Shown here: in pieces, positions 1 through 64,000 of the stretch
Position numbering within the stretch: the stretch's first letter is position 1
Layout of the letters: each line of letters begins with the position of its first letter
From: an uncultured Porphyromonadaceae bacterium
GTDB lineage: Bacteria; Bacteroidota; Bacteroidia; Bacteroidales; Muribaculaceae
NCBI GenBank assembly: GCA_947567425.1
Contig: CANOLV010000002.1
Span: 124,001-188,000 of the forward strand
Length of the DNA: 64,000 nt
Direction of reading: 5' to 3'
Translations under genes and position numbers: made by a program
The notes under the pieces: generated by a model
What the model was told of the DNA's origin: nothing
The model's database searches: none
What the model saw: the letters and a program-made list of their open reading frames with translations, nothing else

Positions 1-2
1 GT

Positions 3-707
3 GAAAACGCCACCCGCATAATAGCCATAAGTGAATGCACCAAGCGCGATGTGATGCAGATGTACGGCACTCCGGAGGACAAGATCGACGTGGTTTATCA
101 AGGATGCCATGAGTCATTCTCCATTCCGGCTGATCCTGCTGTGTGCCAGCATGTGAGGCTGGCCTACGGCTTGCCGGAACGCTATATCGTCACCGTGGGC
201 ACTGTCGAGTCGCGCAAGAATCAGCTTTTGGCTGTCAAGGCCCTTGAGAAGTTGCCCGACGATGTGATGCTCTATATTGTCGGAGGCAAGACCGACTATG
301 CTGGTGAGATAGAAGCCTATATCGGTTCTCATGGGCTGTCGGACAGGGTGAAGTGGCTTCAGGGTATACCGTTTGACCATCTGCCTCCTTTGTATGCCAT
401 GGCCTCCTTGTCAAGCTATACGTCGAGGTTTGAGGGGTTCGGTATTCCTGTGATAGAGTCGTTGAGTGCAGGCACTCCGGTGATAGCCTGCACAGGTTCG
501 GTGCTTGAGGAGGCCGGAGGTCCGGGCGCAGTATATATTGACCCTGACGATGTAGAGGCATACGCCTCGGAAGCGATGCGGATTCTTGACGATACGGCCC
601 ACCGGAGTTCGCTTGTAAAGCTCGGACAGGAATATATACGTCGGTTCACGCATGAGAACATGGCCCGACAGATTATGGAGGTCTACACTAAAGCCATAAA
701 TGGTTGA
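3..707 (+). CDS. Glycosyltransferase family 4-type protein, C-terminal part (5' end outside window)
   Basis: The open frame runs in from the left edge (ENATRIIAISECTKRD precedes the first ATG at 51), so the gene is truncated by the window, not in the genome. What remains is the nucleotide-sugar-binding half of a GT-B glycosyltransferase: an entry strand ending VVYQGCHESF, a YIVTVGTVESRKNQ strand typical of group 1 transferases, then SRFEGFGIPVIESLSAGTPVIA, where the EGFG-x3-E element binds the donor. The role would be to add a hexose to a surface glycan or lipid carrier at the cytoplasmic membrane; donor and acceptor cannot be read. It ends 65 bp before the GH2 gene on the same strand. Confidence 0.9.
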   Translation, partial: ENATRIIAISECTKRDVMQMYGTPEDKIDVVYQGCHESFSIPADPAVCQHVRLAYGLPERYIVTVGTVESRKNQLLAVKALEKLPDDVMLYIVGGKTDYAGEIEAYIGSHGLSDRVKWLQGIPFDHLPPLYAMASLSSYTSRFEGFGIPVIESLSAGTPVIACTGSVLEEAGGPGAVYIDPDDVEAYASEAMRILDDTAHRSSLVKLGQEYIRRFTHENMARQIMEVYTKAING

Positions 708-772
708 GACGCGTTCGACTACCCATAATACAGACCTTAGATTATTTATCAAAACACGAAATAAAGTTGCTG

Positions 773-3232
773 ATGTATAGATTATTTCTACGTTCCGGTA
801 TGGCGGGTACCATATATGGACTGATGATTTTGGGGATGACGGCGGTGCCGTCGGGTGCTCATGCCGAGCGTAAGTCTACCACTCTCAACGAGGGTTGGGA
901 ATTTTCAAGGATTGACAGTGGAAGTCCTGAAAATTGGACTTCGGTCAGGGTGCCGCATGATTGGGCTATATATGGTCCGTTTGACGTGGCCAACGATCTG
1001 CAGACCGTGGCCGTCAAGCAGAACGGCGAGACCCGGGAGACGCAAAAGACCGGGCGTACGGGAGGTTTGCCCTTTATCGGGAAGGGTGTTTACCGTACAG
1101 CGTTCGAGGTTCCAGACACCGCAGGACGCGCGGTGGCTCTGATATTTGACGGAGCCATGAGCAATGCCAAAGTCAAAGTCAATGGAAAGGAAGTGGCCTA
1201 CTGGCCTTATGGATACAACTCTTTTCATGCCGATGTTACCGATGCGGTGCGTCCGGGAACTAATGAAATGGTTGTCGAGCTTGAGAATTTCGAACGTGCA
1301 TCGCGCTGGTATCCCGGTGCCGGTCTGTACCGAAATGTACATCTGCTGGTCACCGACCGTGTCCACATACCCGTATGGGGCACTTATATAACCACTCCCG
1401 AGGTGACGTCCGACTACGCTTCGGTCAGGCTCGACATGGAGATTGCCGGAGTGGCAAAAGGGGGCAGGGTGGAAGTGGTCACCGATATAATGTCGCCTGA
1501 CGGAGATGTCGTGGCGTCAAACGCCGGTCCGTACATATCCCACGGTCAGACATATTCCCAAAATTTCACGGTCGACAGTCCGAGACTCTGGAGTCCGGAA
1601 TCGCCGTCGCTTTACACTGCCAGGACCAGGCTTATGGTCGACGGGAAAGAGGCCGACGTATACGACACCCGGTTCGGCATACGCAAACTGGAATATATTC
1701 CGGACCGGGGATTCTTTCTGAACGGTGTCCCGACGAAGTTCAAGGGCGTGTGCAACCATCATGACCTGGGTCCGCTCGGTGCGGCCGTCAATCGTTCGGC
1801 CTTGCGCCATCAGGTGGAGCTGATGAAGGATATGGGTGCCAATGCCATCCGTACGTCTCACAATATGCCTGCACCGGAACTGGTGGAGCTGTGCGACGAG
1901 CTTGGCATGATGCTTATGGTGGAACCTTTCGACGACTGGGGGTTCCGGCCCAAGTCGCCCAACGGCTACGGTGCTTTCTTTGACGAATGGGCCGCCCGCG
2001 ACGTAACGAACATGGTGAAGCACTTCCGCAATAATCCTTCAGTGGTGATGTGGTCCATTGGCAATGAGGTTCCGAGCCAGTGGAGCCCCGATGGTATGGA
2101 CGAATTGACCATGCTCCGCGACCTTGTGAAGTCGCTTGATGCCACAAGGCCGGTCACATGCGGCATGGACCAGATAGGCGCGGTGCTTGACAATGGTTTT
2201 GCCGCCGCTCTGGATATCCCCGGATTCAACTATAAGCCGCGGCTTTACGAAAAGGCCTACGACATGCTTCCGCAGAAGTTGATATTGGGTTCGGAGACAG
2301 CCTCCACAGTATCGTCAAGAGGTGTATATCATTTTCCCGTATCTTTTGAAAAGGAACACAATGCGGTGCTGCATCCCGATCATCAGTCGTCGTCGTATGA
2401 CGACGAGACATGCTCATGGTCAAATACCCCCGACATTGACTTCTATATGGATACTAAGCCATGGGTCATCGGTCAGTTTGTTTGGACCGGATTTGACTAT
2501 CTCGGCGAGCCTTCACCTTACGACACCGATGCCTGGCCGAGCCACAGTTCTCTTTTCGGTATTGTGGATCTTGCCTCATTGCCTAAGGACCGCTATTATC
2601 TATATCGTTCGCAGTGGAATGAATCGTCGCCCACACTCCATCTGCTCCCTCACTGGAACTGGCCCGGCCGCGAGGGGCAGGTGACTCCTGTGTTTGTCTA
2701 TACGTCATATCCGAAGGCCGAGCTGTTTGTCAATGGAGTCAGCCAGGGTGTGCGTGAGAAGAACGACTCGACGCTGCAGACCCGTTGCAGGCTTATGTGG
2801 AATGAGACCGTATATATCCCCGGAGAGCTTAAAGTGGTGGCATACGACGAATCCGGCGACTCTGTGGCTGAGAAAGTGGTAAGGACGGCGGGCCGGCCGC
2901 ATCATCTTGTAGTCACCTCAAGCCGGCAGTCGCTTGCCGCCGACGGCGACGACCTCGCATATCTGACCGTACAGGTGGCCGACAAGGACGGCAATATAGT
3001 GCCGACCGACAGCCGTAGGGTGAAATTCACGGTGTCGGGAGCCGGGACATTTGAAGCTACGGCCAATGGCGACCCGACTTCACTGTTGCCGTTCCAGAAT
3101 CCGGAGATGGATCTATTCTCAGGAGCGGCCACCGCCATAGTCAGGAGCGCTTCCGAACCGGGTACGCTGACATTTACCGCCAAGGCTTCAGGTGTAAAGC
3201 CTGCTGTAGTGTCGATTCATGTGACTGACTGA
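773..3232 (+). CDS. Secreted glycoside hydrolase family 2 (beta-galactosidase-like)
   Basis: A protein of 819 residues. I place the start at the ATG at 773 because a signal peptide follows directly (YRLFLRSG, a hydrophobic core, then PSGAHA); a longer reading from TTG 704 overlaps the previous gene. Order: N-terminal jelly-roll sugar-binding domain, Ig-like linker domain, TIM barrel, then two C-terminal beta domains (a DUF4982-like segment around PKAELFVNG and a bacterial Ig-like segment). The acid/base glutamate is Glu432 in SIGNEV and the probable nucleophile is Glu508 in LGSETAS, both intact. GH2 enzymes remove beta-linked galactose, mannose or glucuronate; the beta-galactosidase subgroup is the best guess. 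Probably periplasmic. Terminator at 3255. Confidence 0.92.
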   Translation: MYRLFLRSGMAGTIYGLMILGMTAVPSGAHAERKSTTLNEGWEFSRIDSGSPENWTSVRVPHDWAIYGPFDVANDLQTVAVKQNGETRETQKTGRTGGLPFIGKGVYRTAFEVPDTAGRAVALIFDGAMSNAKVKVNGKEVAYWPYGYNSFHADVTDAVRPGTNEMVVELENFERASRWYPGAGLYRNVHLLVTDRVHIPVWGTYITTPEVTSDYASVRLDMEIAGVAKGGRVEVVTDIMSPDGDVVASNAGPYISHGQTYSQNFTVDSPRLWSPESPSLYTARTRLMVDGKEADVYDTRFGIRKLEYIPDRGFFLNGVPTKFKGVCNHHDLGPLGAAVNRSALRHQVELMKDMGANAIRTSHNMPAPELVELCDELGMMLMVEPFDDWGFRPKSPNGYGAFFDEWAARDVTNMVKHFRNNPSVVMWSIGNEVPSQWSPDGMDELTMLRDLVKSLDATRPVTCGMDQIGAVLDNGFAAALDIPGFNYKPRLYEKAYDMLPQKLILGSETASTVSSRGVYHFPVSFEKEHNAVLHPDHQSSSYDDETCSWSNTPDIDFYMDTKPWVIGQFVWTGFDYLGEPSPYDTDAWPSHSSLFGIVDLASLPKDRYYLYRSQWNESSPTLHLLPHWNWPGREGQVTPVFVYTSYPKAELFVNGVSQGVREKNDSTLQTRCRLMWNETVYIPGELKVVAYDESGDSVAEKVVRTAGRPHHLVVTSSRQSLAADGDDLAYLTVQVADKDGNIVPTDSRRVKFTVSGAGTFEATANGDPTSLLPFQNPEMDLFSGAATAIVRSASEPGTLTFTAKASGVKPAVVSIHVTD

Positions 3233-3254
3233 CCGACGGGACAATGGATATATG

Positions 3255-3290
3255 CCGGCGGCTTGAACTTTAAGCCGTCGGATTTTGTTT
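3255..3290 (+). terminator. Rho-independent terminator after GH2
   Basis: CCGGCGGCTT pairs with AAGCCGTCGG (one mismatch) around a 7-base loop, followed by ATTTTGTTT. It separates the GH2 gene from the FKBP promoter. Confidence 0.75.
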
Positions 3291-3324
3291 ACTCTTAAAT
3301 AAAGATAAAGGCTAAAGCATTATT

Positions 3325-3355
3325 TTTGAGGAATCAAATATTCTGCCTATATTTG
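3325..3355 (+). promoter_or_regulatory. Bacteroidetes-type promoter for the FKBP gene
   Basis: TTTG at 3325-3328, a 19-base spacer and TATATTTG at 3348-3355 match the TTTG/TAnnTTTG consensus. Transcription should start near 3362, giving a leader of about 43 bases before the ATG at 3405. Confidence 0.75.
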
Positions 3356-3404
3356 TAACTTGTATGTACGAAAGAATACAATTTCTTTAATTATATAATT
3401 ATTT

Positions 3405-4025
3405 ATGGATAACCAAAATTTAGACCGCATAAGCTATGCATTAGGATTGAGCATGGGAAATAATTTCCGTGCTTCAGGAATCAAGACCATCAATGTGAAG
3501 GACTTTGCCGACGGTGTAGCCGCAGTGTTTGATGGAGCAGAGCCAAAGATGTCGTATGACGAGGCTAAGCTTGAAATCAAGAATTTCTTTGAAGCCATGG
3601 AGGCTGAGCAGCGTGAGGCCGCCGCCAAGATGGGTGAGGTCAATGAGAAGGCCGGCAAGGCTTTCCTGGATGAGAACGGCAAGCGTGCCGAAGTGTCGAC
3701 CACTCCGTCGGGACTTCAGTATGAAGTGCTTGAAGAGGGTACAGGCAAGCAGCCTGTGGCTCAGGATCAGGTGACTGTGCACTATACCGGTAAATTAATC
3801 GACGGAACAGTGTTTGACAGTTCTGTAGAGCGCGGACAGCCGGCCACATTCGGAGTCACTCAGGTCATTCCCGGATGGGTCGAGGCTCTTCAGATGATGA
3901 AGGAGGGTGCCAAGTGGCGTCTGTTCATCCCTTCCAACCTCGCTTATGGACCCAACGGTGCCGGCAACGTCATCGGCCCGAACTCAACTCTGATTTTCGA
4001 CGTGGAACTTATAAAAGTAAACTAA
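3405..4025 (+). CDS. FKBP-type peptidyl-prolyl cis-trans isomerase (FkpA/Mip-like)
   Basis: A 206-residue protein with no signal peptide. Residues 1-95 form the helical FKBP N-terminal dimerisation domain (ISYALGLSMGNNF), and the rest is an FKBP catalytic domain with VTVHYTGKLIDGTVFDSS and PGWVEALQMMKEG, ending in SNLAYGPNG and LIFDVELIKV. It catalyses cis-trans isomerisation of prolyl bonds. Without an export signal it is probably cytoplasmic, unlike the lipoprotein paralogue that starts 22 bp downstream. The two are likely co-transcribed. Confidence 0.93.
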   Translation: MDNQNLDRISYALGLSMGNNFRASGIKTINVKDFADGVAAVFDGAEPKMSYDEAKLEIKNFFEAMEAEQREAAAKMGEVNEKAGKAFLDENGKRAEVSTTPSGLQYEVLEEGTGKQPVAQDQVTVHYTGKLIDGTVFDSSVERGQPATFGVTQVIPGWVEALQMMKEGAKWRLFIPSNLAYGPNGAGNVIGPNSTLIFDVELIKVN

Positions 4026-4047
4026 TACAGAATAATAAAGATTGATT

Positions 4048-4947
4048 ATGAAAAGATTGATTTTAGCCGCAGGTGCATTTGCCGTTCTGGCCGGTGTGAC
4101 TTCTTGCGGCAATTCTTCTTCTTCGGCCGTAAGCGCCGAGGATAAGGCTTTCGACGACTCGCTTACCGCTACATGGGGATATCTTTCCGGTGCCCAGGCC
4201 GCCGACATGATTGAAAAGCAGCCCGGCGAAAATATCGATAAGGCAGCTTTCTTGCGCGGTATACAGACTGCCATGTCTATCGACACTGCCGACCAGTCAT
4301 ACATCCAGGGTCTGTCGATGGGTCTGCGCATGGCTCAGCAGCGCACTTATGCCATGAAGCAGCTCGGATGCGACGTAAATGCCGACAAGTGGATGGCCGA
4401 ATTTAAGAAGGCGTTCAACTCCGACACTCTGCCTAACGTGCAGATGGTGGGCATGGAGTTCCAGCAGCTTGCCCAGCGTGCGGAATCGCGTGCCGAGGAG
4501 CGCAAGGCGGCTGAATTGGCCAACTCTCCTGAAGCGCTCGCCAATGTGGCCGCAGGTCAGGAATATGTAGATTCTTTGCGCAAGGCGGACCCTGCCGTAC
4601 AGACTTCGGCTTCCGGTCTGGTTTATAAGATTGAGACTGTAGGCGAAGGCGATTCGATCACCGATAAGGACCGTGTATATGTGTATTATACCGGTAAGTT
4701 TGCCGACGGTAAGGTGTTTGACAGCACTAAGGACCGTCCTGCGAGCTTCAGCCCCCGTGGCGTGGTTCCCGGTTTCGGTGAAGGTCTGAAGATGCTTAAG
4801 AAGGGTGGTAAAGCCACTTTGTACATTCCCGGAAATCTCGGTTACGGTCCGCAGGGACAGCCCGGAGCCGGAATCGGTCCTAACCAGATGTTGATCTTCG
4901 ATGTCGAGGTGGTAGGCGTGAACGAAGCTCCCGAAGCCAAGAAGTAA
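4048..4947 (+). CDS. FKBP-type peptidyl-prolyl isomerase, lipoprotein
   Basis: A protein of 299 residues. The ATG at 4048 is preferred over TTG 4042 because MKRLILAAGAFAVLAGVTSC is a textbook lipoprotein signal peptide with its lipobox cysteine. A long helical N-terminal domain (about residues 35-180) is followed by an FKBP fold with VYVYYTGKFADGKVFDST and PGFGEGLKMLKKGGKA. It probably works as a periplasmic folding catalyst anchored in a membrane. It follows the other FKBP gene by 22 bp, so the pair supplies one soluble and one membrane-tethered isomerase. Confidence 0.93.
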   Translation: MKRLILAAGAFAVLAGVTSCGNSSSSAVSAEDKAFDDSLTATWGYLSGAQAADMIEKQPGENIDKAAFLRGIQTAMSIDTADQSYIQGLSMGLRMAQQRTYAMKQLGCDVNADKWMAEFKKAFNSDTLPNVQMVGMEFQQLAQRAESRAEERKAAELANSPEALANVAAGQEYVDSLRKADPAVQTSASGLVYKIETVGEGDSITDKDRVYVYYTGKFADGKVFDSTKDRPASFSPRGVVPGFGEGLKMLKKGGKATLYIPGNLGYGPQGQPGAGIGPNQMLIFDVEVVGVNEAPEAKK

Positions 4948-4968
4948 CGGTAATCCGACACTGAATAT

Positions 4969-5024
4969 AGCCGGTAGGCAGGTCTTTAGGATTTTATCCG
5001 ATGGCCGTCGACCGGCTTTTTATG
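4969..5024 (+). terminator. Terminator after the FKBP pair
   Basis: AGCCGGT (4969-4975) pairs with ACCGGCT (5011-5017) around a long loop, followed by TTTTAT. The loop is longer than usual, so confidence is moderate. Confidence 0.5.
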
Positions 5025-5069
5025 TCCCTTTACGTGGAATTTTTGTAACTTTACACAAAATAATCTATT

Positions 5070-7688
5070 GTGGCAAAAATTGTAGAGACCCCTTTGATGA
5101 AGCAGTATATCGAGATGAAGCAGAAGCATCCCGATGCGATATTGCTTTTCCGTGTTGGCGACTTTTATGAGACATTTTCAGACGATGCTGTCGTAGCTTC
5201 TGAGATTCTGGGTATAACGCTGACCCGTCGGGCCAACGGTGCCGCCCAGTATGTGGAGTTGGCCGGATTTCCCCATCATGCTCTTGACAGCTATCTTCCG
5301 AAGCTCGTTCGGGCCGGAAAGAGAGTGGCGATATGCGAACAGCTTGAAGATCCGAAACTGACGAAGAAGCTCGTCAAGCGGGGCATCACGGAGCTTGTGA
5401 CTCCCGGTGTGTCGGTCAACGATACTGTGCTTAACCATAAGGAGAACAATTTCCTTGCCGCCGTTCATTTTGCTCGTGGCGGTGTCATAGGTGTAAGCTT
5501 TCTGGACATATCTACCGGTGAATTTCTGACTTCTGAGGGCAGTGCCGACTATGTCGACAAGCTGCTCAACAACTTTGCGCCTAAAGAGGTGCTGGTGGAG
5601 CGGGGCAACAGAAAGTTGCTTGACGAGACATTCTCTGCAAAATATCTTTCGTTTGAGCTTGACGACTGGATTTTTACCGAGGATGCGGCGAAGGAAAGGT
5701 TGTTGAAACAGTTTGAGACCAATAGCCTGAAGGGATTCGGCATCCATTCGCTCCATGCCGCGGTGGTGGCCTCGGGAGCGGTAATGCACTATCTTGATAT
5801 CACCAACCATACACAGACCGGGCATATAACCAAGCTTTCGCGCATAGAGGAGGAACGGTTTGTGCGCCTTGACAAGTTCACTGTCCGCAATCTGGAATTG
5901 GTCGAAAGCCTGTCGGAGGATGGAAAGAGCCTGCTGCAGGTTCTTGACCGTACGGTGACTCCGATGGGTGCGCGTATGCTCCGTCGATGGTTGCTGTTTC
6001 CGCTCAAGGATGTCGGAGCCATCAACGGACGTCTTGATGTGGTGGAGGCGTTCATGCGCGCCTCAGATAGTAGAAGCGATCTGAAAGACTCCCTGGAGCA
6101 TGTCGGCGACATGGAACGCATCATATCCAAAGTGGCAGTAGGACGTGTTTCGCCACGGGAAATAGTGCAGTTGCGCAATGCATTGACGGCCTTGATTCTT
6201 ATCAAAGAGATCTGCCTGGCGTCGGATTCATCCGCTTTGCAGGCCATAGGCGAGCAGATTAATCCATGTGTGAAGCTGCGCGACAAGATTGCCCGTGAGG
6301 TCAACGACGATCCGCCTGTGGCGGTCAACCGCCTTAACGTGGTCCGCGACGGAGTGGATCCTGAACTTGATGAACTGCGCGAGATAGCGTTTAAAAGTAA
6401 GGATTATCTTCTGAAGATTCAGGCCCGCGAGATTGAGGCTACCGGCATATCGAGTCTGAAGATAGGATATAACAATGTGTTCGGCTACTATATAGAGGTG
6501 ACCAATACCCACAAGGACAAAGTGCCGTCGGAGTGGATACGCAAACAGACCCTCGTAAATGCCGAGCGCTATATCACCCAGGAGCTTAAAAGCTACGAAG
6601 AGAAGATCCTTGGAGCGCAGGAGAAGATCACAGTCATCGAGACCCGTATATTCAATGAGCTTGTGGCCGCCATCGCCGAATATATCCCGGCCATTCAGCT
6701 TGACGCGGCCATGGCGGCGAGGCTCGACGTGCTTGCATCGTTCACACGCGTGGCTTTGGAGAACCACTACAACCGTCCCGTGGTCGACGATTCGCTGTCG
6801 ATTGAGATTGTCGAGGGGCGCCATCCCGTCATCGAACGTCAGTTGCCTCCGGGCGAACCATATATAAGCAACAGTGTCAACCTGTCAAATTCTGGCACTC
6901 AGATAATGATGATAACCGGCCCGAACATGTCGGGTAAGTCGGCGCTTCTGCGTCAGACGGCTCTGAATGTGATAATGGCGCAGACCGGATGCTTCGTGGC
7001 CGCCGACAGCGCCAGGATTGGCATAGTCGACAAGGTGTTCACCCGCGTGGGGGCAAGCGACAATATTTCGCTCGGTGAATCAACCTTCATGGTGGAGATG
7101 AACGAAGCGGCCTCGATTCTTAACAACATGAGCGAACGCAGTCTGATCCTGTTTGATGAATTGGGGCGCGGTACATCGACCTACGACGGCATCTCCATAG
7201 CGTGGGCTATCGTGGAGCATATCCATGAGCATGGGTCGATGAGGCCCAAGACCCTCTTCGCCACCCATTACCATGAACTTAACGAGATGGAGGCGAGCTT
7301 CCCGCGTGTGGTCAACTATAATGTGTCGGTCAAGGAGATTAACGGAAAGGTTGTGTTCCTGCGCAAGCTTTCGCGTGGCGGCAGCGAACATAGCTTCGGA
7401 ATCCATGTGGCCAAACTTGCCGGTCTGCCGCCTTCGATTGTCGAACGTGCCGGCCAGGTTCTCAAGCATCTTGAAGAGGCCAACCGCAAGGAGAGCATCG
7501 CCAACAAGGATCTCGGTTCGGTGGCTACGGAGCGCGGAGGCGTGCAGCTCTCGTTCTTCCAGCTTGACGATCCGGTATTGACGCAGATACGCGACGAGAT
7601 AGCCAATATCGACATAAATAATCTCACTCCGATGGCGGCTCTCAACAAACTGCACGACATACGCTCCATCATCACCGGAAAGTCATAA
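5070..7688 (+). CDS. mutS: DNA mismatch repair protein MutS
   Basis: An 872-residue MutS of normal length, starting at GTG 5070 (translated as Met, followed by [12 protein letters not shown]). The mismatch-contacting Phe-x-Glu is present in GDFYETF near the N-terminus. The ATPase domain has the Walker A motif GPNMSGKS at 617-624 and Walker B with Asp696-Glu697 in [14 protein letters not shown], followed by FATHYHEL. It recognises mispaired bases and recruits MutL. The C-terminal tail also looks full length. No mutL lies nearby. It ends convergently with the OmpA gene. Confidence 0.97.
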
Positions 7689-7725
7689 GGGTCAAGACAT
7701 CCATATATAGCTTTTTATATACGGA

Positions 7726-7765
7726 TCAGGCTGCCGGACTTTATCTGTCGGACAGCCTGAATCTG
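7726..7765. terminator. Probable bidirectional terminator between mutS and the OmpA gene
   Basis: AGGCTGCCGGA pairs with TCGGACAGCCT around a short loop in the gap between two convergent genes. Confidence 0.55.
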
Positions 7766-7804
7766 TAATTATGCCGCAACTATGGATATGAAGAGGGGTG
7801 TGTT

Positions 7805-8578
7805 CTATCTGAGCGATACTTCGGCGCGTCGGTCAAGCGCATTGCTGGCATAGGCATGTGTAGGCCCATAGCCTTTTGCATTTATCTGTCGTGCCGGTAC
7901 TCCATGGCTGGCCATGTAGTCGCTGACGGCCTTGGCACGTCGTTCCGAAAGACGCTGATTATAGGCCGCGCGGCCTGTCTCGTCGGTATATGCCTTGATC
8001 ACGACTGTCTTTCCTGTCTGGTTGGCCGCTTCTGCCATTGCGGTCAAAGCCGCTGTCTCGGGTATGCCCGAACTGTCGGTGTTGAACAGATATACCACTA
8101 CTGCATTTGGCTGTACGGCTCCTGAGTAGCCTTTTGTAGCCACAGGTGTGCCGGGGTCGGTAGTAGGTATAGCCACAGCGGTATATTGCGGAATGGCACC
8201 TGCGGGTATAGGCGCGGCCGCACCTGTGCGAACGTCGGACGATGCCGTCAGCGGACTGTTCTGAGGGGTTCCCGGACGCCAGAAAAGTATGGCGCATACT
8301 ACTAAAGCCGCCAAAATGCCGAGTGCCACACGCGCTGCGTTGCCGAAGACTCCACGGGCTTCCTGGACGTCGGAAGTGGGGGCCGGGTCTATATGTTGCG
8401 CGCCTGTGGCCGATGCACCTGCGGCCGCGGCCGCAGCTTTAGGGCATGATTCGTTATGTGGTGGCAGGCATTCCGGGGTGGGATGCCCTTCGATCAGTTG
8501 CGGTTCGGGGTGTGCGTTCAGACGATGTGTCTCCTGATGTTCACCGTTCGGTCTCGGGTTTGAATCTTCAGTTTTCAT
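7805..8578 (-). CDS. OmpA-family peptidoglycan-binding protein with one N-terminal membrane span
   Basis: A 257-residue protein. The first 90 residues are hydrophilic and low-complexity (Pro, Glu, Ala rich), followed by one membrane span (VALGILAALVVCAILFW), so it is an inner-membrane protein with its C-terminus in the periplasm, not an outer-membrane barrel. The last 100 residues are an OmpA C-terminal domain, with YLFNTDSSG and the helix LSERRAKAVSDYM, then GYGPTHAYASNALDRRAEVS, whose Asn, Asp and Arg bind the diaminopimelate of peptidoglycan. It probably tethers the inner membrane to the wall. It is transcribed divergently from the TlpA-like gene. Confidence 0.85.
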   Translation of the reverse strand: MKTEDSNPRPNGEHQETHRLNAHPEPQLIEGHPTPECLPPHNESCPKAAAAAAGASATGAQHIDPAPTSDVQEARGVFGNAARVALGILAALVVCAILFWRPGTPQNSPLTASSDVRTGAAAPIPAGAIPQYTAVAIPTTDPGTPVATKGYSGAVQPNAVVVYLFNTDSSGIPETAALTAMAEAANQTGKTVVIKAYTDETGRAAYNQRLSERRAKAVSDYMASHGVPARQINAKGYGPTHAYASNALDRRAEVSLR

Positions 8579-8719
8579 AGTCGTAAATTGATTTAAAAGT
8601 TTATGACTCTATTTCGTTTGTATAATAAAACACTGCACAATTTAGCTAAGTTCGCTTTACATGCTGCTCCGGTAGGTTAAATAAAGTGTAAAGTTTTTTA
8701 TCTTTATTGGCGATTATGC

Positions 8720-8727
8720 TATCTTTG
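8720..8727 (+). promoter_or_regulatory. -7 element of the TlpA-like gene, very close to its ATG
   Basis: TATCTTTG ends only five bases before the ATG at 8733. No convincing -33 TTTG is seen. Used as drawn, transcription would start at or next to the ATG. Confidence 0.45.
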
Positions 8728-8732
8728 CCGAT

Positions 8733-9248
8733 ATGAAACTGTTGTCAGTAGTCATTTTATCATTATGTCTGCAGCTGCTTGCAGGGTGTATCGTCGAGGA
8801 CGACATGGCCAGGGCGTGGTCGTTGCGTCCCGGTGACAAAGTTCCGGACTTCAGCGTAGTCCTTTCCGACGGACGGCGTTGGAATTCGGCGGATATGCAC
8901 GGAAGGATATACGTGGTAGTATTCTTCAATACGGGGTGCAAGGATTGCCGCCGGGAACTGCCTAAGCTTCAGGAAGCATATATGGCCGCCGACGGGGTGA
9001 ATTTTATTTGCATAGCCAGGGAAGAGAGCGAGAAAGATATCAGTACTTTTTGGAGAGAATATTCTTTGACCATGCCTTTTGCTCCACAAGATGACAGAGC
9101 GGTATATTCGCTGTTTGCCGAGGCGGGAATTCCGCGCATATATGTGGTTGACCAGGAATCGGTTATTTCGGCGACATTCTCGGAGACCGATGTTATATCT
9201 AAAGATTCGATCCTTGAAGCGATAAAGCTCGCCGGTGTCTCTTTATAA
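8733..9248 (+). CDS. TlpA/ResA-like thioredoxin-fold lipoprotein
   Basis: A 171-residue protein. The signal peptide ends in LLAGC, a clear lipobox, and VEDD after the cysteine would suit surface or outer-membrane sorting. The rest is an AhpC/TSA-TlpA thioredoxin fold: GDKVPDFSVVLSDGRRW, then FFNTGCKDCRRELPKL with a redox pair Cys69-x-x-Cys72, and the cis-proline region GIPRIYVVD. It should reduce or isomerise disulfides in exported proteins. The CKDC active site differs from the usual WCxxC because threonine and glycine precede it. Its 3' end overlaps the convergent RidA-like gene by 6 bp. Confidence 0.85.
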   Translation: MKLLSVVILSLCLQLLAGCIVEDDMARAWSLRPGDKVPDFSVVLSDGRRWNSADMHGRIYVVVFFNTGCKDCRRELPKLQEAYMAADGVNFICIAREESEKDISTFWREYSLTMPFAPQDDRAVYSLFAEAGIPRIYVVDQESVISATFSETDVISKDSILEAIKLAGVSL

Positions 9249-10361
9249 AGGTTTTATGGCCATACATTCCATCTCGATCAGCCACTCCGGACGGCACACC
9301 GGTGCCAATACGATGACTTTGGGAATGTCGGGAAACCGTTCGCCGAACATTTCGCTTACCACCCTATAGTCGGCAATGTCGCGCAGATATACTATTATGT
9401 GCATGACATCCTCAAAGCCGCATCCGGCCTCGGAGAGCAGTGCATCGACATTTTCCCACATGCGGAGGGTCTGCTTCCGGATATCGCCCGGATGTACCAC
9501 CCGGCCGCGGTTGTCGATGCTCGCTGTGCCTGAAATCAGCACATGCCTGCGGTCGTCGTAGTCTATGGCCGTTCCACGCTCGAACGCCACGCCGTATTCA
9601 TACGTGGGATTGAGGTGTGTCGGGGCGTAAAGATGGCGTATCTGCTTCCTATCAAGACCGCTGACGGTGTAGGTGTCCATAGTCACTGTAGTGGTTCGGT
9701 CAGGGTTGGATCCTCCTATGCCTGTGCTCGCGATGAAGTGGGTGGCTGGAGTGAGTCCATGGCTTTCGAACACGAGGTTGCGGCCACGCACCAGACCGGC
9801 ATAATTGACGTCGACATCGCGGACAAAGAACCATGTGCGTATGCAGTCATGTTCAAGAGTACAGCCTTCGCCTGACATGACCTCGGTGTAGTTGCCGAGC
9901 AGTGACAGCGTGGCTTCTTCCGATCCGGCGCCGAGCACACATGCACTACCTTGCCAGTAGTGAGCATGGCCGCCGTGGATCACTTTGAAAAAACCGTTGT
10001 TCAAGTCGGTCACTTCCGCGCCTCGGGCCAGCTGAACCCATAGAGCGACCTTGCTTCCGTCAAGAGGAGGCTGTCCGATGACCGACACCGCGCATTCATG
10101 GTCCGCAGGAATCATGGCCGCCTGATTGGTGGCGTCGCTGAGAAAGTATCGTTTGAATACGGCCTTTACATCAGGTCCGAGCCGGTGTTTTAAGCTGTCG
10201 TAGGCCGAAATCAGCGACTGTATGGCTTCTTCAAAAGAACACTCCATGCGTGGACATGTGATCATGGCGCAGTATTCGGCGTCAGTAGAACCGGTCGGTA
10301 TGAATTCAGAGACTTTTATGTCGGTCAGGGTCTCGGAGTTATGTATTGTCAGTCGTCTCAT
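9243..10361 (-). CDS. RidA/YjgF-like protein with duplicated fold (possible chorismatase relative)
   Basis: A protein of 372 residues from the ATG at 10361; TTG 10367 is an alternative. The C-terminal 130 residues are a recognisable RidA/YjgF domain (LISGTASID, VVHPGDIRKQTLRMWENVDALL, then DVMHIIVYLRD). The N-terminal 230 residues look like a diverged copy plus an insertion (ALWVQLARG, FESHGLTPATHFIASTGIGG). This two-domain build is shared by FkbO/Hyg5-type chorismatases and by uncharacterised Bacteroidales proteins, so substrate and reaction are open: imine deaminase, chorismate-acting enzyme or other. It follows ribF by 8 bp and is the last gene of a long minus-strand run. Confidence 0.6.
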   Translation of the reverse strand: MRRLTIHNSETLTDIKVSEFIPTGSTDAEYCAMITCPRMECSFEEAIQSLISAYDSLKHRLGPDVKAVFKRYFLSDATNQAAMIPADHECAVSVIGQPPLDGSKVALWVQLARGAEVTDLNNGFFKVIHGGHAHYWQGSACVLGAGSEEATLSLLGNYTEVMSGEGCTLEHDCIRTWFFVRDVDVNYAGLVRGRNLVFESHGLTPATHFIASTGIGGSNPDRTTTVTMDTYTVSGLDRKQIRHLYAPTHLNPTYEYGVAFERGTAIDYDDRRHVLISGTASIDNRGRVVHPGDIRKQTLRMWENVDALLSEAGCGFEDVMHIIVYLRDIADYRVVSEMFGERFPDIPKVIVLAPVCRPEWLIEMECMAIKPL

Positions 10362-10369
10362 AATCAATG

Positions 10370-11290
10370 TCAGATAAGTTCTTTTGCCTGCGATGCATCG
10401 GCGGTAAGTTGGTGGCGGAGTTCATCAAGCGATCCGAACCGGCGCTCATGGCGCAGGAACCGCAGAAATTCCACGCGGATGGTCTGGCCGTAGAGGTCGC
10501 CGTCAAAGTCGAGTATATGTGCTTCGATGCTGACGGGGGCATCTTTTGTGTCGACTGTGGGCCGATGGCCTATATTAAGGATGGCGCGTCGGCGGATTCC
10601 ATCGGGTAAAATCACGTCGGCGGCATAGACGCCGTTGCCGGGAATTAATGTCTCGGGGTTCGACGGCACTATGTTGGCAGTCGGAAATCCTATGGTGCGG
10701 CCGAGTTCTTTGCCGTGTTCGACCGTACCTTTTATGCCGTAGGGATGGCCCAGCAGGTCGGCCGCTTCTTCCGGACAATGCTCTTTGAGCAGACGGCGTA
10801 TAGCGGATGAACTGACCTTAGGCGCGTAGTCCGGCACGAATTCGTCTGCGGATATGACATCGACCCCCTCCTCGCGTCCGATGGTGAGATAGTGGTCAAA
10901 TCCTTCTGCTTTGTCGTGTCCGAACCGATGGTTGAATCCCATGACCAGGGCCTGGATGTCGTAGTCGGAGTGCAACAGTCGTATGAAGTCGCGGGCGCTC
11001 ATGTTGCGGGTGGTTTCGTCGAACCGCAGCAGAATCACATCTTCTATGCCATTCTCCATTATCGATGCGATGCGCTCGTCGATGTCGGTGAGTATGTCGA
11101 TGCGGAAGCCCGGATCCACTACTCGCCGGGGGTGGCTTGAGAATGTCACGATGGTCGGAGTCAGCCCATGTTCACGGCCTAAGGCGCAGACTTTGTCGAT
11201 CAGGTGGCGGTGGCCGAGATGCACACCGTCAAATGTTCCTATCGCGGCTATTCTGGGGCTGGTATGGTCGGCAGATGCGGTTATAATCAT
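10370..11290 (-). CDS. ribF: Bifunctional riboflavin kinase / FMN adenylyltransferase
   Basis: A 306-residue RibF of normal length. The N-terminal adenylyltransferase domain shows AIGTFDGVHLGHRHLI, with the nucleotidyltransferase HLGH motif, and VSSSAIRRLL; the C-terminal flavokinase domain shows GTVEHGKELGRTIGFPTAN, where the PTAN motif binds Mg-ATP. It converts riboflavin to FMN and then FAD in the cytoplasm. It lies 20 bp after queG and 8 bp before the RidA-like gene. The genes for riboflavin synthesis are elsewhere except ribH, which sits about 40 kb away in this window. Confidence 0.96.
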   Translation of the reverse strand: MIITASADHTSPRIAAIGTFDGVHLGHRHLIDKVCALGREHGLTPTIVTFSSHPRRVVDPGFRIDILTDIDERIASIMENGIEDVILLRFDETTRNMSARDFIRLLHSDYDIQALVMGFNHRFGHDKAEGFDHYLTIGREEGVDVISADEFVPDYAPKVSSSAIRRLLKEHCPEEAADLLGHPYGIKGTVEHGKELGRTIGFPTANIVPSNPETLIPGNGVYAADVILPDGIRRRAILNIGHRPTVDTKDAPVSIEAHILDFDGDLYGQTIRVEFLRFLRHERRFGSLDELRHQLTADASQAKELI

Positions 11291-11310
11291 ATATCTCGGT
11301 GAGGTTTAGG

Positions 11311-12255
11311 CTACAAAGTTACAAAATCATCTGCTGACGACAAACTTCGGGCATTGCGTAAAAGTCCCTCCAGTTTGGCGCGTTTGACGGCAGAGTGCCG
11401 GAACAGGGCATTGAATCGGTCACGGTCAAGATTTCGTAGCGTCTCGATGTCGAGTTGCAGAAACTCATCAGACGGTGTAAACTCGTCGATGTCGGTGGGC
11501 TTGGCGTTCCGGTTATGGGGACAAGCTTTCTGGCATTCGTCGCATCCATAGACGTGATTTCCAAGATTTGATCCTTCGGGCAGGTCGCCTCGGTATTCGA
11601 TGGTCAGATATGACAGGCATTTGGATGCATTGACGGAGCCGTCGGAACTTATGGCTCCTGCCGGACATCGGCTTATGCATCGTCCGCAACGTCCGCAGTC
11701 GCCGCCGATCGGACTGTCGTGGTCGAAAGTCAGTGTAGTAAGGATTTCACCAAGGAAAAAGTATGACCCTTTGCCCGGAATGATAAGCTGTGAGTTCAGA
11801 CCGATGATTCCTATTCCGGCCTTTACGGCCCAATAGCGTTCAAACAGCGGTGCGGTGTCTACGCATACACGGCTTTCTCCGCCCCACCTCGACTCTATTT
11901 CCGCCGACAGGCGGCGCAACCGGTCTCTGACCACTTCGTGGTAGTCGCGTCCGTAGGCATAGTAGGCAAATTGGGGCGCGTCGGCTCTCTGGATCCGCGA
12001 CGGATAATAGTTGAAGGCCGCAACGATGATGGTACGTGCTCCGGGAAGCAGAAGTTCCGGATTATGCCGGATGTCGTGGTAACGGTCGAGATACGACATA
12101 TCTCCATGGTGTCCAATTCCGATCCATCGGCGGTATGAGTCGACGACGGCGTCTTCCACCGGCTCTATGCGTGCGGTACCTATGGCCGATATGCCGAGTC
12201 CGGATGCAAGCCCGCGCAGAACTCCGCTATGACATGGGGAGGGGCTCGAATTCAT
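11311..12255 (-). CDS. queG: Epoxyqueuosine reductase
   Basis: A 314-residue QueG. The N-terminal cobalamin-binding DUF1730 domain is followed by two 4Fe-4S clusters, CGRCGRCISRCP and a second set CDECQKACPHN. The enzyme reduces epoxyqueuosine to queuosine in tRNA, using cobalamin. The family is usually 310-380 residues; this is the short form without HEAT repeats at the end. Its start overlaps the end of the deacetylase gene by 29 bp, which implies coupled translation. Confidence 0.94.
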   Translation of the reverse strand: MNSSPSPCHSGVLRGLASGLGISAIGTARIEPVEDAVVDSYRRWIGIGHHGDMSYLDRYHDIRHNPELLLPGARTIIVAAFNYYPSRIQRADAPQFAYYAYGRDYHEVVRDRLRRLSAEIESRWGGESRVCVDTAPLFERYWAVKAGIGIIGLNSQLIIPGKGSYFFLGEILTTLTFDHDSPIGGDCGRCGRCISRCPAGAISSDGSVNASKCLSYLTIEYRGDLPEGSNLGNHVYGCDECQKACPHNRNAKPTDIDEFTPSDEFLQLDIETLRNLDRDRFNALFRHSAVKRAKLEGLLRNARSLSSADDFVTL

Positions 12256-12847
12256 AGCCTTGTTCTTTGAGCCATTCGATGGCGCGGGGCAATGCGTAGC
12301 GCAGGTTGGCTTCGGCCTTGAGTGAGTCGTGGAACACTATTATTGAGCCGTTGCGGACAAACTTCTTGACATTCTTCAGCACCTGTTCGCCATTGAGTTT
12401 CTTTGAATAGTCGCGGGTCACCAGATCATACATCACTATGTTCATGTGGTCTTTGATCACTTTGGCCTGTCCCCAGCGCATGATGCCGTGGGGAGGTCGG
12501 TACAGAATGCTGTCGATAAGCTTGTCGGCTTCGGCTATATTCCGCAGATAGTTGCGCGACATCACCTTGAATCCCTGAAGATGGTTCATCGTATGGTTGC
12601 CCCAACTGTGTCCGCGCTTCTTAATCTCTTCAAGAAGGTCGGGATTGCGGCGCACATTGTCCCCGACGAGGAAGAATGTGGCCTTAATCCCGTAGTAGTC
12701 CAGCAGATCAAGCACCCAGGGTGTCACTTCACGGATAGGTCCGTCGTCAAAAGTCAGATACACTACTTTCCGCTTCTTATGCTTTATGCGCCACAGAGCC
12801 TCCGGGAAGAGGATGCGGTAGAGTAGAGGCGGCTGTTCGATAAACAT
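12227..12847 (-). CDS. Polysaccharide deacetylase (NodB-fold, CE4)
   Basis: A 206-residue protein made up almost entirely of a NodB domain. Motif 1 is TFDDGP, with Asp34 and Asp35 as catalytic base and metal ligand; motif 2 is HSWGNHTMNH, with the metal-binding histidines; RPPHG matches motif 3. CE4 enzymes remove N-acetyl groups from peptidoglycan or surface GlcNAc polymers. No signal peptide is evident at the chosen ATG, so it may be cytoplasmic or exported by another route. It lies between the DUF2723 gene and queG in one run. Confidence 0.88.
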   Translation of the reverse strand: MFIEQPPLLYRILFPEALWRIKHKKRKVVYLTFDDGPIREVTPWVLDLLDYYGIKATFFLVGDNVRRNPDLLEEIKKRGHSWGNHTMNHLQGFKVMSRNYLRNIAEADKLIDSILYRPPHGIMRWGQAKVIKDHMNIVMYDLVTRDYSKKLNGEQVLKNVKKFVRNGSIIVFHDSLKAEANLRYALPRAIEWLKEQGYEFEPLPMS

Positions 12848-12878
12848 AGCTTTCTTCGGGATGAGTTATTGCCGTGGG

Positions 12879-15800
12879 TCAGTCTGCATATTCGTAGTCT
12901 TCGCCGGATAGGTCCATCGCCGATTCTTTTTGCTGGCGCTGGACGTATCGGGAAAAGTCGATGCCTTCGTTCTGAAGTTCCTCGATCAGCTTGTTGCTGT
13001 CGCCTCCGATTGAAGCGTAGAGCTGGAGCAGATTGAGGAAGTAGGTGTCATAAATATAGCGGTCGGTGCGCGACAGATTGTAGAACTGCGCCGGTGTCAG
13101 CGACTGTATGTACAATAGATACTGCTTGGCGAGTCCGATCTCGTCGGTCAGGATCTCCATGGCTTTTTCATGAGCCTCGGTGTCGTCGGTGGCAAGGGCC
13201 AGACGTGCATAGATGTCTATGAGCTGCGGGGCCACCAGGCATCCGTAGGGCGATGTGTAGGCTGGAAGCTTCTCGACCATGAGGTCCACCACTTCACGCG
13301 ACTTCTTGTAGCGGTCGGCTATGCGGGCCTTGTATTCGGCACGCTGGCTGTCAGTCATGTTGACGGAGTCGGTCATATAGTGTTCGTCCATGATCACACC
13401 TTCATTGTAGAGGGCTGTGGCCAGATCGAGCATGGTACTGCGGGTCGTGGTCACCATTCGGCGCACAGTCTCGTCGAGATAAATGTCGTCGGCCGACTTG
13501 GCTTTATCAATGCCTCCCCAACGGAATTTATTGACGATATTGTCGTATGCTTTGTCGGTGTTAACGCCCATGTTGCCGTAAGCGGCGCCAGGATTCTTGA
13601 CCGGTCCTACCTCGTATGCCATGCCTGTCGACTGCATGTAAGGGCTAAGTCCCATGTAGTAGTCGTCGGGAACTGTCATGGCGAAGTATATCGGGCGTTT
13701 CCATCCGTTTTCGGCGTTAGTGGCGAGCATGTCGGTGGCTATGATCTTGCTGAGGCGCATACCTCCTTCGGGATCATCGAGCATGTTGAGGTCGATATAC
13801 TCTTCCATGGCCAGTGAGTCGCCGGCATTGACGCGTCCGGCTTTTATGACCGCATCTTTGTCGACTGGGATGTACATGTTGGGGTATTTGAACTCCTGAA
13901 GTCCGAAGCTGTTGCCGTTGGAGTTGGAAGTGTATGCCTCCTTAAGGGCCGCCAAAGCATTGACTTTGGTCGAGTCCGGATCGATAAAGTAGGCAAATTG
14001 AAGCCGGTCGTGAGCATAGTCCTTGGGCTGGGCGAGCATGTCGATAGCGGCAGCGTCGTAGGTGGGATGCTTCAGCTGGTCGACATACCAGTCGGTGGTG
14101 AGATACGACAGATTGACCACACGCACGTCGGTGCGGTAGCCCTCCACCTCCTGGGCATACCAGAGCGGGAATGTATCGTTGTCGCCGTTGGTGAATATGA
14201 TGCCGTTCGGCTCGACGCTCGACAGGTAGTTCATGCCGAAGTCGCGCGCGGCGTAGCGGCCTGAACGGTCGTGGTCGTCCCATGTCTGCGACACCATCTG
14301 CAGGGGCACGAGCAAGCCGATTATGGATGCCACGCAGGCTCCTATGAGGTTTATGCGCGAAGCCTTCTCTTTGCTGTGTTTTGGATCGATGAGTGTCAGT
14401 TTTATCAATTGCCACAGTCCGGCCACACCCATTCCTACCCAGATGGCGAATGCGTAGAACGATCCGGCGAATGCATAGTCGCGTTCACGGGGCTGGTTGG
14501 GAGTCTGGTTCAGGTAGATGACAATGGCTATACCGGTCATAAAGAAGAGGAATGCCACCACCCAGAACTGTTCGATGCCGCGTTTTGACACAAACGCTTG
14601 CCAGAGAAGTCCGATGATACCCATCAGAAGAGGAAGCATGTAGAACACGTTGTGCCCCTTGTTTTCGCTTCCGAGGTCGGCCGGCAGGAGCGACTGGTCG
14701 CCAAGGCGCATGTTGTCGATAAAGGGTATTCCCGAAAGCCAGTTGCCGTGGGTCACCTCTCCGTTGCCTTGAATGTCGTTCTGGCGTCCGGCGAAGTTCC
14801 ATAGGAAATATCTCCAGTACATGTGGTTGAGCTGATAGTTGAAGAAGAACTTCAGATTCTCCAGGAATGTCGGCTTTATCTTTGTCTGCTGACCGCCGGG
14901 GAACGGATTGCCCTGGGCGTCGACATAGATTGACGCCTGTACCGGAGTGCCGGTCATGCCGGTCCAGTCGCGGTACTGGCTCTGGAACTTGCTGTCATAC
15001 ATGCGCGGGAAGAGCATGTTGAGCTCCGGAGTCATCTCATAGTCTATTTTTTTTCCGGTCACTTCATAGCGGTCCGGGTCGTCGGGTGAATTCTTGACAG
15101 CTTTGCCGTAGATGTTCTTACCCTCCTTTTTAATTGCGCGTGGCACGCCTTGGCCGTCGAGCTGGTAGAGTATTCCCGACGAGAATGTCTGGCCGTAAAA
15201 GAGCGGGCGTTCGCCGTACTGCTCGCGGTTGAGGTAGGAGCTGAGCGAGAACACGTTGTCGGGCGCGTTCTGGTTCATCGGCGTATTGGCTGTCGAACGG
15301 ATCAGAAGCAGTGCGTATGACGAGTATCCGATGAATATGACGAATATGCTCAGCACCACCACGTTGAATATTCTTACCGGAATCTTCTTGAGGTAGACGA
15401 ACAGATAGTAGACGAGCGCACCGAGCAGAATTACCGGCACCCAAAGGCTGTCGCCGATGAACGGTATGCCCGACAGGAACACGCTGAGCAGGAATGAAAT
15501 CCGTATACGCAGGGCATTGTTCTGACGGTAAAGCTCATATACGGCCCACAGCATGATGCCCAAAGTAAGCACCGTATAGATGATCGGACCGCTGTTGTAG
15601 CTCATGCCGAGAGTGTTGACGGTGAACAGTTCGCTGTACTGGGCCATTTCCACGAAGCCGGGTACGAGTCCGTAGAGAATGACTGCTATGATGGCAAACG
15701 ACACCAACAGGGCTATGAGAGAGCCTTTTCCGTCGGGATTCTTGAATTTTTTGTAGTAAAACACCAGGACTATGGCCGGAATACAGAGCAGGTTCAGAAG

Positions 15801-16376
15801 ATGCACCGCTATGGAGATACCGATCACGTATGCTATCAGCACCAGATAGCGGTCGCTGTGGGGCATCTCGGCACGGTTTTCCCATTTAAGGATGAGCCAG
15901 AACACCAACGCCGTACAGAAAGAGGAGAAGGCATAGACCTCGCCCTCGACTGCCGAGAACCAGAAGGTGTCGCTCCAGGTATAAGCGAGTGCTCCGCAGA
16001 TTCCGGAACCGAAGATGACGAGCATCTGCGTAAGGCTCACACTTTCGGTATCGTCCTTGACCACCAGTCTCTTGACCAGATGGGTTATGGTCCAGAACAG
16101 GAGCAGTATGGTGGCGGCGCTCAGCAGTGCCGACATGGTGTTGACGGCCACGGCCACATGGGCCGCATCGGGAGCGAAGTTCACAAAGAATCGGGCCGCG
16201 AGCATGAAGATGGGGTTGCCCGGCGGATGTCCGATTTCAAGCTTATAACCCTGTGATATGAATTCGGGACAGTCCCAGAAGCTCGCCGTCGGCTCAAGTG
16301 TGAGCAGGTAGGTCACGGCCGCTATCACGAAAGTCAGCCATCCGAGCGAGTTGTTGATTATTCTGTATTTTTTCAT
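12879..16376 (-). CDS. DUF2723 giant membrane protein (putative O-mannosyltransferase-like glycosyltransferase)
   Basis: An 1165-residue protein. The first 700 residues hold about a dozen membrane helices, beginning with LGWLTFVIAAVTYLLTLEPTASFWDCPEFI; the DCPEF acidic site in the first periplasmic loop is the hallmark of DUF2723 and resembles the Asp-Glu site of protein O-mannosyltransferases. A long soluble periplasmic region follows (NGDNDTFPLWYAQEVEGYRT onward). It may transfer sugars from a lipid carrier to exported proteins, in line with general protein O-glycosylation in Bacteroidetes, but I cannot prove activity. It lies 25 bp after the alcohol dehydrogenase gene. Confidence 0.85.
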   Translation of the reverse strand: MKKYRIINNSLGWLTFVIAAVTYLLTLEPTASFWDCPEFISQGYKLEIGHPPGNPIFMLAARFFVNFAPDAAHVAVAVNTMSALLSAATILLLFWTITHLVKRLVVKDDTESVSLTQMLVIFGSGICGALAYTWSDTFWFSAVEGEVYAFSSFCTALVFWLILKWENRAEMPHSDRYLVLIAYVIGISIAVHLLNLLCIPAIVLVFYYKKFKNPDGKGSLIALLVSFAIIAVILYGLVPGFVEMAQYSELFTVNTLGMSYNSGPIIYTVLTLGIMLWAVYELYRQNNALRIRISFLLSVFLSGIPFIGDSLWVPVILLGALVYYLFVYLKKIPVRIFNVVVLSIFVIFIGYSSYALLLIRSTANTPMNQNAPDNVFSLSSYLNREQYGERPLFYGQTFSSGILYQLDGQGVPRAIKKEGKNIYGKAVKNSPDDPDRYEVTGKKIDYEMTPELNMLFPRMYDSKFQSQYRDWTGMTGTPVQASIYVDAQGNPFPGGQQTKIKPTFLENLKFFFNYQLNHMYWRYFLWNFAGRQNDIQGNGEVTHGNWLSGIPFIDNMRLGDQSLLPADLGSENKGHNVFYMLPLLMGIIGLLWQAFVSKRGIEQFWVVAFLFFMTGIAIVIYLNQTPNQPRERDYAFAGSFYAFAIWVGMGVAGLWQLIKLTLIDPKHSKEKASRINLIGACVASIIGLLVPLQMVSQTWDDHDRSGRYAARDFGMNYLSSVEPNGIIFTNGDNDTFPLWYAQEVEGYRTDVRVVNLSYLTTDWYVDQLKHPTYDAAAIDMLAQPKDYAHDRLQFAYFIDPDSTKVNALAALKEAYTSNSNGNSFGLQEFKYPNMYIPVDKDAVIKAGRVNAGDSLAMEEYIDLNMLDDPEGGMRLSKIIATDMLATNAENGWKRPIYFAMTVPDDYYMGLSPYMQSTGMAYEVGPVKNPGAAYGNMGVNTDKAYDNIVNKFRWGGIDKAKSADDIYLDETVRRMVTTTRSTMLDLATALYNEGVIMDEHYMTDSVNMTDSQRAEYKARIADRYKKSREVVDLMVEKLPAYTSPYGCLVAPQLIDIYARLALATDDTEAHEKAMEILTDEIGLAKQYLLYIQSLTPAQFYNLSRTDRYIYDTYFLNLLQLYASIGGDSNKLIEELQNEGIDFSRYVQRQQKESAMDLSGEDYEYAD

Positions 16377-16401
16377 TTATGAGTCCGGTGCTATGTTTAT
16401 G

Positions 16402-17574
16402 TTAGTACATGAGCCGATAGATGGCGTCTGTGTCCTCGGGACCGAGTTTCACGTAGTTGCCGATAGGATTGCCTTTATGTTCGTGCAGTTTGGCTACCAG
16501 CTCCGGTATGTCAGGTTGTTCGATGCCGAGTTCCTCGAACGACAGGGGCATGCCTATCGAGCGGTAGAATTCGCGGAGTCTGTTTATTCCCTCCATTGCG
16601 GCCGCGTGGTCGTCGGCGGTATCGGCTACGTCCATCACACGTCGGGCGAATTGGGCCACTTTGCCTACGTTGCGTTCGGCCACGTAGCGCATCCATGCCG
16701 GAACAGTCACGGCGAGTCCGGCTCCGTGGGCCACATCGTAGACGGCGCTCAGCTCATGTTCGATGAAGTGCGACGACCAGTCCTCCACGCGTCCGGTGCC
16801 GCAGATGCCGTTATGGGCAAGCGTGCCGGCCCACATGATATTGGCGCGTGCCTGATAGTCGGTGGGGTTGTCGATCACCTTACGTCCTTCGGCCATTATC
16901 GATTTCAGTACGCCTTCGGCCACCCGGTCGGTCACCTCGCAGTCGGCGGTATTGGTAAAGTAGCGTTCAAATATGTGGGCCATCATGTCCACTATGCCGC
17001 ATGCCGTCTGATAGGCCGGAAGTGTGAAGGTAAGCTCGGGATTCATTACGGCGAATTTCGGCCGCAGCCAGTGCTCGGTGCGCAGACTCAGTTTGATGAG
17101 TCCGTCGCTCTTGGTGATCACCGAATTGCCTGAGCCTTCGCTGCCTGCCGCGGGGATGGTCAGCACCACTCCTACGGGAAGGGCGTTCCCGACAATCTTC
17201 TTGCCGCAGTAGAAGTCCCAGAAGTCACCTTCGTAAGGGGCACCGCAGGCTATGCCTTTGGCTGTGTCTATCACTGATCCGCCACCGACGGCTATGAGCA
17301 TGTCGACGTCGTGCGAACGGACGATGTCGATGCCTTCGTATACACGGTCGTCGGTCGGATTTGGCCTTATGCCGCCCATCTCCAGATATTCGATGCCGGC
17401 CACGTCGAGCGCCGACTTGACACGTTCGAGGAGTCCGCTTCTGACCACGGAACCTCCGCCGTAGACGAGAAGCACTTTTTTACCTCCGAATTCAGAGGCA
17501 AGCTGTCCGACGCGGCTTTCCGTGTCGCGTCCGAACACGTATTTGGTGGGTGCCCAATATGTGAAATTGTCCAT
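16402..17574 (-). CDS. Iron-containing alcohol dehydrogenase (YqhD/butanol-dehydrogenase type)
   Basis: A 390-residue group III alcohol dehydrogenase. The NAD(P)-binding part contains VYGGGSV and VGGGSVIDTAKGIA; the metal site has His in HIFERYF and HGAGLAVTVPAWMRY. It reduces short aldehydes or butyraldehyde-like compounds, probably with NADPH (YqhD group), in the cytoplasm. Lying 6 bp after yidC, it is probably read from the pyrG-yidC transcript. Its role there is unclear; aldehyde detoxification is a fair guess. Confidence 0.92.
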   Translation of the reverse strand: MDNFTYWAPTKYVFGRDTESRVGQLASEFGGKKVLLVYGGGSVVRSGLLERVKSALDVAGIEYLEMGGIRPNPTDDRVYEGIDIVRSHDVDMLIAVGGGSVIDTAKGIACGAPYEGDFWDFYCGKKIVGNALPVGVVLTIPAAGSEGSGNSVITKSDGLIKLSLRTEHWLRPKFAVMNPELTFTLPAYQTACGIVDMMAHIFERYFTNTADCEVTDRVAEGVLKSIMAEGRKVIDNPTDYQARANIMWAGTLAHNGICGTGRVEDWSSHFIEHELSAVYDVAHGAGLAVTVPAWMRYVAERNVGKVAQFARRVMDVADTADDHAAAMEGINRLREFYRSIGMPLSFEELGIEQPDIPELVAKLHEHKGNPIGNYVKLGPEDTDAIYRLMY

Positions 17575-17580
17575 TATATA

Positions 17581-19677
17581 TCAGCGTTTTTTGCCTTTTT
17601 GTTTCTGTTGTTCGCGGAGCATGGCCTGCTGTTGCCTCTGAGCTTCTTCCAGACGTGCCATGAAGCCTGACTTTTTACGGGGCTTTTTGGCGGCCTCGGC
17701 CATTTTGGCGCGCATCTTGTCTTCGTTGACGAAGTGGCGGAATGCGTAAGTCTGTATGATGGTGATCAGCAGCGACAGGAAGTAGTAGTATGACAGACCG
17801 GCCGCATAGTTGTTGAAGAACACAAGGAACATCAGCGGCATCAGATACATCATCCACTTCATGCCGGGCATCGCCGAGCTTGACGGCTGGTTGGCCATGG
17901 TGAGCTTGGTGTATAGGATGTTGGTGACGGTCATCAGCAGACAGAACAGCGACACGTGGTTGCCGAAATATTCGGTCACGAGCGGAATGTTGCCGGTCCA
18001 GGAGATGATGGCGTCAGGAGCTGAGAGGTCCTTGACCCATAGGAACGATTCGCCTCGCAGCTCGATGCAGGAGGGGAAGAATGTAAACATAGCTATGAGC
18101 ACCGGCATCTGAAGAAGCATCGGCAGACAGCCGGCCATTGGGTTGGCTCCGGCACGGGTGTACAGCTCCATGGTCTTCTGCTGGCGCACCATGGCGTTCT
18201 CCTGACCCGGATACTTGTCGTTGATGGCCTTTATCTCAGGATTCAACAAGCGCATTTTTGCCTGTGAGATGTAGCTCTTGTAGGTGAACGGGAAGAGAAT
18301 CAACTTGATGAATATGGTCAGGATCAGGATGATGATTCCGTAGTTGGAGAACCATGAACCGAGGATGTCGAACACCGGAATTATGATCCATGTGTTGATC
18401 CAGCGGAACAGCGTCCATCCGAGGGGTATCAGGCGGGTCAGATGCATGTCGTCGCCGGGATAGAGCTTGTCGTCGATGTCGTCGAGCATCGGATACAGGT
18501 TCGGTCCGATGAGAATGTTGAAGCTGGTCGGCTCCGGATTGGCCGGATTGTAGTCGACCGTGGTCACGGCTTCCATATCCTTGAGATAGTCGGCTTCGGT
18601 CTTGTTCAGAACCTTCGACTTGAGGTCGGCGCGGTTGAAGTGGGTCTTGGCCATGAACGCGGTTGAGAAGAACTGGTTCTTAAATCCGATCCATTTGATG
18701 CGCTCGTTGATCTCTTCTTCGTCGTTGGAGCCTTCGCTGAGGTTTTTGACATCGCCGCCGGCATATTTGTAATATACGGCGGAGTTGCGCTCTTCAAACA
18801 TACGTCCTTCCTCCTGGCGTTTCATGTGCTGGTTCCATACGAAGTCCATGGTCACCACGCTTGAAGGGATGATGTTCTGCATGCCGTTCTGCACCACGTC
18901 GAGGCGCACTATGTAGCTGTCGGGAATAAGCGTGTAGCGCAGGCCGAATTCGGTACCGCGTCCGAGGTCGAGCTTCATCAGCACGGTGGAGTCGCTTTCC
19001 TGGACGGGGGTGAAATAGAAGTTGCGGGTGTCAAACTCTCGGTCTGACGAATTGAGTATGAACGAGTAGCTGTCGTCGTTGCCGTCAAACAGCACCACAT
19101 GTCCGCCGCGGTAGCTGTCATACTTCTTCAGTTCGGCGCTGGCTATCATGGCGCCCTTGGTCGACAGGTCGAGCGAGAGCACTTCGTTTTCCAGCTTTAT
19201 GGTCTGGTTGTCGCCCTGCAGATAGCGTGCGAAGCCTTGGTATTGGGTGATGTCGCGTATGGTCTGCTTTAATGCCGCCACAGCTTTGTCGGCTGTCTGC
19301 GGTGCCACGGCGAGGATGGCGTCGCCCGTGAGCGATGCCACGCTGACAGGCTCCGAGCCGTCGACATTGACCGTACCGCTGACGGTCTTGCCGTTTGAGC
19401 GGAGGTCTACGTTTTTGTTCTTCAGAGTGTATTCTCCTGCCACGCTGTCGGCATAGCCATACTGCTTGATGGCCGCCGCGAGCATCGAAAGCTCAGCTTC
19501 GGTCACTGAGTCGGACGGTGAAGCCAGCATATCGTCGGCCATGGCCTTTCTTTGGGCTTCGGTAGTCTCTACGTTTGGAGTCCGTGAATTCGGATCTACT
19601 TTGGGCTGGTTGAACCACATAAATCCGAGGAAGGCCGCCGCCATCAGCAGCAGGCCGGTCATGGTGTTCTTATCCAT
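17581..19677 (-). CDS. yidC: Membrane protein insertase YidC
   Basis: A 698-residue YidC/Oxa1 insertase of the large Bacteroidetes form: an N-terminal membrane anchor (MTGLLLMAAAFLGFMWF), a periplasmic beta-supersandwich of about 400 residues, then the conserved five-helix core starting at SNYGIIILILTIFIKLILFPFTYKSYIS, where the core arginine follows in KMRLLNPEI. The tail is basic (KKPRKKS to QKQKGKKR), as expected for ribosome contact. It inserts and folds inner-membrane proteins. Its ATG overlaps the pyrG stop codon (TAATG), indicating translational coupling. Confidence 0.97.
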   Translation of the reverse strand: MDKNTMTGLLLMAAAFLGFMWFNQPKVDPNSRTPNVETTEAQRKAMADDMLASPSDSVTEAELSMLAAAIKQYGYADSVAGEYTLKNKNVDLRSNGKTVSGTVNVDGSEPVSVASLTGDAILAVAPQTADKAVAALKQTIRDITQYQGFARYLQGDNQTIKLENEVLSLDLSTKGAMIASAELKKYDSYRGGHVVLFDGNDDSYSFILNSSDREFDTRNFYFTPVQESDSTVLMKLDLGRGTEFGLRYTLIPDSYIVRLDVVQNGMQNIIPSSVVTMDFVWNQHMKRQEEGRMFEERNSAVYYKYAGGDVKNLSEGSNDEEEINERIKWIGFKNQFFSTAFMAKTHFNRADLKSKVLNKTEADYLKDMEAVTTVDYNPANPEPTSFNILIGPNLYPMLDDIDDKLYPGDDMHLTRLIPLGWTLFRWINTWIIIPVFDILGSWFSNYGIIILILTIFIKLILFPFTYKSYISQAKMRLLNPEIKAINDKYPGQENAMVRQQKTMELYTRAGANPMAGCLPMLLQMPVLIAMFTFFPSCIELRGESFLWVKDLSAPDAIISWTGNIPLVTEYFGNHVSLFCLLMTVTNILYTKLTMANQPSSSAMPGMKWMMYLMPLMFLVFFNNYAAGLSYYYFLSLLITIIQTYAFRHFVNEDKMRAKMAEAAKKPRKKSGFMARLEEAQRQQQAMLREQQKQKGKKR

Positions 19678-21296
19678 TACTTATTTTGGTTTTTATATTC
19701 TATAGCTGCTTTAATGAAGTCGAGGAATATAGGGTTGGGGTTGAGTACGGTCGAGGAGTATTCAGGATGATACTGGGTGCCGATGTACCAGCGTAGGTCC
19801 GGAATCTCGACCACCTCTACCAGATGGGTCTCGGGATTCTCGCCCACGCACATCATGCCCGCTTTCTCATAGCTGTCGCGGTAGTCGCTGTTGAACTCGA
19901 AGCGGTGGCGGTGGCGTTCCGACACATGTGTCGAACCGTAGGCACGGGCCGCTTTCGATCCCTCTTTAAGCACACAGTCGTATGCTCCCAGACGCATGGT
20001 GCCGCCCTTGGCGGTTACCGACTTCTGGTCCTCCATCAGGTCGATGACATTATGCGGGGTCTTTATGTCCATCTCTGTGGAGTTGGCGTCGGCATAGCCG
20101 AGCACATTGCGGGCAAATTCGATGACCATGCACTGCATGCCGAGGCAGATGCCGAATGTCGGCATGTCATGCTCGCGGCACCATTTGAGCGCCGTGAACT
20201 TCCCTTCGATGCCGCGTTGGCCGAATCCGGGAGCCACGATGACACCGTCGAGTCCCGACAGCTTCTCGTCGACGTTGCCTTCATTGAGCTTCTCCGAGTG
20301 CACGTAGACCAGATTGAGCTTGCGGTCGTTGTAGGTGGCCGCCTGGAAGAGTGCCTCGTTGATCGACTTATATGCGTCCTGAAGCTCCACGTACTTTCCG
20401 ACGAGTCCGATGCTGACGGTCTGTTCGGCATGGTCCATCTTGTGCAGGAAGTTGAGCCAAGCCTTAAGGTCAGGTTCGCCTTCTGCGTTTTCGCCTGTCT
20501 TTTTAAGGACAATCTCGTCGAGGTGCTGCTCGTGCATCTTTAACGGCACTTCGTATATGGTGGGAAGGTCGATCGACTGGATTACCGAGTCGGGAGCCAC
20601 GTTGCAGAACTGCGCTATCTTGCGGCGCATGTCGGCGGGTATGTCCTTTTCAGTCCGGAGAATAAGTATGTCGGGCTGTATGCCGACCTCCTGGAGCTGT
20701 TTGACAGAATGCTGTGTGGGTTTGGTCTTAAGCTCCTTCGCCGCATGCAGAAACGGCACGTATGTCAGGTGGATGCAGAGCGAGTTTTGTCCCAACTCCC
20801 AGCGAAGCTGTCTGACGGCTTCAAGATAGGGGAGCGATTCGATGTCGCCCACCGTGCCGCCGATTTCAGTGATTATATAGTCGAAATTGCCGGTATTGCC
20901 CAGCAGTTTGATGTTGCGTTTTATTTCGTCGGTCACGTGGGGTATGATCTGTACTGTCTTTCCGAGATAGTCGCCTCTGCGTTCTTTGTCGATGACGCTC
21001 TGGTAGATACGCCCCGTGGTGACATTGTTGGCCTTGGTGGTGTGGACGTTGGTGAAGCGTTCATAGTGGCCTAAGTCGAGGTCGGCCTCGTGCCCGTCGA
21101 CTGTGACATAGCATTCGCCATGTTCATACGGGTTGAGGGTTCCCGGATCGATGTTGATATACGGATCGAATTTCTGAATAGTGACTCGCAGGCCGCGGGC
21201 TTTCAGCAGGCAGGCCAGAGACGACGATATGATGCCCTTTCCCAGCGATGACACTACGCCACCGGTCACAAAAATGTATTTTGTTTCCACGTTCAC
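19677..21296 (-). CDS. pyrG: CTP synthase
   Basis: A 539-residue CTP synthase of normal length. The N-terminal synthetase domain starts KYIFVTGGVVSSLGKGI with its P-loop. The C-terminal glutamine amidotransferase domain has the nucleophile Cys in FGICLGMQ and the His-Glu of the triad in QYHPEYSS. It makes CTP from UTP, ATP and glutamine. It begins an eight-gene minus-strand run that reaches 9243. A candidate promoter lies at 21333-21365. Confidence 0.98.
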   Translation of the reverse strand: MNVETKYIFVTGGVVSSLGKGIISSSLACLLKARGLRVTIQKFDPYINIDPGTLNPYEHGECYVTVDGHEADLDLGHYERFTNVHTTKANNVTTGRIYQSVIDKERRGDYLGKTVQIIPHVTDEIKRNIKLLGNTGNFDYIITEIGGTVGDIESLPYLEAVRQLRWELGQNSLCIHLTYVPFLHAAKELKTKPTQHSVKQLQEVGIQPDILILRTEKDIPADMRRKIAQFCNVAPDSVIQSIDLPTIYEVPLKMHEQHLDEIVLKKTGENAEGEPDLKAWLNFLHKMDHAEQTVSIGLVGKYVELQDAYKSINEALFQAATYNDRKLNLVYVHSEKLNEGNVDEKLSGLDGVIVAPGFGQRGIEGKFTALKWCREHDMPTFGICLGMQCMVIEFARNVLGYADANSTEMDIKTPHNVIDLMEDQKSVTAKGGTMRLGAYDCVLKEGSKAARAYGSTHVSERHRHRFEFNSDYRDSYEKAGMMCVGENPETHLVEVVEIPDLRWYIGTQYHPEYSSTVLNPNPIFLDFIKAAIEYKNQNK

Positions 21297-21332
21297 GTTG
21301 ATTGGTTAATACTGTACTCTTAAATTAACTTG

Positions 21333-21365
21333 CAAAAGTACATAAAAACACCGACATATCACCAA
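21333..21365 (-). promoter_or_regulatory. Candidate promoter for pyrG
   Basis: On the minus strand, TACTTTTG (21340-21333) matches TAnnTTTG, with a TTG 22 bases upstream; the spacing is slightly long. Confidence 0.45.
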
Positions 21366-21433
21366 TCGGCCTAATCTAAAATAGCTAAGAATTCTAAAAT
21401 GTGGGCGATATGTGATTTTTATACGGAGTTCTC

Positions 21434-22282
21434 TCAGGGGCGGGAGGCGAGGGCGTAGAGTTCGCTGATCTCCTCGGCCCAAAGCGATTCGTCGGGGGTC
21501 TCAAGGATGATGGGTATGTTGTCGGTGCGCGGATCCTTCATCAGCAGTTCGAAGAACTCCCGGCCTATCATCCCCTTGCCGATGCTGTCGTGGCGGTCGA
21601 CGCGTGAGCGGAGGCCTTTTTTGCTGTCGTTAAGGTGGATGGCCGACAGATAGTTAAGACCGATCACCTCTTCAAACTGCCTCCAGGTGTCTTCGTAGCC
21701 CTCGGGGGTGCTTAGGTCGTAACCGGCGGCGAATGTGTGGCATGTGTCGATGCACACGCCGACGCGGCTTTTGTCGTCCACGTGGTCGATGATGCGGGCT
21801 ATCTGTTCAAACGTGTATCCTAAGTTGGATCCTTGTCCGGCAGTGTTCTCGATCACGGCCTTTACGCCGGAGGTGCGTTCCAGAGCGTCGTTGATACTGT
21901 CTGCTATAAGGTCGAGGCACTGCTCTTCGCTGATAAGCTTCAGATGGCTTCCGGGGTGGAAATTGAGCATGGTCAGGCCGAGCTGTTCACACCGGCGGAG
22001 TTCGTCGAGGAAAGCCTCGCGCGAAATGGCGAGTTTCTCCGCGTCGGGCGAACCCAAGTTGATGAGATAGCTGTCGTGGGGCAATATCTGAGCCGGGGTG
22101 TAGCCGAATTTGGCGCAGTTGGCCTTGAATGCTTCCGCCTCCTTGTCGCTTATGGCTTTTGAGGTCCATCGCGACGGATTGCGGGTAAACAGTGCGAATG
22201 CTTTTGCTCCTATGGCCTCGGCATTGACCGGGGCTTTGCTCACGCCGGGACTTGCCGACACATGTGCTCCTATATATTTCAT
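21434..22282 (-). CDS. nfo: Endonuclease IV (AP endonuclease)
   Basis: A protein of 282 residues from the ATG at 22282 ([13 protein letters not shown]); a longer reading from 22348 runs through the promoter and is rejected. The TIM barrel keeps the trinuclear zinc ligands: His in NFHPGSH, Glu in [44 protein letters not shown] and the final ETPD. It cuts abasic DNA 5' to the lesion in base excision repair. It stands alone between pyrG and the divergent lipoprotein gene. Confidence 0.97.
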
Positions 22283-22313
22283 ATTCAGTCTGGTACAATT
22301 GGTAAATGTCATG

Positions 22314-22344
22314 CAAAAATACGCTTTTCCATCCAATCCGACAA
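22314..22344 (-). promoter_or_regulatory. Promoter for nfo
   Basis: On the minus strand, TATTTTTG (22321-22314) is preceded 20 bases upstream by TTG (22344-22342). This fits the Bacteroidetes consensus and places the start about 25 bases before the ATG at 22282. Confidence 0.65.
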
Positions 22345-22436
22345 GCAAAACGCTCTACACAGGCTAATTTTAATGATATATAAGTGAAATTCTCACAATA
22401 ATGGTTTCAAACATGGATTAATCTTAAAATAATATG

Positions 22437-22603
22437 TATCTTTGTCCCTCGGATATGAAGCCCCTTGGCTACAGATTCACCAATCGATTAAAGTACAGAT
22501 AATTAGCTATAGCACAACGAATTGACGGATTTTACCCCCCCCGTCTATTAACACATGTTAACGCATCGTTGGGAGGGTCGATGCACAAATTGATTTATAA
22601 ATA
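22437..22603 (+). promoter_or_regulatory. -7 element and long leader with a C8 tract, upstream of a surface lipoprotein
   Basis: The 321-bp gap between nfo and the lipoprotein gene holds TATCTTTG at 22437-22444, without a clear -33 partner, then about 150 bases of leader. In the leader are a run of eight C at 22535-22542 and a small hairpin, TTAACA-CA-TGTTAA, at 22548-22561. No ORF with gene-like features is seen here. Confidence 0.45.
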
Positions 22604-23449
22604 ATGAAAATTTTTAAGTGTTTGTTTTCCACTATGTTTGTGGCATCTCTTTGCCTTGGATTCACTGCATGCAGCGACGACGATGACGACAACAAAACTC
22701 CCAACGAGCCATCCGTAGATGACGTGCTTCCCGCAGGGGCTCCTAAGAGCATAGGCGATGCCGTACTGACTGTCAATGAAAAGGGTCAACTGACTAAGGT
22801 GGTTGACGGCGATCAGGTGATCACAATCGAATACGGTTCATTCAGCCGTGCAACTACCTACGACGCTCTCCTTAAACTTCGTGAGGCTGAGGATTCAGAC
22901 AATGACTATGACGCATATCTGAAACTTAACGGAATGGGTTATGTCACTGACGTTCTTCAGGTCTATAAGCATCCGGAGGAACAGGACGGCAAGCAGAGCG
23001 ATACCTGGAAGTTCACTTACAATGATGCCGGCCAGCTCTCACGCCTGCAGCGTAGCGAGAGCGGCGACGACTTTAAGATCACTTATACTAACGGTGACAT
23101 CACTAAAGTGGAGCAGACTGATGAAGATGGCGACCACAAGTTAATTACCATCGTGTATACCAACGCTGAATACCCGGAAGTAAAGGCCAATACATCGGGC
23201 GTCATGGAATTTGACGAGTTCTTCCGCGTGGATATGGACGAAATGGGCTTCCTTTATTATGCCGGTATGCTCGGCCAGCCTACAAAGAATCTGCCTATGG
23301 GCAATACGGAAAAGGCCACTTGGAATAATGGCGAGGAGTATACTTTTTCCGACAATTATAACTGGGAATTTGGCGCCAACGGCTTCCCGACCAAGTTCTG
23401 GACTGACAATGATGGTCCTTCGGAGATAGTGACATTCGTCTGGAATTAA
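22604..23449 (+). CDS. Surface lipoprotein with acidic export signal (DUF4595-like)
   Basis: A 281-residue protein. The signal peptide ends LGFTACSDDDDD: a lipobox cysteine followed by a run of aspartates, which matches the lipoprotein export signal that sends Bacteroidetes lipoproteins to the cell surface. The mature part has repeating beta-strand units (VLTVNEKGQLTKVVDG, TFTYNDAGQLSRLQ-like, TYTNGDITKVEQTD) resembling DUF4595 or YD-type repeats. I do not know its ligand. It is preceded by a long leader and followed by a terminator, so it is probably monocistronic. Confidence 0.75.
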   Translation: MKIFKCLFSTMFVASLCLGFTACSDDDDDNKTPNEPSVDDVLPAGAPKSIGDAVLTVNEKGQLTKVVDGDQVITIEYGSFSRATTYDALLKLREAEDSDNDYDAYLKLNGMGYVTDVLQVYKHPEEQDGKQSDTWKFTYNDAGQLSRLQRSESGDDFKITYTNGDITKVEQTDEDGDHKLITIVYTNAEYPEVKANTSGVMEFDEFFRVDMDEMGFLYYAGMLGQPTKNLPMGNTEKATWNNGEEYTFSDNYNWEFGANGFPTKFWTDNDGPSEIVTFVWN

Positions 23450-23474
23450 CCGTAATATACATTCTGCTATAATG

Positions 23475-23507
23475 AAAAGCCGGGGCCTGTCGAGGTTCCG
23501 GCTTTCT
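23475..23507 (+). terminator. Terminator after the lipoprotein gene
   Basis: AAAGCCGG and CCGGCTTT form a stem extended by an imperfect GGCC/GGTT part, followed by CTGTTTATT. Confidence 0.7.
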
Positions 23508-23582
23508 GTTTATTGCCGTAGACGCTAAACAATATGGCCGGCAGAGGTGTAGTTATTGTGTAAAGATTTAATTTGCGCATAT

Positions 23583-24152
23583 ATGAAGAAACTGACGGCA
23601 TTGGCCATAACGGCTATAATCGGTACATCGGGGCTTATGGCACAGGGCTTTTTTTCGCTCAGCGCCGGTTCCGACGGATTTAATGTTAACGTAGGTGGAG
23701 CGCCGTCGTTGTTGATGGTGCCGGTCCACAGGACCAATCCGCTTCTTCTCGTGCCTGTGCATGGCCACGGTCACCACTATGACTATGACGACGACGATTT
23801 TTACGACGGCGGCATAGCGGTCTACCCCGTGCACCATTCCAAAAAGTACTATAAGAAAGCCGCCAAGCGCTACCGCAAGGCGTTGAAGCATGCCCGCCGT
23901 CATTCCCCATCGTCATGGAGTGTGTCGCTCTCGTCCGACGGCATAGTCGTGGGCGGATCGGTAGGCGGAGGTTATTACTACTACGACGATGATGATGATG
24001 ACTTTTACGAAGATCTCTATGAGGACCTTTTCGAGCACCACCACAAGCATCATAAGGTCAAGAAGCACCACAAGCACCATAAGCATGACAAACATTACAA
24101 AAAGAAACATCGCCGCCATCACGATGATGATGACGACGACGACGATGATTGA
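23583..24152 (+). CDS. Exported low-complexity His/Lys/Asp-rich protein
   Basis: A 189-residue protein. The ATG at 23583 is chosen because MKKLTALAITAIIGTSGLMAQ is a signal peptide; the longer frame from 23556 is not. The mature part has a short Ser/Gly beta-like segment (FSLSAGSDGFNVNVGG, repeated later as VSLSSDGIVVGGSVGG), then acidic Tyr/Asp clusters and a C-terminal block of about 35 residues of alternating His and Lys that ends in nine aspartates. Such a tail could bind zinc, nickel or copper, but no known metal-carrier domain is present, so function is unknown. Divergent codons (GAC and GAT mixed) show the Asp runs are not a simple triplet expansion. Confidence 0.65.
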   Translation: MKKLTALAITAIIGTSGLMAQGFFSLSAGSDGFNVNVGGAPSLLMVPVHRTNPLLLVPVHGHGHHYDYDDDDFYDGGIAVYPVHHSKKYYKKAAKRYRKALKHARRHSPSSWSVSLSSDGIVVGGSVGGGYYYYDDDDDDFYEDLYEDLFEHHHKHHKVKKHHKHHKHDKHYKKKHRRHHDDDDDDDDD

Positions 24153-24205
24153 CAGCTTGCCCGGCAAGCACCGGATTTGACATTTTATGTGGTTGATAAT
24201 AGCAG

Positions 24206-24246
24206 TTAAAGCATGACACCCGCGTTGAGCGGATGCCATGCTTTAA
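24206..24246. terminator. Bidirectional terminator between convergent genes
   Basis: TTAAAGCATG pairs perfectly with CATGCTTTAA, with an inner CCGC/GCGG stem. A- and T-rich ends on both sides suit termination from either direction. Confidence 0.75.
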
Positions 24247-24273
24247 TCATTTATATGCCCTGTGCCGGCCGTA

Positions 24274-26319
24274 TTACCAGATGACGATCATCTCTTCGGC
24301 CGGACGGTACATCTTGTCGCCTTTCTTGATGCCGAATGCGTCGAAGAACGGCTGGATGTTGCGGAGTGTCACGTTGACGCGGTTTTCGCCGAGCGAATGG
24401 ACGTCGTCGGTGGTCAGCGAACGGATTTCTTCCGGACGGATGTTCTGTGCCCAGATATTGGCATAGTTCAGATAGAACACCTTCATCGGGTCGATGCCGT
24501 TGATTTTGGCCTCTTCCGAGTTGATGTCCACGCCTTTCTTCTTCTGTGCGTCGAGGAAGGCTGTGCGTGCTACGCGCAGACCGCCCTGGTCGGCAATGTT
24601 CTCGCCGAGGGTGTACTGGCCGTTGGCATGGAGTCCCGGAAGCACTTCCACTTCGTTAAATTGTCCTACCAGACCCTGGGTCATCTTGGCGAAAGCCTCC
24701 GCGTCCTCCGGAGTCCACCAGTTGACCATGTTACCCTCTGCATCGAAGTTGCAGCCCTGGTCGTCGAATCCGTGGGTCATCTCGTGGCCGATCACCACGC
24801 CGATGGCGCCGTAGTTCTCGGCGTCGCTCGCTTCGGGGTCGAAGAACGGTGCCTGGAGAATGCCGGCGGGGAACACGATTTCGTTGGCGAGCGGGTTATA
24901 GTAAGCGTTGATTGTCTGCGGAGTCATGCCCCATTCGGTCTTGTCTACCGGCTTGCCCCACTTGGAAAGTTCCTCTTTCTGGTGCCACATCGACACGTTG
25001 TGCATGTTCTCGTAGTACGAGAGTTTCGGGTCGATGGTCATGGTGGTGTAGTCCTTCCACTTGTCGGGGTAGCCTATCTTGACGGTAAAGGCGTTGAGTT
25101 TCTTTATGGCGTTGAGTTTGGTGTCGTCGCTCATCCAAGGCAGGTTGATGATATGCTTGCCAAGGGCGGTACGGAGATTCTCGACCAGTCCGAGCATATA
25201 CTGTTTCGACGATTCGGGGAAATACTTCTCCACATAGAGCTGGCCGATGGCCTCGCCCATGGCGCCTTCTGTGGCTCCGAGCGCGCGTTTCCAGCGGGGA
25301 CGCATCTCCTGCACGCCGCTGTACACCTTGTTGAACTCAAACGATGCGTCGGTGAAGTCGTCGCTGAGGCGTCCTGCGGCCTGGCTGACATACTTCCACA
25401 GATAGTAGTCCTTAAGCTCGCGTTCGGTCAGGCTCGACAGCAGGTTGCTGGCCTGGCGCACTGCGCTCGGCTCTGTCACGATGACTGTCTCCGGAGTGGG
25501 AATCTCCATGGTCTCGATGAAGAAGCGGTCCCAGTCCATGCCCGGGAACTCTTTCTTGAGCTGGTCGATGGTGTAGGGGTTGTACATGGCCGGGATGTTG
25601 CGGCTCTGCTCGCGTGTCCACGCCGAGTCGGCGAGGGCGGTCTCCACCTTCATCACGTTTTTCATGATCCGGGTGGCGTTTTTCTTTGAATATCCGGCAT
25701 TCTGCATCTGCTTGACGATAAGCTTCTGATAAGCTTCGCGCACATCCTTGTTGCGCTTGTCGTTCTGCAGATAATAGTCGCGGTCGCCAAGGCCCATGCC
25801 GCCGCCGCTGACATACATCGCGTAGACTTTGCTGTTGGTGAGGTCTTCCATCGGGCCTGCGCCGAAGAACGGGCTGGCATAATTGGCATGGATCCACATC
25901 ATCAGCTCGCCGAGGCTGTCGGAGGGTGTGGTCTCGATGCGCTTGAGGTCGGCCAGTATCGGCTTTGCTCCCTCTGCGTTGCGGCGCACCGAGTCGAGGG
26001 CCTGGCTGTAGATGGTCCATACCTTGAACGCCACTGATCCAGGCTCAGGATTTGACGAGCCGAGGTTGAGTACCAGATTCTTCAGTCGTGCTTCCGACGA
26101 GTCGTTGAGCACGTTGAACTGGCCGTAGCGCGAATGTTCGGGAGTCAGCGGATGTGCTTCCTGCCAACCCTTGGTCACATGATTGTAGAAGTCTTCCTGG
26201 GGCTTTATCGAATTGTCGAAATAGTCAGGATTCAAGCTCTTCAGATGCTCTTCGGCATAGGCCGATGTGCCGATGCCGAGAGTTAGAGCCAAAGCAAGAA
26301 TAGATTTGGTTAATGACAT
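24274..26319 (-). CDS. M13-family metalloendopeptidase (PepO/neprilysin-like)
   Basis: A 681-residue protein with a signal peptide (ILALALTLGIGTSAYA). The C-terminal catalytic domain has the zinc motif HEMTH (His512, Glu513, His516) followed by FDDQGCNFD, the third ligand in ENIADQGGL, and NAYYNPLANEIVFPAGIL just before. M13 enzymes cut peptides of under about 40 residues, in the periplasm or outside. The final residues end in W, as in neprilysin. It stands alone, with a -7 element upstream. Confidence 0.95.
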   Translation of the reverse strand: MSLTKSILALALTLGIGTSAYAEEHLKSLNPDYFDNSIKPQEDFYNHVTKGWQEAHPLTPEHSRYGQFNVLNDSSEARLKNLVLNLGSSNPEPGSVAFKVWTIYSQALDSVRRNAEGAKPILADLKRIETTPSDSLGELMMWIHANYASPFFGAGPMEDLTNSKVYAMYVSGGGMGLGDRDYYLQNDKRNKDVREAYQKLIVKQMQNAGYSKKNATRIMKNVMKVETALADSAWTREQSRNIPAMYNPYTIDQLKKEFPGMDWDRFFIETMEIPTPETVIVTEPSAVRQASNLLSSLTERELKDYYLWKYVSQAAGRLSDDFTDASFEFNKVYSGVQEMRPRWKRALGATEGAMGEAIGQLYVEKYFPESSKQYMLGLVENLRTALGKHIINLPWMSDDTKLNAIKKLNAFTVKIGYPDKWKDYTTMTIDPKLSYYENMHNVSMWHQKEELSKWGKPVDKTEWGMTPQTINAYYNPLANEIVFPAGILQAPFFDPEASDAENYGAIGVVIGHEMTHGFDDQGCNFDAEGNMVNWWTPEDAEAFAKMTQGLVGQFNEVEVLPGLHANGQYTLGENIADQGGLRVARTAFLDAQKKKGVDINSEEAKINGIDPMKVFYLNYANIWAQNIRPEEIRSLTTDDVHSLGENRVNVTLRNIQPFFDAFGIKKGDKMYRPAEEMIVIW

Positions 26320-26348
26320 GTAATTAAAACGTATTTAAATAGATACCG

Positions 26349-26356
26349 CAAAGTTA
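26349..26356 (-). promoter_or_regulatory. -7 element of the M13 peptidase gene
   Basis: On the minus strand TAACTTTG matches TAnnTTTG, about 30 bases before the ATG at 26319. No -33 TTG is seen at the right distance. Confidence 0.5.
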
Positions 26357-26423
26357 CTACTTTTTTCTGAAATATATGTCAGGTTCGTCCATTCTGCCGG
26401 CGTCACACCCGTCTGCGACGGCA

Positions 26424-26501
26424 TTCGTCAATATTTGTGTGGATTTCAACGCATTATTCGTCAATATTTGTGTATATTTGCGCATAAATATTGACGAATG
26501 G
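26424..26501 (+). repeat. Upstream copy of a 78-bp direct repeat with operator-like sub-repeats
   Basis: Contains ATTCGTCAATATTTGTGT twice in direct orientation, 33 bp apart (26423 and 26456), and the same motif inverted at 26483-26500, next to the start codon of the ATPase. A second copy of the whole block lies at 27834-27911: the first 50 bases match at 49 positions and the last 28 at 17, without gaps. The three spaced motifs look like protein-binding sites. Confidence 0.8.
26473..26480 (+). promoter_or_regulatory. -7 element of the DUF4143 ATPase gene, inside the repeat block
   Basis: TATATTTG (TAnnTTTG) lies between the second direct motif and the inverted motif, so a protein bound at these motifs would cover the promoter. 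In the downstream repeat copy this element is lost. Confidence 0.55.
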
Positions 26502-26505
26502 AGTT

Positions 26506-27816
26506 ATGAAAAGAGATATTTACGGTAGGCTTCTGACGTGGAAAGAGAGTGCAACGCGCAAACCTCTAATGCTTTATGGCGCAAGGCAGGTAGGCAAGTC
26601 GTATATCTTGACTGAATTCGGGAATAACGAATTTGATAATCTGATCAAAATTAACTGTTTCCGTAATCCGGTCATGGACACATTGTTTGCTTCCGATATT
26701 GACATCGACCGAATCTTGACGGGCATAGAGGCATATTCCGGACAGTCGGTCAAGCCTGGACGGACGTTGCTCTTTTTTGACGAAGTGCAGGAGATTCCCG
26801 CCGTAGTGTCGGCGCTTAAATATTTCTATGAGGATAAACCGGAGCTTCATGTAGTTGTTGCCGGTTCGCTTTTGGGTGTTCTGAATCTGTCCGGCGAATC
26901 TTTTCCTGTTGGAAAGGTCGATGTCATGCATCTGTATCCGATGACGTTTCTTGAGTATCTTGACGCGTCGGGCCATGAGCGTATGCGGATGCTTCTTGCC
27001 TCGTCCGACAGGACGTTGATCAATTCTTTAGGTGATGAATATATCGATTTGCTCAGGCAGTATTATTTTGTTGGTGGAATGCCTGAGGCGGTCAAATGTT
27101 TCGTCGGAGGCGGGTCGCCTTCGGAAGTCCGCGATATTCAGAATGCTATCCTCACGTCATACGAGGCAGATTTCGCCAAGCATGCCGGCGACTTCACCCA
27201 ACGTGTCCGGATGGTTTGGCAGTCGATTCCCGCGCAGTTGGCCCGCGAAAATAAGAAATTCATATATGGAGCCGTGCGCAAAGGTGGCAGAGCCGCTGAG
27301 TTTGAAAATGCCATACAGTGGCTCGTGGATGCCGGGCTGGTATATAAGGTATGCCGTGTAGCCAAGGTATGGCCCCCCTTGAAGTTCTACGAGGAGAAGG
27401 ACATATTCAAGCTGTTTTTGCTTGATGTTGGACTTTTAGGGGCGATGAGCGGGGTCGAGTCTGCCCAGGTGCTGATTGGCGACAATGTGTTCAACCAGTA
27501 CAAAGGCGCGTTTACGGAGAACTATGTGATGAATCAGCTTATAGCGGCGGATGGGCGGCCGCTTTATTATTTCAGCAAGGATAATTCTCCAATCGAAATA
27601 GATTTTGTGGTTCAGGATGCCGGACAGGTTTTCCCTATTGAAGTGAAGGCCGAGACTAACGTTAAGTCGAAGTCGCTTCGGCGATTTGTCACCGTCGACA
27701 ATGCCGACAGTGGAATCCGGGGCATACGGTTTTCTATGCTCGGCTTTGAGAGTCAGGATTGGATGGTCAATGTCCCGCTTTATGCAGTAGGATCGGTCAA
27801 GTTGTCGTCGATTTGA
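26506..27816 (+). CDS. AAA+ ATPase with DUF4143 domain (COG1373)
   Basis: A protein of 436 residues from the ATG at 26506; TTG 26491 falls inside the inverted motif and is rejected. Walker A is GARQVGKS at 25-32 and Walker B is LLFFDEVQE with Asp92-Glu93. Residues from about 200 form the DUF4143 winged-helix and restriction-endonuclease-like part, with the PD-(D/E)xK pattern IEIDFVV then FPIEVKAE. These ATPases are abundant and variably present in Bacteroidales; their function is unknown. The gene is framed by direct repeats that end 4 bp before it and begin 17 bp after it. Confidence 0.9.
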   Translation: MKRDIYGRLLTWKESATRKPLMLYGARQVGKSYILTEFGNNEFDNLIKINCFRNPVMDTLFASDIDIDRILTGIEAYSGQSVKPGRTLLFFDEVQEIPAVVSALKYFYEDKPELHVVVAGSLLGVLNLSGESFPVGKVDVMHLYPMTFLEYLDASGHERMRMLLASSDRTLINSLGDEYIDLLRQYYFVGGMPEAVKCFVGGGSPSEVRDIQNAILTSYEADFAKHAGDFTQRVRMVWQSIPAQLARENKKFIYGAVRKGGRAAEFENAIQWLVDAGLVYKVCRVAKVWPPLKFYEEKDIFKLFLLDVGLLGAMSGVESAQVLIGDNVFNQYKGAFTENYVMNQLIAADGRPLYYFSKDNSPIEIDFVVQDAGQVFPIEVKAETNVKSKSLRRFVTVDNADSGIRGIRFSMLGFESQDWMVNVPLYAVGSVKLSSI

Positions 27817-27833
27817 TCTTCTGTTGGACGTAG

Positions 27834-27911
27834 TTCGTCAATATTTGTGTGGATTTCCACGCATTATTCGTCAATATTTGTGTTTGATTTTACATTTTTA
27901 TTGACTTATGG
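27834..27911 (+). repeat. Downstream copy of the 78-bp direct repeat
   Basis: Starts 17 bp after the ATPase stop codon. It keeps both TTCGTCAATATTTGTGT motifs at the same 33-bp spacing, and a perfect GTGGA/TCCAC dyad between them, but the -7 element and the inverted motif have decayed. No intact gene follows; the next ATG opens only a ten-codon frame. Confidence 0.8.
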
Positions 27912-27998
27912 CGGTCGGATGCCGTGATTGGATCTCTTGAAGCGGACCTGAAACAATCTGAAAACTGTTTAAAAACGGGCTTCATGGCTATGAAAAAA

Positions 27999-28015
27999 TG
28001 TCAAACAAAGTGACA
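27999..28015 (+). promoter_or_regulatory. Inverted repeat just upstream of the rex promoter
   Basis: TGTCA and TGACA flank seven bases directly before the -33 region. It does not match the known Rex operator well (TTGTGAA-N4-TTCACAA), so it is a candidate site for Rex itself or another factor. Confidence 0.3.
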
Positions 28016-28020
28016 GACGC

Positions 28021-28050
28021 TTGCTGTAAGCGGAAAAATACTTATCTTTG
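28021..28050 (+). promoter_or_regulatory. Promoter for rex
   Basis: TTG at 28021-28023, a 19-base spacer and TATCTTTG at 28043-28050 fit the consensus. The leader before the ATG at 28128 is about 70 bases. Confidence 0.75.
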
Positions 28051-28127
28051 CGAATAGACCGGAGGATCCGCTGTATGACAGGCTCCGGATGGCAGAAACG
28101 ATATCATAATCAAAAAAGACTACCCTT

Positions 28128-28781
28128 ATGGAACAGAAGTCGACTTTTCCGGCCAGTGCAATACTGCCGGCTCCCACGTTGAGCCGTTTGCCCGGCTATC
28201 TGGCATTTGTGAGCCTCCTGAAGGAGGAAGGGGTGGAGTATGTGTCGTCGACTCAGATTTCCAAGGAGATAAATGTCGATGCATCTATGATAGCCAAGGA
28301 TTTGTCGTTTCTCAACATCAAGGGCAAGACCCGCATAGGCTACGACGTGGCCACGCTTGAGCACAAACTTCAGGAGTTTCTCGGATTCAGGCGCGGTCAC
28401 AATGCTGTCATCATAGGTGTCGGCAGTCTCGGCGCCTCGTTGCTGCAGGACAGCGGTCTGGCCAATTACGGTCTGCGCATCGTCGCCGGATTCGATGTGC
28501 GTCCTGAACTTGTCGGGACCAGCATCTGCGGCGTGCCGGTCTATGACATGGCTGACTTCGGCAGGCTCATCGGACAGCTTGGCGCAGGCATAGGCATCAT
28601 TGCGGTGCCGATGGAGATGGCGCAGCGTGTCTGCGACGAGATTGTGGCCGCAGGCATCCGTGCCTTGTGGAACTTTACCCCGATGCGCATCAAGGCTCCG
28701 GCCGGAATCGTGGTTCAGGACACCTCCATCTATGCCGATTTGGCCGTGATGTACAATAGGTTGGACAATATTCGCATGTGA
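28128..28781 (+). CDS. rex: Redox-sensing transcriptional repressor Rex
   Basis: A 217-residue Rex of normal length. The N-terminal winged helix (LPGYLAFVSLLKEEGVEYVSS, then NVDASMIAKDLSFLN) binds DNA and the Rossmann domain starts IIGVGSLGASLL, reading the NADH/NAD ratio. It normally represses fermentation and NADH-oxidation genes when NAD is high. It has its own promoter and is followed one base later by the FAH-like gene. Confidence 0.95.
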   Translation: MEQKSTFPASAILPAPTLSRLPGYLAFVSLLKEEGVEYVSSTQISKEINVDASMIAKDLSFLNIKGKTRIGYDVATLEHKLQEFLGFRRGHNAVIIGVGSLGASLLQDSGLANYGLRIVAGFDVRPELVGTSICGVPVYDMADFGRLIGQLGAGIGIIAVPMEMAQRVCDEIVAAGIRALWNFTPMRIKAPAGIVVQDTSIYADLAVMYNRLDNIRM

Positions 28782-28782
28782 C

Positions 28783-29337
28783 ATGAAGATATTCCGTTGT
28801 CTCCGGACTCCCGGTGAATCATTTTCCGTATCGCCCGGATTTCTGCTTTATCCCGATTCTGCCGTCGTTCGCGACGGAAAGCCCTTTTTCGTACCTGCGT
28901 TTGCCGACGGATGGACCTACAGGCTCGGTTTGGCCTGGCGCGTATGCCGTCTGGGAAAGACCATCGGCCCTCGTTTCGCCGACCGCTACTACGATGCCGT
29001 GTCGCTCTGTCTGTTTCCCGTTCCCGCCGGACTTCCCGCATCGTTCGGCGACGTGGCCACATCCTTTGACGGTGCGGTCATCATGGGTCAGTGGTTGCCG
29101 GTTCCTGACGATGCCGGTGCTCAGATCCTATGCAGGGCCGGGGGTGAGGAGTTCTCTTTCGGGGCCGACGGCGGTTCGATGGAGTCCATCATCCCTTGGA
29201 TAAGCCGCTACTGCACCCTTAAGATAGGCGATGTGATAGTGTCGTCGGTGTTGCCCCGTGAATTTGACTACCCGATCGACAGCCATGTGGAGATATCCCT
29301 CTGCCGGCGGCCATGCCTCGACTTCCGGATAAAATAA
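28783..29337 (+). CDS. Short fumarylacetoacetate-hydrolase-fold protein (function uncertain)
   Basis: A 184-residue protein beginning one base after rex. The pattern GKTIGPRFADRYYDAVSLCL and the C-terminal RYCTLKIGDVIVSSVLP resemble the FAH/YcgM fold, in which TLKxGD precedes the active-site loop. It is shorter than the family's usual 200-220 residues, and the classic metal-binding ExExE set is not obvious; the loop after KIGDV lacks the usual GTPxG. I infer a relative that may have lost catalysis. Its placement right after rex suggests co-transcription. Confidence 0.5.
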   Translation: MKIFRCLRTPGESFSVSPGFLLYPDSAVVRDGKPFFVPAFADGWTYRLGLAWRVCRLGKTIGPRFADRYYDAVSLCLFPVPAGLPASFGDVATSFDGAVIMGQWLPVPDDAGAQILCRAGGEEFSFGADGGSMESIIPWISRYCTLKIGDVIVSSVLPREFDYPIDSHVEISLCRRPCLDFRIK

Positions 29338-29386
29338 TCCCGCTTATTTCAATTTCCTCTCTCACTCAAATTACTGCTCCTCTCCA

Positions 29387-32300
29387 ATGTTCTCCCTGCC
29401 GCGCCTCGTAGGCCGCATACTCATCCTGTTAATCCCATTAGCCGCATACTCTGCGTCCGCCGCGGGGTCAAGGCTCGCGTCCGGACGTTGGGTCAAGTTG
29501 AGGGTACCCGCTTCCGGCATATATCAAGTGAATGACCGGAGCCTTTCCGACATGGGTTTCACCAATCCCGGCAAGGTGTCGGTCGACGGACTCCCCTTCG
29601 TAAGGTATGGCGGCAAACTGATATTTTACTGCGAGGGGCCTCTCTCCGTGAGCCTCGCGGCTGACGGCGCTCCGGTGGTCGCGGCTGATCCCTGCAGCCC
29701 ATACGGCTATTGTCTGCTCACCGATTCCGGCGACGTGGCATCCGGTCTTGTGTCAGTTCCGTTTCCCGGCGACGCCGATACTGTCGTGGCCTCGCACCGC
29801 CATGTCGAGGTGGTTCATCCCGGCGAGGTGTGCTATGCCGATATGGGTTCTCGTCGGTTCGGCCACCCCTTTCAGAGCCGTTCGGTGGCCTCATATAGCT
29901 TCGGCGAGGTCATGTCGGCCGACAGCATAGCCGATGCCGCGCTCCATATAAGCTGGCTCACCGATGTGCCGGGCACGCTCTACGCCTCGCTCCGGGGTGA
30001 CGGTTGCGCCGTCATCGGTTCCGAGAGGATGGAGGCGCTGTCGGTCCGGAAGCCTTCGTTGCGCCAGTCGGAGGTGAGTTGCCGCCTTCGCCGCGGCTCT
30101 GCCCCGGAGTTTGACCTTACCTTCAGCGATGTCGCCAACAAAGGATTCACGGCTGTAGGTCATCTGGTCCTGACATACGGGGCGGCCAACTCTCTCGGCG
30201 GCCGAAAGCAGACGGTCATGCATCTGTCCGATGCCGACAGCCGTATGGCGGTCGAGGTTCCCGGTGCCGTCGAGGTATGGGATGTCACCCCCGGAGCCAC
30301 GGTCAGGCGATTGGAGGTGGTCGGCGGGCGGGTGATGCCGGCGGTGTCGGGCAGCGTCAGGCTTGTGGCGTTTGACCCCGCGGCCGAGCTTCCCGAGCCG
30401 GAGATGTGCGGACAAGTCGCTCCTCACGATCTGCTTGCCGGAGCCGGGGAGGCCGACATGCTTGTGGTGGCCTGTGCCGGGCTTCTTGAAGCCGCCGGCG
30501 AGCTTGCATCACTCCACCGCCGCCTTCAGCACCTCAATGTCATTGTGGCCTCCGACCGTCAGATCTACAATGAATACTCCTCGGGGCGCCCCTGCGCCGA
30601 AGCCATAAGGGAGTATGCACGAAGTGTTTACCTCGCTTCAGGCCGTAGGTTGCGTTATCTGCTCCTCTACGGTGGCGGTTCGTATGACAATTGGCACGCC
30701 CTTGACGGCGGATTCGCTCTGCCCACCTACCAGTGCCGTTCCGACCGCTATATGTTCGACAGTGGCAGAAGCTACTGTTCCGACGCGTTTTTCGGCATGA
30801 TGGACTCCGTGGTCGACCATGAGCAGATGTTTTTCGGCGAGGTGGCTCTCGGAGTGGGGCGCATCACAGCCTCATCTCAGACCGAGGCCCGCGATGTCAA
30901 CCGTAAGATAGAGCGTCGGCTGAGCCGTTCTGCCGATGTGGCTTCGCTGGCGCGGACGGGGGTGGTGCTCTGCGATGCCGGCGACGGAGGGTTGCATCTG
31001 CGCACCGCCGAGGAGCTTGCCGCGCAGTTTGCCGGAGGTGATGCCGGCGCGGTGGTTCATAAGGTCTACACCGACCTGACGCGGTGGTCGGGAGGACGCG
31101 CCGTGGCTGCCAAAAGCGACTATCTGCGCCATCTCCGCGCCGGATGCGGATTTGTCCACTATGCCGGCCACGGCACCGAATACAGCATCACCGGACAGAA
31201 TCTGTGGTCGGTGGCCGATGTCGGGAGTTCCGCCGGCCCGGTGCCGCCGGTGGTGTTCCATAGTTCATGCCTTAACGGACGGTTTGACGGCGACCGGCGT
31301 TCGCTTGCCGAAGCCATGCTTGCATCGCCCGACGGCGGAGCTTCGGCATGCATCATGGCCGCCCGCAACACCGACGCGTCCCACAACCGCCGCCTGCACC
31401 TCGAATTCATCCGCCTCGCTTCGGTCGCTCCGTCCGGAAGCCGTTTGGGCGATTTGTGGCTCGATGCGCAGAACGCCGTCGTGGCCACCGCACGCGAGGT
31501 GGGCCATTCGCCCCTCGCCATCAATGTACGCCACTTTAACCTTATCGGCGACCCCGCGCTTCCGCTCTACAGCCCCGCGCTGAAGGTGGTGGCCGCGCTT
31601 GACTCCTGCGGATCATCCTCCACCGGACTCGATTTCGTTCTAAGCGGACAGATCGAGAATGCCGGCGGAGGCGTGGCCCGCGGCTTTGAGGGTAAGGTGC
31701 GGGCCGAGGCATTCCTGACGGGTGCGGAGCGGGCCACGCTCGGCCAGGACGGTTCAGCTCCCGGTGCTGTCCGGGTGTCGGTCGACGATGTTCCGGTATG
31801 GGCGGGCGAGGCGCAGGTGTCCGGAGGCCGGTTCTCCATGTCGGTCAGTTTGCCCGGTTCGCTGCGTGGAGGTGCATACAGGCTGGTGTTTTCCGCCACC
31901 GACGGCCATGACGCGGCCTCGGGTGCAATATGCGGTCTAAGTGTCGGTTCAGAAGCTATGCGGACCGACTCCGTGGCTCCGCTCATATCCCGCCTCGCGG
32001 TCGACGGAGAGCGGTATGGCGGCATGGTCGTTTCGCCCCGGGCTGTGGTGGCCGAGGTGTCCGACTCCGGTTCGGGACTATGTTCCGTGGGCCACGCTCC
32101 CGGTGGTGGGTGCAGGCTGATGATCGATGGCCGGTGGGTGCCGGTCGGAGCGGAGTGCGTCAGTCAGATGTCGGCCGATCTGTGGCGTGTGGAATATCCA
32201 TTGCCCGCCTTGTCCGACGGCCGTCATTCCCTGACCCTCTCGGTCAGCGACAATGCCGGCAACCGTGCTTCACAGTCGGTTGACTTTACCCTGCTCCGGC

Positions 32301-32593
32301 GCGAAGCCTCGGCTGTGCTCGAAGCCGACAGGCGTGATGTGCGCGGAGAGGCTGCGTTCACGTGGACGCATGACCTCGGCCCCGATGCAGAGGTAGTGCT
32401 TTTGGTGCGCGACATCAATGGCCGCACAGTGTGCCGCAGGCGGTTCGACGGCGAGGAGGACAGTTATATATGGAATCTATGCGGAGCCGACGGCTTCTCC
32501 GTCGCCTCCGGACCCTACGACTGCCATCTGCTCGCCACCGACGGGCATCGCTACGCCTCGTCGGCCGCTCTCCGCATCATAGTCCTCCACTAA
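29387..32593 (+). CDS. PorU-like C25 cysteine peptidase family protein (first copy)
   Basis: A 1068-residue exported protein with a signal peptide (LIPLAAYSASAA). It begins with the PorU-type N-terminal domain (GRWVKLRVPASGIYQVNDRSL), then a gingipain-type caspase fold with His595 in YAGHGTEY and Cys628 in SSCLNG, so the dyad is intact. Ig-like domains follow, and the end (VRDINGRTVCRRRF) resembles a FlgD/type A C-terminal domain. PorU is the sortase of type IX secretion, cutting the C-terminal signal of cargo at the outer membrane. No other type IX genes adjoin it, so an ordinary C25 protease is possible. It starts 49 bp after the FAH-like gene and is convergent with the fimbrial operon. Confidence 0.75.
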   Translation: MFSLPRLVGRILILLIPLAAYSASAAGSRLASGRWVKLRVPASGIYQVNDRSLSDMGFTNPGKVSVDGLPFVRYGGKLIFYCEGPLSVSLAADGAPVVAADPCSPYGYCLLTDSGDVASGLVSVPFPGDADTVVASHRHVEVVHPGEVCYADMGSRRFGHPFQSRSVASYSFGEVMSADSIADAALHISWLTDVPGTLYASLRGDGCAVIGSERMEALSVRKPSLRQSEVSCRLRRGSAPEFDLTFSDVANKGFTAVGHLVLTYGAANSLGGRKQTVMHLSDADSRMAVEVPGAVEVWDVTPGATVRRLEVVGGRVMPAVSGSVRLVAFDPAAELPEPEMCGQVAPHDLLAGAGEADMLVVACAGLLEAAGELASLHRRLQHLNVIVASDRQIYNEYSSGRPCAEAIREYARSVYLASGRRLRYLLLYGGGSYDNWHALDGGFALPTYQCRSDRYMFDSGRSYCSDAFFGMMDSVVDHEQMFFGEVALGVGRITASSQTEARDVNRKIERRLSRSADVASLARTGVVLCDAGDGGLHLRTAEELAAQFAGGDAGAVVHKVYTDLTRWSGGRAVAAKSDYLRHLRAGCGFVHYAGHGTEYSITGQNLWSVADVGSSAGPVPPVVFHSSCLNGRFDGDRRSLAEAMLASPDGGASACIMAARNTDASHNRRLHLEFIRLASVAPSGSRLGDLWLDAQNAVVATAREVGHSPLAINVRHFNLIGDPALPLYSPALKVVAALDSCGSSSTGLDFVLSGQIENAGGGVARGFEGKVRAEAFLTGAERATLGQDGSAPGAVRVSVDDVPVWAGEAQVSGGRFSMSVSLPGSLRGGAYRLVFSATDGHDAASGAICGLSVGSEAMRTDSVAPLISRLAVDGERYGGMVVSPRAVVAEVSDSGSGLCSVGHAPGGGCRLMIDGRWVPVGAECVSQMSADLWRVEYPLPALSDGRHSLTLSVSDNAGNRASQSVDFTLLRREASAVLEADRRDVRGEAAFTWTHDLGPDAEVVLLVRDINGRTVCRRRFDGEEDSYIWNLCGADGFSVASGPYDCHLLATDGHRYASSAALRIIVLH

Positions 32594-32608
32594 GCCCCCA
32601 AGTCAGCA

Positions 32609-35600
32609 TCAATTCTGGATACTGCGGACAAAGCAGGCATCTTTTCCTTGAGCAACATTTCCTCCTGAGATCTGGAAGAAGTCGAAAGTAAAGTAATTTA
32701 TGTCCCATCCAACTATGGCTCCTCCTTCTGAGTTTAGAGATACGTTTGTAGGAGATTCGAACCAATATATGGCTCCGGGTCGGCGGAATACGTCGAAAAA
32801 TAATGGACAGTCATTAACACCATTTGGATAAGTTGCAGGCCTATCCGTTCGTATAGGAAGCCTATCTGTATTGAAGTATCCCCATCTGTCTGTGGAGCAA
32901 TTATATCTTAATAGCCCTTTATGATTATTTATTGAGTTTATTCGGTGTCCGTATCCAGATGCTCCGATCGGGAAGAATAGATTTTTACCGGTCTTATAAT
33001 TGTAGACGAAGCATCCTCGCATGCCCTTATTTTTATCGCCCGACATATAACCGTAGACATCGCTGATTTTGGATAGTGTTTCATTCGAGCCATCACCGTA
33101 TAACACACCATACCCTTGTTCCATGTCAGAATTTCTTCCAGAATATAAATTTGCATAATCGCTTTGTCTCGCAACTCGCATCGTCGACTGAGAATCGAAT
33201 GATACTTGGTTGGGACCTGCCCAAGTACCGGTTACTTTAGATGTTATATTGTCCCATTTGGCTGTTCCGGAAGTTGCAAGCGTTAATTCTTTGTCATCAG
33301 CAGCATTCTTTATAAAGTCGTTCGGTTTTACTTCAGTCCACGGCGATTTGTTGTTGACATTGTTGCTTGAAGCTATGGGCTGATCCCAGTTGCCGAATTT
33401 AAACATCGACCCTTCGTCAAGTGGGCTGGAAGCCACACTGTCCTTGGCGACATTGTTCGAGGTCATCCACTTCACTCCATCACCGGCTATATCATCGGCA
33501 CCATACCCCTGACGCACATAGATGAGATGGACGCAGGTGTAGTTGTGGTACTCCACACGGATTATGGCATAGTTCGGATTGGCGTCGTCGGTAGTTCCGT
33601 TGAAGTTGATGGTGAAGTCCATGTTCGATCCGGTTTCACCTTCGATGGTCTGATATGTTCTTGTTATGTTGTTTTTATCTTTAAATTCTATTGAACCTGT
33701 AGTCATTGTTTCTTGATGTCCTTCAAGGCTGATTGTTCCGTTTCTGTCGTTCCAACCAGTTTTGTTATCTTCTCCTCGTTTTGTGTCGCGAATAATGAAT
33801 GCACGCCAAGGCCCTTCTGAAGCCAATGGCTTGAATTCGACAGATTCTTCATTTGGGAGAATTTTGAGCACTACGTGGAATGGATCGTTATTTTTGCCGC
33901 TTCTCCATATACCTTTGGGATTCACTATTCGGCGTACTTGCCTAATGGATATTTCTTCGCCACTTTGTGCGCCATTGTTTGTACTCAACCCAGTTGTAAG
34001 GATTGTGCTGTCAGAAAGAACTACCTTAACTTTTATTTTTGCCTCACGTTGATAAGCCGCAAAGGGGTTGTTGCCTGTGTAGGCTGTCTCTTTGATAAGC
34101 TGTTTGGCACGAGTCCATAGCGGTATGTTCACCGTATAGTGATTATTATTATCTTCATTTTTTAGCGCAACATGGGCTTCTCCATTTACAAGAGCCTCCT
34201 CTTTAGAAATAGTGCTTGGAGATAAATTGGTGTATACGCGTTTGTTACGGGCCGGACTCTGGTTATAATATGCTTGATTGGAAGTAACTGTAAATGGCTT
34301 TTCTGCCGTTATAACAGTTTCAACAGTCTTTTGTAAAGATAAAAAGCCATTCCATGGATAAGCTGTTGGATTGTCCATTTTATTCCAATAAAGGGCATAG
34401 GCATCGTTGCCGGGAGTTGCGGCTACTCCATTTTCTGCACCCATGGGTGCCCAGTTATTTGACGAGATTTCTGCTTCTATTTTACTTATTGTTGCAGTTC
34501 CTGCATCAATATCAAGCGGCAGCATCATAGAGTGGTTATAAAGATAAGATATGTAGTAAGGGTTAGGTGTTTGAATTTTTCTGTCTTCTTTTTTATAGTC
34601 GATGTGCCAGTCCACGTCGTTGGCATAGCCGTTGAAGCGGAGTGTCAGTTTGTAGTGGTGGTTGCGCTGGGTGTTGTAGTCAAGATGCGTGTCTTTTCCG
34701 AGCATGAATCGGTAGGTGATTTCTCCCTGGCCCGGATCTCCCGGGTTGATGGAGTAGTAGTAGGCCTTTACTTCGATGTATGAACCGTACTTTTTGGCAT
34801 CTTTCCAAGCCTTGTTGTCGGTGTGTATGCCTTCGGGAAATGAGGTACCCACAGTATCTTTGGCGGCCTGGTTGACCTGCTGGCGTTTGTCCGATTCGGT
34901 TCCTTCCACTCCTTTGCCCTGCATATTTTCGAACAGGAAAAGAGAGTTTATTGACTCACTATGCTGGGCTGCCAATCGTTTTTCGATATCAAGTGATGGA
35001 TCTACGGCCGCTTTCTCATCTGCTCCATATATGGCATGGCCTCTTGATATGTAGGCAGGCCATGTTTCTGTAGTGTAAATTGTGCTATCTGCAGGAGCGT
35101 AGGTTATGGTCTGTTCTGTTTTTGCAAATGGTATTTCGACCCCTTCGAGCGGCACTTTCTCCGCTTCCACCGGATAGTCGGCGCCAAGATAGCAGGAGTC
35201 GGGTATATCCTTGATGGTGACTGACTTGAGGAATATCCAGATGTTCTCCTTAAGCTTGGTTCCGTCAAATGCCACGGTGACTTTCGACACCATGCGCTTC
35301 ATCCACGAGTGGAGAGTGACGGCGTTCTGATTGATGATGACATCGCCCGTAAATCCTTCGCTTGAAGCTTCCGAACCCTGCTCGGTGGTGAAGTAGCCGA
35401 ACATCTGATTGTTCTTGGAGATGTCGTCGGAATTCCATTTCAGGCGTATTTTGTGCAGTTGGTCCTCAGTGTCGATGTCATAACCTTCGAGGCCGCCCAT
35501 GTTGGCCACGGCATATATGCGGTAGCGGCCGAAAGGCATCATGTTGGCGCGGTTCTCCACGCCGATGGTGAATTTGGCCTGGCCGGTCTTGGCCTCTGCC

Positions 35601-35968
35601 TGGTGCTGTCCGGGCTTTACCGCGTCGGCCGATGTCGACGAGTTGGTCGCAGGGGTGTAGGAATAACCTTCAAGGTCGCTTTGGGTATACTTGCGGAAGA
35701 GATTGCCCGACATGTCATAGACGAGTACGCAGAGCGACTCTATCTCGCCGATGGCGTCGCCCGGAGTGCCGCCCTCTGTGGCTCGTGAGTTGAGCGGATT
35801 GCTGATTTCATAGAAGTTGAGCTTCATGCTTACGGCGGCGTCGCCGTCGCCTATGACGGAGGGGTCGTAGATGGGGTCGTCCTTGCACGAAGCAAGAGGC
35901 ATGAGCATGGCGCATGCCGTCAGCAGACTGAGAAATCTATACTTTATGTCGGTAATCTTCAGATTCAT
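32609..35968 (-). CDS. Fimbrial tip-type lipoprotein, DUF4906-like, last gene of the fimbrial operon
   Basis: An 1119-residue lipoprotein with lipobox cysteine in MPLASCKDD. The first 300 residues look like an Mfa/FimA-type fimbrillin domain (VSMKLNFYEISNP, IESLCVLVYD, YRIYAVANMGG); the remainder is a long beta-rich extension with DUF4906-like repeats. Proteins like this cap Bacteroidales fimbriae and may be the adhesin. Base composition changes inside the gene: the 5' third is GC-rich like its neighbours, while about 32.6-34.6 kb is more AT-rich, which suggests exchange of the C-terminal part. It ends 15 bp from the convergent PorU-like gene. Confidence 0.75.
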   Translation of the reverse strand: MNLKITDIKYRFLSLLTACAMLMPLASCKDDPIYDPSVIGDGDAAVSMKLNFYEISNPLNSRATEGGTPGDAIGEIESLCVLVYDMSGNLFRKYTQSDLEGYSYTPATNSSTSADAVKPGQHQAEAKTGQAKFTIGVENRANMMPFGRYRIYAVANMGGLEGYDIDTEDQLHKIRLKWNSDDISKNNQMFGYFTTEQGSEASSEGFTGDVIINQNAVTLHSWMKRMVSKVTVAFDGTKLKENIWIFLKSVTIKDIPDSCYLGADYPVEAEKVPLEGVEIPFAKTEQTITYAPADSTIYTTETWPAYISRGHAIYGADEKAAVDPSLDIEKRLAAQHSESINSLFLFENMQGKGVEGTESDKRQQVNQAAKDTVGTSFPEGIHTDNKAWKDAKKYGSYIEVKAYYYSINPGDPGQGEITYRFMLGKDTHLDYNTQRNHHYKLTLRFNGYANDVDWHIDYKKEDRKIQTPNPYYISYLYNHSMMLPLDIDAGTATISKIEAEISSNNWAPMGAENGVAATPGNDAYALYWNKMDNPTAYPWNGFLSLQKTVETVITAEKPFTVTSNQAYYNQSPARNKRVYTNLSPSTISKEEALVNGEAHVALKNEDNNNHYTVNIPLWTRAKQLIKETAYTGNNPFAAYQREAKIKVKVVLSDSTILTTGLSTNNGAQSGEEISIRQVRRIVNPKGIWRSGKNNDPFHVVLKILPNEESVEFKPLASEGPWRAFIIRDTKRGEDNKTGWNDRNGTISLEGHQETMTTGSIEFKDKNNITRTYQTIEGETGSNMDFTINFNGTTDDANPNYAIIRVEYHNYTCVHLIYVRQGYGADDIAGDGVKWMTSNNVAKDSVASSPLDEGSMFKFGNWDQPIASSNNVNNKSPWTEVKPNDFIKNAADDKELTLATSGTAKWDNITSKVTGTWAGPNQVSFDSQSTMRVARQSDYANLYSGRNSDMEQGYGVLYGDGSNETLSKISDVYGYMSGDKNKGMRGCFVYNYKTGKNLFFPIGASGYGHRINSINNHKGLLRYNCSTDRWGYFNTDRLPIRTDRPATYPNGVNDCPLFFDVFRRPGAIYWFESPTNVSLNSEGGAIVGWDINYFTFDFFQISGGNVAQGKDACFVRSIQN

Positions 35969-36024
35969 TGCAAGTATGTGTATATATATGATGTGTCGTT
36001 GTGATGTATGATTGGTGCGGATGG

Positions 36025-37161
36025 CTATGGCCTGTCGATTCCGTAGTCGGGATTCAGGTCGACTCCGGTGTAGGGCAGCACTGTGACGGTGCAGGTCATC
36101 GAGCGTCCGTTGAGCTTGATGTTGACCAGCAGGTGGGTGTTGCGGGCCAGGGATTGGAGATCGGGCAGGTTGGGGAGGTCGGCTATCAGCTCGGCTCCGT
36201 TGACGGGGAGAGTGATGGAGTAGTATTTGCGGTCGGCGAGGTTGCCGTATTTGGTCTCGGGCAGATACACCGGCCCGGTGGTGAACTTGCGCTGGTCGGG
36301 GTTGTCGGTCTTGATCCAGTCGACCGTGAAGGGAGCGGTGGTAGCGTCTTTAGGTGCGTCGAAGGCGGTTATGACGCGCGGATCGCCCGACGGCGGCACT
36401 TTTGACGGTTCGTACCATGTATTGTAGGGAAAGAGGTATTCCATGTCGGCTATCTCGTTGAGGGTGATGGTCGACAGCATGCCGGGGTTGAAGTTGTAGT
36501 AGTCGGTGCCTACCTCAAGGTTGAACGTGGCCTTTATCGAGGCGCGGGTGACGAACAGCGTGGCCGTGTACGGGACCGGACGGATGCCGTCGGCGTCATA
36601 CTGCGGATCGCCGATCTGAAAATCAAAGACTTCGGTCATCGGTATGTATTGCCCCGTGGTGAACAGAGGTTGCCCGGCCTCACTCTTCAGTATGGCGGTA
36701 TTGGCGTCGTCTACCGGAAATTCCTCGCCGTTCTGCAGGCTTGAGTAGACCGACATCACATCGTCGGGAATCGAGGCTTCGTTGCCGATGAGGTATATCT
36801 TCTTTTCTTCGTTGGGCTTCACTTTGAACAGTCGCGGCTTGGTCTTTACCACATTGTCCTCGCTCACCGACACGTTGTGCTCGACACATCCGGCGCTGTC
36901 CACGATGATGAAGCGCATGGTGTGGATCTTCTCGTATGCGGTCGTGGGATCCTCGAAGTAATTGTTGTCGGGGTCGTCAAATGTATAGTCTGCGCGGCTT
37001 TGGTCGGGCATCTCGGTCGTGGCGATCGAGAGCGACATGTAGGCCATCGGTTCGCGTTCCGTCTGTCCGGGCACGGGTGTGTCGGCCTCTCCGCACCCCG
37101 ACAATGCAAGGGCAGGAAGCAGCGACGACAGCAGCAGACGGAATGGATATCTTAAATTCAT
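36025..37161 (-). CDS. Minor fimbrial subunit lipoprotein (FimC/Mfa-like)
   Basis: A protein of 378 residues from the ATG at 37161; a TTG at 37176 overlaps the previous stop codon. It has a signal peptide with lipobox ALALSGC. Segments such as IHTMRFIIVDSAGCVEHN and KIYLIGNEAS are fimbrillin-like beta strands, and the end TCTVTVLPYTGVDLNPDYGID is the usual C-terminal strand of minor subunits. It should be incorporated near the tip. It starts 4 bp after the Mfa2-like gene. Confidence 0.72.
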   Translation of the reverse strand: MNLRYPFRLLLSSLLPALALSGCGEADTPVPGQTEREPMAYMSLSIATTEMPDQSRADYTFDDPDNNYFEDPTTAYEKIHTMRFIIVDSAGCVEHNVSVSEDNVVKTKPRLFKVKPNEEKKIYLIGNEASIPDDVMSVYSSLQNGEEFPVDDANTAILKSEAGQPLFTTGQYIPMTEVFDFQIGDPQYDADGIRPVPYTATLFVTRASIKATFNLEVGTDYYNFNPGMLSTITLNEIADMEYLFPYNTWYEPSKVPPSGDPRVITAFDAPKDATTAPFTVDWIKTDNPDQRKFTTGPVYLPETKYGNLADRKYYSITLPVNGAELIADLPNLPDLQSLARNTHLLVNIKLNGRSMTCTVTVLPYTGVDLNPDYGIDRP

Positions 37162-37165
37162 ATAC

Positions 37166-38209
37166 CTAATAGTCAATGTTGTTGAGTCTTACGACCCAGT
37201 CGTTTACCACAATGTGGGTTTTTAACCAGTTCTTTTCGCTGTCGAGGAAGAAGATCATCTCCCAGCTATCCTCACGGTCAAGATATTCCTGAGCCGGCAT
37301 GGAGGCATATTTCTCGCTCTTGTAGAGCAGCAGATAGTTGACAAGCGGGATGTCGATGACGGTGCGGTTTGCGTCAGCGTCGTCGGCGTCCTTGGCGGTG
37401 ATCAGCAGGTGCATGCCGTTGGCGGGGGCCAGGCGCGAGGTGCTGAATTCGGCGAATGCAAGCGTGGTCTCGGTGCCGTCGGGGTTGAGTCCGGCGGATA
37501 CGTTGCCGGCGGTCCAGGGCATCACGTCGAAGGGTCGGCCGGAGGCTATGATGTCGTTCTTCCAGTCAAATGAGGCATTGTCGGCTCCCGTGATGGCGAA
37601 GTCGAAGTCGGCGTAGTTCACCGGATTGCCGTTGACATGCTGCAGAAGGATGCGCACGTTGTGGGTGTCGCACATCATCGGCAGGGTGACGGTGGAGTAG
37701 GTGGTGGCCGACGGTTCGGGCACGGTCACGTCGAGCGATCCGTAGTAGAGGCCGTGGAGGTCGCGGCCGGGATCGGCGCCCACGCAGTCGCGGTTCATGT
37801 CGACTCCTATCGACTGCATCAGCGAACCTTCGGAGGGGATGGCGTTGAAGTGGAACGAAGCTTCATCGCACTGCATGCCTCCGTAGGCGAGCAGATGGTA
37901 GTCGCCGGGAGCCACGTCGAGCAGCATGCGGTAGCCTTCGTCGGCCAGCACGTCGGTGGTCTCGGTCAGCGTGGTGACATATTTGTAGTCATTGTCATAG
38001 ACGAAGAGCGTCAGACAGTCCACGCGCGCCGGGAAAGCATTGCCGGGCAGCATGTTGTAGTCGTAGATGAAGCGCACTTCAATGCCGGAGACGCAGGGGT
38101 CGAGGTCTTCGTAGATGACATTGTCGCATGATGTCAGGCCGACCATAGGCGCGGCGATGGCCGCCGCACCTACGATAGACTTGAGAAAATTTAATTTAAT
38201 CAGATTCAT
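37166..38209 (-). CDS. FimB/Mfa2-family fimbrial anchor lipoprotein
   Basis: A protein of 347 residues from the ATG at 38209; the upstream ATG at 38227 overlaps the previous gene's end. The signal peptide has the lipobox MVGLTSC. The pattern after the cysteine, DLDPCVSGIEVRFIYDYNM then VDCLTLFVYD and YHLLAYGGM, is diagnostic of FimB/Mfa2 proteins, which anchor the fimbria to the outer membrane and limit its length. The C-terminus reads VNDWVVRLNNIDY, almost the same as the end of the major subunit. Confidence 0.88.
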   Translation of the reverse strand: MNLIKLNFLKSIVGAAAIAAPMVGLTSCDNVIYEDLDPCVSGIEVRFIYDYNMLPGNAFPARVDCLTLFVYDNDYKYVTTLTETTDVLADEGYRMLLDVAPGDYHLLAYGGMQCDEASFHFNAIPSEGSLMQSIGVDMNRDCVGADPGRDLHGLYYGSLDVTVPEPSATTYSTVTLPMMCDTHNVRILLQHVNGNPVNYADFDFAITGADNASFDWKNDIIASGRPFDVMPWTAGNVSAGLNPDGTETTLAFAEFSTSRLAPANGMHLLITAKDADDADANRTVIDIPLVNYLLLYKSEKYASMPAQEYLDREDSWEMIFFLDSEKNWLKTHIVVNDWVVRLNNIDY

Positions 38210-38227
38210 TATATGAAAATGAAGCAA

Positions 38228-39883
38228 TTAGAAATCGATGTTGTTGACGCGTACTACCCACGGCAATACCTGAACGTCGAGCTTGAAGTAGGTCTTGGGG
38301 CTTTCGTCGGGATCTTCCGGCTTCTCAGGATCGGGATCGTCGCCGGGATCGCCGGGATGGCCGAACTCGTTGATGGTGTTGATCTTGAGCTTGTAGACGT
38401 TGTTGCGTACTACGGCAAACTCCATCTGACCCATGTTCATGTTCTCGCCGTTGTCGTTATGACGGTTGTAGTAATAGTAGTAGCAGTAGTAGTTGCCGTC
38501 GGTCTTGTCGGGGCGGTAGATGGTGAATCCGTCGGGTGTGGTGGATAAAAGGTCGCCGTTCGAATCAAGTTTGGCGCCCGGACCGAATGCCTTTTCGTAA
38601 GTGAGCGAGAGGGTGGTGGTGGGAGCCTTTGCCACTGCGGCGGCGAGTTGGTCCTTGTCGCCGTAGATGTGGCCGTCAAATGCGTAGAGCACATGCTTGG
38701 CAGCCAGGGCAGTAGCGAAATCTGTACCGGCTACGGCTGAAAGCTTACCCTTGAACAGCACGCCGGTGGTGATACCGTGCTTCTGCTCGTCGATGCCGGG
38801 GATGGTGTTCTCGGTGGTGTAGCGCCAGATCTTGTAGTTGGTGCCTTGGCTCGGTTTCCAGTTCTCGTCGTTGTCGTCCTTGGTCAGTTCGCTTAGAGCA
38901 GTGTATTTGAGCGTGGTCGGAGTGAAGTCGGCTGTTGAGGTGGGGAAGTAGAAGTAGTCTGAAGCATCCTCTCCGGTGTATGCGGCTTTGAAGTCTTTGT
39001 TGGTGCTGACTACCCAGTTGTTGGTCGACTCGCGCTGGCACAGAACCTGGTCGGTCCAGTCGCTGTTGGGCGACATGATGGGCAGATAGTAGGCCGACTT
39101 CGACATGTTGAACAAGCTCATGCCTATGATCTCCACGTAGCCTTCGATGACATTCTCGTCGGCGTAGTTGCTGACGGGATATACGTTGGGATCGTTCGTG
39201 CCGATGGTGGTCTGCTCGAAGTCGAAGCGGGCGGCCACGCGCTGCACCTTGACCATTCCGAGATCTACGGGATTCTGACGGGTCGATTTCTCCATTTCTG
39301 TGGCGGTCGGGAGTGTGGTGGGAGCAAGGTCGCGGTTGGTCATCAGGAAGCTGTTCTCGGCCCAGATGGTAGAGTTCTCCACGGTCTCCCTGTTGAGGTC
39401 GGCAAATGTGTCGCCTGCCTTAAGCTCTGCGATTTTGTTGATGATCTGGGTAGTGGGGTTGCAGTATGCGAATATAAAGACGGGCTGTGTGGCGTTCTTG
39501 ACAAGCTCCTCCGACTTAAATTTGACTGTAAATTTCGGACGGTTGGGATTGTCGGTATTGTCTGCGCCTTGGGCGTCGGCCTGTGCCGCCGCTACGAATT
39601 TGAAGTCGGCGGGGGCTTCCGATGCCACGTCTTTTTTGGCGATTACCACAAATACGGAGTTGACTTTGTTTTCAAAGTCTTGGCCGATTTCGAATCCGGC
39701 GTCGGAGTTGGTTTCGTCGTCTTCTCCCGGAGCTACGGTCGCGCTGCGCGAGGGGAGGCTGAGGGTAAGCCGTGCGGCTATGCCGTCTTCCGGCATGTCG
39801 ATGCGGGTAGGTTCGTCTTCATTGCCGCAGGCGGTCATAAGCATGGCGGCGAGAAGTCCAAACGAATAAATTACCTTTTTCAT
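38228..39883 (-). CDS. Mfa1/FimA-family major fimbrial subunit
   Basis: A 551-residue lipoprotein precursor (lipobox MTACGNEDE). The N-terminal domain has VNSVFVVIAKKD and the C-terminal half the long insertions of Mfa1-type major fimbrillins. The last residues QVLPWVVRVNNIDF form the probable donor strand. In Porphyromonas, such subunits are matured by an Arg-gingipain cut that frees a groove for the next subunit's strand; the protease here is unknown. It is the third gene of the operon. Confidence 0.85.
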   Translation of the reverse strand: MKKVIYSFGLLAAMLMTACGNEDEPTRIDMPEDGIAARLTLSLPSRSATVAPGEDDETNSDAGFEIGQDFENKVNSVFVVIAKKDVASEAPADFKFVAAAQADAQGADNTDNPNRPKFTVKFKSEELVKNATQPVFIFAYCNPTTQIINKIAELKAGDTFADLNRETVENSTIWAENSFLMTNRDLAPTTLPTATEMEKSTRQNPVDLGMVKVQRVAARFDFEQTTIGTNDPNVYPVSNYADENVIEGYVEIIGMSLFNMSKSAYYLPIMSPNSDWTDQVLCQRESTNNWVVSTNKDFKAAYTGEDASDYFYFPTSTADFTPTTLKYTALSELTKDDNDENWKPSQGTNYKIWRYTTENTIPGIDEQKHGITTGVLFKGKLSAVAGTDFATALAAKHVLYAFDGHIYGDKDQLAAAVAKAPTTTLSLTYEKAFGPGAKLDSNGDLLSTTPDGFTIYRPDKTDGNYYCYYYYYNRHNDNGENMNMGQMEFAVVRNNVYKLKINTINEFGHPGDPGDDPDPEKPEDPDESPKTYFKLDVQVLPWVVRVNNIDF

Positions 39884-39912
39884 TTGAGAATTGTGTTTGA
39901 TAAATGTTAATA

Positions 39913-41352
39913 CTATATTTCGTTCCTTTTGTTGAATTCGATGATGTCGCGTGCCTGTGCCGCAGCTTCGGCCGCTTCGTCAAGACCTTCGGCCGCGGCT
40001 TCATCAAAGAAGGGCAGGGCCTTTTCGTAGCGGTGCTGCAGGGCTTCGATGAGTCCGCGGGCGTATGTGGCCTGAGGCGAGTCGCCCGATTTGGCCAGAT
40101 ATGCCTCGGCTTTGGCATATTCGCCGCGCTGGATGGCTATGTTGGCCGCGTTGAGGTTGGCAACGGCGTTGTCGGGGAACATGCGCACGGCGGTCTCAAA
40201 TACGTCGCAGTACTGCTCCGATCCCGGTTCGTAGCTCTGGGCCACGAGGAAAAGCTCGTTGAGCGAGAGGTTCTGCGGAGCGGTGGCGAGCACTTTCTTG
40301 ATCTCGTCGACGGAGGTGAACGTGCGCACTATGTAGTTGATGGTGTAGTCGGAGTGGCGCAGTGCCGGATACTCCTCGCGCAACAGGAATGCATACTGCT
40401 CGGGATAGGTCGACTGTATCTTGGCGTTCTTGGGGTCGGGGGCCAGGTCGGAGTCGATGATGGCGAGGATGCCTTCGCGGTTGGCTATGTTGCTGTTCTC
40501 CACGTAGCGCCGCAGTCCTTCCCAGTCCTCAGGCTCGTAGGAGGTGTGCATGATCGCCGGATCGAAGGCATAGAGCTTCTGCACGTAGTCCTTGAGGGTG
40601 GCTGTACGGCCCTTGGCCAGGCGGACGTTGTTCTGATAGGAGCCTTCAGGCGAGGCGAATCCCTTGATGGAGAACGAGGTGATGGTGACGTTGGAGTCGT
40701 TGCGCACCACGTCGATGGTCTTGCGTATGGCCGCCAGTTCCTCGGGGTTGCGGCGGTAGTCGGGGTATAGCTCGGTGCGGTTGACCGGGAAGTCGATGTA
40801 GGCCGATCCCTTGAGGTCGCGCTCCTTGACGGCTTCGGCCTCCGGAGTGATGAAGGCGAAGCGCGGGGCGAAGACGCGCGGCTTATAGTCGAGGCGCAGC
40901 AGGGGCATAGGGGTCAGCGGCATGTCGCATCCGCAGTCGCTCTGGCCGTACTCCACCGACAGTTCCGACACCTCCATCCAGGGCTGGTATTCAGTGATCG
41001 ACTGGTAGGGCACCACCAGCTCCTTGCCGCTGCGGTAGAGCAGGCTGGTGGCATCGTCGGGGGTGTTGCGCAGACGGTAATAGTAGCGGTTGCGGCCGGA
41101 GATGACCACTTCCGGAAACCGGTATGTCTGTCCGTCGGGTCCGTTGAGCACCGGGGTGAGCACTGTCTCCGAGTTGCCCCCCTGTTTCAGGGCCTTCGCG
41201 TCGATGTCCATGTTCAGTATCAGGTGGCTCTGGGAGCGTTCGACGCTGACCTGTTTCAGGGCTATGGCTCCGTCGAGCACGTCTACATTGACGGCATGCC
41301 CGGCCAGGAAGCCGAGAGCCATCGATAGTATGATAAGTATATTTTTCATCAC
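39913..41352 (-). CDS. DUF3868 protein with OmpA-like and TPR segments
   Basis: A 479-residue protein with a signal peptide (MALGFLAGHAVN). After a DUF3868 beta domain (YLPDYR-like and VISGRNRYYYRLRN), an OmpA-like region (TITSFSIKGFASPEGSYQNNVRLAKGRTATLKDYV) could bind peptidoglycan; the C-terminal 100 residues are TPR-like helices (NAVANLNAANIAIQRGEYAKAEAYL). DUF3868 genes accompany Mfa-type fimbrial loci in Bacteroidales, and a role in assembly or wall anchoring is inferred. It starts 37 bp after the DUF3575 gene. Confidence 0.82.
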   Translation of the reverse strand: MMKNILIILSMALGFLAGHAVNVDVLDGAIALKQVSVERSQSHLILNMDIDAKALKQGGNSETVLTPVLNGPDGQTYRFPEVVISGRNRYYYRLRNTPDDATSLLYRSGKELVVPYQSITEYQPWMEVSELSVEYGQSDCGCDMPLTPMPLLRLDYKPRVFAPRFAFITPEAEAVKERDLKGSAYIDFPVNRTELYPDYRRNPEELAAIRKTIDVVRNDSNVTITSFSIKGFASPEGSYQNNVRLAKGRTATLKDYVQKLYAFDPAIMHTSYEPEDWEGLRRYVENSNIANREGILAIIDSDLAPDPKNAKIQSTYPEQYAFLLREEYPALRHSDYTINYIVRTFTSVDEIKKVLATAPQNLSLNELFLVAQSYEPGSEQYCDVFETAVRMFPDNAVANLNAANIAIQRGEYAKAEAYLAKSGDSPQATYARGLIEALQHRYEKALPFFDEAAAEGLDEAAEAAAQARDIIEFNKRNEI

Positions 41353-41389
41353 CGTGTAATAAATGGGTATGTGTGAAGAGGTTGCTTTG

Positions 41390-41971
41390 TTAGAATGTGT
41401 AGATTAGGCTGACGGCCGCTTTGGTCGGTCCGACATAGTGCACGGGCTTGTCCTTGTAGTCGGGGGTGCCGCATTCGGCGCACGGATAGGAGGTGGCCTT
41501 GGTGTAGACCCAGCCGAAGCCTATCTCGGCCTCGATGTTCCAGTGGCGCGACAGTATCCATGAATATCCGTAGGCCACGCCCAGACCGCCGTACCAGCCT
41601 TCATAGCGGTGGTGCTTGAAGTCGCCGAGTTTGTTGCCGAGCAGGTTGAGGTTGGGGAAGTCGGCATTGCCGATGTTGTACTGGCCCACCAGGGCGTGTG
41701 CCCCGACGAAGTGTCCCTGCCATTCCTGGCAGAACCAGTAGCGCACTTCAGGCTGCAGGAGCCAGTGGCGCCAGCGGTGGCCGTTGACGTTCCACGCATT
41801 TATGTTGCCCGACAGGTCGAAAGTCCATTTGGGGGCAAGTCTGACTTCCGCTCCTGCATTTACGGTCAGCAGGGCGTCGTAGAGCAGGTTGGTCTTCACT
41901 GCTACATCCTGGGCCTTGGCCGCATGAGCCGATGCTATGAGCGTCAGTAAAAGGATAATTACTTTCTTCAT
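41390..41971 (-). CDS. DUF3575 outer-membrane protein, first gene of the fimbrial operon
   Basis: A 193-residue protein with signal peptide (LLLTLIASAHAAKA). It begins VAVKTNLLYDALLTVNAGAEVRLAPKW, the typical DUF3575 opening, and alternating aromatic strands with a terminal IYTF suggest a small beta-barrel. DUF3575 and DUF3868 genes lead many Bacteroidales fimbrial operons. The leader upstream is about 378 bases if the invertible promoter is used. Confidence 0.85.
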   Translation of the reverse strand: MKKVIILLLTLIASAHAAKAQDVAVKTNLLYDALLTVNAGAEVRLAPKWTFDLSGNINAWNVNGHRWRHWLLQPEVRYWFCQEWQGHFVGAHALVGQYNIGNADFPNLNLLGNKLGDFKHHRYEGWYGGLGVAYGYSWILSRHWNIEAEIGFGWVYTKATSYPCAECGTPDYKDKPVHYVGPTKAAVSLIYTF

Positions 41972-42327
41972 TATTTTGAGTTATTATATGTAGCGTTGAT
42001 ATATTAAGGCTGAATGGAGGGAATAAGTTTATATGTAGGGGGCATGTACGGAGATAAGGGGATCACCCATCGGCCAAGTCGGATAAAGTGCGATTTCCTC
42101 TGTCCATAGTGTCGTACTTATATCCATGCCTGTGAGCAACCTTCCCGCTTCGTTGTGTTCAGATATTGCGGACCTCTTCATATTTCGTGTCGTCGTGCAT
42201 GCGGACTTTACTGTCAGAGTGTGCCTGTGTGTCCGTGATGCAACTCTTAAATTTTATTAATGTAGCGTCGTTTGACTTATTGTGTATATCGGTTTAAACC
42301 AGGGACTTGCGTAAAGCTCCCGTCACT
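41972..42327 (-). promoter_or_regulatory. Long 5' leader of the fimbrial operon
   Basis: This gap of 356 bp lies between the left inverted repeat and the DUF3575 gene. I see no ORF with gene-like features, no RNA gene and no second promoter match, so it should be transcribed leader when the promoter faces the operon. Confidence 0.4.
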
Positions 42328-42343
42328 ATCTCTCCGTAAGAGA
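42328..42343. repeat. Left inverted repeat of the candidate invertible promoter
   Basis: ATCTCTCCGTAAGAGA is the exact reverse complement of 42516-42531. With one more base it is ATCTCT-CCGTA-AGAGAT: matching six-base arms around an asymmetric five-base core, as in a site-specific recombinase crossover site. Confidence 0.8.
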
Positions 42344-42355
42344 TAATAATTATCG

Positions 42356-42386
42356 CAAAGATAATTAATAATTCAATAACACACAA
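42356..42386 (-). promoter_or_regulatory. Promoter within the invertible segment, facing the fimbrial operon
   Basis: On the minus strand, TATCTTTG (42363-42356) is preceded 20 bases upstream by TTG (42386-42384). The start should lie close to 42349, just inside the left inverted repeat. Confidence 0.7.
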
Positions 42387-42515
42387 GTGATTGGCCGATT
42401 TTATTTTCCTGCTTTTTATGCGCCGTTGCTAAACAATATTCATGCTTTGGTGGTGAATAATTAGTTTCCGACACCTTCTGAGCACCTTGAAACGGCGTTT
42501 TTGACCCTGTTGCCC

Positions 42516-42531
42516 TCTCTTACGGAGAGAT
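42516..42531. repeat. Right inverted repeat of the candidate invertible promoter
   Basis: TCTCTTACGGAGAGAT, exact reverse complement of 42328-42343. It lies 12 bp from the stop codon of the sulfatase gene. Confidence 0.8.
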
Positions 42532-42543
42532 GCGGAGTGAGGA

Positions 42544-44340
42544 TTACTCCTGGCTGAATGTGTCGAATGTGATGATGCGGTCCGACACGCCGCGGGCGCC
42601 GAGTATGTTGCTCACCACGGCCGGGTCCACACCTGTGGTGTCGCCCACGATGCGGTTGGTCATGGAGCTTACCGCGAATGCCGGTTTGCCGGGAGTGAAC
42701 ACGCTTTGGCCCATGCCTTTCCAGCGGTAGCCGTCGAGGTGCATGAGGTTGAGCAGCGTGGGATACATGTCGACCTGACCCATCACCTTGTCGTAGCGTC
42801 CGCCGATGGGGGAGTTGAGCACGATGAAGGGGGTGAACTGCTGGTCCGACACTATTCCCTTGGCTTCGGGATGCTTGAGAAGTCCGGCGCGGTCTGAGGC
42901 CAGACCTTCATGGTCGCCGGTGATGACTATGAGCGTACTGTCGTAGTCGGAGCGCGACTTCAGATAGTCGATCAGCTCGCCGAGCGAGCGGTCGGTGTAG
43001 TTGACCATGGTCATGTAGTCGACCATGCGCTGCGGATATTTTTCGCTGAAGTCGATGCCTTTGAGCTTGTCGGGGAGCCTGAACGGATTGTGGCCGGAGT
43101 AGGTGACAAACTGGACGAAGGCATTCTCCCCTTCGGGCCATATCTCCCCATGCTTCATCTTCTCGACGCTCTGTCGCAGGAAGGAGCCGTCGCTGAGTTT
43201 GGCCGGATTGCCCACAAGCTCGTCGTTGCGCCATGAGCCGCGGTCGAGCAGGGTGTCGATGCCGAATGAACGGGCTATCGGTTCCTGGTTCCATACGATC
43301 GGCTTGTCGCAGGTAAGGATATAGCCTCTGGCTCCGTTCTTCTCCTTCAGGGCCTGGTTGAGGGTGAAGTATGTGTTGTCGGGGTATTTCATGCTGTAGA
43401 CCGACGATTCCATGGGCATCATGCCGGCATTGAGAAGGAGCTGGCAGTCGATGGAGCGTCCGGATCCCACCTGGGTCAGCACGTTGGGGGCATAGAAGGT
43501 GGTGGGGTCTTTAAGCAGTGAGTTTATCACCGGGGTGATCTGGCGTCCGTCGACTTCGCGGTCTATCACCCAGCTTTCGAGCGACTCGCAGAGGATTATG
43601 ACGAGGTTGCTTCGGCCGGGGATGCTGTCGGACAGCGGTATGTAGGGCCTGAGCGACTCCTTTTGCTCGATCCAGCCGGAGATCGTGCGCCGGTCGTCGT
43701 CGGTCATCTCGCGCGACGTGCCGATGGCGTCATAAAGGATGCTTCCGCCGACGGTGTAGACGGGGGTGGTGCAGGTGGTGTAGTAGCACGACTCTTTCAG
43801 CTTGGAGTAGTGGGCCGTGAATCCTCCGCGCGCCAGGGCGGTCAGATAGGCGAGAAGCCCGGCGGCGATAAGGGTCAGGATATAGCGCATGAGGCTCCCT
43901 TTGGGAAACCGGTGGCAGGCCGGAACGCAGATGACGGCGGTGGCCGCGGTGGAGAGCGGGAGCAGCAGGTCGGACCAGCGCATGGAGTCGACCACGCTGG
44001 CCTTGAAGTCGCTCAGATTGCCGGCTAAAAGGTAGCTGTCGAGAGGTATGGCTGTGAAGTAGGTGCGGCAATACATCAGATTGCATATCAGCAGGATGTC
44101 TGTCAGAAACAGCACTGCCGTGGCCACCCACAGCCGCCGTGTGAGCGCGTAGGGGAGGGTTAGGACCAGGGCCGCGAACAGGGCGTTGACGTATAGCCCT
44201 ATGTCCGACATGGCGCGGAAAGTGGTTCCGGCGCACCAGAGCACGTCGAAGATGATGAGTTTCAGGAAGGCTCCACCCACGAGTAGAGTCAGGCGTCCAG
44301 CCCATTGGTCGGCAGGAAAGAGGCGGCTGAATAATTTCAT
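42544..44340 (-). CDS. LtaS-like membrane sulfatase-family enzyme (phosphoglycerol transferase type)
   Basis: A 598-residue protein. Five N-terminal membrane helices (to about residue 160) precede a periplasmic alkaline-phosphatase-fold domain. Metal and nucleophile motifs: VIILCESLESW, VGSGRSIDCQLLL (with Ser in the nucleophile position), and VITGDHEG. Relatives such as LtaS or OpgB move phosphoglycerol or phosphoethanolamine onto membrane or periplasmic glycans. The acceptor here is unknown. It begins one base after the FNT gene ends and is probably the last gene of that operon. Confidence 0.85.
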   Translation of the reverse strand: MKLFSRLFPADQWAGRLTLLVGGAFLKLIIFDVLWCAGTTFRAMSDIGLYVNALFAALVLTLPYALTRRLWVATAVLFLTDILLICNLMYCRTYFTAIPLDSYLLAGNLSDFKASVVDSMRWSDLLLPLSTAATAVICVPACHRFPKGSLMRYILTLIAAGLLAYLTALARGGFTAHYSKLKESCYYTTCTTPVYTVGGSILYDAIGTSREMTDDDRRTISGWIEQKESLRPYIPLSDSIPGRSNLVIILCESLESWVIDREVDGRQITPVINSLLKDPTTFYAPNVLTQVGSGRSIDCQLLLNAGMMPMESSVYSMKYPDNTYFTLNQALKEKNGARGYILTCDKPIVWNQEPIARSFGIDTLLDRGSWRNDELVGNPAKLSDGSFLRQSVEKMKHGEIWPEGENAFVQFVTYSGHNPFRLPDKLKGIDFSEKYPQRMVDYMTMVNYTDRSLGELIDYLKSRSDYDSTLIVITGDHEGLASDRAGLLKHPEAKGIVSDQQFTPFIVLNSPIGGRYDKVMGQVDMYPTLLNLMHLDGYRWKGMGQSVFTPGKPAFAVSSMTNRIVGDTTGVDPAVVSNILGARGVSDRIITFDTFSQE

Positions 44341-44341
44341 G

Positions 44342-45133
44342 TTATTTCTTTAGATGAAGGTACGACTGCACGCAGCCCACGAATACGGCTCCTCCGACGA
44401 TGTTGCCCAAGGTGGCCGGAATCAGATTGTCGACGGCCATCTGACCGAAGCTTACATCGGCTCCTTCGAGCATGCCGCAGGGGATGAAGAACATGTTGGC
44501 GATCGAGTGCTCGTAGCCCAAGGCCACGAAGGCCATCACCGGGAGCCAGCATCCGAACATCTTCGCGCCGCCGCTTTTGGCGGATAGGGCGAGCCAGATG
44601 GCCAGGCACACGCACCAGTTGGCGCCTATGCCTTTTACGAACACGGTCAGCCACGGCATCGACACTTTTGCCTGCGCTATGTTGATTATGGCCGTGTGGT
44701 ATGGTTCAGGGGTCGTCAGACCGGCGGTGTAGACCATCACATAGACGAACAGGAGGGCGCCGACGAAATTGCCGGCATAGACCATCGCCCAGTTGAGCAG
44801 CACGTCCTTTAACGAACACCCTTTGGTTATCCAATACGGCATGAGGAGGGCGTTGTTGCCGGTGAAAAGCTCGGCCCCGAGCACCACCACGAGTATCAGC
44901 CCGACCGGGAAAGCCGCGCCGCTCAGAAGCTTCTGCATGCCCGGATTTGCGGCGGTTATCTCCGGAAATCCGTAGCCGAGTATCAGCGACAGGGTGCCGC
45001 CGAAGGCTATGTAGATGCCGGCGAGGATGGTAGTCAAGGCGAAGCGTCCGTAGCTGCCCGACTGAAGGTCGAGTTTGTTCTTTCCTATTTTGAGTGCTGA
45101 ATTGATTACCTCGGAGGGGGTGTTGGTTGCCAT
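44342..45133 (-). CDS. Formate/nitrite transporter family channel (FocA/NirC-like)
   Basis: A 263-residue protein with six membrane helices and the FNT signature VLGAELFTGN and KGIGANWCVCLAIWLA. FNT proteins form pentamers that pass formate, nitrite or related small acids. An anaerobe would use it mainly for formate. It begins 10 bp after the transcarbamylase gene ends, in a three-gene operon with the sulfatase. Confidence 0.93.
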   Translation of the reverse strand: MATNTPSEVINSALKIGKNKLDLQSGSYGRFALTTILAGIYIAFGGTLSLILGYGFPEITAANPGMQKLLSGAAFPVGLILVVVLGAELFTGNNALLMPYWITKGCSLKDVLLNWAMVYAGNFVGALLFVYVMVYTAGLTTPEPYHTAIINIAQAKVSMPWLTVFVKGIGANWCVCLAIWLALSAKSGGAKMFGCWLPVMAFVALGYEHSIANMFFIPCGMLEGADVSFGQMAVDNLIPATLGNIVGGAVFVGCVQSYLHLKK

Positions 45134-45143
45134 CGGGTCTGAT

Positions 45144-46097
45144 CTACAGTGATTCCAGGATTCGTTTGAGCACTACTTCCGCCGAGATTTCGCGGTTGGC
45201 CGCTTCGGGAATTACAAGCGAACGCGGGCTTTCTATCACGTCGTCGCTTACGATCATGTTGCGTCTCACGGGCAGACAGTGCATGAAGAAGGCGTCGTTG
45301 GTGAGAGCCATCTTCTCGGCTGTTACAGTCCACGAACGGTCGGTGCTTAAGACCTTGCCGTAGTTGGGGTCGGCGTATGCGCTCCAGTTTTTGGCATATA
45401 CGAAGTCTGCGCCTTCGAGGGCTTTGTCCTGGTCATATTCCACACGTGCGTTGCCCACAAACTGCGGATCGAGCTCGTAGCCGTGGGGATGGGTGATGAC
45501 GAAGTCGTAGCCGGCGGCGTTCATCCATTCTGCAAATGAGTTGGGTACGGCCTGGGGCAGCGATTTGGGGTGGGGTGCCCATGTCATCACCACTTTGGGC
45601 CGGGCCGTGGTCTTGTGCTCCTCGATGGTGATCAGGTCGGCAAACGACTGCAGCGGGTGGCGGGTTGCCGCTTCCATCGAGAACACCGGACGGCCGGAGT
45701 AGCGGATAAACTGGTTGAGTATCTTTTCCTGATAGTCGTCGGCTTTCGACTGGAATTGGGCGAACGATCGCACTCCTATCACGTCGCAGTAGCAACCCAT
45801 TACGGGTATGGCTTCGAGCAGATGCTCGGGCTTGTCGCCGTCCATGATCACACCCCGTTCTGTCTCAAGTTTCCAGGCTCCCTGGTTGACATCCAGCACC
45901 ATTACGTTCATGCCGAGGTTCATAGCCGCTTTCTGCGTGCTGAGGCGTGTGCGTAGCGATGAATTGAAGAATATCATCAGCAGGGTCTTGTCCTGGCCGA
46001 GGTGCTTGTAGGCAAAACGGTTGTTCTTTACTTCGAGAGCCTCGCGGACAGCCGCGTCAAGCGGGCCTATGTCGTGTACGTTGGTGAAATTTCGCAT
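45144..46097 (-). CDS. argF': N-succinylornithine carbamoyltransferase (arginine biosynthesis)
   Basis: A 317-residue transcarbamylase. The carbamoyl phosphate loop is FNSSLRTRLSTQ, followed by HPLQSFADLITI, and the second site is HCLPVRRN. Instead of the usual ornithine-binding SMG loop it has the WxP-free form of acetyl/succinylornithine transcarbamylases, with VRSFAQFQ. Position 90 is Pro (in GDKPEHLL); the Bacteroides fragilis enzyme that prefers N-succinylornithine has Pro at 90, while the N-acetylornithine enzyme has Glu there. It makes N-succinylcitrulline. It has its own promoter and heads the operon. Confidence 0.9.
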   Translation of the reverse strand: MRNFTNVHDIGPLDAAVREALEVKNNRFAYKHLGQDKTLLMIFFNSSLRTRLSTQKAAMNLGMNVMVLDVNQGAWKLETERGVIMDGDKPEHLLEAIPVMGCYCDVIGVRSFAQFQSKADDYQEKILNQFIRYSGRPVFSMEAATRHPLQSFADLITIEEHKTTARPKVVMTWAPHPKSLPQAVPNSFAEWMNAAGYDFVITHPHGYELDPQFVGNARVEYDQDKALEGADFVYAKNWSAYADPNYGKVLSTDRSWTVTAEKMALTNDAFFMHCLPVRRNMIVSDDVIESPRSLVIPEAANREISAEVVLKRILESL

Positions 46098-46126
46098 CTT
46101 GTTATTGATGATAGTTGTTTATATTG

Positions 46127-46157
46127 CAAAATTACAAAGTTTTGCCGAAAAATCAAA
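46127..46157 (-). promoter_or_regulatory. Promoter for the succinylornithine transcarbamylase operon
   Basis: On the minus strand, TTTG (46157-46154), 19 bases, then TAATTTTG (46134-46127). The leader before the ATG at 46097 is about 24 bases. Confidence 0.7.
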
Positions 46158-46165
46158 AGCGGTGG

Positions 46166-49100
46166 TCAGGGAGCGGTGACGGCGATTTTGCGCGAGGCGC
46201 TTGTGTGGGTGGCGCCGTCGGCGGTGATGGTGGCGCGGTAGACGTATATGCCGCGTTGCACTCTCCGGCCGGCACTGTCGGTCAGGTCCCATTCGATGGG
46301 CGATGTCACGAACAGGTCGCTGCGTCCGCTTCTGCTCGCGCTCCATACAGTGCGCCCCATCAGGTCATATACTTTCAGGTCTACCTGGATGACTGCGTCC
46401 GGCCTGTTGTGCTTCACATAGAAGTTGGCGTGGTCGATGGCAGGATTGGCGTCGGAGTATAGCCCTACGATGGATGGTGCCTGTCCTTTTGACACTTTAA
46501 ATGCGATAGTCTCCTCGGCCATATTGTTGGCGGTATCCCATACCCTGAGTCTGAGGGTATGCTCTCCTTCGGCAAGCTCGGGCATCTGGTAGTAGACCGA
46601 GCCGGACTTGGAGCCGTCGGTTCCGGGAGTGTAGTACTGTACCACGTCGGGATAGCTCTTGGAGCCGTCGAGCTGGAGGCTGATCTGGTGGCCTATGCCC
46701 GCGCTTGATATGTTGATTCCGACATTGTCGCGAACACGCGCTATCACCATCGGAGTCTCGTTGACGGTGGCTCCTGTAGTAAAGCTTTCCGAGTTCAGGA
46801 CGAACAGCTCGATCACGGGTGGAGTGGTGTCCGTATTTTCCGATTCGTCGAAGCCGTAGACATAGAAGCTGCGGGTCACGGCCGACGCGTCGCATCCTGT
46901 CGAAGGGTCGTAGGCATAGACGTTGAGTGTGGCCTGACGGTAGTTGGATGCAATCTCTCCGGGCATGTCGACTTGAAGTGCAAACCGGCCTTCCTTGACT
47001 TCGCCACGTCCTATGAACAGGCGTTCGCCCATCTCTTCGATTATCGAGTCGGGTGCTTCGCCCCGGTGGTTGAGTGTCAGCGTGCTGTGCTCCGCGTCGT
47101 ATATGGTGTGGCTGGCTATGCCGTTGAATCCGGCGTCCACTTCCCCTTCGGCATCGAGCACGGCTCCCTCTATCGTGAGGCTTTGACGCGCTTTGACCAC
47201 GGGATAAGGTTCGTCGGAAAGGCTCTGGCCGGCTATTTTCGCTATGTCAACCGGTTGCACGGGTGTGGCGAGCCGCAGTGCCGGGTCGCCGAGCAGCACG
47301 TAGCGCAGTTTGTTGGTGTCGTTCACTCTCGGGCGCATGTTCTTGGACCGGCGCAGCATCTCGCCTAAGGCGAGCGACCGTCCGTCGGGCTCACGCTGGG
47401 TGACGGCCTGGGCCATGTCGAGCGACATATCCTCGTTCATCGAGATATACACCGGGCGGGTGGCCGCGATGGCACCTATGATGCCTTTGGGGTTGAAGAA
47501 CATGGTCTCCGCTCCTGAGCTGTTGGGATCGTCCCATTTAAGGAATGAGCATGTGGCTGCATACAGCATAGGCGTATGCTTGAAGTTGACGTTGTTGACG
47601 TCGTGCATTGTAAGCAGTCCCTCGCCGGTCCAGCTTACCGTGGTGGCATGGCCTATGTACCACCACCATACCGCCCCTTGGTTCAGAAGGCGCATCATGC
47701 GGTCGTGGGCTTCTTTGGCCACGTTGTCGATGAGCGGAAACGCATCGACATGGATTTTATGGTATACTGCCTGCGATCCGTAGCGCGTGGCGACCATCAG
47801 GTTATGGGACTTTTCCATCTGGTCGATATGGTCGCGTCTGTCTCCGTCGTCGGTGGCGAGCACCACGCGGTTTTTCCAGTCGTCCTTGTCGGTATCGGCG
47901 ATATATGTCCTGATTTTTTCCACCGCGGCGCGGGCTTCGGATGTCGAATTGACAGGAATCCTGCCTACACCGATGCAGTGGTAGTCGTTGCCGGGGGTGC
48001 GTCCTGAGCCTTCGCGGAGAAATGCGAGATAGTCCTCGGTGGTGTAGGATGAATTGTCCGACCCTCCGTGTATGGTCTGCCATTGAGGCAGTATGTTGTT
48101 TTTATTGTCGCGGGCCGTGGCCGAGATGGCGCGGTGGTCGCTTAACGCGCGGCCGAACATCAGTGCGTAGCGCAGTTTGCTGTCGGAGGTGTTTGTGCCA
48201 CCCCCTTTGTCCCATAGCATCTTGAGCATCTTGCGGAATGCATTGAAGTCGGGGGTTCCCGACGAGAATTCGTTGTATACCGATTCGTGGGTCACCACCA
48301 TCACCTCAAGCCCTTCGGAACTGCGGTGTATGTCGGCGAGCTGTTCGGCGTATGTCTGCCATTGAGGGAGAGTGAATATGACCATGTCCGGCACGTCGGC
48401 GCCGTGCAGATTCTGATTGGGGGCCGTACCGGCAAGCGCCGGTGCCGGAAGTGTCCCGTCAGGATTCCACGCCGTGTAGGTGCGCCACCCATGTTCGGTT
48501 GCCGTCCAGATTGCTGTGCCCTCCTTGATCGATGCTTTCACCTCTTTGATGTCCCAGGGTGAGGTGACATCCCATATCCGTGTGTTCTCTGTCGCTCCTG
48601 ACAGTGCCACTGCACCGGCGTCGGTGCGGAAGGTCAGTTGCGCTCCTTCGAGCCGCAGATGGCGGTTGTAGGTTATGAAGATATTGTCTAAACGTGCAAG
48701 TCTGACTATCGGTGACGCCGTGGCAAACCGGATGCCGAGCTTCAGGCGGTCGCCTTCAGCCTCCGTCTGCGACGATATGGCCGACAGGCGGTAGTGCAGG
48801 GCCGAGTCGTCGCCGGTGTTGGTGAGGGTGTTGGTGTTGTTGATGGGAAGGTCTGAACCGTTGACCGTGAAGGATACCGTGGATTTGTTTTCATTGGTCT
48901 TTATGGCGAAGTTGCAGTCTATCCACAATGAATTGTCGGAACGCCCGGGAAACCGGAAGTCGAAGGTCTGCGACCGGGTGTACATGAAGTCTTCGCCGAG
49001 AAACTCATGTCCGGTTCCGCCGGCCGACACAAGTTCCTGCTCGTGATATACTGTCTCCTTGAACGTTGTGGCCGCGTTGTTCCCCGAAGCGGGCGATGCC

Positions 49101-49549
49101 GTTGAGGGTATGGCGGTGTCGTCGCCGGTGTCCGACAGAAAGTAGAAAGCCTCCTGCGAATAGTAGTTGGGCATGCGGGTAAACCGTCCGTTGGTGCCGC
49201 GCGTCCAGCTTTCTGGGCCTTGGGCGTAGAATACGAGTCCGCGGGCGGTGGTTTCAGAAGCCGTCCGTGGCAGATCGTCGATATATGTCGACGACGTGAG
49301 TATGTCGGATATCGGGGCGCCTCCGTAGCCGTAGACCCTCACCTTGGATGGGTCTGTGAAGCCCCATTGCCGGAGCGTCGACGCAGGTATCTGGTACATT
49401 CCGCTTTCTGTCACCTTGATTTTGACCCATCGGCCTTCTGCGAGAGCCGAGACGGACCTGTAGGCCGTGCCCGGCTGCGCGGTGGCCGACAAGGCGCACA
49501 GTGCGGCTATAATGAGTTGGATATGGCGGATATATGATGGTAGGTTCAT
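46166..49549 (-). CDS. PorU-like type IX secretion sortase family protein (second copy)
   Basis: An 1127-residue exported protein. It opens with the PorU N-terminal pattern GRWVKIKVTESGMYQIPASTLRQWGFTDPSKV and YGYGG. The caspase-like domain has His634 in YIGHATTVSWTGEG and Cys667 in AATCSF, so the dyad is present. Ig-like domains follow, and the end is a type A C-terminal domain: VYDLMGRTVW, then RRVQRGIYVYRATITADG. This is closer to PorU than the copy at 29387. A neighbouring porV, usual in type IX loci, is not present. It stands alone. Confidence 0.82.
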   Translation of the reverse strand: MNLPSYIRHIQLIIAALCALSATAQPGTAYRSVSALAEGRWVKIKVTESGMYQIPASTLRQWGFTDPSKVRVYGYGGAPISDILTSSTYIDDLPRTASETTARGLVFYAQGPESWTRGTNGRFTRMPNYYSQEAFYFLSDTGDDTAIPSTASPASGNNAATTFKETVYHEQELVSAGGTGHEFLGEDFMYTRSQTFDFRFPGRSDNSLWIDCNFAIKTNENKSTVSFTVNGSDLPINNTNTLTNTGDDSALHYRLSAISSQTEAEGDRLKLGIRFATASPIVRLARLDNIFITYNRHLRLEGAQLTFRTDAGAVALSGATENTRIWDVTSPWDIKEVKASIKEGTAIWTATEHGWRTYTAWNPDGTLPAPALAGTAPNQNLHGADVPDMVIFTLPQWQTYAEQLADIHRSSEGLEVMVVTHESVYNEFSSGTPDFNAFRKMLKMLWDKGGGTNTSDSKLRYALMFGRALSDHRAISATARDNKNNILPQWQTIHGGSDNSSYTTEDYLAFLREGSGRTPGNDYHCIGVGRIPVNSTSEARAAVEKIRTYIADTDKDDWKNRVVLATDDGDRRDHIDQMEKSHNLMVATRYGSQAVYHKIHVDAFPLIDNVAKEAHDRMMRLLNQGAVWWWYIGHATTVSWTGEGLLTMHDVNNVNFKHTPMLYAATCSFLKWDDPNSSGAETMFFNPKGIIGAIAATRPVYISMNEDMSLDMAQAVTQREPDGRSLALGEMLRRSKNMRPRVNDTNKLRYVLLGDPALRLATPVQPVDIAKIAGQSLSDEPYPVVKARQSLTIEGAVLDAEGEVDAGFNGIASHTIYDAEHSTLTLNHRGEAPDSIIEEMGERLFIGRGEVKEGRFALQVDMPGEIASNYRQATLNVYAYDPSTGCDASAVTRSFYVYGFDESENTDTTPPVIELFVLNSESFTTGATVNETPMVIARVRDNVGINISSAGIGHQISLQLDGSKSYPDVVQYYTPGTDGSKSGSVYYQMPELAEGEHTLRLRVWDTANNMAEETIAFKVSKGQAPSIVGLYSDANPAIDHANFYVKHNRPDAVIQVDLKVYDLMGRTVWSASRSGRSDLFVTSPIEWDLTDSAGRRVQRGIYVYRATITADGATHTSASRKIAVTAP

Positions 49550-49670
49550 TGCGGTTCTGGTTTTTAGAGCCTGTCATTAGAGAGATAATCCCTTAATTTT
49601 AAGAACGTGCTTAAGGGCTGAATATTGTATGCGCATTCGGGATGGCGTTGAAGCCGGACGGATAGGAATC

Positions 49671-49705
49671 AAAAAAGGTCTATCCTTCACGGACAGACCT
49701 TTTTT
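49671..49705 (-). terminator. Terminator of the tRNA pair
   Basis: AAAAAAGGTCT pairs with AGACCTTTTTT around an inner loop; read on the minus strand the stem is followed by a T run, directly after tRNA-Gly. Confidence 0.85.
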
Positions 49706-49706
49706 G

Positions 49707-49779
49707 AGCGGAAGACGAGGCTCAAACTCGCGACCCTCAGCTTGGAAGGCTGATGCTCTATCAACTGAGCTACTTCCGC
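49707..49779 (-). tRNA. tRNA-Gly (anticodon TCC)
   Basis: A 73-base tRNA: acceptor GCGGAAG/CTTCCGC with discriminator T, D arm GCTC/GAGC, anticodon loop CTTCCAA giving TCC (reads GGA/GGG), T arm GCGAG/CTCGT with TTTGAGC. CCA is not encoded. Confidence 0.93.
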
Positions 49780-49787
49780 ATAATTTG

Positions 49788-49870
49788 TGGGCGAAGATGG
49801 ATTCGAACCACCGAAGGTATAAACCAGCAGATTTACAGTCTGCCCCATTTGGCCACTCTGGTATTCGCCC
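49788..49870 (-). tRNA. tRNA-Tyr (anticodon GTA)
   Basis: An 83-base class II tRNA: acceptor GGGCGAA/TTCGCCC with discriminator A, anticodon stem CAGA/TCTG with loop CTGTAAA giving GTA, a long variable arm and T loop GTTCGAATCC. It lies 8 bases before tRNA-Gly, and the two share one transcript. Confidence 0.94.
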
Positions 49871-49899
49871 GTTTGGTGTGCTAATTCCAAATTAGCGCA

Positions 49900-49930
49900 C
49901 AAAGGTAATGATAATTATTTTACCGCGCAA
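49900..49930 (-). promoter_or_regulatory. Promoter for the tRNA-Tyr/tRNA-Gly pair
   Basis: On the minus strand TTG (49930-49928), 20 bases, then TACCTTTG (49907-49900). The -33 element lies inside the last codons of ribH. Confidence 0.65.
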
Positions 49931-50388
49931 GAAAAATCGACCATTTTTATCGCGGCTTCGGCCGCTTCCGCACCTTTGTTGCCGAGGCATCCTCCGGCAC
50001 GGTCGATGGCATCCTGCTCGGTGTCTACGGTCAATACTCCGAATATCACCGGTTTGGAGCCTCTGGCGTTAAGTTCGGTTACTCCTGCTGTGACGCTCTG
50101 GCACACATAGTCGAAGTGAGGTGTGCCACCACGGATCACGCATCCGAACACCATCACGGCATCGTACTTGTCAAGTACGCGCGCGGCGCCGAAAGTCAGC
50201 TCCACGGCGCCCGGCACATGATATGTGTCGAAGTCCACGTTGTTGGCCTTGAGTACCTGGCAGGCTCCCTCGGTGAGGGCTTCTGTGATGTGGGAATTCC
50301 ATTCGGCGGTGATGATGGCCATCTTTGTTCCCTCTTTCAGTGCGGGCAGATTCCCCTTCGGGGCTCCTGTTGAGAGTGCTGTTGACAT
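49915..50388 (-). CDS. ribH: 6,7-dimethyl-8-ribityllumazine synthase
   Basis: A 157-residue protein of normal length. It has IITAEWNSHITEALTEGA, PGAVELTFGA (substrate binding) and GCVIRGGTPHFDYVCQSVTAGV, with the catalytic His in PHFDYV. It condenses a pyrimidinedione with dihydroxybutanone phosphate in riboflavin synthesis and forms large shells of 60 subunits or pentamers. It lies 23 bp after the PfkB kinase gene. Confidence 0.96.
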   Translation of the reverse strand: MSTALSTGAPKGNLPALKEGTKMAIITAEWNSHITEALTEGACQVLKANNVDFDTYHVPGAVELTFGAARVLDKYDAVMVFGCVIRGGTPHFDYVCQSVTAGVTELNARGSKPVIFGVLTVDTEQDAIDRAGGCLGNKGAEAAEAAIKMVDFSCAVK

Positions 50389-50411
50389 ATATGGGGGTGT
50401 TTAGAGTGTGT

Positions 50412-51287
50412 CTAAATATTGTTTTCTGCAAAGGACTTTGCTTCCTGTATGATTTTCACTGCGGTCTCATTCTCGATATTGTCGATAGTGGCCGAGGTGA
50501 CGTCGTTCTTTATGAGCGCATCGATTATGCCGGCCACAAATGCCGCGAACCAATGGCGGTTTTCCTGGCGTTGGCCGGCGTTGGCCTTGTCGACCGACTT
50601 GCGGTGGAAGAAATCGAGCGAGCCTGTCGGGCTGTCGTAGTTGACCATATTGAATGAGTAGAAGCTTACGTGGTCGCTGAAAGCCTTGGCCGCATTCTCT
50701 TTGTTGAATATGTCGCGGAGGTCGGCGGTCCGGGTCACTACTATGTTCGACGATTCGAAATTCTCGAGTATGGCCGGCATTACTTTGGTGATGCGGTGCA
50801 CGCGGTTCATATCGAAGTTGGGCACATAGACCACTATGGCATGGCGTTCGGCCGCATACTTGACTATGTCGTAGATGCGGTCATGTCCGCGCGGGTCCAC
50901 GCAGTAGTTGCCTCCGAACACTAATATGTCGTCCGGGTCGATTCTGGGCCAGACCACTCCGAAACTTTCAAGCGGATAGCTGCCGTAGCGCACAGATGAT
51001 CCGGTCTGCCCCTCGGCTCCGTTGAATATCAGTTTCACGGGGGTGGTCCCTTCTGTGTACCGGTCGATCGAGCGCACGTCCACGCCGTTGGACTGCAGGA
51101 AGTTCACGATGATGTCACCGACGTGGTCATTGGCCGCCTCGCTGACGAAGCTTACCTGCCGCCCGTCTGATCCGAGTCGGGCCGCCGCGTTGAGCAGCAC
51201 TCCTCCTGGAAATGATTCTCCGGGAATGTCGTCGGTGAATAGAATCTCAAGAGAGCTTTCGCCGATTATGATGATTTTTCTGTCCAT
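50412..51287 (-). CDS. PfkB-family carbohydrate kinase
   Basis: A protein of 291 residues. The ATG at 51287 (MDRKIIIIGESSLEILF) is chosen; the longer frame from 51371 would run into the isomerase gene. PfkB features: IIIIGESSLEI, FPGGVLLNAAARLGSDGRQV, then the C-terminal region where the usual GAGD motif reads FAAFVAGIIDAL. Loss of the clear GAGD Asp raises doubt about normal catalysis. It follows the KdsD-like isomerase by 7 bp and precedes ribH, so a sugar kinase linked to Kdo or a pentose is possible. Confidence 0.75.
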   Translation of the reverse strand: MDRKIIIIGESSLEILFTDDIPGESFPGGVLLNAAARLGSDGRQVSFVSEAANDHVGDIIVNFLQSNGVDVRSIDRYTEGTTPVKLIFNGAEGQTGSSVRYGSYPLESFGVVWPRIDPDDILVFGGNYCVDPRGHDRIYDIVKYAAERHAIVVYVPNFDMNRVHRITKVMPAILENFESSNIVVTRTADLRDIFNKENAAKAFSDHVSFYSFNMVNYDSPTGSLDFFHRKSVDKANAGQRQENRHWFAAFVAGIIDALIKNDVTSATIDNIENETAVKIIQEAKSFAENNI

Positions 51288-51294
51288 AATTGTT

Positions 51295-51927
51295 TTATTT
51301 CTCCTCGGTCCTCTCGCCGCGCGATACTGAACCGAGATATCCGCCATGGTGACGTTTGGCGTAATCCTCACGGGTGAATCCTGTAAGCCGCATCACGTTG
51401 ACCACGAGCACGTCGCCTATGACGGTCATCATGGTGGTGGATGTGGTGGGGGTCAGTCCGAGCGGACATACTTCAGGAGCGCCTCCGGTCGACAGTGTGG
51501 CGTCGGCCATAGAGCTTAACTCGCTGTCGGGATTGCCGGTGATGACGATCATCGGGATCTGGGGATAAAGGTTGCGGGTCAGATGTACCAGATCGATGAT
51601 CTCGCGCGTCTTGCCGGAATTGCTGATCAGCAGCATGACATCGTTTGGCTGAAGCACTCCGAGGTCGCCGTGCTGTGCCTCCGACGGATGCAGGTTGACT
51701 GCCGGTGTGCCGGTCGACGAGAATGTGGTGGCGATGTTCATGGCTATCTGTCCGGCCTTGCCCATTCCGGAAGTGACGACTTTTCCGTTAAGTCCGTGGA
51801 CATTGCGGATGATGATATCGACAGCCTTGTCATAATCGTCGGTTATAGGTATCGAGGCTATGGCACGGCTCTCGCTGTCAAGGATTTGACGCATGGATTG
51901 CTGTATGTCGGTCATATCGGTAATCAT
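51295..51927 (-). CDS. kdsD: SIS-domain sugar phosphate isomerase (KdsD-like arabinose 5-phosphate isomerase)
   Basis: A 210-residue protein with only the SIS domain: GKVVTSGMGKAGQIAMNIATTFSSTGTPAVNLHPSEAQHGDLG, then ISNSGKTREIIDL. KdsD usually carries two CBS domains; short SIS-only forms are known in Bacteroides and still isomerise ribulose 5-phosphate to arabinose 5-phosphate, the first step to Kdo of the lipid A core. The His in LHPSEAQHGDLG fits the catalytic His. It leads a kinase-ribH operon. Confidence 0.85.
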   Translation of the reverse strand: MITDMTDIQQSMRQILDSESRAIASIPITDDYDKAVDIIIRNVHGLNGKVVTSGMGKAGQIAMNIATTFSSTGTPAVNLHPSEAQHGDLGVLQPNDVMLLISNSGKTREIIDLVHLTRNLYPQIPMIVITGNPDSELSSMADATLSTGGAPEVCPLGLTPTTSTTMMTVIGDVLVVNVMRLTGFTREDYAKRHHGGYLGSVSRGERTEEK

Positions 51928-52132
51928 TATTAAGCCTACAAACTTAATTAAAATATCTCAGATATCAATAGCCTGTGGCATTTAATATGTGGCGACTCAG
52001 TTGATTTTTGATTGTTTTTTTGTTGTCTTTTCGGTTGCATACTCTCAACTGGCAAGTGCATAATTAGCGACTTGTCCTTACAAACTTAGAAATACTTTCA
52101 TGCCATGTATTTTTGTTATTCGGCTATTATGT

Positions 52133-52693
52133 TTATGGGTACAACTCGGGGTGGGTCCAATCAAGTGAAATGCCATTAGCAACCAGCCATTCCGCAACTG
52201 TCAGATGTTTAATCCCTAAGATTTCACATATTGCAGGAAGTTTCTTGAAGACTTTGCCGTCATTGCTTAACATGGTCTCTTCTGTAATCACGACGGGTTC
52301 TTTGTCCATATTATTTAGAGCGTAATACAGCAATTTTGCATCCCCGGTTGTCATATATTGAGTTTTCTGTATAGCAAATGCTTCGGGATTCAATTTCTTC
52401 TTTTGAAGAGTAACGCAAAAGTTGTGATCTAACATATTGCTAAATTTTTTAGCGGAAGGTGGTGTAAGATCGGTGTCATTATATCGCAGTTTGCTGTCAT
52501 TCAAAAACTCCATAAGTTCTAATGCTATACCTTTTTGTGTGCGGGAAGTTTCCAAATGAATAGTACTCAAAAATACAAGCTCCCCGGAGCGCAATTTAGT
52601 TTCAACAAAGCGTAATAATTTTATCTCATCCTTGATGGGGAGATAATAACGAGCAATAGCTACTAATGAACTGGTATCAATAATCCCAATCAT
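52133..52693 (-). CDS. PIN-like (DUF4411) toxin-type protein
   Basis: A 186-residue protein that starts MIGIIDTSSLVAIARYYLP, the DUF4411 PIN-like opening with an acidic residue at 6; ETSRTQKG and TTGDAKLLYYAL carry further acids as in PIN nucleases. Such proteins form toxin-antitoxin-like pairs with ImmA/IrrE proteins. Its first four bases overlap the ImmA gene (ATGA). The gene is AT-rich compared with its surroundings. Confidence 0.75.
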   Translation of the reverse strand: MIGIIDTSSLVAIARYYLPIKDEIKLLRFVETKLRSGELVFLSTIHLETSRTQKGIALELMEFLNDSKLRYNDTDLTPPSAKKFSNMLDHNFCVTLQKKKLNPEAFAIQKTQYMTTGDAKLLYYALNNMDKEPVVITEETMLSNDGKVFKKLPAICEILGIKHLTVAEWLVANGISLDWTHPELYP

Positions 52694-53829
52694 AGATACT
52701 TGCCAATTTGTTTTGGGGGTATTTTCAACTGTTCACAGAAAGATGCTTCTGAAACCAGTCCATTATAAAAAGCATGTTGCATCGTTTCCATGTAAAGAGG
52801 TGAAACGATTGGCTTAGGAGCGCGGGCGTTGGAGGATTTTCCCTTCTGCTCTTCTTTTAGTTCTCGTTGTTTTTCCGCATATTCTTCTTCTAATGTACGT
52901 ATAATACCACGATAGTAAGGCATTGGGACTATTTTTTTGTACGCCAACCTTGTATACCAAGCCATTTTGCTGATATGTGTAGATTGGGACAATTTGTCAA
53001 TTGTGAAATTTACGTCCTCAGAATAAGAATTATATTTATCCAATTCTTTTACTGCATCTCCGGCAATCAGATAAAAAGCAAAGTCATTACACCACCGCTC
53101 AACTTTGTTAGATACGCGATTCCTTTCAACCTTGGACATGTCAAGAGCTTCTATATCCTCAACGCCTAAAAGATAGTGTCCAATCTCATGCGCAAGAGTA
53201 AAAATTTCGCGCTTATAAGACTTTTGGCGTTTAAGCACTATTACATTGGGGTCTATATAGAAACCATCAATTGTGGCTTTTTCTCGTTTATTCCAAGTTT
53301 CAACGAACTCAAAAACATATACATTTATTTCAGCCAAGTGAGCAATCATTTCCTTTAGGAACTCACGATGATCCTTGATGTTTCTTTCAGGAATGAGAAT
53401 AGACCTAACTTTATCAGCAACTTCTTTTGGATTGCACTCGATAGTAAAGGTATTATGCAACTGATACTCTAAAGTAAGTGTATCAGTTAATGTACGGTAT
53501 CCATCTAATAAACTCTTAAGTGACTCAAAAGAATCTACAATACGCTTGTCCTCGATAGAAAGCACTGATTGAAATCTGGATTTCCTAAAGAATACTTTTG
53601 TTCTCTGGTTGAATTCTATTGGTGAAAAATCTAAGTAAAACGACAATCCTTTATGGAATATTTCATCAATTCGTTTGAGCAGCGAAATTTTGATTTCCTC
53701 ACAATAAATATCATTAATTGAGACAAGTTTCTTTCTTCCCTCATTTAATGATGACAACAATTCATCTTTGCTCATGCTAAAAAGCGCAAGCAGATAATCT
53801 AATCTTTCTTTATTGAATTGAGTTGTCAA
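52690..53829 (-). CDS. ImmA/IrrE-family metallopeptidase
   Basis: A 379-residue protein with the zinc motif HEIGH (His214, Glu215, His218) preceded by KREIFTLA, the ImmA/IrrE pattern. The N-terminal 120 residues are helical (KERLDYLLALFSMSKDELLSSL); I cannot confirm a working helix-turn-helix there. ImmA/IrrE proteins cut repressors, and in pairs with DUF4411 they probably restrain the toxin. The pair overlaps by four bases. No tRNA, integrase or direct repeats bracket it. Confidence 0.85.
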   Translation of the reverse strand: MTTQFNKERLDYLLALFSMSKDELLSSLNEGRKKLVSINDIYCEEIKISLLKRIDEIFHKGLSFYLDFSPIEFNQRTKVFFRKSRFQSVLSIEDKRIVDSFESLKSLLDGYRTLTDTLTLEYQLHNTFTIECNPKEVADKVRSILIPERNIKDHREFLKEMIAHLAEINVYVFEFVETWNKREKATIDGFYIDPNVIVLKRQKSYKREIFTLAHEIGHYLLGVEDIEALDMSKVERNRVSNKVERWCNDFAFYLIAGDAVKELDKYNSYSEDVNFTIDKLSQSTHISKMAWYTRLAYKKIVPMPYYRGIIRTLEEEYAEKQRELKEEQKGKSSNARAPKPIVSPLYMETMQHAFYNGLVSEASFCEQLKIPPKQIGKYL

Positions 53830-53946
53830 TCTATGCTTTTTACTGTTAGAGGTTACTATTAGTTATGCAAAAGTACAAAAATATGAAGTGGCAGGCATGA
53901 GTTTTTAATAAAAAAGTCACTTCACAGCATTTTTTGACCAATTTAA

Positions 53947-53990
53947 CCGATGCCCCGCAGAGGGGCATCGGTCGGTCTGCTTTTTTATGT
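53947..53990. terminator. Terminator between the ImmA gene and recA
   Basis: CCGATGCCCC and GGGGCATCGG form a perfect ten-base stem with a five-base loop; a TTTTTTA run follows on the plus side. It is placed right after the recA end, on the minus strand. Confidence 0.65.
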
Positions 53991-54014
53991 TGACGGCTAT
54001 GCCGCGGCGATGCT

Positions 54015-55220
54015 TTAGTCGCGTACGTCGTCCTCGATTCCGAATTCGTCGTCGGGGAAGAGGCCGTCCTCGAGGTCGGTGTCGTCGATTTCGGCGGGCT
54101 CTTCGTCCTTCTTCTCCTCCTTGATGCTCTTGAGGGTCAGTTTCGTCTTTGAAGTTTTGCCCGATGAGGCCTCTTCTTTGAGCGCATCCATGATTTTTGC
54201 CTCAAGCTCGTCGGCGAGTTCGGGGTTGTCTGAGATCACGCGTTTTGCCGCGTCGCGTCCCTGCGCTATCTTCGAACCGTCGTAGCTGAACCACGAACCG
54301 CTCTTCTTTATGATGTCGTATTCTACGCCGAGGTCTATGATTTCGCCCGCCTTGGAGATGCCTTCGCCGAACATTATGTCAAATTCTGCGCGTTTGAAGG
54401 GGGGTGCCACCTTGTTTTTCACCACTTTCACTTTGGCATGGCGGCCTATCACATCCTCGCCGTCCTTGACTGTCGACGATGGACGGATCTCCACGCGGAC
54501 ACTCGCATAGAATTTGAGCGCGTTGCCTCCGGTGGTCGTTTCCGACGGACCGAACGACATCCCTCCGATCTTGTCGCGGAGCTGGTTGATGAAGATGCAT
54601 GTGGTGTTGGTGCGGGCTATGGTGCCGGTCAGCTTTCTCATGGCCTGCGACATGAGGCGCGCCTGGAGGCCTACGTTGCGGTCGCCCATGTCTCCCTCTA
54701 TTTCGCTTTTGGGAGTAAGCGCGGCCACGGAATCGATGACTATTATGTCTATGGCCGACGAGCGGATAAGCTGTTCGGTGATCTCAAGGGCCTGTTCGCC
54801 GTTGTCTGGCTGGGATATGAGCAGATTGTCCACGTCCACTCCGAGCTTTTCGGCGTAGAAGCGGTCAAATGCGTGTTCGGCGTCGATGATGGCCGCGATG
54901 CCTCCGCGCTTCTGTGCTTCGGCTATGGCATGGATGGCCAGGGTGGTCTTTCCTGACGATTCCGGACCATATATCTCTGTGATGCGGCCTTTGGGGAATC
55001 CTCCCACTCCGAGGGCGAAGTTGAGGCCGATCGAGCCGGTGGGCACTACTTCGACGTTCTCCACATTGTCGTCGCCTAATTTCATGACGGCACCGCGCCC
55101 ATAGGTTTTCTCGATACGTTCCATGGCCGAGGTCAGGGCACTGAGCTTTGCCGCAACGGGATCGTCGGTAGTGGCCTTTTTCTTCAGGGAAGCCTTTTTG
55201 GCCTTTTCAGGTTTTTCCAT
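54015..55220 (-). CDS. recA: Recombinase A
   Basis: A 401-residue RecA, longer than the E. coli 353 because of an acidic tail ([19 protein letters not shown]) and an N-terminal basic segment. The Walker A is [10 protein letters not shown], followed by IDAEHAFD and the DNA-binding loops around [20 protein letters not shown]. It forms the filament for recombination and induction of DNA damage response. It is monocistronic, with its own promoter. Confidence 0.98.
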
Positions 55221-55266
55221 TTTGAGGTCTGTATTTTAGAGTTATTGATTGTCTGTATTTATTGCG

Positions 55267-55280
55267 TTGTCTTTCGACAA
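55267..55280. promoter_or_regulatory. Dyad near the recA transcription start
   Basis: TTGTC and GACAA separated by TTTC, just downstream of the -7 element where the transcript should begin. It might be an operator, but no known Bacteroidetes SOS site is matched. Confidence 0.3.
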
Positions 55281-55282
55281 TA

Positions 55283-55290
55283 CAAAGATA
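55283..55290 (-). promoter_or_regulatory. -7 element of recA
   Basis: TATCTTTG on the minus strand. No TTG is found at the expected distance upstream. Confidence 0.5.
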
Positions 55291-55347
55291 GTGCCGAGTA
55301 TGTGCAAAACTACGGCACAGTACAGTTAAATTTGTCTAAAACACGGT

Positions 55348-56253
55348 TCAGGACTTCTGAAACTCAGATGGAGACATGCCTGTAAGATGCTTGAAATACT
55401 TGCCGAACGACGATTGGTTGGTGAAGTTGAGGTCGTAGGCTATCTGCTGTATGTTCTTTCCGGAGAACCGGAGCATGTTCTTTGCTTCGAGAATGACATG
55501 CTCGGCTATCCACTGGGCGGCGCTGCGTCCGGTGGTCTCCTTGATGATCAGCGACAGGTATTTGGGCGAGATGAAGAGCTTGTCGGCATAGAATCCCACT
55601 GCGCGTTCGGTGCGGTAGTGCTTCTTCACCAGGCGCATGAATTCGTGCACGTAGTTGATGCGGCGTGAGCGGGTAGGCTCTATGCTTTCGGCCTCGACGT
55701 GGCGGTTGCCGAGATCGAGTATCTGATACATGAGGGCCGCCACAAGATTGCGCCCTATGCTCCGCGAGAAGGGCGACTGGCTGTTGCACGATGCGTTCGT
55801 GTGGAGCAGGTCCAGATATTTCCGGAGTATGGCCGATTCGTCGTCGGTCAGGCTGAGGATGGGATTGGTCTGTTTGCCGCGGGCATAGTTCATGCCTATG
55901 ACAGTAGTGTCGATGTTGATGCTCTCAAGGAAGTCTGTGGACATGAACAGCATGTAGGCCGACAGATTGGCCGAGTCCATGTCGTCGACGTTGATGATGG
56001 ACTGGGGGGTGATGAAGATGAGGGCGTTTTCCGACACCTCGTAGCTCTCCATGTTGATGGTGATGTGGCTGATTCCTCCGAATGTCAGCAGAATGGTCAG
56101 ACCGTCGAACCGGATGGGGCTCGTCGTGTTGTGCGACGGAAACGACCTGCCCTCGAAGCGCGACAGGATATAGTCGGTGCCCATGCGGCTGTAGTCGGTC
56201 GCGAATTCCTTCACGGAGATGAGGTCGGAGAACTTGACGGAATGTTGGAGCAT
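55348..56253 (-). CDS. AraC-family transcriptional regulator
   Basis: A 301-residue protein. The N-terminal 190 residues form a cupin-like sensor (PIRFDGLTILLTFGGISHI); the C-terminal 100 form a two-helix-turn-helix AraC domain, with LFISPKYLSLIIKETTGRSAAQWI and IAYDLNFTNQSSFGKYFKHLTGMSPSEFQKS. Target genes cannot be read. It is divergent from the flippase-like gene at 56460 across 206 bp, so it may control it. Confidence 0.9.
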   Translation of the reverse strand: MLQHSVKFSDLISVKEFATDYSRMGTDYILSRFEGRSFPSHNTTSPIRFDGLTILLTFGGISHITINMESYEVSENALIFITPQSIINVDDMDSANLSAYMLFMSTDFLESINIDTTVIGMNYARGKQTNPILSLTDDESAILRKYLDLLHTNASCNSQSPFSRSIGRNLVAALMYQILDLGNRHVEAESIEPTRSRRINYVHEFMRLVKKHYRTERAVGFYADKLFISPKYLSLIIKETTGRSAAQWIAEHVILEAKNMLRFSGKNIQQIAYDLNFTNQSSFGKYFKHLTGMSPSEFQKS

Positions 56254-56414
56254 AGCTGTTGTCTGAAGTGAATGATCAATTTTACCGCAAAAATCATCTT
56301 TTTTATTAAATCATGCAAATGTTCTTCTGAAAATTCGACTTTTTGACCAATATGTAAAGAGTTGTGGCTACAAAACATTATGCGCTATAGGGGGAAGATG
56401 TTGGCGAAAAGTGC

Positions 56415-56422
56415 TAACTTTG
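56415..56422 (+). promoter_or_regulatory. -7 element for the flippase-like gene
   Basis: TAACTTTG (TAnnTTTG) about 38 bases before the GTG start at 56460; no convincing -33. Confidence 0.45.
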
Positions 56423-56459
56423 CCCATTATAATGTTTTTGTAATTACAGAATTGAAGCA

Positions 56460-57494
56460 GTGGAAAAGAAAAGCAAATCGGCTATGTCACGACTGACGAC
56501 CATTATGAAGTACGTGCTTCCTGTGGCGTTGAGTCTGGCGCTGTGCTACTATCTTTATACTAAGATTGACATCGGGGCTATTAAGCAGGAGTTCTGGAAT
56601 TGTAATTTCTGGGTGATCGGCATAACGCTGGTCGTGGCTATGTTCTCTCACATTTTCAGGGCCATGAGGTGGCGCATACAGCTCGATGCGCTGGGCATAC
56701 ATGCTCCGCTTGCTCCGTTGGTATGGAGCATATTCGGCACCTATGCCGTCAATCTGCTCATACCGCGTCTGGGCGAACTGTGGCGCACGGGCTATATCGC
56801 AAAACGCCAGGACGCTCAGTTTACCACGGTGTTCGGCTCGATGGTGTGCGACCGTCTTGCCGACACGGTGACGGTGTTGTTGCTCACGGTGTTCACTTTC
56901 TTCATTGCCAGAGGAGCGTTTATGACGTTCGCCGCGCAGTATCCGCAGATATATGAAGGCATTCTCGGCATGGTCAATTCTCCATGGGTATGGATTGCGG
57001 CCGCAGTCTGCATCGCCTTGGTCGTATGGCTTTTTACGAGCAAGACGCAGAACGCCCTGGTGCTGAAGGTGCGTGGAGCCGTGCGCAATCTGTGGAACGG
57101 GTTCGCCGTCGTGGCGACGATGCCTCATAAAGGTAAATGGCTGTTGCTCACGGCTGCCGTGTGGGGGTGCTACTTCTCCCAGCTCTATCTTGCATTCTTT
57201 GCTTTCTCATTCACCGAGGATCTCGGAGTGGTGTGTGCGCTCGTGGCATTCGTGCTTTCGAGCATATCCATGGGCATCCCGAGCAACGGCGGTCTGGGAC
57301 CGTGGCATCTGGCCATAATATTCGCTCTCGGGATATACGGAGTGGGGATGAACCAAGGGGCGGCCTTCGCCATGATCGTCTGGGGTTCACAGAACTTCTT
57401 CATCGTGTTGCTCGGTCTGTATGCGTTCGTGTCAATAATGCTCGACAAGCGTAGACCCGTTAAAGGAACGGTAGATTCAGGATATGGAAAATGA
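56460..57494 (+). CDS. LPG_synthase_TM (UPF0104) membrane protein
   Basis: A 344-residue protein starting at GTG 56460. Eight membrane helices, with conserved FRAMRWRIQLDALG and PRLGELWRTGYIAKR, and the end IPSNGGLGPWHLAIIFAL as in the MprF flippase half/UPF0104 family. It may flip or bind a polyprenyl or phospholipid. No synthase domain is attached. Its stop overlaps the next gene by 11 bp. Confidence 0.85.
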   Translation: MEKKSKSAMSRLTTIMKYVLPVALSLALCYYLYTKIDIGAIKQEFWNCNFWVIGITLVVAMFSHIFRAMRWRIQLDALGIHAPLAPLVWSIFGTYAVNLLIPRLGELWRTGYIAKRQDAQFTTVFGSMVCDRLADTVTVLLLTVFTFFIARGAFMTFAAQYPQIYEGILGMVNSPWVWIAAAVCIALVVWLFTSKTQNALVLKVRGAVRNLWNGFAVVATMPHKGKWLLLTAAVWGCYFSQLYLAFFAFSFTEDLGVVCALVAFVLSSISMGIPSNGGLGPWHLAIIFALGIYGVGMNQGAAFAMIVWGSQNFFIVLLGLYAFVSIMLDKRRPVKGTVDSGYGK

Positions 57495-58002
57495 TGGACG
57501 GATATCTCCTGGATTCACAGATCCGGAAGAACTTGATTATGTTGAGTTGCCCGACGGCGGCGATGGTTCTGAAGGCACTGACGTGCGCTCTGGCCAGGAT
57601 GTCTCCGTGCGCCCGAAGGGGCGTCGTCGGTTCCGTCGGTTCATCGTGTGGACATGCATCATTGCCATGGCCGTGTTGGCCGGCGCGTTTTGGCTGCGCT
57701 ATGTCAACCCATACGTAGTCGGTTCGCACGAGCGTGGATATATCGTCGCGCTGGAGTACCGGGGCATGATATTCAAGACTTGGGAAGGGGAGATGATCAC
57801 CCGTAAGGCCATGACCGACACCGTCAACGTATATTCCGGCACCATGATGTTCTCTGTCGATGATCCGAAGGTGGCATCCAGGCTTGAGGAATATTCAGGC
57901 ACAGGCCGGCAGGTGACGGTCACTTTCGACCGCTATATGGGCACGCTCCCGTGGCGTGGTTCACAGACGTGCATAGTCACTGCCGTGGAGCCTGCCGGAT
58001 AG
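57484..58002 (+). CDS. Single-pass membrane protein of unknown function
   Basis: A 172-residue protein: an acidic cytoplasmic part (GFTDPEELDYVELPDGGDG), a basic stretch (RPKGRRRFRRF), one membrane span (IVWTCIIAMAVLAGAFW), and a periplasmic domain with EYRGMIFKTWEGEM. I do not recognise a family with known function; similar Bacteroidales proteins are often misnamed 6-phosphogluconate dehydrogenase. It overlaps the flippase-like gene by 11 bp and is probably its partner. Confidence 0.65.
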   Translation: MENDGRISPGFTDPEELDYVELPDGGDGSEGTDVRSGQDVSVRPKGRRRFRRFIVWTCIIAMAVLAGAFWLRYVNPYVVGSHERGYIVALEYRGMIFKTWEGEMITRKAMTDTVNVYSGTMMFSVDDPKVASRLEEYSGTGRQVTVTFDRYMGTLPWRGSQTCIVTAVEPAG

Positions 58003-58020
58003 GCGTGGATCCTGGCAGTA

Positions 58021-58050
58021 GCCCGGTTAACAATTATTAATAGGCCGGGC
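58021..58050 (+). terminator. Hairpin after the single-pass protein gene
   Basis: GCCCGG pairs with CCGGGC around an AT-rich 18-base loop. No T run follows, so this is a weak candidate. Confidence 0.4.
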
Positions 58051-58095
58051 GCATAAACTGCAGGCTGTAAAATTTCATACTATCTTAGGAATAGT

Positions 58096-58103
58096 TAACT
58101 TTG
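58096..58103 (+). promoter_or_regulatory. -7 element of pfkA
   Basis: TAACTTTG (TAnnTTTG), about 50 bases before the ATG at 58154. Confidence 0.5.
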
Positions 58104-58153
58104 TTGTTTGACAAAATCCAGATATATAACTCTATTCTAAAAACTTGTTCGAT

Positions 58154-59134
58154 ATGGCGAATATCAAAACTATCGGTATATTGACCTCCGGAGGCGACGC
58201 CCCCGGAATGAATGCCGCCATCCGTGCCGTCACTCGTTCGGCGATCTACAACGGTTTTAAGGTGAAAGGAATATACCGCGGTTACCGCGGACTTATCACG
58301 AATGAGATAGTCGACTTCAAGACTCAGAACGTGTCTAATATCATACAGATGGGCGGCACGATACTGAAGACTGCCAGATGCAAGGAGTTTGAGACTCCAG
58401 AAGGCCGTCAGCTGGCCTACGATACAATACGCCAGCACGAGATCGACGCTCTCGTAGTGATAGGTGGCGACGGTTCGCTGACCGGTGCGCGAATATTTGC
58501 CACCGAGTTTAACTTCCCGATCATCGGACTTCCCGGTACAATCGACAACGACCTGTACGGTACCGATAAGACCATCGGTTACGACACCGCTTTGAACACT
58601 ATTATGGAGTGTGTCGACAAAATTCGTGACACTGCCACATCCCACGAGCGTCTGTTCTTCATCGAGGTGATGGGACGCGACGCCGGATTCCTGGCTCTGA
58701 ACGGTGCAATCGCATCGGGTGCCGAGGCCGCGATTATTCCGGAGATATCTACCGAGGTCGACCAGTTGGCGGAGCTGATCCAGAACGGATTCCGCAAGAG
58801 CAAGAACTCTTCGATCGTTCTTGTGGCGGAAAGTCCGGTCACCGGTGGCGCCATGGCTCTTGCTGAGCGTGTAAAGAACGAATACCCCTCCTACGATGTG
58901 CGCGTGTCTATTCTCGGTCATCTGCAGAGAGGAGGATCCCCTACGGCCACTGACCGCATTCTGGCCTCAAGGCTCGGTGCCGCCGCCATCGATGCACTTC
59001 TTGAGGATCAGCGCAATGTGATGATCGGTATCTCCAACGACAACATCGTCTACGTGCCGTTCTCGAAAGCGATAAAGAACGACAAGCCTATCAACCGCGA
59101 GCTCCTGAGCACGCTCCGCAAGCTGTCTATATAA
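58154..59134 (+). CDS. pfkA: ATP-dependent 6-phosphofructokinase
   Basis: A protein of 326 residues from the ATG at 58154; TTG 58145 is less likely. The [12 protein letters not shown] start binds ATP and the catalytic base sits in [32 protein letters not shown] and [15 protein letters not shown] bind fructose 6-phosphate. It makes fructose 1,6-bisphosphate. The Gly in [10 protein letters not shown] fits the ATP form rather than the pyrophosphate form. It is followed by a strong terminator. Confidence 0.96.
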
Positions 59135-59151
59135 AGGCATAAGACTTTGAC

Positions 59152-59188
59152 GGGGCAGAATTATCCGTATGGTTCTGCCCCTTATTTA
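59152..59188 (+). terminator. Terminator after pfkA
   Basis: GGGGCAGAA and TTCTGCCCC form a perfect nine-base stem followed by TTATTT. It separates pfkA from the steroid-type operon. Confidence 0.8.
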
Positions 59189-59217
59189 CCTTATAAACCT
59201 GACACGCTCCTCTTCAC

Positions 59218-59982
59218 ATGGCAGAAGCATTCGACATATTCCTTTGTGCGATGGCTTTGACGGCCGTAGCGGTCTTTGTGGCCCTCCACTTTGTCGAAGC
59301 GGGATATGGAATGATGTACAGCCGCAAGTGGGGTCCGGTTATCGACAACCGCATAGGCTGGGTGCTGATGGAAGCGCCTGTCTTTGTGGCCATGGGATTG
59401 CTGTGGTGGTTCTCGCCCAGACGGTTCGACATAGCCCCGCTGGTCATGTTCCTGATGTTCGAGCTGCACTACTTCCAGCGTTCGTTCATATTCCCGATGC
59501 TCATACACACCCGTGGCAGGATGCCGCTGAGCATAATTGCGATGGGTGTCGTGTTCAATGTCCTGAATGCTTTCATGCAGGGCGGATGGATATTCTACAT
59601 CTCGTCCCCATCGCGCTATCCCGAAGCCTGGCTCGGTTCATGGCAGTTTATCGCCGGTACGGTACTGTTCTTTTTCGGAATGGCCGTCAACATACATAGC
59701 GACGGCATCATACGCCGTCTACGTAAGCCGGGCGACACCCGCCACTATATACCGCGCGGAGGCATGTTCAGATATGTCTCCAGTGCCAACTATTTGGGTG
59801 AATTCATCGAGTGGACCGGATTTGCCGTCCTGACATGGTCGTGGGCCGGTGCGGTGTTCGCTCTCTGGACTTTCGCCAATCTGGCCCCGAGGGCCGCGCG
59901 TATTCATTTGCGTTATTCCAAAGAGTTCGGACGGGAGTTCACCGACTTGGGACTGCGCAGGATTATTCCGTATATATATTGA
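59218..59982 (+). CDS. Steroid 5-alpha-reductase family protein (SRD5A-like)
   Basis: A 254-residue membrane protein with about seven helices. The C-terminal half closely follows mammalian SRD5A1: NIHSDGIIRRLRKPGDT at 158-174 and then IPRGGMFRYVSSANYLGEFIEW, with the Asn, Asp, Arg and Tyr that bind NADPH, and the RYSKEF-IIPYIY end. The Asn-Tyr-Gly-Glu set is all there. The family reduces the 4,5 double bond of 3-oxo-delta-4 steroids to 5-alpha products. Polyprenol reductases are distant relatives. It heads a four-gene operon 21 bp before the flavin reductase gene. Confidence 0.92.
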   Translation: MAEAFDIFLCAMALTAVAVFVALHFVEAGYGMMYSRKWGPVIDNRIGWVLMEAPVFVAMGLLWWFSPRRFDIAPLVMFLMFELHYFQRSFIFPMLIHTRGRMPLSIIAMGVVFNVLNAFMQGGWIFYISSPSRYPEAWLGSWQFIAGTVLFFFGMAVNIHSDGIIRRLRKPGDTRHYIPRGGMFRYVSSANYLGEFIEWTGFAVLTWSWAGAVFALWTFANLAPRAARIHLRYSKEFGREFTDLGLRRIIPYIY

Positions 59983-60003
59983 CCCCTAATACCTAACCAG
60001 ACA

Positions 60004-61230
60004 ATGGAATCAAATCTCTTCACTCCGGCCAATATAGGCCCGGTAACACTCCGTAACCGAACCATACGTTCGGCCGCGTTCGAGGGAATGTGCCCTGACA
60101 ACATGCCTTCTCAGAAGCTGAAGGACTATCATCGGTCAGTGGCCGCGGGTGGTGTCGGCATGACCACGATAGCCTATGCGGCCGTGACCCGCAGCGGACT
60201 CTCGTTTCCGCATCAGTTATGGATGAGACCGCAGGCCATACCCTTGTTGCGTAACATTACAGATGCCGTGCATGCCGCCGGCGCGAAGGTGTCGGTTCAG
60301 CTGGGCCATTGCGGCAATATGTCGCATCGCTCCACGGCCGGATGCACGCCCATCTCGGCGTCGAACGGATTCAATCTGTATTCGCCCACTTTTGTGAGGA
60401 AGATGCGCGACGACGAGATTGTGGCCATGAGCAAGGCTTTCGGCGATGCAGTGAGGATGGCCCGCGACGCCGGGATGGACTGCGTGGAGATACACGCCGG
60501 ACACGGCTATCTGATAAGCCAGTTCCTGTCGCCCTACACCAACCGCAGGCGCGACCGCTGGGGCGGCTCGCTCGACAACCGCATGCGGTTCATGCGCATC
60601 TGTATGGAGGAGGTGATGAAGGCCGCCGGATCAGACATGGGTGTGTTGGTCAAGACCAATATGCGCGACGGATTCAAAGGGGGAATGGACATTGACGACG
60701 GAATTCTTGTGGCGCGTGAACTTGAGAACCTCGGGGCGCATGCGCTCGTCCTGAGCGGCGGATTTGTCAGCAAGGCGCCGATGTATGTGATGAGGGGAGA
60801 GATGCCGATAAAGTCCATGACTGAATACATGGACAGCAAGCTGCTGAAATTTGGCGTAAGGCTCTTCGGACGCATGATGATGCCGACCATCCCTTATGAG
60901 TCGTGCTACTTCCTTGACGACGCCAAGCTGTTCAGGCGCGAGCTTAAGTTGCCGTTGGTCTATGTGGGCGGCTGTTCCACCAGGCAGGCCATAGAGAGGG
61001 TGCTCGGCGAAGGATTCGAGTTTGTGCAGATGGCCAGGGCTTTGATCTCACGTCCCGACTTTGTCAACCTGATGCGCGAAGGCCGTTCCGACGACTCGAT
61101 ATGCTGCCATGTGAATTACTGTATAGCGCGTATGTACTCCAAGGATATGGTGTGTTTCCGAAGAACTCTTATCGGCGATAAGCTCTACTGGGAGTGCGAC
61201 AGGCTCGAATCGCTTTGGGAAGGAAAATGA
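60004..61230 (+). CDS. Old Yellow Enzyme-type flavin reductase, single-domain (BaiCD/5-beta-reductase-like)
   Basis: A 408-residue FMN TIM barrel. It starts NLFTPANIGPVTLRNRT; the active-site pair His164 and His167 with Tyr169 lies in HAGHGYLISQFLSP and the FMN site in RRRDRWGGSLDNR. It matches the N-terminal part of BaiCD/2,4-dienoyl-CoA reductase but lacks the C-terminal FAD/NAD domains. A partial cysteine cluster near the end (CCHVNYC, then a Cys 11 residues on) has Val where the second cluster Cys would be. Within this operon it probably reduces a 3-oxo-delta-4 steroid to the 5-beta product or introduces the double bond in reverse. Its stop overlaps the next ATG (ATGA). Confidence 0.85.
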   Translation: MESNLFTPANIGPVTLRNRTIRSAAFEGMCPDNMPSQKLKDYHRSVAAGGVGMTTIAYAAVTRSGLSFPHQLWMRPQAIPLLRNITDAVHAAGAKVSVQLGHCGNMSHRSTAGCTPISASNGFNLYSPTFVRKMRDDEIVAMSKAFGDAVRMARDAGMDCVEIHAGHGYLISQFLSPYTNRRRDRWGGSLDNRMRFMRICMEEVMKAAGSDMGVLVKTNMRDGFKGGMDIDDGILVARELENLGAHALVLSGGFVSKAPMYVMRGEMPIKSMTEYMDSKLLKFGVRLFGRMMMPTIPYESCYFLDDAKLFRRELKLPLVYVGGCSTRQAIERVLGEGFEFVQMARALISRPDFVNLMREGRSDDSICCHVNYCIARMYSKDMVCFRRTLIGDKLYWECDRLESLWEGK

Positions 61231-62054
61231 GCAGGAATAGGAAGGATACTGTTGATTCTTTGAAGGGGGAGTGGGCGGCGGTAACCGGCGCGTCGTCCGG
61301 AATCGGCCTTGAATTCTGCCGCAGGCTTGCACGGGCCGGATGGAACATAGTGATGATAAGCAATCAGGCCGCCGAACTTTCCGCATGTTCGGCCGACATT
61401 AAGAAGTGTTTCGGAGTGCGTACGCTGACTCTGGATGTCGACCTGACCGACGATGATGCCGTGAAGCGGGTGATGCACACCGTGCGCTCGGCGCAGATTG
61501 CCCCGAAATTGGTGGTCAACAATGCAGGTGTCTTTGACTTCAAGCCCGTCGGTCTGATAAAGGAAAAGCGTATACTAACATATATTGACCTCCATGTGAG
61601 GGCTGTCACGTTGCTGAGTAGGCAGATGGGGTGCTATATGGCCGAGAGGGGAGGTGGCTATATCCTCAACATGTCGTCCATGGCATGCTGGATGCCGATG
61701 CCGGGCATTGCGGTATATTCGGCCACGAAAGCCTATATCAGAGCCTTTTCGAGAGCATTCCGTATAGAGATGAAAGGTGAGGGTGTATCGGTCACTGTGG
61801 CTTGCCCCGGAGGCATCGCCACTGATCTGTTCGGACTGCCCAAAGGTCTTCAGAAGCTTGGGGTCAGACTTGGTGTGCTGACCACCACCGAGAAGTTTGT
61901 CGACAAGGCTTTGCGCCGTGTGTTCAGGAAGAAGGCACAATACGTCAACGGTGCGCTCAACCGCATGTCGATCGTGGCTGTGGCCTCGCTTCCCGAATGG
62001 GCAAGAATGCAGATCAAGACACGCCTGCTCGACAGGCTTAAATATGATGATTAG
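61227..62054 (+). CDS. Short-chain dehydrogenase (candidate hydroxysteroid dehydrogenase)
   Basis: A protein of 275 residues from the ATG at 61227, which overlaps the stop of the reductase gene; a frame from 61194 lies inside that gene. It is a classical SDR: cofactor motif TGASSGIG at 20-27, NNAG, then Ser in NMSSMACW and Tyr164-x3-Lys168 in YSATKAY. The absence of an acidic residue at the end of the second strand (MISNQ) fits NADP or is neutral. In this operon it would interconvert a hydroxyl and a ketone on the steroid, for example at C3. It could also act on another ring alcohol. Confidence 0.82.
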   Translation: MSRNRKDTVDSLKGEWAAVTGASSGIGLEFCRRLARAGWNIVMISNQAAELSACSADIKKCFGVRTLTLDVDLTDDDAVKRVMHTVRSAQIAPKLVVNNAGVFDFKPVGLIKEKRILTYIDLHVRAVTLLSRQMGCYMAERGGGYILNMSSMACWMPMPGIAVYSATKAYIRAFSRAFRIEMKGEGVSVTVACPGGIATDLFGLPKGLQKLGVRLGVLTTTEKFVDKALRRVFRKKAQYVNGALNRMSIVAVASLPEWARMQIKTRLLDRLKYDD

Positions 62055-62078
62055 ATTATTGAATAATTGATTGACTAC

Positions 62079-62900
62079 ATGGATAAAGCGACCTATATTG
62101 TGACCGGAGCCACCGGTGGTATCGGACGGGCCATTGTCGAGGGCTTGATTGCCCGAGGCGTGCCGCGCATAGTGATGGCATGCCGTTCGATGGACCGTGC
62201 CGGGGAGTTGATTGCCAGGCTTGACGGCAGGTCCACGGATCTGGTGGCCATGAGGCTCGACCTGGAGTCGTTTGCTTCGGTCAGGGAGTTTGTCGCCGGG
62301 ATAGCCTCGAAGGGGTGGAAAGTGAGTGCTTTGATCAACAATGCCGGATGTATGCCCGGACGTATGCGGCTGACCTCCGACGGATATGAGTCGGCCACGC
62401 AGGTCAACTATCTCTCCACATGCCTGCTCTCTGAGCTTCTCGTGCCTTGTATAGTCGAGGGCGGGTGCATTCTGTTCACCACGTCGATGACTCGTTCTCT
62501 GGCGCGCCTCCGCCGTAACTGGGCCGACAGGGCACGGCGTCGCCACAGCCGCTTCGTCACCTATGGCAGAAGCAAGCTGATGATGACACATTATGCTCTC
62601 GACATGTCGGCGCGTATGGCCGCCCGGCAGATATATGTCAACTGTTCCGATCCCGGAATCGTCGACTCCTCCATCATTACCATGGGCAATAAAGTGGTTG
62701 ACTTTTTGAGCGACAAGCTCTTCCGCCCCTTTATCCGCACCACGGCGCAGGGGGCCGCGCCTGTTCTGGCCGCGCTCGACCGCCAGGTCACATCCAATCT
62801 GTTCACTCCCGGCAGGTGCCGTCCGATGCCGGCGCACTATTTATACTGTAAAAACCACTCTCTGGCCATCGATCCGGTCAAGGAACTTATCGGCCGATAA
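62079..62900 (+). CDS. Short-chain dehydrogenase, retinol-dehydrogenase-like (candidate hydroxysteroid dehydrogenase)
   Basis: A protein of 273 residues from the ATG at 62079. It is an extended classical SDR: TGATGGIG at 9-16, then MACRSMDRAGELIARL with the Arg of NADP-preferring retinol/protochlorophyllide-type enzymes, NNAG, and Tyr162-x3-Lys166 in YGRSK. An insert carrying RLRRNWADRARRRHS before the active site is unlike the previous SDR. It lies 24 bp after that gene. Two SDRs in one steroid operon suggests 3-alpha and 3-beta, or two positions, but that is inferred. A 24-bp palindrome covers its stop codon. Confidence 0.82.
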   Translation: MDKATYIVTGATGGIGRAIVEGLIARGVPRIVMACRSMDRAGELIARLDGRSTDLVAMRLDLESFASVREFVAGIASKGWKVSALINNAGCMPGRMRLTSDGYESATQVNYLSTCLLSELLVPCIVEGGCILFTTSMTRSLARLRRNWADRARRRHSRFVTYGRSKLMMTHYALDMSARMAARQIYVNCSDPGIVDSSIITMGNKVVDFLSDKLFRPFIRTTAQGAAPVLAALDRQVTSNLFTPGRCRPMPAHYLYCKNHSLAIDPVKELIGR

Positions 62901-62905
62901 GTTCC
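62882..62905 (+). terminator. Perfect 24-bp palindrome at the end of the steroid-type operon
   Basis: The 12-base arm GGAACTTATCGG is directly followed by its reverse complement, across the TAA stop codon. It would form a hairpin of ten pairs around GGCC and is a candidate terminator or a bound site. Only a short ATCTT follows. Confidence 0.5.
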
Positions 62906-62920
62906 ATCTTAAATACCATA

Positions 62921-62959
62921 TAAAAAAAATTACCACGGGGCCGCACGGCTCCGTGGTAA
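62921..62959 (-). terminator. Terminator for the SusD operon (distal)
   Basis: TTACCACGG-GGCC pairs with GGCTCCGTGGTAA; read on the minus strand, a run of eight T follows. Confidence 0.8.
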
Positions 62960-62984
62960 GGAAACTAATCTAACTTATGTTCTA

Positions 62985-63017
62985 AAAAATCTCTGCACCG
63001 GTGTTTCACAACACCGG
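62985..63017 (-). terminator. Terminator for the SusD operon (proximal)
   Basis: CCGGTGTT and AACACCGG form a perfect stem around TCAC; on the minus strand a run of six T follows. It lies 36 bases after the stop of the SusD-like gene. Confidence 0.75.
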
Positions 63018-63053
63018 AACAGATTACCAATTTAAATCATTATTTGCATTCAA

Positions 63054-64000
63054 TCAATAACCGGGATTCTGCACCCAGTTTGTATTGTTGTTCATAACTT
63101 CTGTTCCGATCGGGAATAGGCGGAGATTCTTGTTGGTCAGCGACGACGGATTGACCTCCTTCACATACAGACGCTGCTTCTCATACTGTCCGTAGCGGAT
63201 CAGGTCGTTGCGTCGCCAGATCTCGGAGAAGAATTCACGTCCGCGTTCGTCGAGCAGATCTTGAAGGCTCGGGGTGCCGCTGACATGGGGTGCTCCGGAG
63301 CAGTCGCGCACTTTGTTCATAAGCCCTGCGGGGGTGTCGCCGTCGGTGGCGGTAGCGCCGCGGAGTATGCACTCTGCCTTGGTCAGAAGAATGTCGGCAT
63401 AGCGGAAGATGGGTATGTCGTTGGTCTGACGGCGTCCGTGGGTGTTGTAGTTCTCGTTGATAGGATACTTCACACACTCGTAGCCCTGGGTCCAGCCGTT
63501 GACATCCTTTCCTACGTTAAGCTCGCTGTCGATGCTCTTCAAAGTGATGGTCTTGGACATCACGATCTGTTCGCCCTTATACATGAACGGAGTCGAGGTG
63601 AGTTCGTAGGTCTTGGGGTCGAATTCATATATCGGACCGCCGATGATGGTATTGGCGCGTTCGTCGCCGGGAAGTTCCTGAAGAAGGTCGGTCATATACG
63701 GGTTCACACGGATATTGCCTCCGCACGACTGGGTAAGTTCAAATCCCCAGTAGCTGTTGTAGCTGCCCTTGTTCTGGCGGAACTGGAAGTAGCGGTCCCA
63801 GTCATGTCCGTTGTCTACAGTGTAGGCGGTCGAATAGATGAAGTCGGTGGTGTGGACTCCATTGTCGGGGAAGAACTTCTTGCGGTAGCCTGTGCCGACC
63901 TCGAATTTGCCCGATTTGATCAGCTCGTCGCACCATTTGATGCAGTCTGCCAGCTTCTCGTTGGCGGTATTGTTGTCCACTGTGGTGATGTCGTGGGTAT
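63054..64000 (-). CDS. SusD/RagB-family outer-membrane lipoprotein, C-terminal part (5' end outside window)
   Basis: The frame is open to the right edge, upstream of an internal GTG at 63980 (THDITT precedes), so only the last 315 residues are here. It has the SusD C-terminal signatures IPIFRYADILLTKAECILRG and ERGREFFSEIWRRNDLIRYG, and the ending FPIGTEVMNNNTNWVQNPGY. SusD proteins form the lid of a SusC transporter for glycans. The adjoining susC should lie further right. The glycan is not known. Confidence 0.93.
   Translation of the reverse strand, partial: THDITTVDNNTANEKLADCIKWCDELIKSGKFEVGTGYRKKFFPDNGVHTTDFIYSTAYTVDNGHDWDRYFQFRQNKGSYNSYWGFELTQSCGGNIRVNPYMTDLLQELPGDERANTIIGGPIYEFDPKTYELTSTPFMYKGEQIVMSKTITLKSIDSELNVGKDVNGWTQGYECVKYPINENYNTHGRRQTNDIPIFRYADILLTKAECILRGATATDGDTPAGLMNKVRDCSGAPHVSGTPSLQDLLDERGREFFSEIWRRNDLIRYGQYEKQRLYVKEVNPSSLTNKNLRLFPIGTEVMNNNTNWVQNPGY

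Follow-up and report, generated by a model that had tools for sequence, protein, structure and literature searches.

The window, that is the whole stretch of DNA analysed here (64 kb), corresponds to G000:C2:124001-188000 of the source genome (G000; 2.9 Mb, 92% complete). It contains a predicted fimbrial operon composed of closely spaced genes on the minus strand (Table 1). The genes of the fimbrillin (PF15495) and of the Mfa2-type anchor protein (PF08842) are adjacent and, judged by these domain matches, the operon is type V-pilus-like. A Peptidase_C25 protein with a weak Ig-like match is encoded just beyond the operon end, in convergent orientation (29387-32593). Region 41300-42700 contains no Rfam match at gathering score, and an RNA leader was set aside on this count.

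Table 1 Features of the fimbrial locus and of the segment upstream of it (window positions).
Feature	Position	Strand	Remarks
Large protein, putative last gene of the operon	32609..35968	-	DUF4906, 26.2 bits against a curated cut-off of 27.7 bits (sub-threshold)
Operon protein without Pfam match at E 0.001	36025..37176	-	
Mfa2-type anchor protein	37166..38227	-	PF08842, 9.3e-49
Fimbrillin (pilin) with Fimbrillin_C domain	38228..39883	-	PF15495, 2.1e-20
DUF3868/TPR protein	39913..41352	-	PF12984, 3.3e-10
DUF3575 protein, operon gene 1	41390..41971	-	PF12099, 7.9e-72
Leader, left site to first gene	41972..42327	-	356 nt between DUF3575 start and left repeat
Putative invertible segment, 204 bp	42328..42531	.	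Site spacing 187 bp, start to start
Putative left recombination site, ATCTCT-CCGTA-AGAGAT	42328..42344	.	Imperfect palindrome, asymmetric 5-nt core
Predicted Bacteroidales-type promoter, TTG-N20-TATCTTTG	42356..42386	-	Aimed at the fimbrial operon, ON as assembled
Putative right recombination site, inverted copy	42515..42531	.	Core identical to left site
Sulfatase	42544..44340	-	PF00884, 5.3e-20; 3' end 12 nt outside the right repeat

The operon is preceded by two 16-nt arms (42328-42343 and 42516-42531) that are 100% complementary and have 172 nt between them. No other exact 16-mer inverted repeat with 60-600 nt between its arms is found in the 64-kb window. First-order Markov resampling of the window (60 resamples) yields such repeats with a mean of 0.05 and a maximum of 2, and a chance repeat was rejected on this count. 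The preliminary description had reported this exact repeat, the lack of a gene in the 172 bp between its arms, and a site made of six-base arms around an asymmetric CCGTA core. All three hold: the arms match exactly, segment 42328-42531 has no ORF of at least 80 aa, and the left site reads as given in Table 1. The right site (42515-42531) differs from the left one by a single outer-arm base. The window has no further segment of the ATCTCT-N5-AGAGAT class. Nested near-perfect inverted repeats of 17-18 nt are visible at 26422-26500.

A perfect match to the Bacteroidales promoter is found inside the segment. On the minus strand, TTG (42386-42384) is followed by 20 nt and by TATCTTTG (42363-42356). 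The end of this box is 11 nt inward from the left repeat. Passages of two papers give TAnnTTTG as the -7 consensus of B. fragilis (PMC4747536, PMC3090145). The opposite strand of segment 42328-42531 has no TAnnTTTG. The preliminary description had placed this promoter just inside the left repeat and directed it at the fimbrial operon, with the segment shown ON. Its coordinates are correct and the minus-strand operon indeed lies downstream. The segment thus has the layout of a promoter inverton: it is intergenic, it is bounded by perfect or near-perfect inverted repeats and it carries a TAnnTTTG-type promoter beside one of them. E. coli-type promoters and terminators showed no excess over shuffles and were set aside.

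A search of the source genome for further copies of the site, as suggested in the preliminary description, revealed a second pair, with another core and also before a fimbrial operon. The relaxed pattern TCTCTN5AGAGA occurs at four places in the whole source genome (the reversed pattern, taken as a control, gave 2 per strand). They make up two pairs with different cores. One is the pair of the window; the other (G000:C9:12240-12448, core TCCGT) is located ~118 nt before a second DUF3575 gene, which is followed by DUF3868-like and Mfa2-like genes. The promoter of this second element is 12 nt inside the repeat and points away from the fimbrial genes. As assembled, it is directed towards a DUF5106/thioredoxin-like gene 124 nt away (L064:6154-7116, G000:C9). 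Hence, the OFF state of the pilus at this element may be the ON state of the DUF5106/thioredoxin-like gene. Inspection by eye also showed the motif GTAGCGT near both fimbrial elements, at window positions 41990-41996 and 42262-42269 and at L026 ~1131-1141.

The same site class is found among relatives. All 14 genomes of the genus contain ATCTCTN5AGAGA, and in no fewer than 8 the sites form close pairs with a common core; control counts were 0-2 per strand. The exact 17-mer site is found in 107 of the 197 genomes of the family. At the level of the order, a close exact-arm pair is found in 13 of 393 genomes, 3 from this family and 10 from others. In a logo of 112 sites, ATCTCT and AGAGAT are near-invariant and the centre is variable; since the elements were picked by nearly those arms, the selection itself accounts for part of the conservation of the arms, but not for the variety of the cores.

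Relatives were then used to compare promoter position and orientation. From 43 stretches, including L018, L022 and the window and mostly picked because listings showed paired sites, 37 elements were drawn by their site pair alone, with the promoter ignored. L139_3002, the outer element of a nested pair, was dropped (n = 36). In 33 of the 36 elements, including that of the window, TAnnTTTG lies 9-17 nt inside one repeat and not the other; no element has it inside both repeats and three have it inside neither. Markov resampling of the 36-element set (500 resamples) gives a mean of 0.63 and a maximum of 4 for the one-repeat count. Orientation was called in the 18 elements having a gene start within ~600 nt on one side only. 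Nine of them are ON, among which the window element, and nine are OFF; a further 15 elements have gene starts on both sides and three are without box.

These orientations bear on a first alternative, namely a static promoter placed between palindromic regulator sites, or within a looping operator, that would not invert at all. Each site is near-palindromic, as operators often are, and the spacing of the sites is helically phased (see below), as in looping operators. However, in 9 of the 18 decidable elements the promoter aims away from the sole nearby gene start, which a fixed promoter would not do. Moreover, the orthologous elements L078 (G004) and L083 (G012) have flanks that align in the same direction on both sides (81% over 1095 nt and 84% over 1426 nt), whereas their interiors align in reverse (77% over 215 nt). 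According to these alignments, one orthologous element is found in opposite orientations in two species. We therefore consider the static promoter very unlikely. Among recombinase-linked elements, L170 also has its interior reversed with respect to L158 and to L065, with left flanks in the same direction, in alignments of only 37-42 nt. The remaining similar interiors with comparable left flanks run in the same direction. Both orientations are thus seen for another member of the class between two species, and across loci. The window element is seen in its assembled form only, which is ON, and we infer inversion of segment 42328-42531 from these relatives.

Some elements show particular layouts. 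In L075:5298-5723 (G003:C1), a 426-bp element with 409-bp spacing separates two divergently oriented fimbrial operons. In this either/or arrangement, a single promoter could drive the one pilus or the other. In L077:5031-6471 (G004:C1), a 1441-bp element precedes a TonB-receptor gene and contains a DDE transposase gene. L082 (5080-5127) and L139 (3002, 3094, 3297) carry additional, directly oriented sites of identical core, 31 and 92 nt apart. Such direct-orientation sites would permit deletion besides inversion.

The cores of the sites are common to both ends of each pair and vary between elements. Counting identical elements once, there are 61 pairs of neighbouring sites at 120-450 bp from each other, and the two cores are identical in 56 of these pairs. 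Permutation of the cores among the 56 leaves 2.6 matches on average, with a maximum of 8. The five unequal-core pairs, four of them 130-131 nt apart and one 305 nt apart, are read as neighbouring sites of two tandem elements. In one orthologous element, the core is TAGTA at both ends in one case and TACTA at both ends in the other. Identity within pairs is needed by recombination, not by a regulator, so that the variation of cores between elements and their identity within pairs also argue against the static promoter. G179 and G072 reuse cores, which excludes a strict rule of distinct cores within a genome. Because of this reuse, reading the cores as an address code is a possibility only; pair-specific cores could keep switches from recombining with each other.

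A mobile miniature element was considered as well. Short inverted repeats around ~170 bp would suit such an element. However, the interiors are mostly unrelated: joining 58 elements by any similarity leaves 40 groups. The promoter box also sits at one fixed place in 33 of the 36 elements. A miniature transposable element was rejected on the basis of the interiors and, taken together with the chance repeat discarded above (~0.05 exact repeats expected per resampled window), is extremely improbable.

Spacing between the two sites peaks near 174, 185, 196 and 207 bp. With the 49 of the 56 values that are at most 209 bp, the best period is 11.3 (R 0.66), and none of 5000 smoothed resamples reached this value. 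After thinning to one value per cluster, the remaining 33 values give a period of 11.2 and R 0.62 (0 of 3000 resamples). We also examined 19 values mostly from other families, including G519 (195 bp); at the preset period, R is 0.66 (p 2.6e-4), with a phase shifted by ~1 bp and with values confined by the search to 172-202 bp. Without G519, the 18 values, 17 of which are from other families, give R 0.68 (p 2e-4). This outside set leaves out G568 and a second G519 pair, which have unequal cores, and a sixth G225 pair that was unlisted. We interpret the spacing period of ~11 bp as a short loop on which both sites have to lie on one face of the helix, and spacing that follows the helix would imply a rigid short-loop synapse. 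Neither core identity nor the ~11-bp spacing rule was found described in the passages of literature examined.

The preliminary description had also suggested a genome search for a tyrosine or a serine recombinase, and both kinds are present. Two serine recombinase genes (PF00239) are located at G000:C2:2520 and 4100. Five Phage_integrase matches correspond to a XerD-like, a XerC-like, a 424-aa and a 425-aa protein and to a broken fragment. The 425-aa tyrosine recombinase, L004 (G000:C3:20210-21484), is composed of Arm-DNA-bind_5, Phage_int_SAM_5 and Phage_integrase domains. R274, K300, R373, H396 and Y405, which we take to be the catalytic residues, are invariant in six members of the L004 family. 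L004 reaches no cut-off in NCBIfam. A broken relative of this candidate, L005, with internal stops, is found at G000:C38:2434-2751.

The L004 family is present in 13 of 14 genomes of the genus at E<=1e-20, including all 9 genomes with a completeness of at least 90%. In the whole family, 125 of 197 genomes have it at E<=1e-60. Site numbers track the presence of this recombinase family: the mean number of exact sites per genome is 2.33 with a match at E<=1e-100 (n = 97), 0.75 with a weaker match (n = 28) and 0.43 without match (n = 72). Two or more exact sites are found in 53 of the 97 genomes with a match at E<=1e-100, as compared with 10 of the 100 others (p = 1.1e-11), the cut having been set after the table was inspected and the statistics ignoring phylogeny. 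Five of the 72 genomes without match at E<=1e-60 (G033, G100, G126, G172 and G189) have at least two exact sites.

Site pairs also adjoin the recombinase genes themselves. The analysis covered 80 recombinase loci from named genomes, some of them on contigs already listed under the G handles (e.g. L173 = L065). A site pair is found within 1 kb in 28 of these loci. It is invariably downstream of the gene, at a distance of 36-171 nt in 24 loci. The other 52 loci have no site pair within 1 kb by the rule applied here; in 14 of the 80, the contig stops at most 310 nt downstream of the gene. Contig ends were considered as a sign of mixed orientation and dropped, as 8 contigs also stop at most 300 nt upstream of the gene. 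In total, 760 kb of recombinase loci contain 33 site pairs, and one shuffle per locus contains none. Outside the family, the L004 family (E<=1e-100) is present in 9 of 9 genomes with core-matched pairs, as compared with 3 of 12 hand-picked sister genomes (p = 0.001); at E<=1e-20, 5 of the 12 sister genomes match. G568, the tenth outside genome found to have a site pair, was omitted from this comparison, its cores being unequal. In 4 of the 9 genomes the recombinase gene is 36-119 nt from a listed element. The best match of G447, one of the nine, holds two stops.

Thus, the source genome encodes a tyrosine recombinase whose family is linked to the sites in relatives, and L004 is the putative cognate enzyme of the window element. 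From these associations, the conserved 425-aa protein, and not XerC or XerD, appears as the likeliest enzyme. L002 and L001, which best match XerC/XerD slightly under the equivalog cut-offs, have orthologues genus-wide and were rejected as the enzyme; a helper role is possible. The invertible promoter could instead be served by another enzyme, either an Mpi-like serine invertase, XerC/XerD or the second, 424-aa tyrosine recombinase. Two serine recombinases and other tyrosine recombinases are indeed available in the genome, and the L004 gene is not beside the element. No site pair is found in the 13 kb examined at the source genome's own copy (L234), nor in the 6-13 kb around its orthologues in G002, G004, G010 and G012 (L237-L240). 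G001 is the only inspected neighbourhood of the genus with an element near the recombinase gene, 1.0-1.3 kb away. Against another enzyme stand the site pairs that adjoin L004-family genes in many relatives and the site numbers that follow this family. We consider its involvement improbable.

Altogether, segment 42328-42531 is very probably an invertible promoter flipped by a tyrosine recombinase, most likely L004. The reading of the preliminary description, an invertible fimbrial promoter, is supported by the second element, the fixed box in 33 of 36 elements, the nine ON and nine OFF orientations, the reversed orthologue and the recombinase linkage. In the mechanism that we propose from sequence comparison, the recombinase would bind both ATCTCT-N5-AGAGAT sites and pair them on a short DNA loop. 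Strand exchange inside the identical cores would then turn the 204-bp segment round. In the ON state, as assembled, the promoter would drive the DUF3575-fimbrillin-Mfa2 operon. In the OFF state, the flipped promoter would direct antisense transcription into the sulfatase gene from its 3' end, and the pilus operon would lose its promoter. Pilus expression would thus follow the orientation of the segment. The same enzyme should also act on the second element (G000:C9:12240-12448). In a wider proposal, a single tyrosine recombinase family would run a promoter switchboard across Muribaculaceae and, patchily, other Bacteroidales, with fixed arms, paired 5-nt cores evolving in step and helix-following spacing. 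We see this wider proposal as evenly poised.

Several related systems are known. In B. fragilis, passages of PMC4747536 describe master invertases: the serine recombinase Mpi acts at 13 regions, Tsr0667 serves nine regions besides three SusC/SusD clusters, and Tsr19 (BF2766) acts at a local and a distant promoter. Mpi, with one master enzyme for many capsule promoters, resembles the present case, in which the linked enzyme is a tyrosine recombinase instead (PMC4747536). Tsr19 is itself a tyrosine recombinase, encoded beside one element and also acting on a distant one (PMC4747536). As in the Tsr19 and Tsr0667 systems, inverted repeats flank a TAnnTTTG promoter and surface structures are the targets (passages of PMC4747536 and PMC3090145); the site class is here ATCTCT-N5-AGAGAT, the systems being compared by description only. 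A phase-variable locus for a pilus-related surface protein of B. fragilis (Weinacht 2004, as cited in part of the review PMC12632263) is likewise placed under type V pili, with tyrosine recombinases and DNA inversion; it belongs to another organism and is also compared by description only. The E. coli fimS switch, inverted by the tyrosine recombinase FimB, controls a pilus operon too. According to PMC9993118, it is a 314-bp switch of type 1 fimbriae, whereas the class described here is spread over several loci, has varying cores and concerns a different kind of pilus.

Invertons of the hCom2 community have been grouped by repeat motif. Passages of PMC11892184 report fimbrillin genes enriched downstream of groups 137, 112 and 122, and site-specific integrase genes near groups 136, 126, 137, 48 and 116. 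Fimbrillin downstream and an integrase nearby recall our elements, a likeness in gene context. The string 'Muribac' is absent from the main text of that paper. The motifs of Jiang et al. 2019 may already include the site class described here. With the B. fragilis master invertases, the hCom2 fimbrillin invertons and the Weinacht locus at hand, the element belongs to a known kind: the kind of switch is already known and the Muribaculaceae element is a further case. Among the open-licence papers searched, we found none that combines Muribaculaceae with DNA inversion.

Muribaculaceae are major bacteria of the mouse gut. If our reading is true, pilus expression in this family would be a heritable coin flip, and the state of the switch would be readable from any metagenome by means of the site pattern. 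Loss of one gene could then lock the pilus switch. The rules of core identity and helical phase would offer testable predictions on how one enzyme serves many switches.
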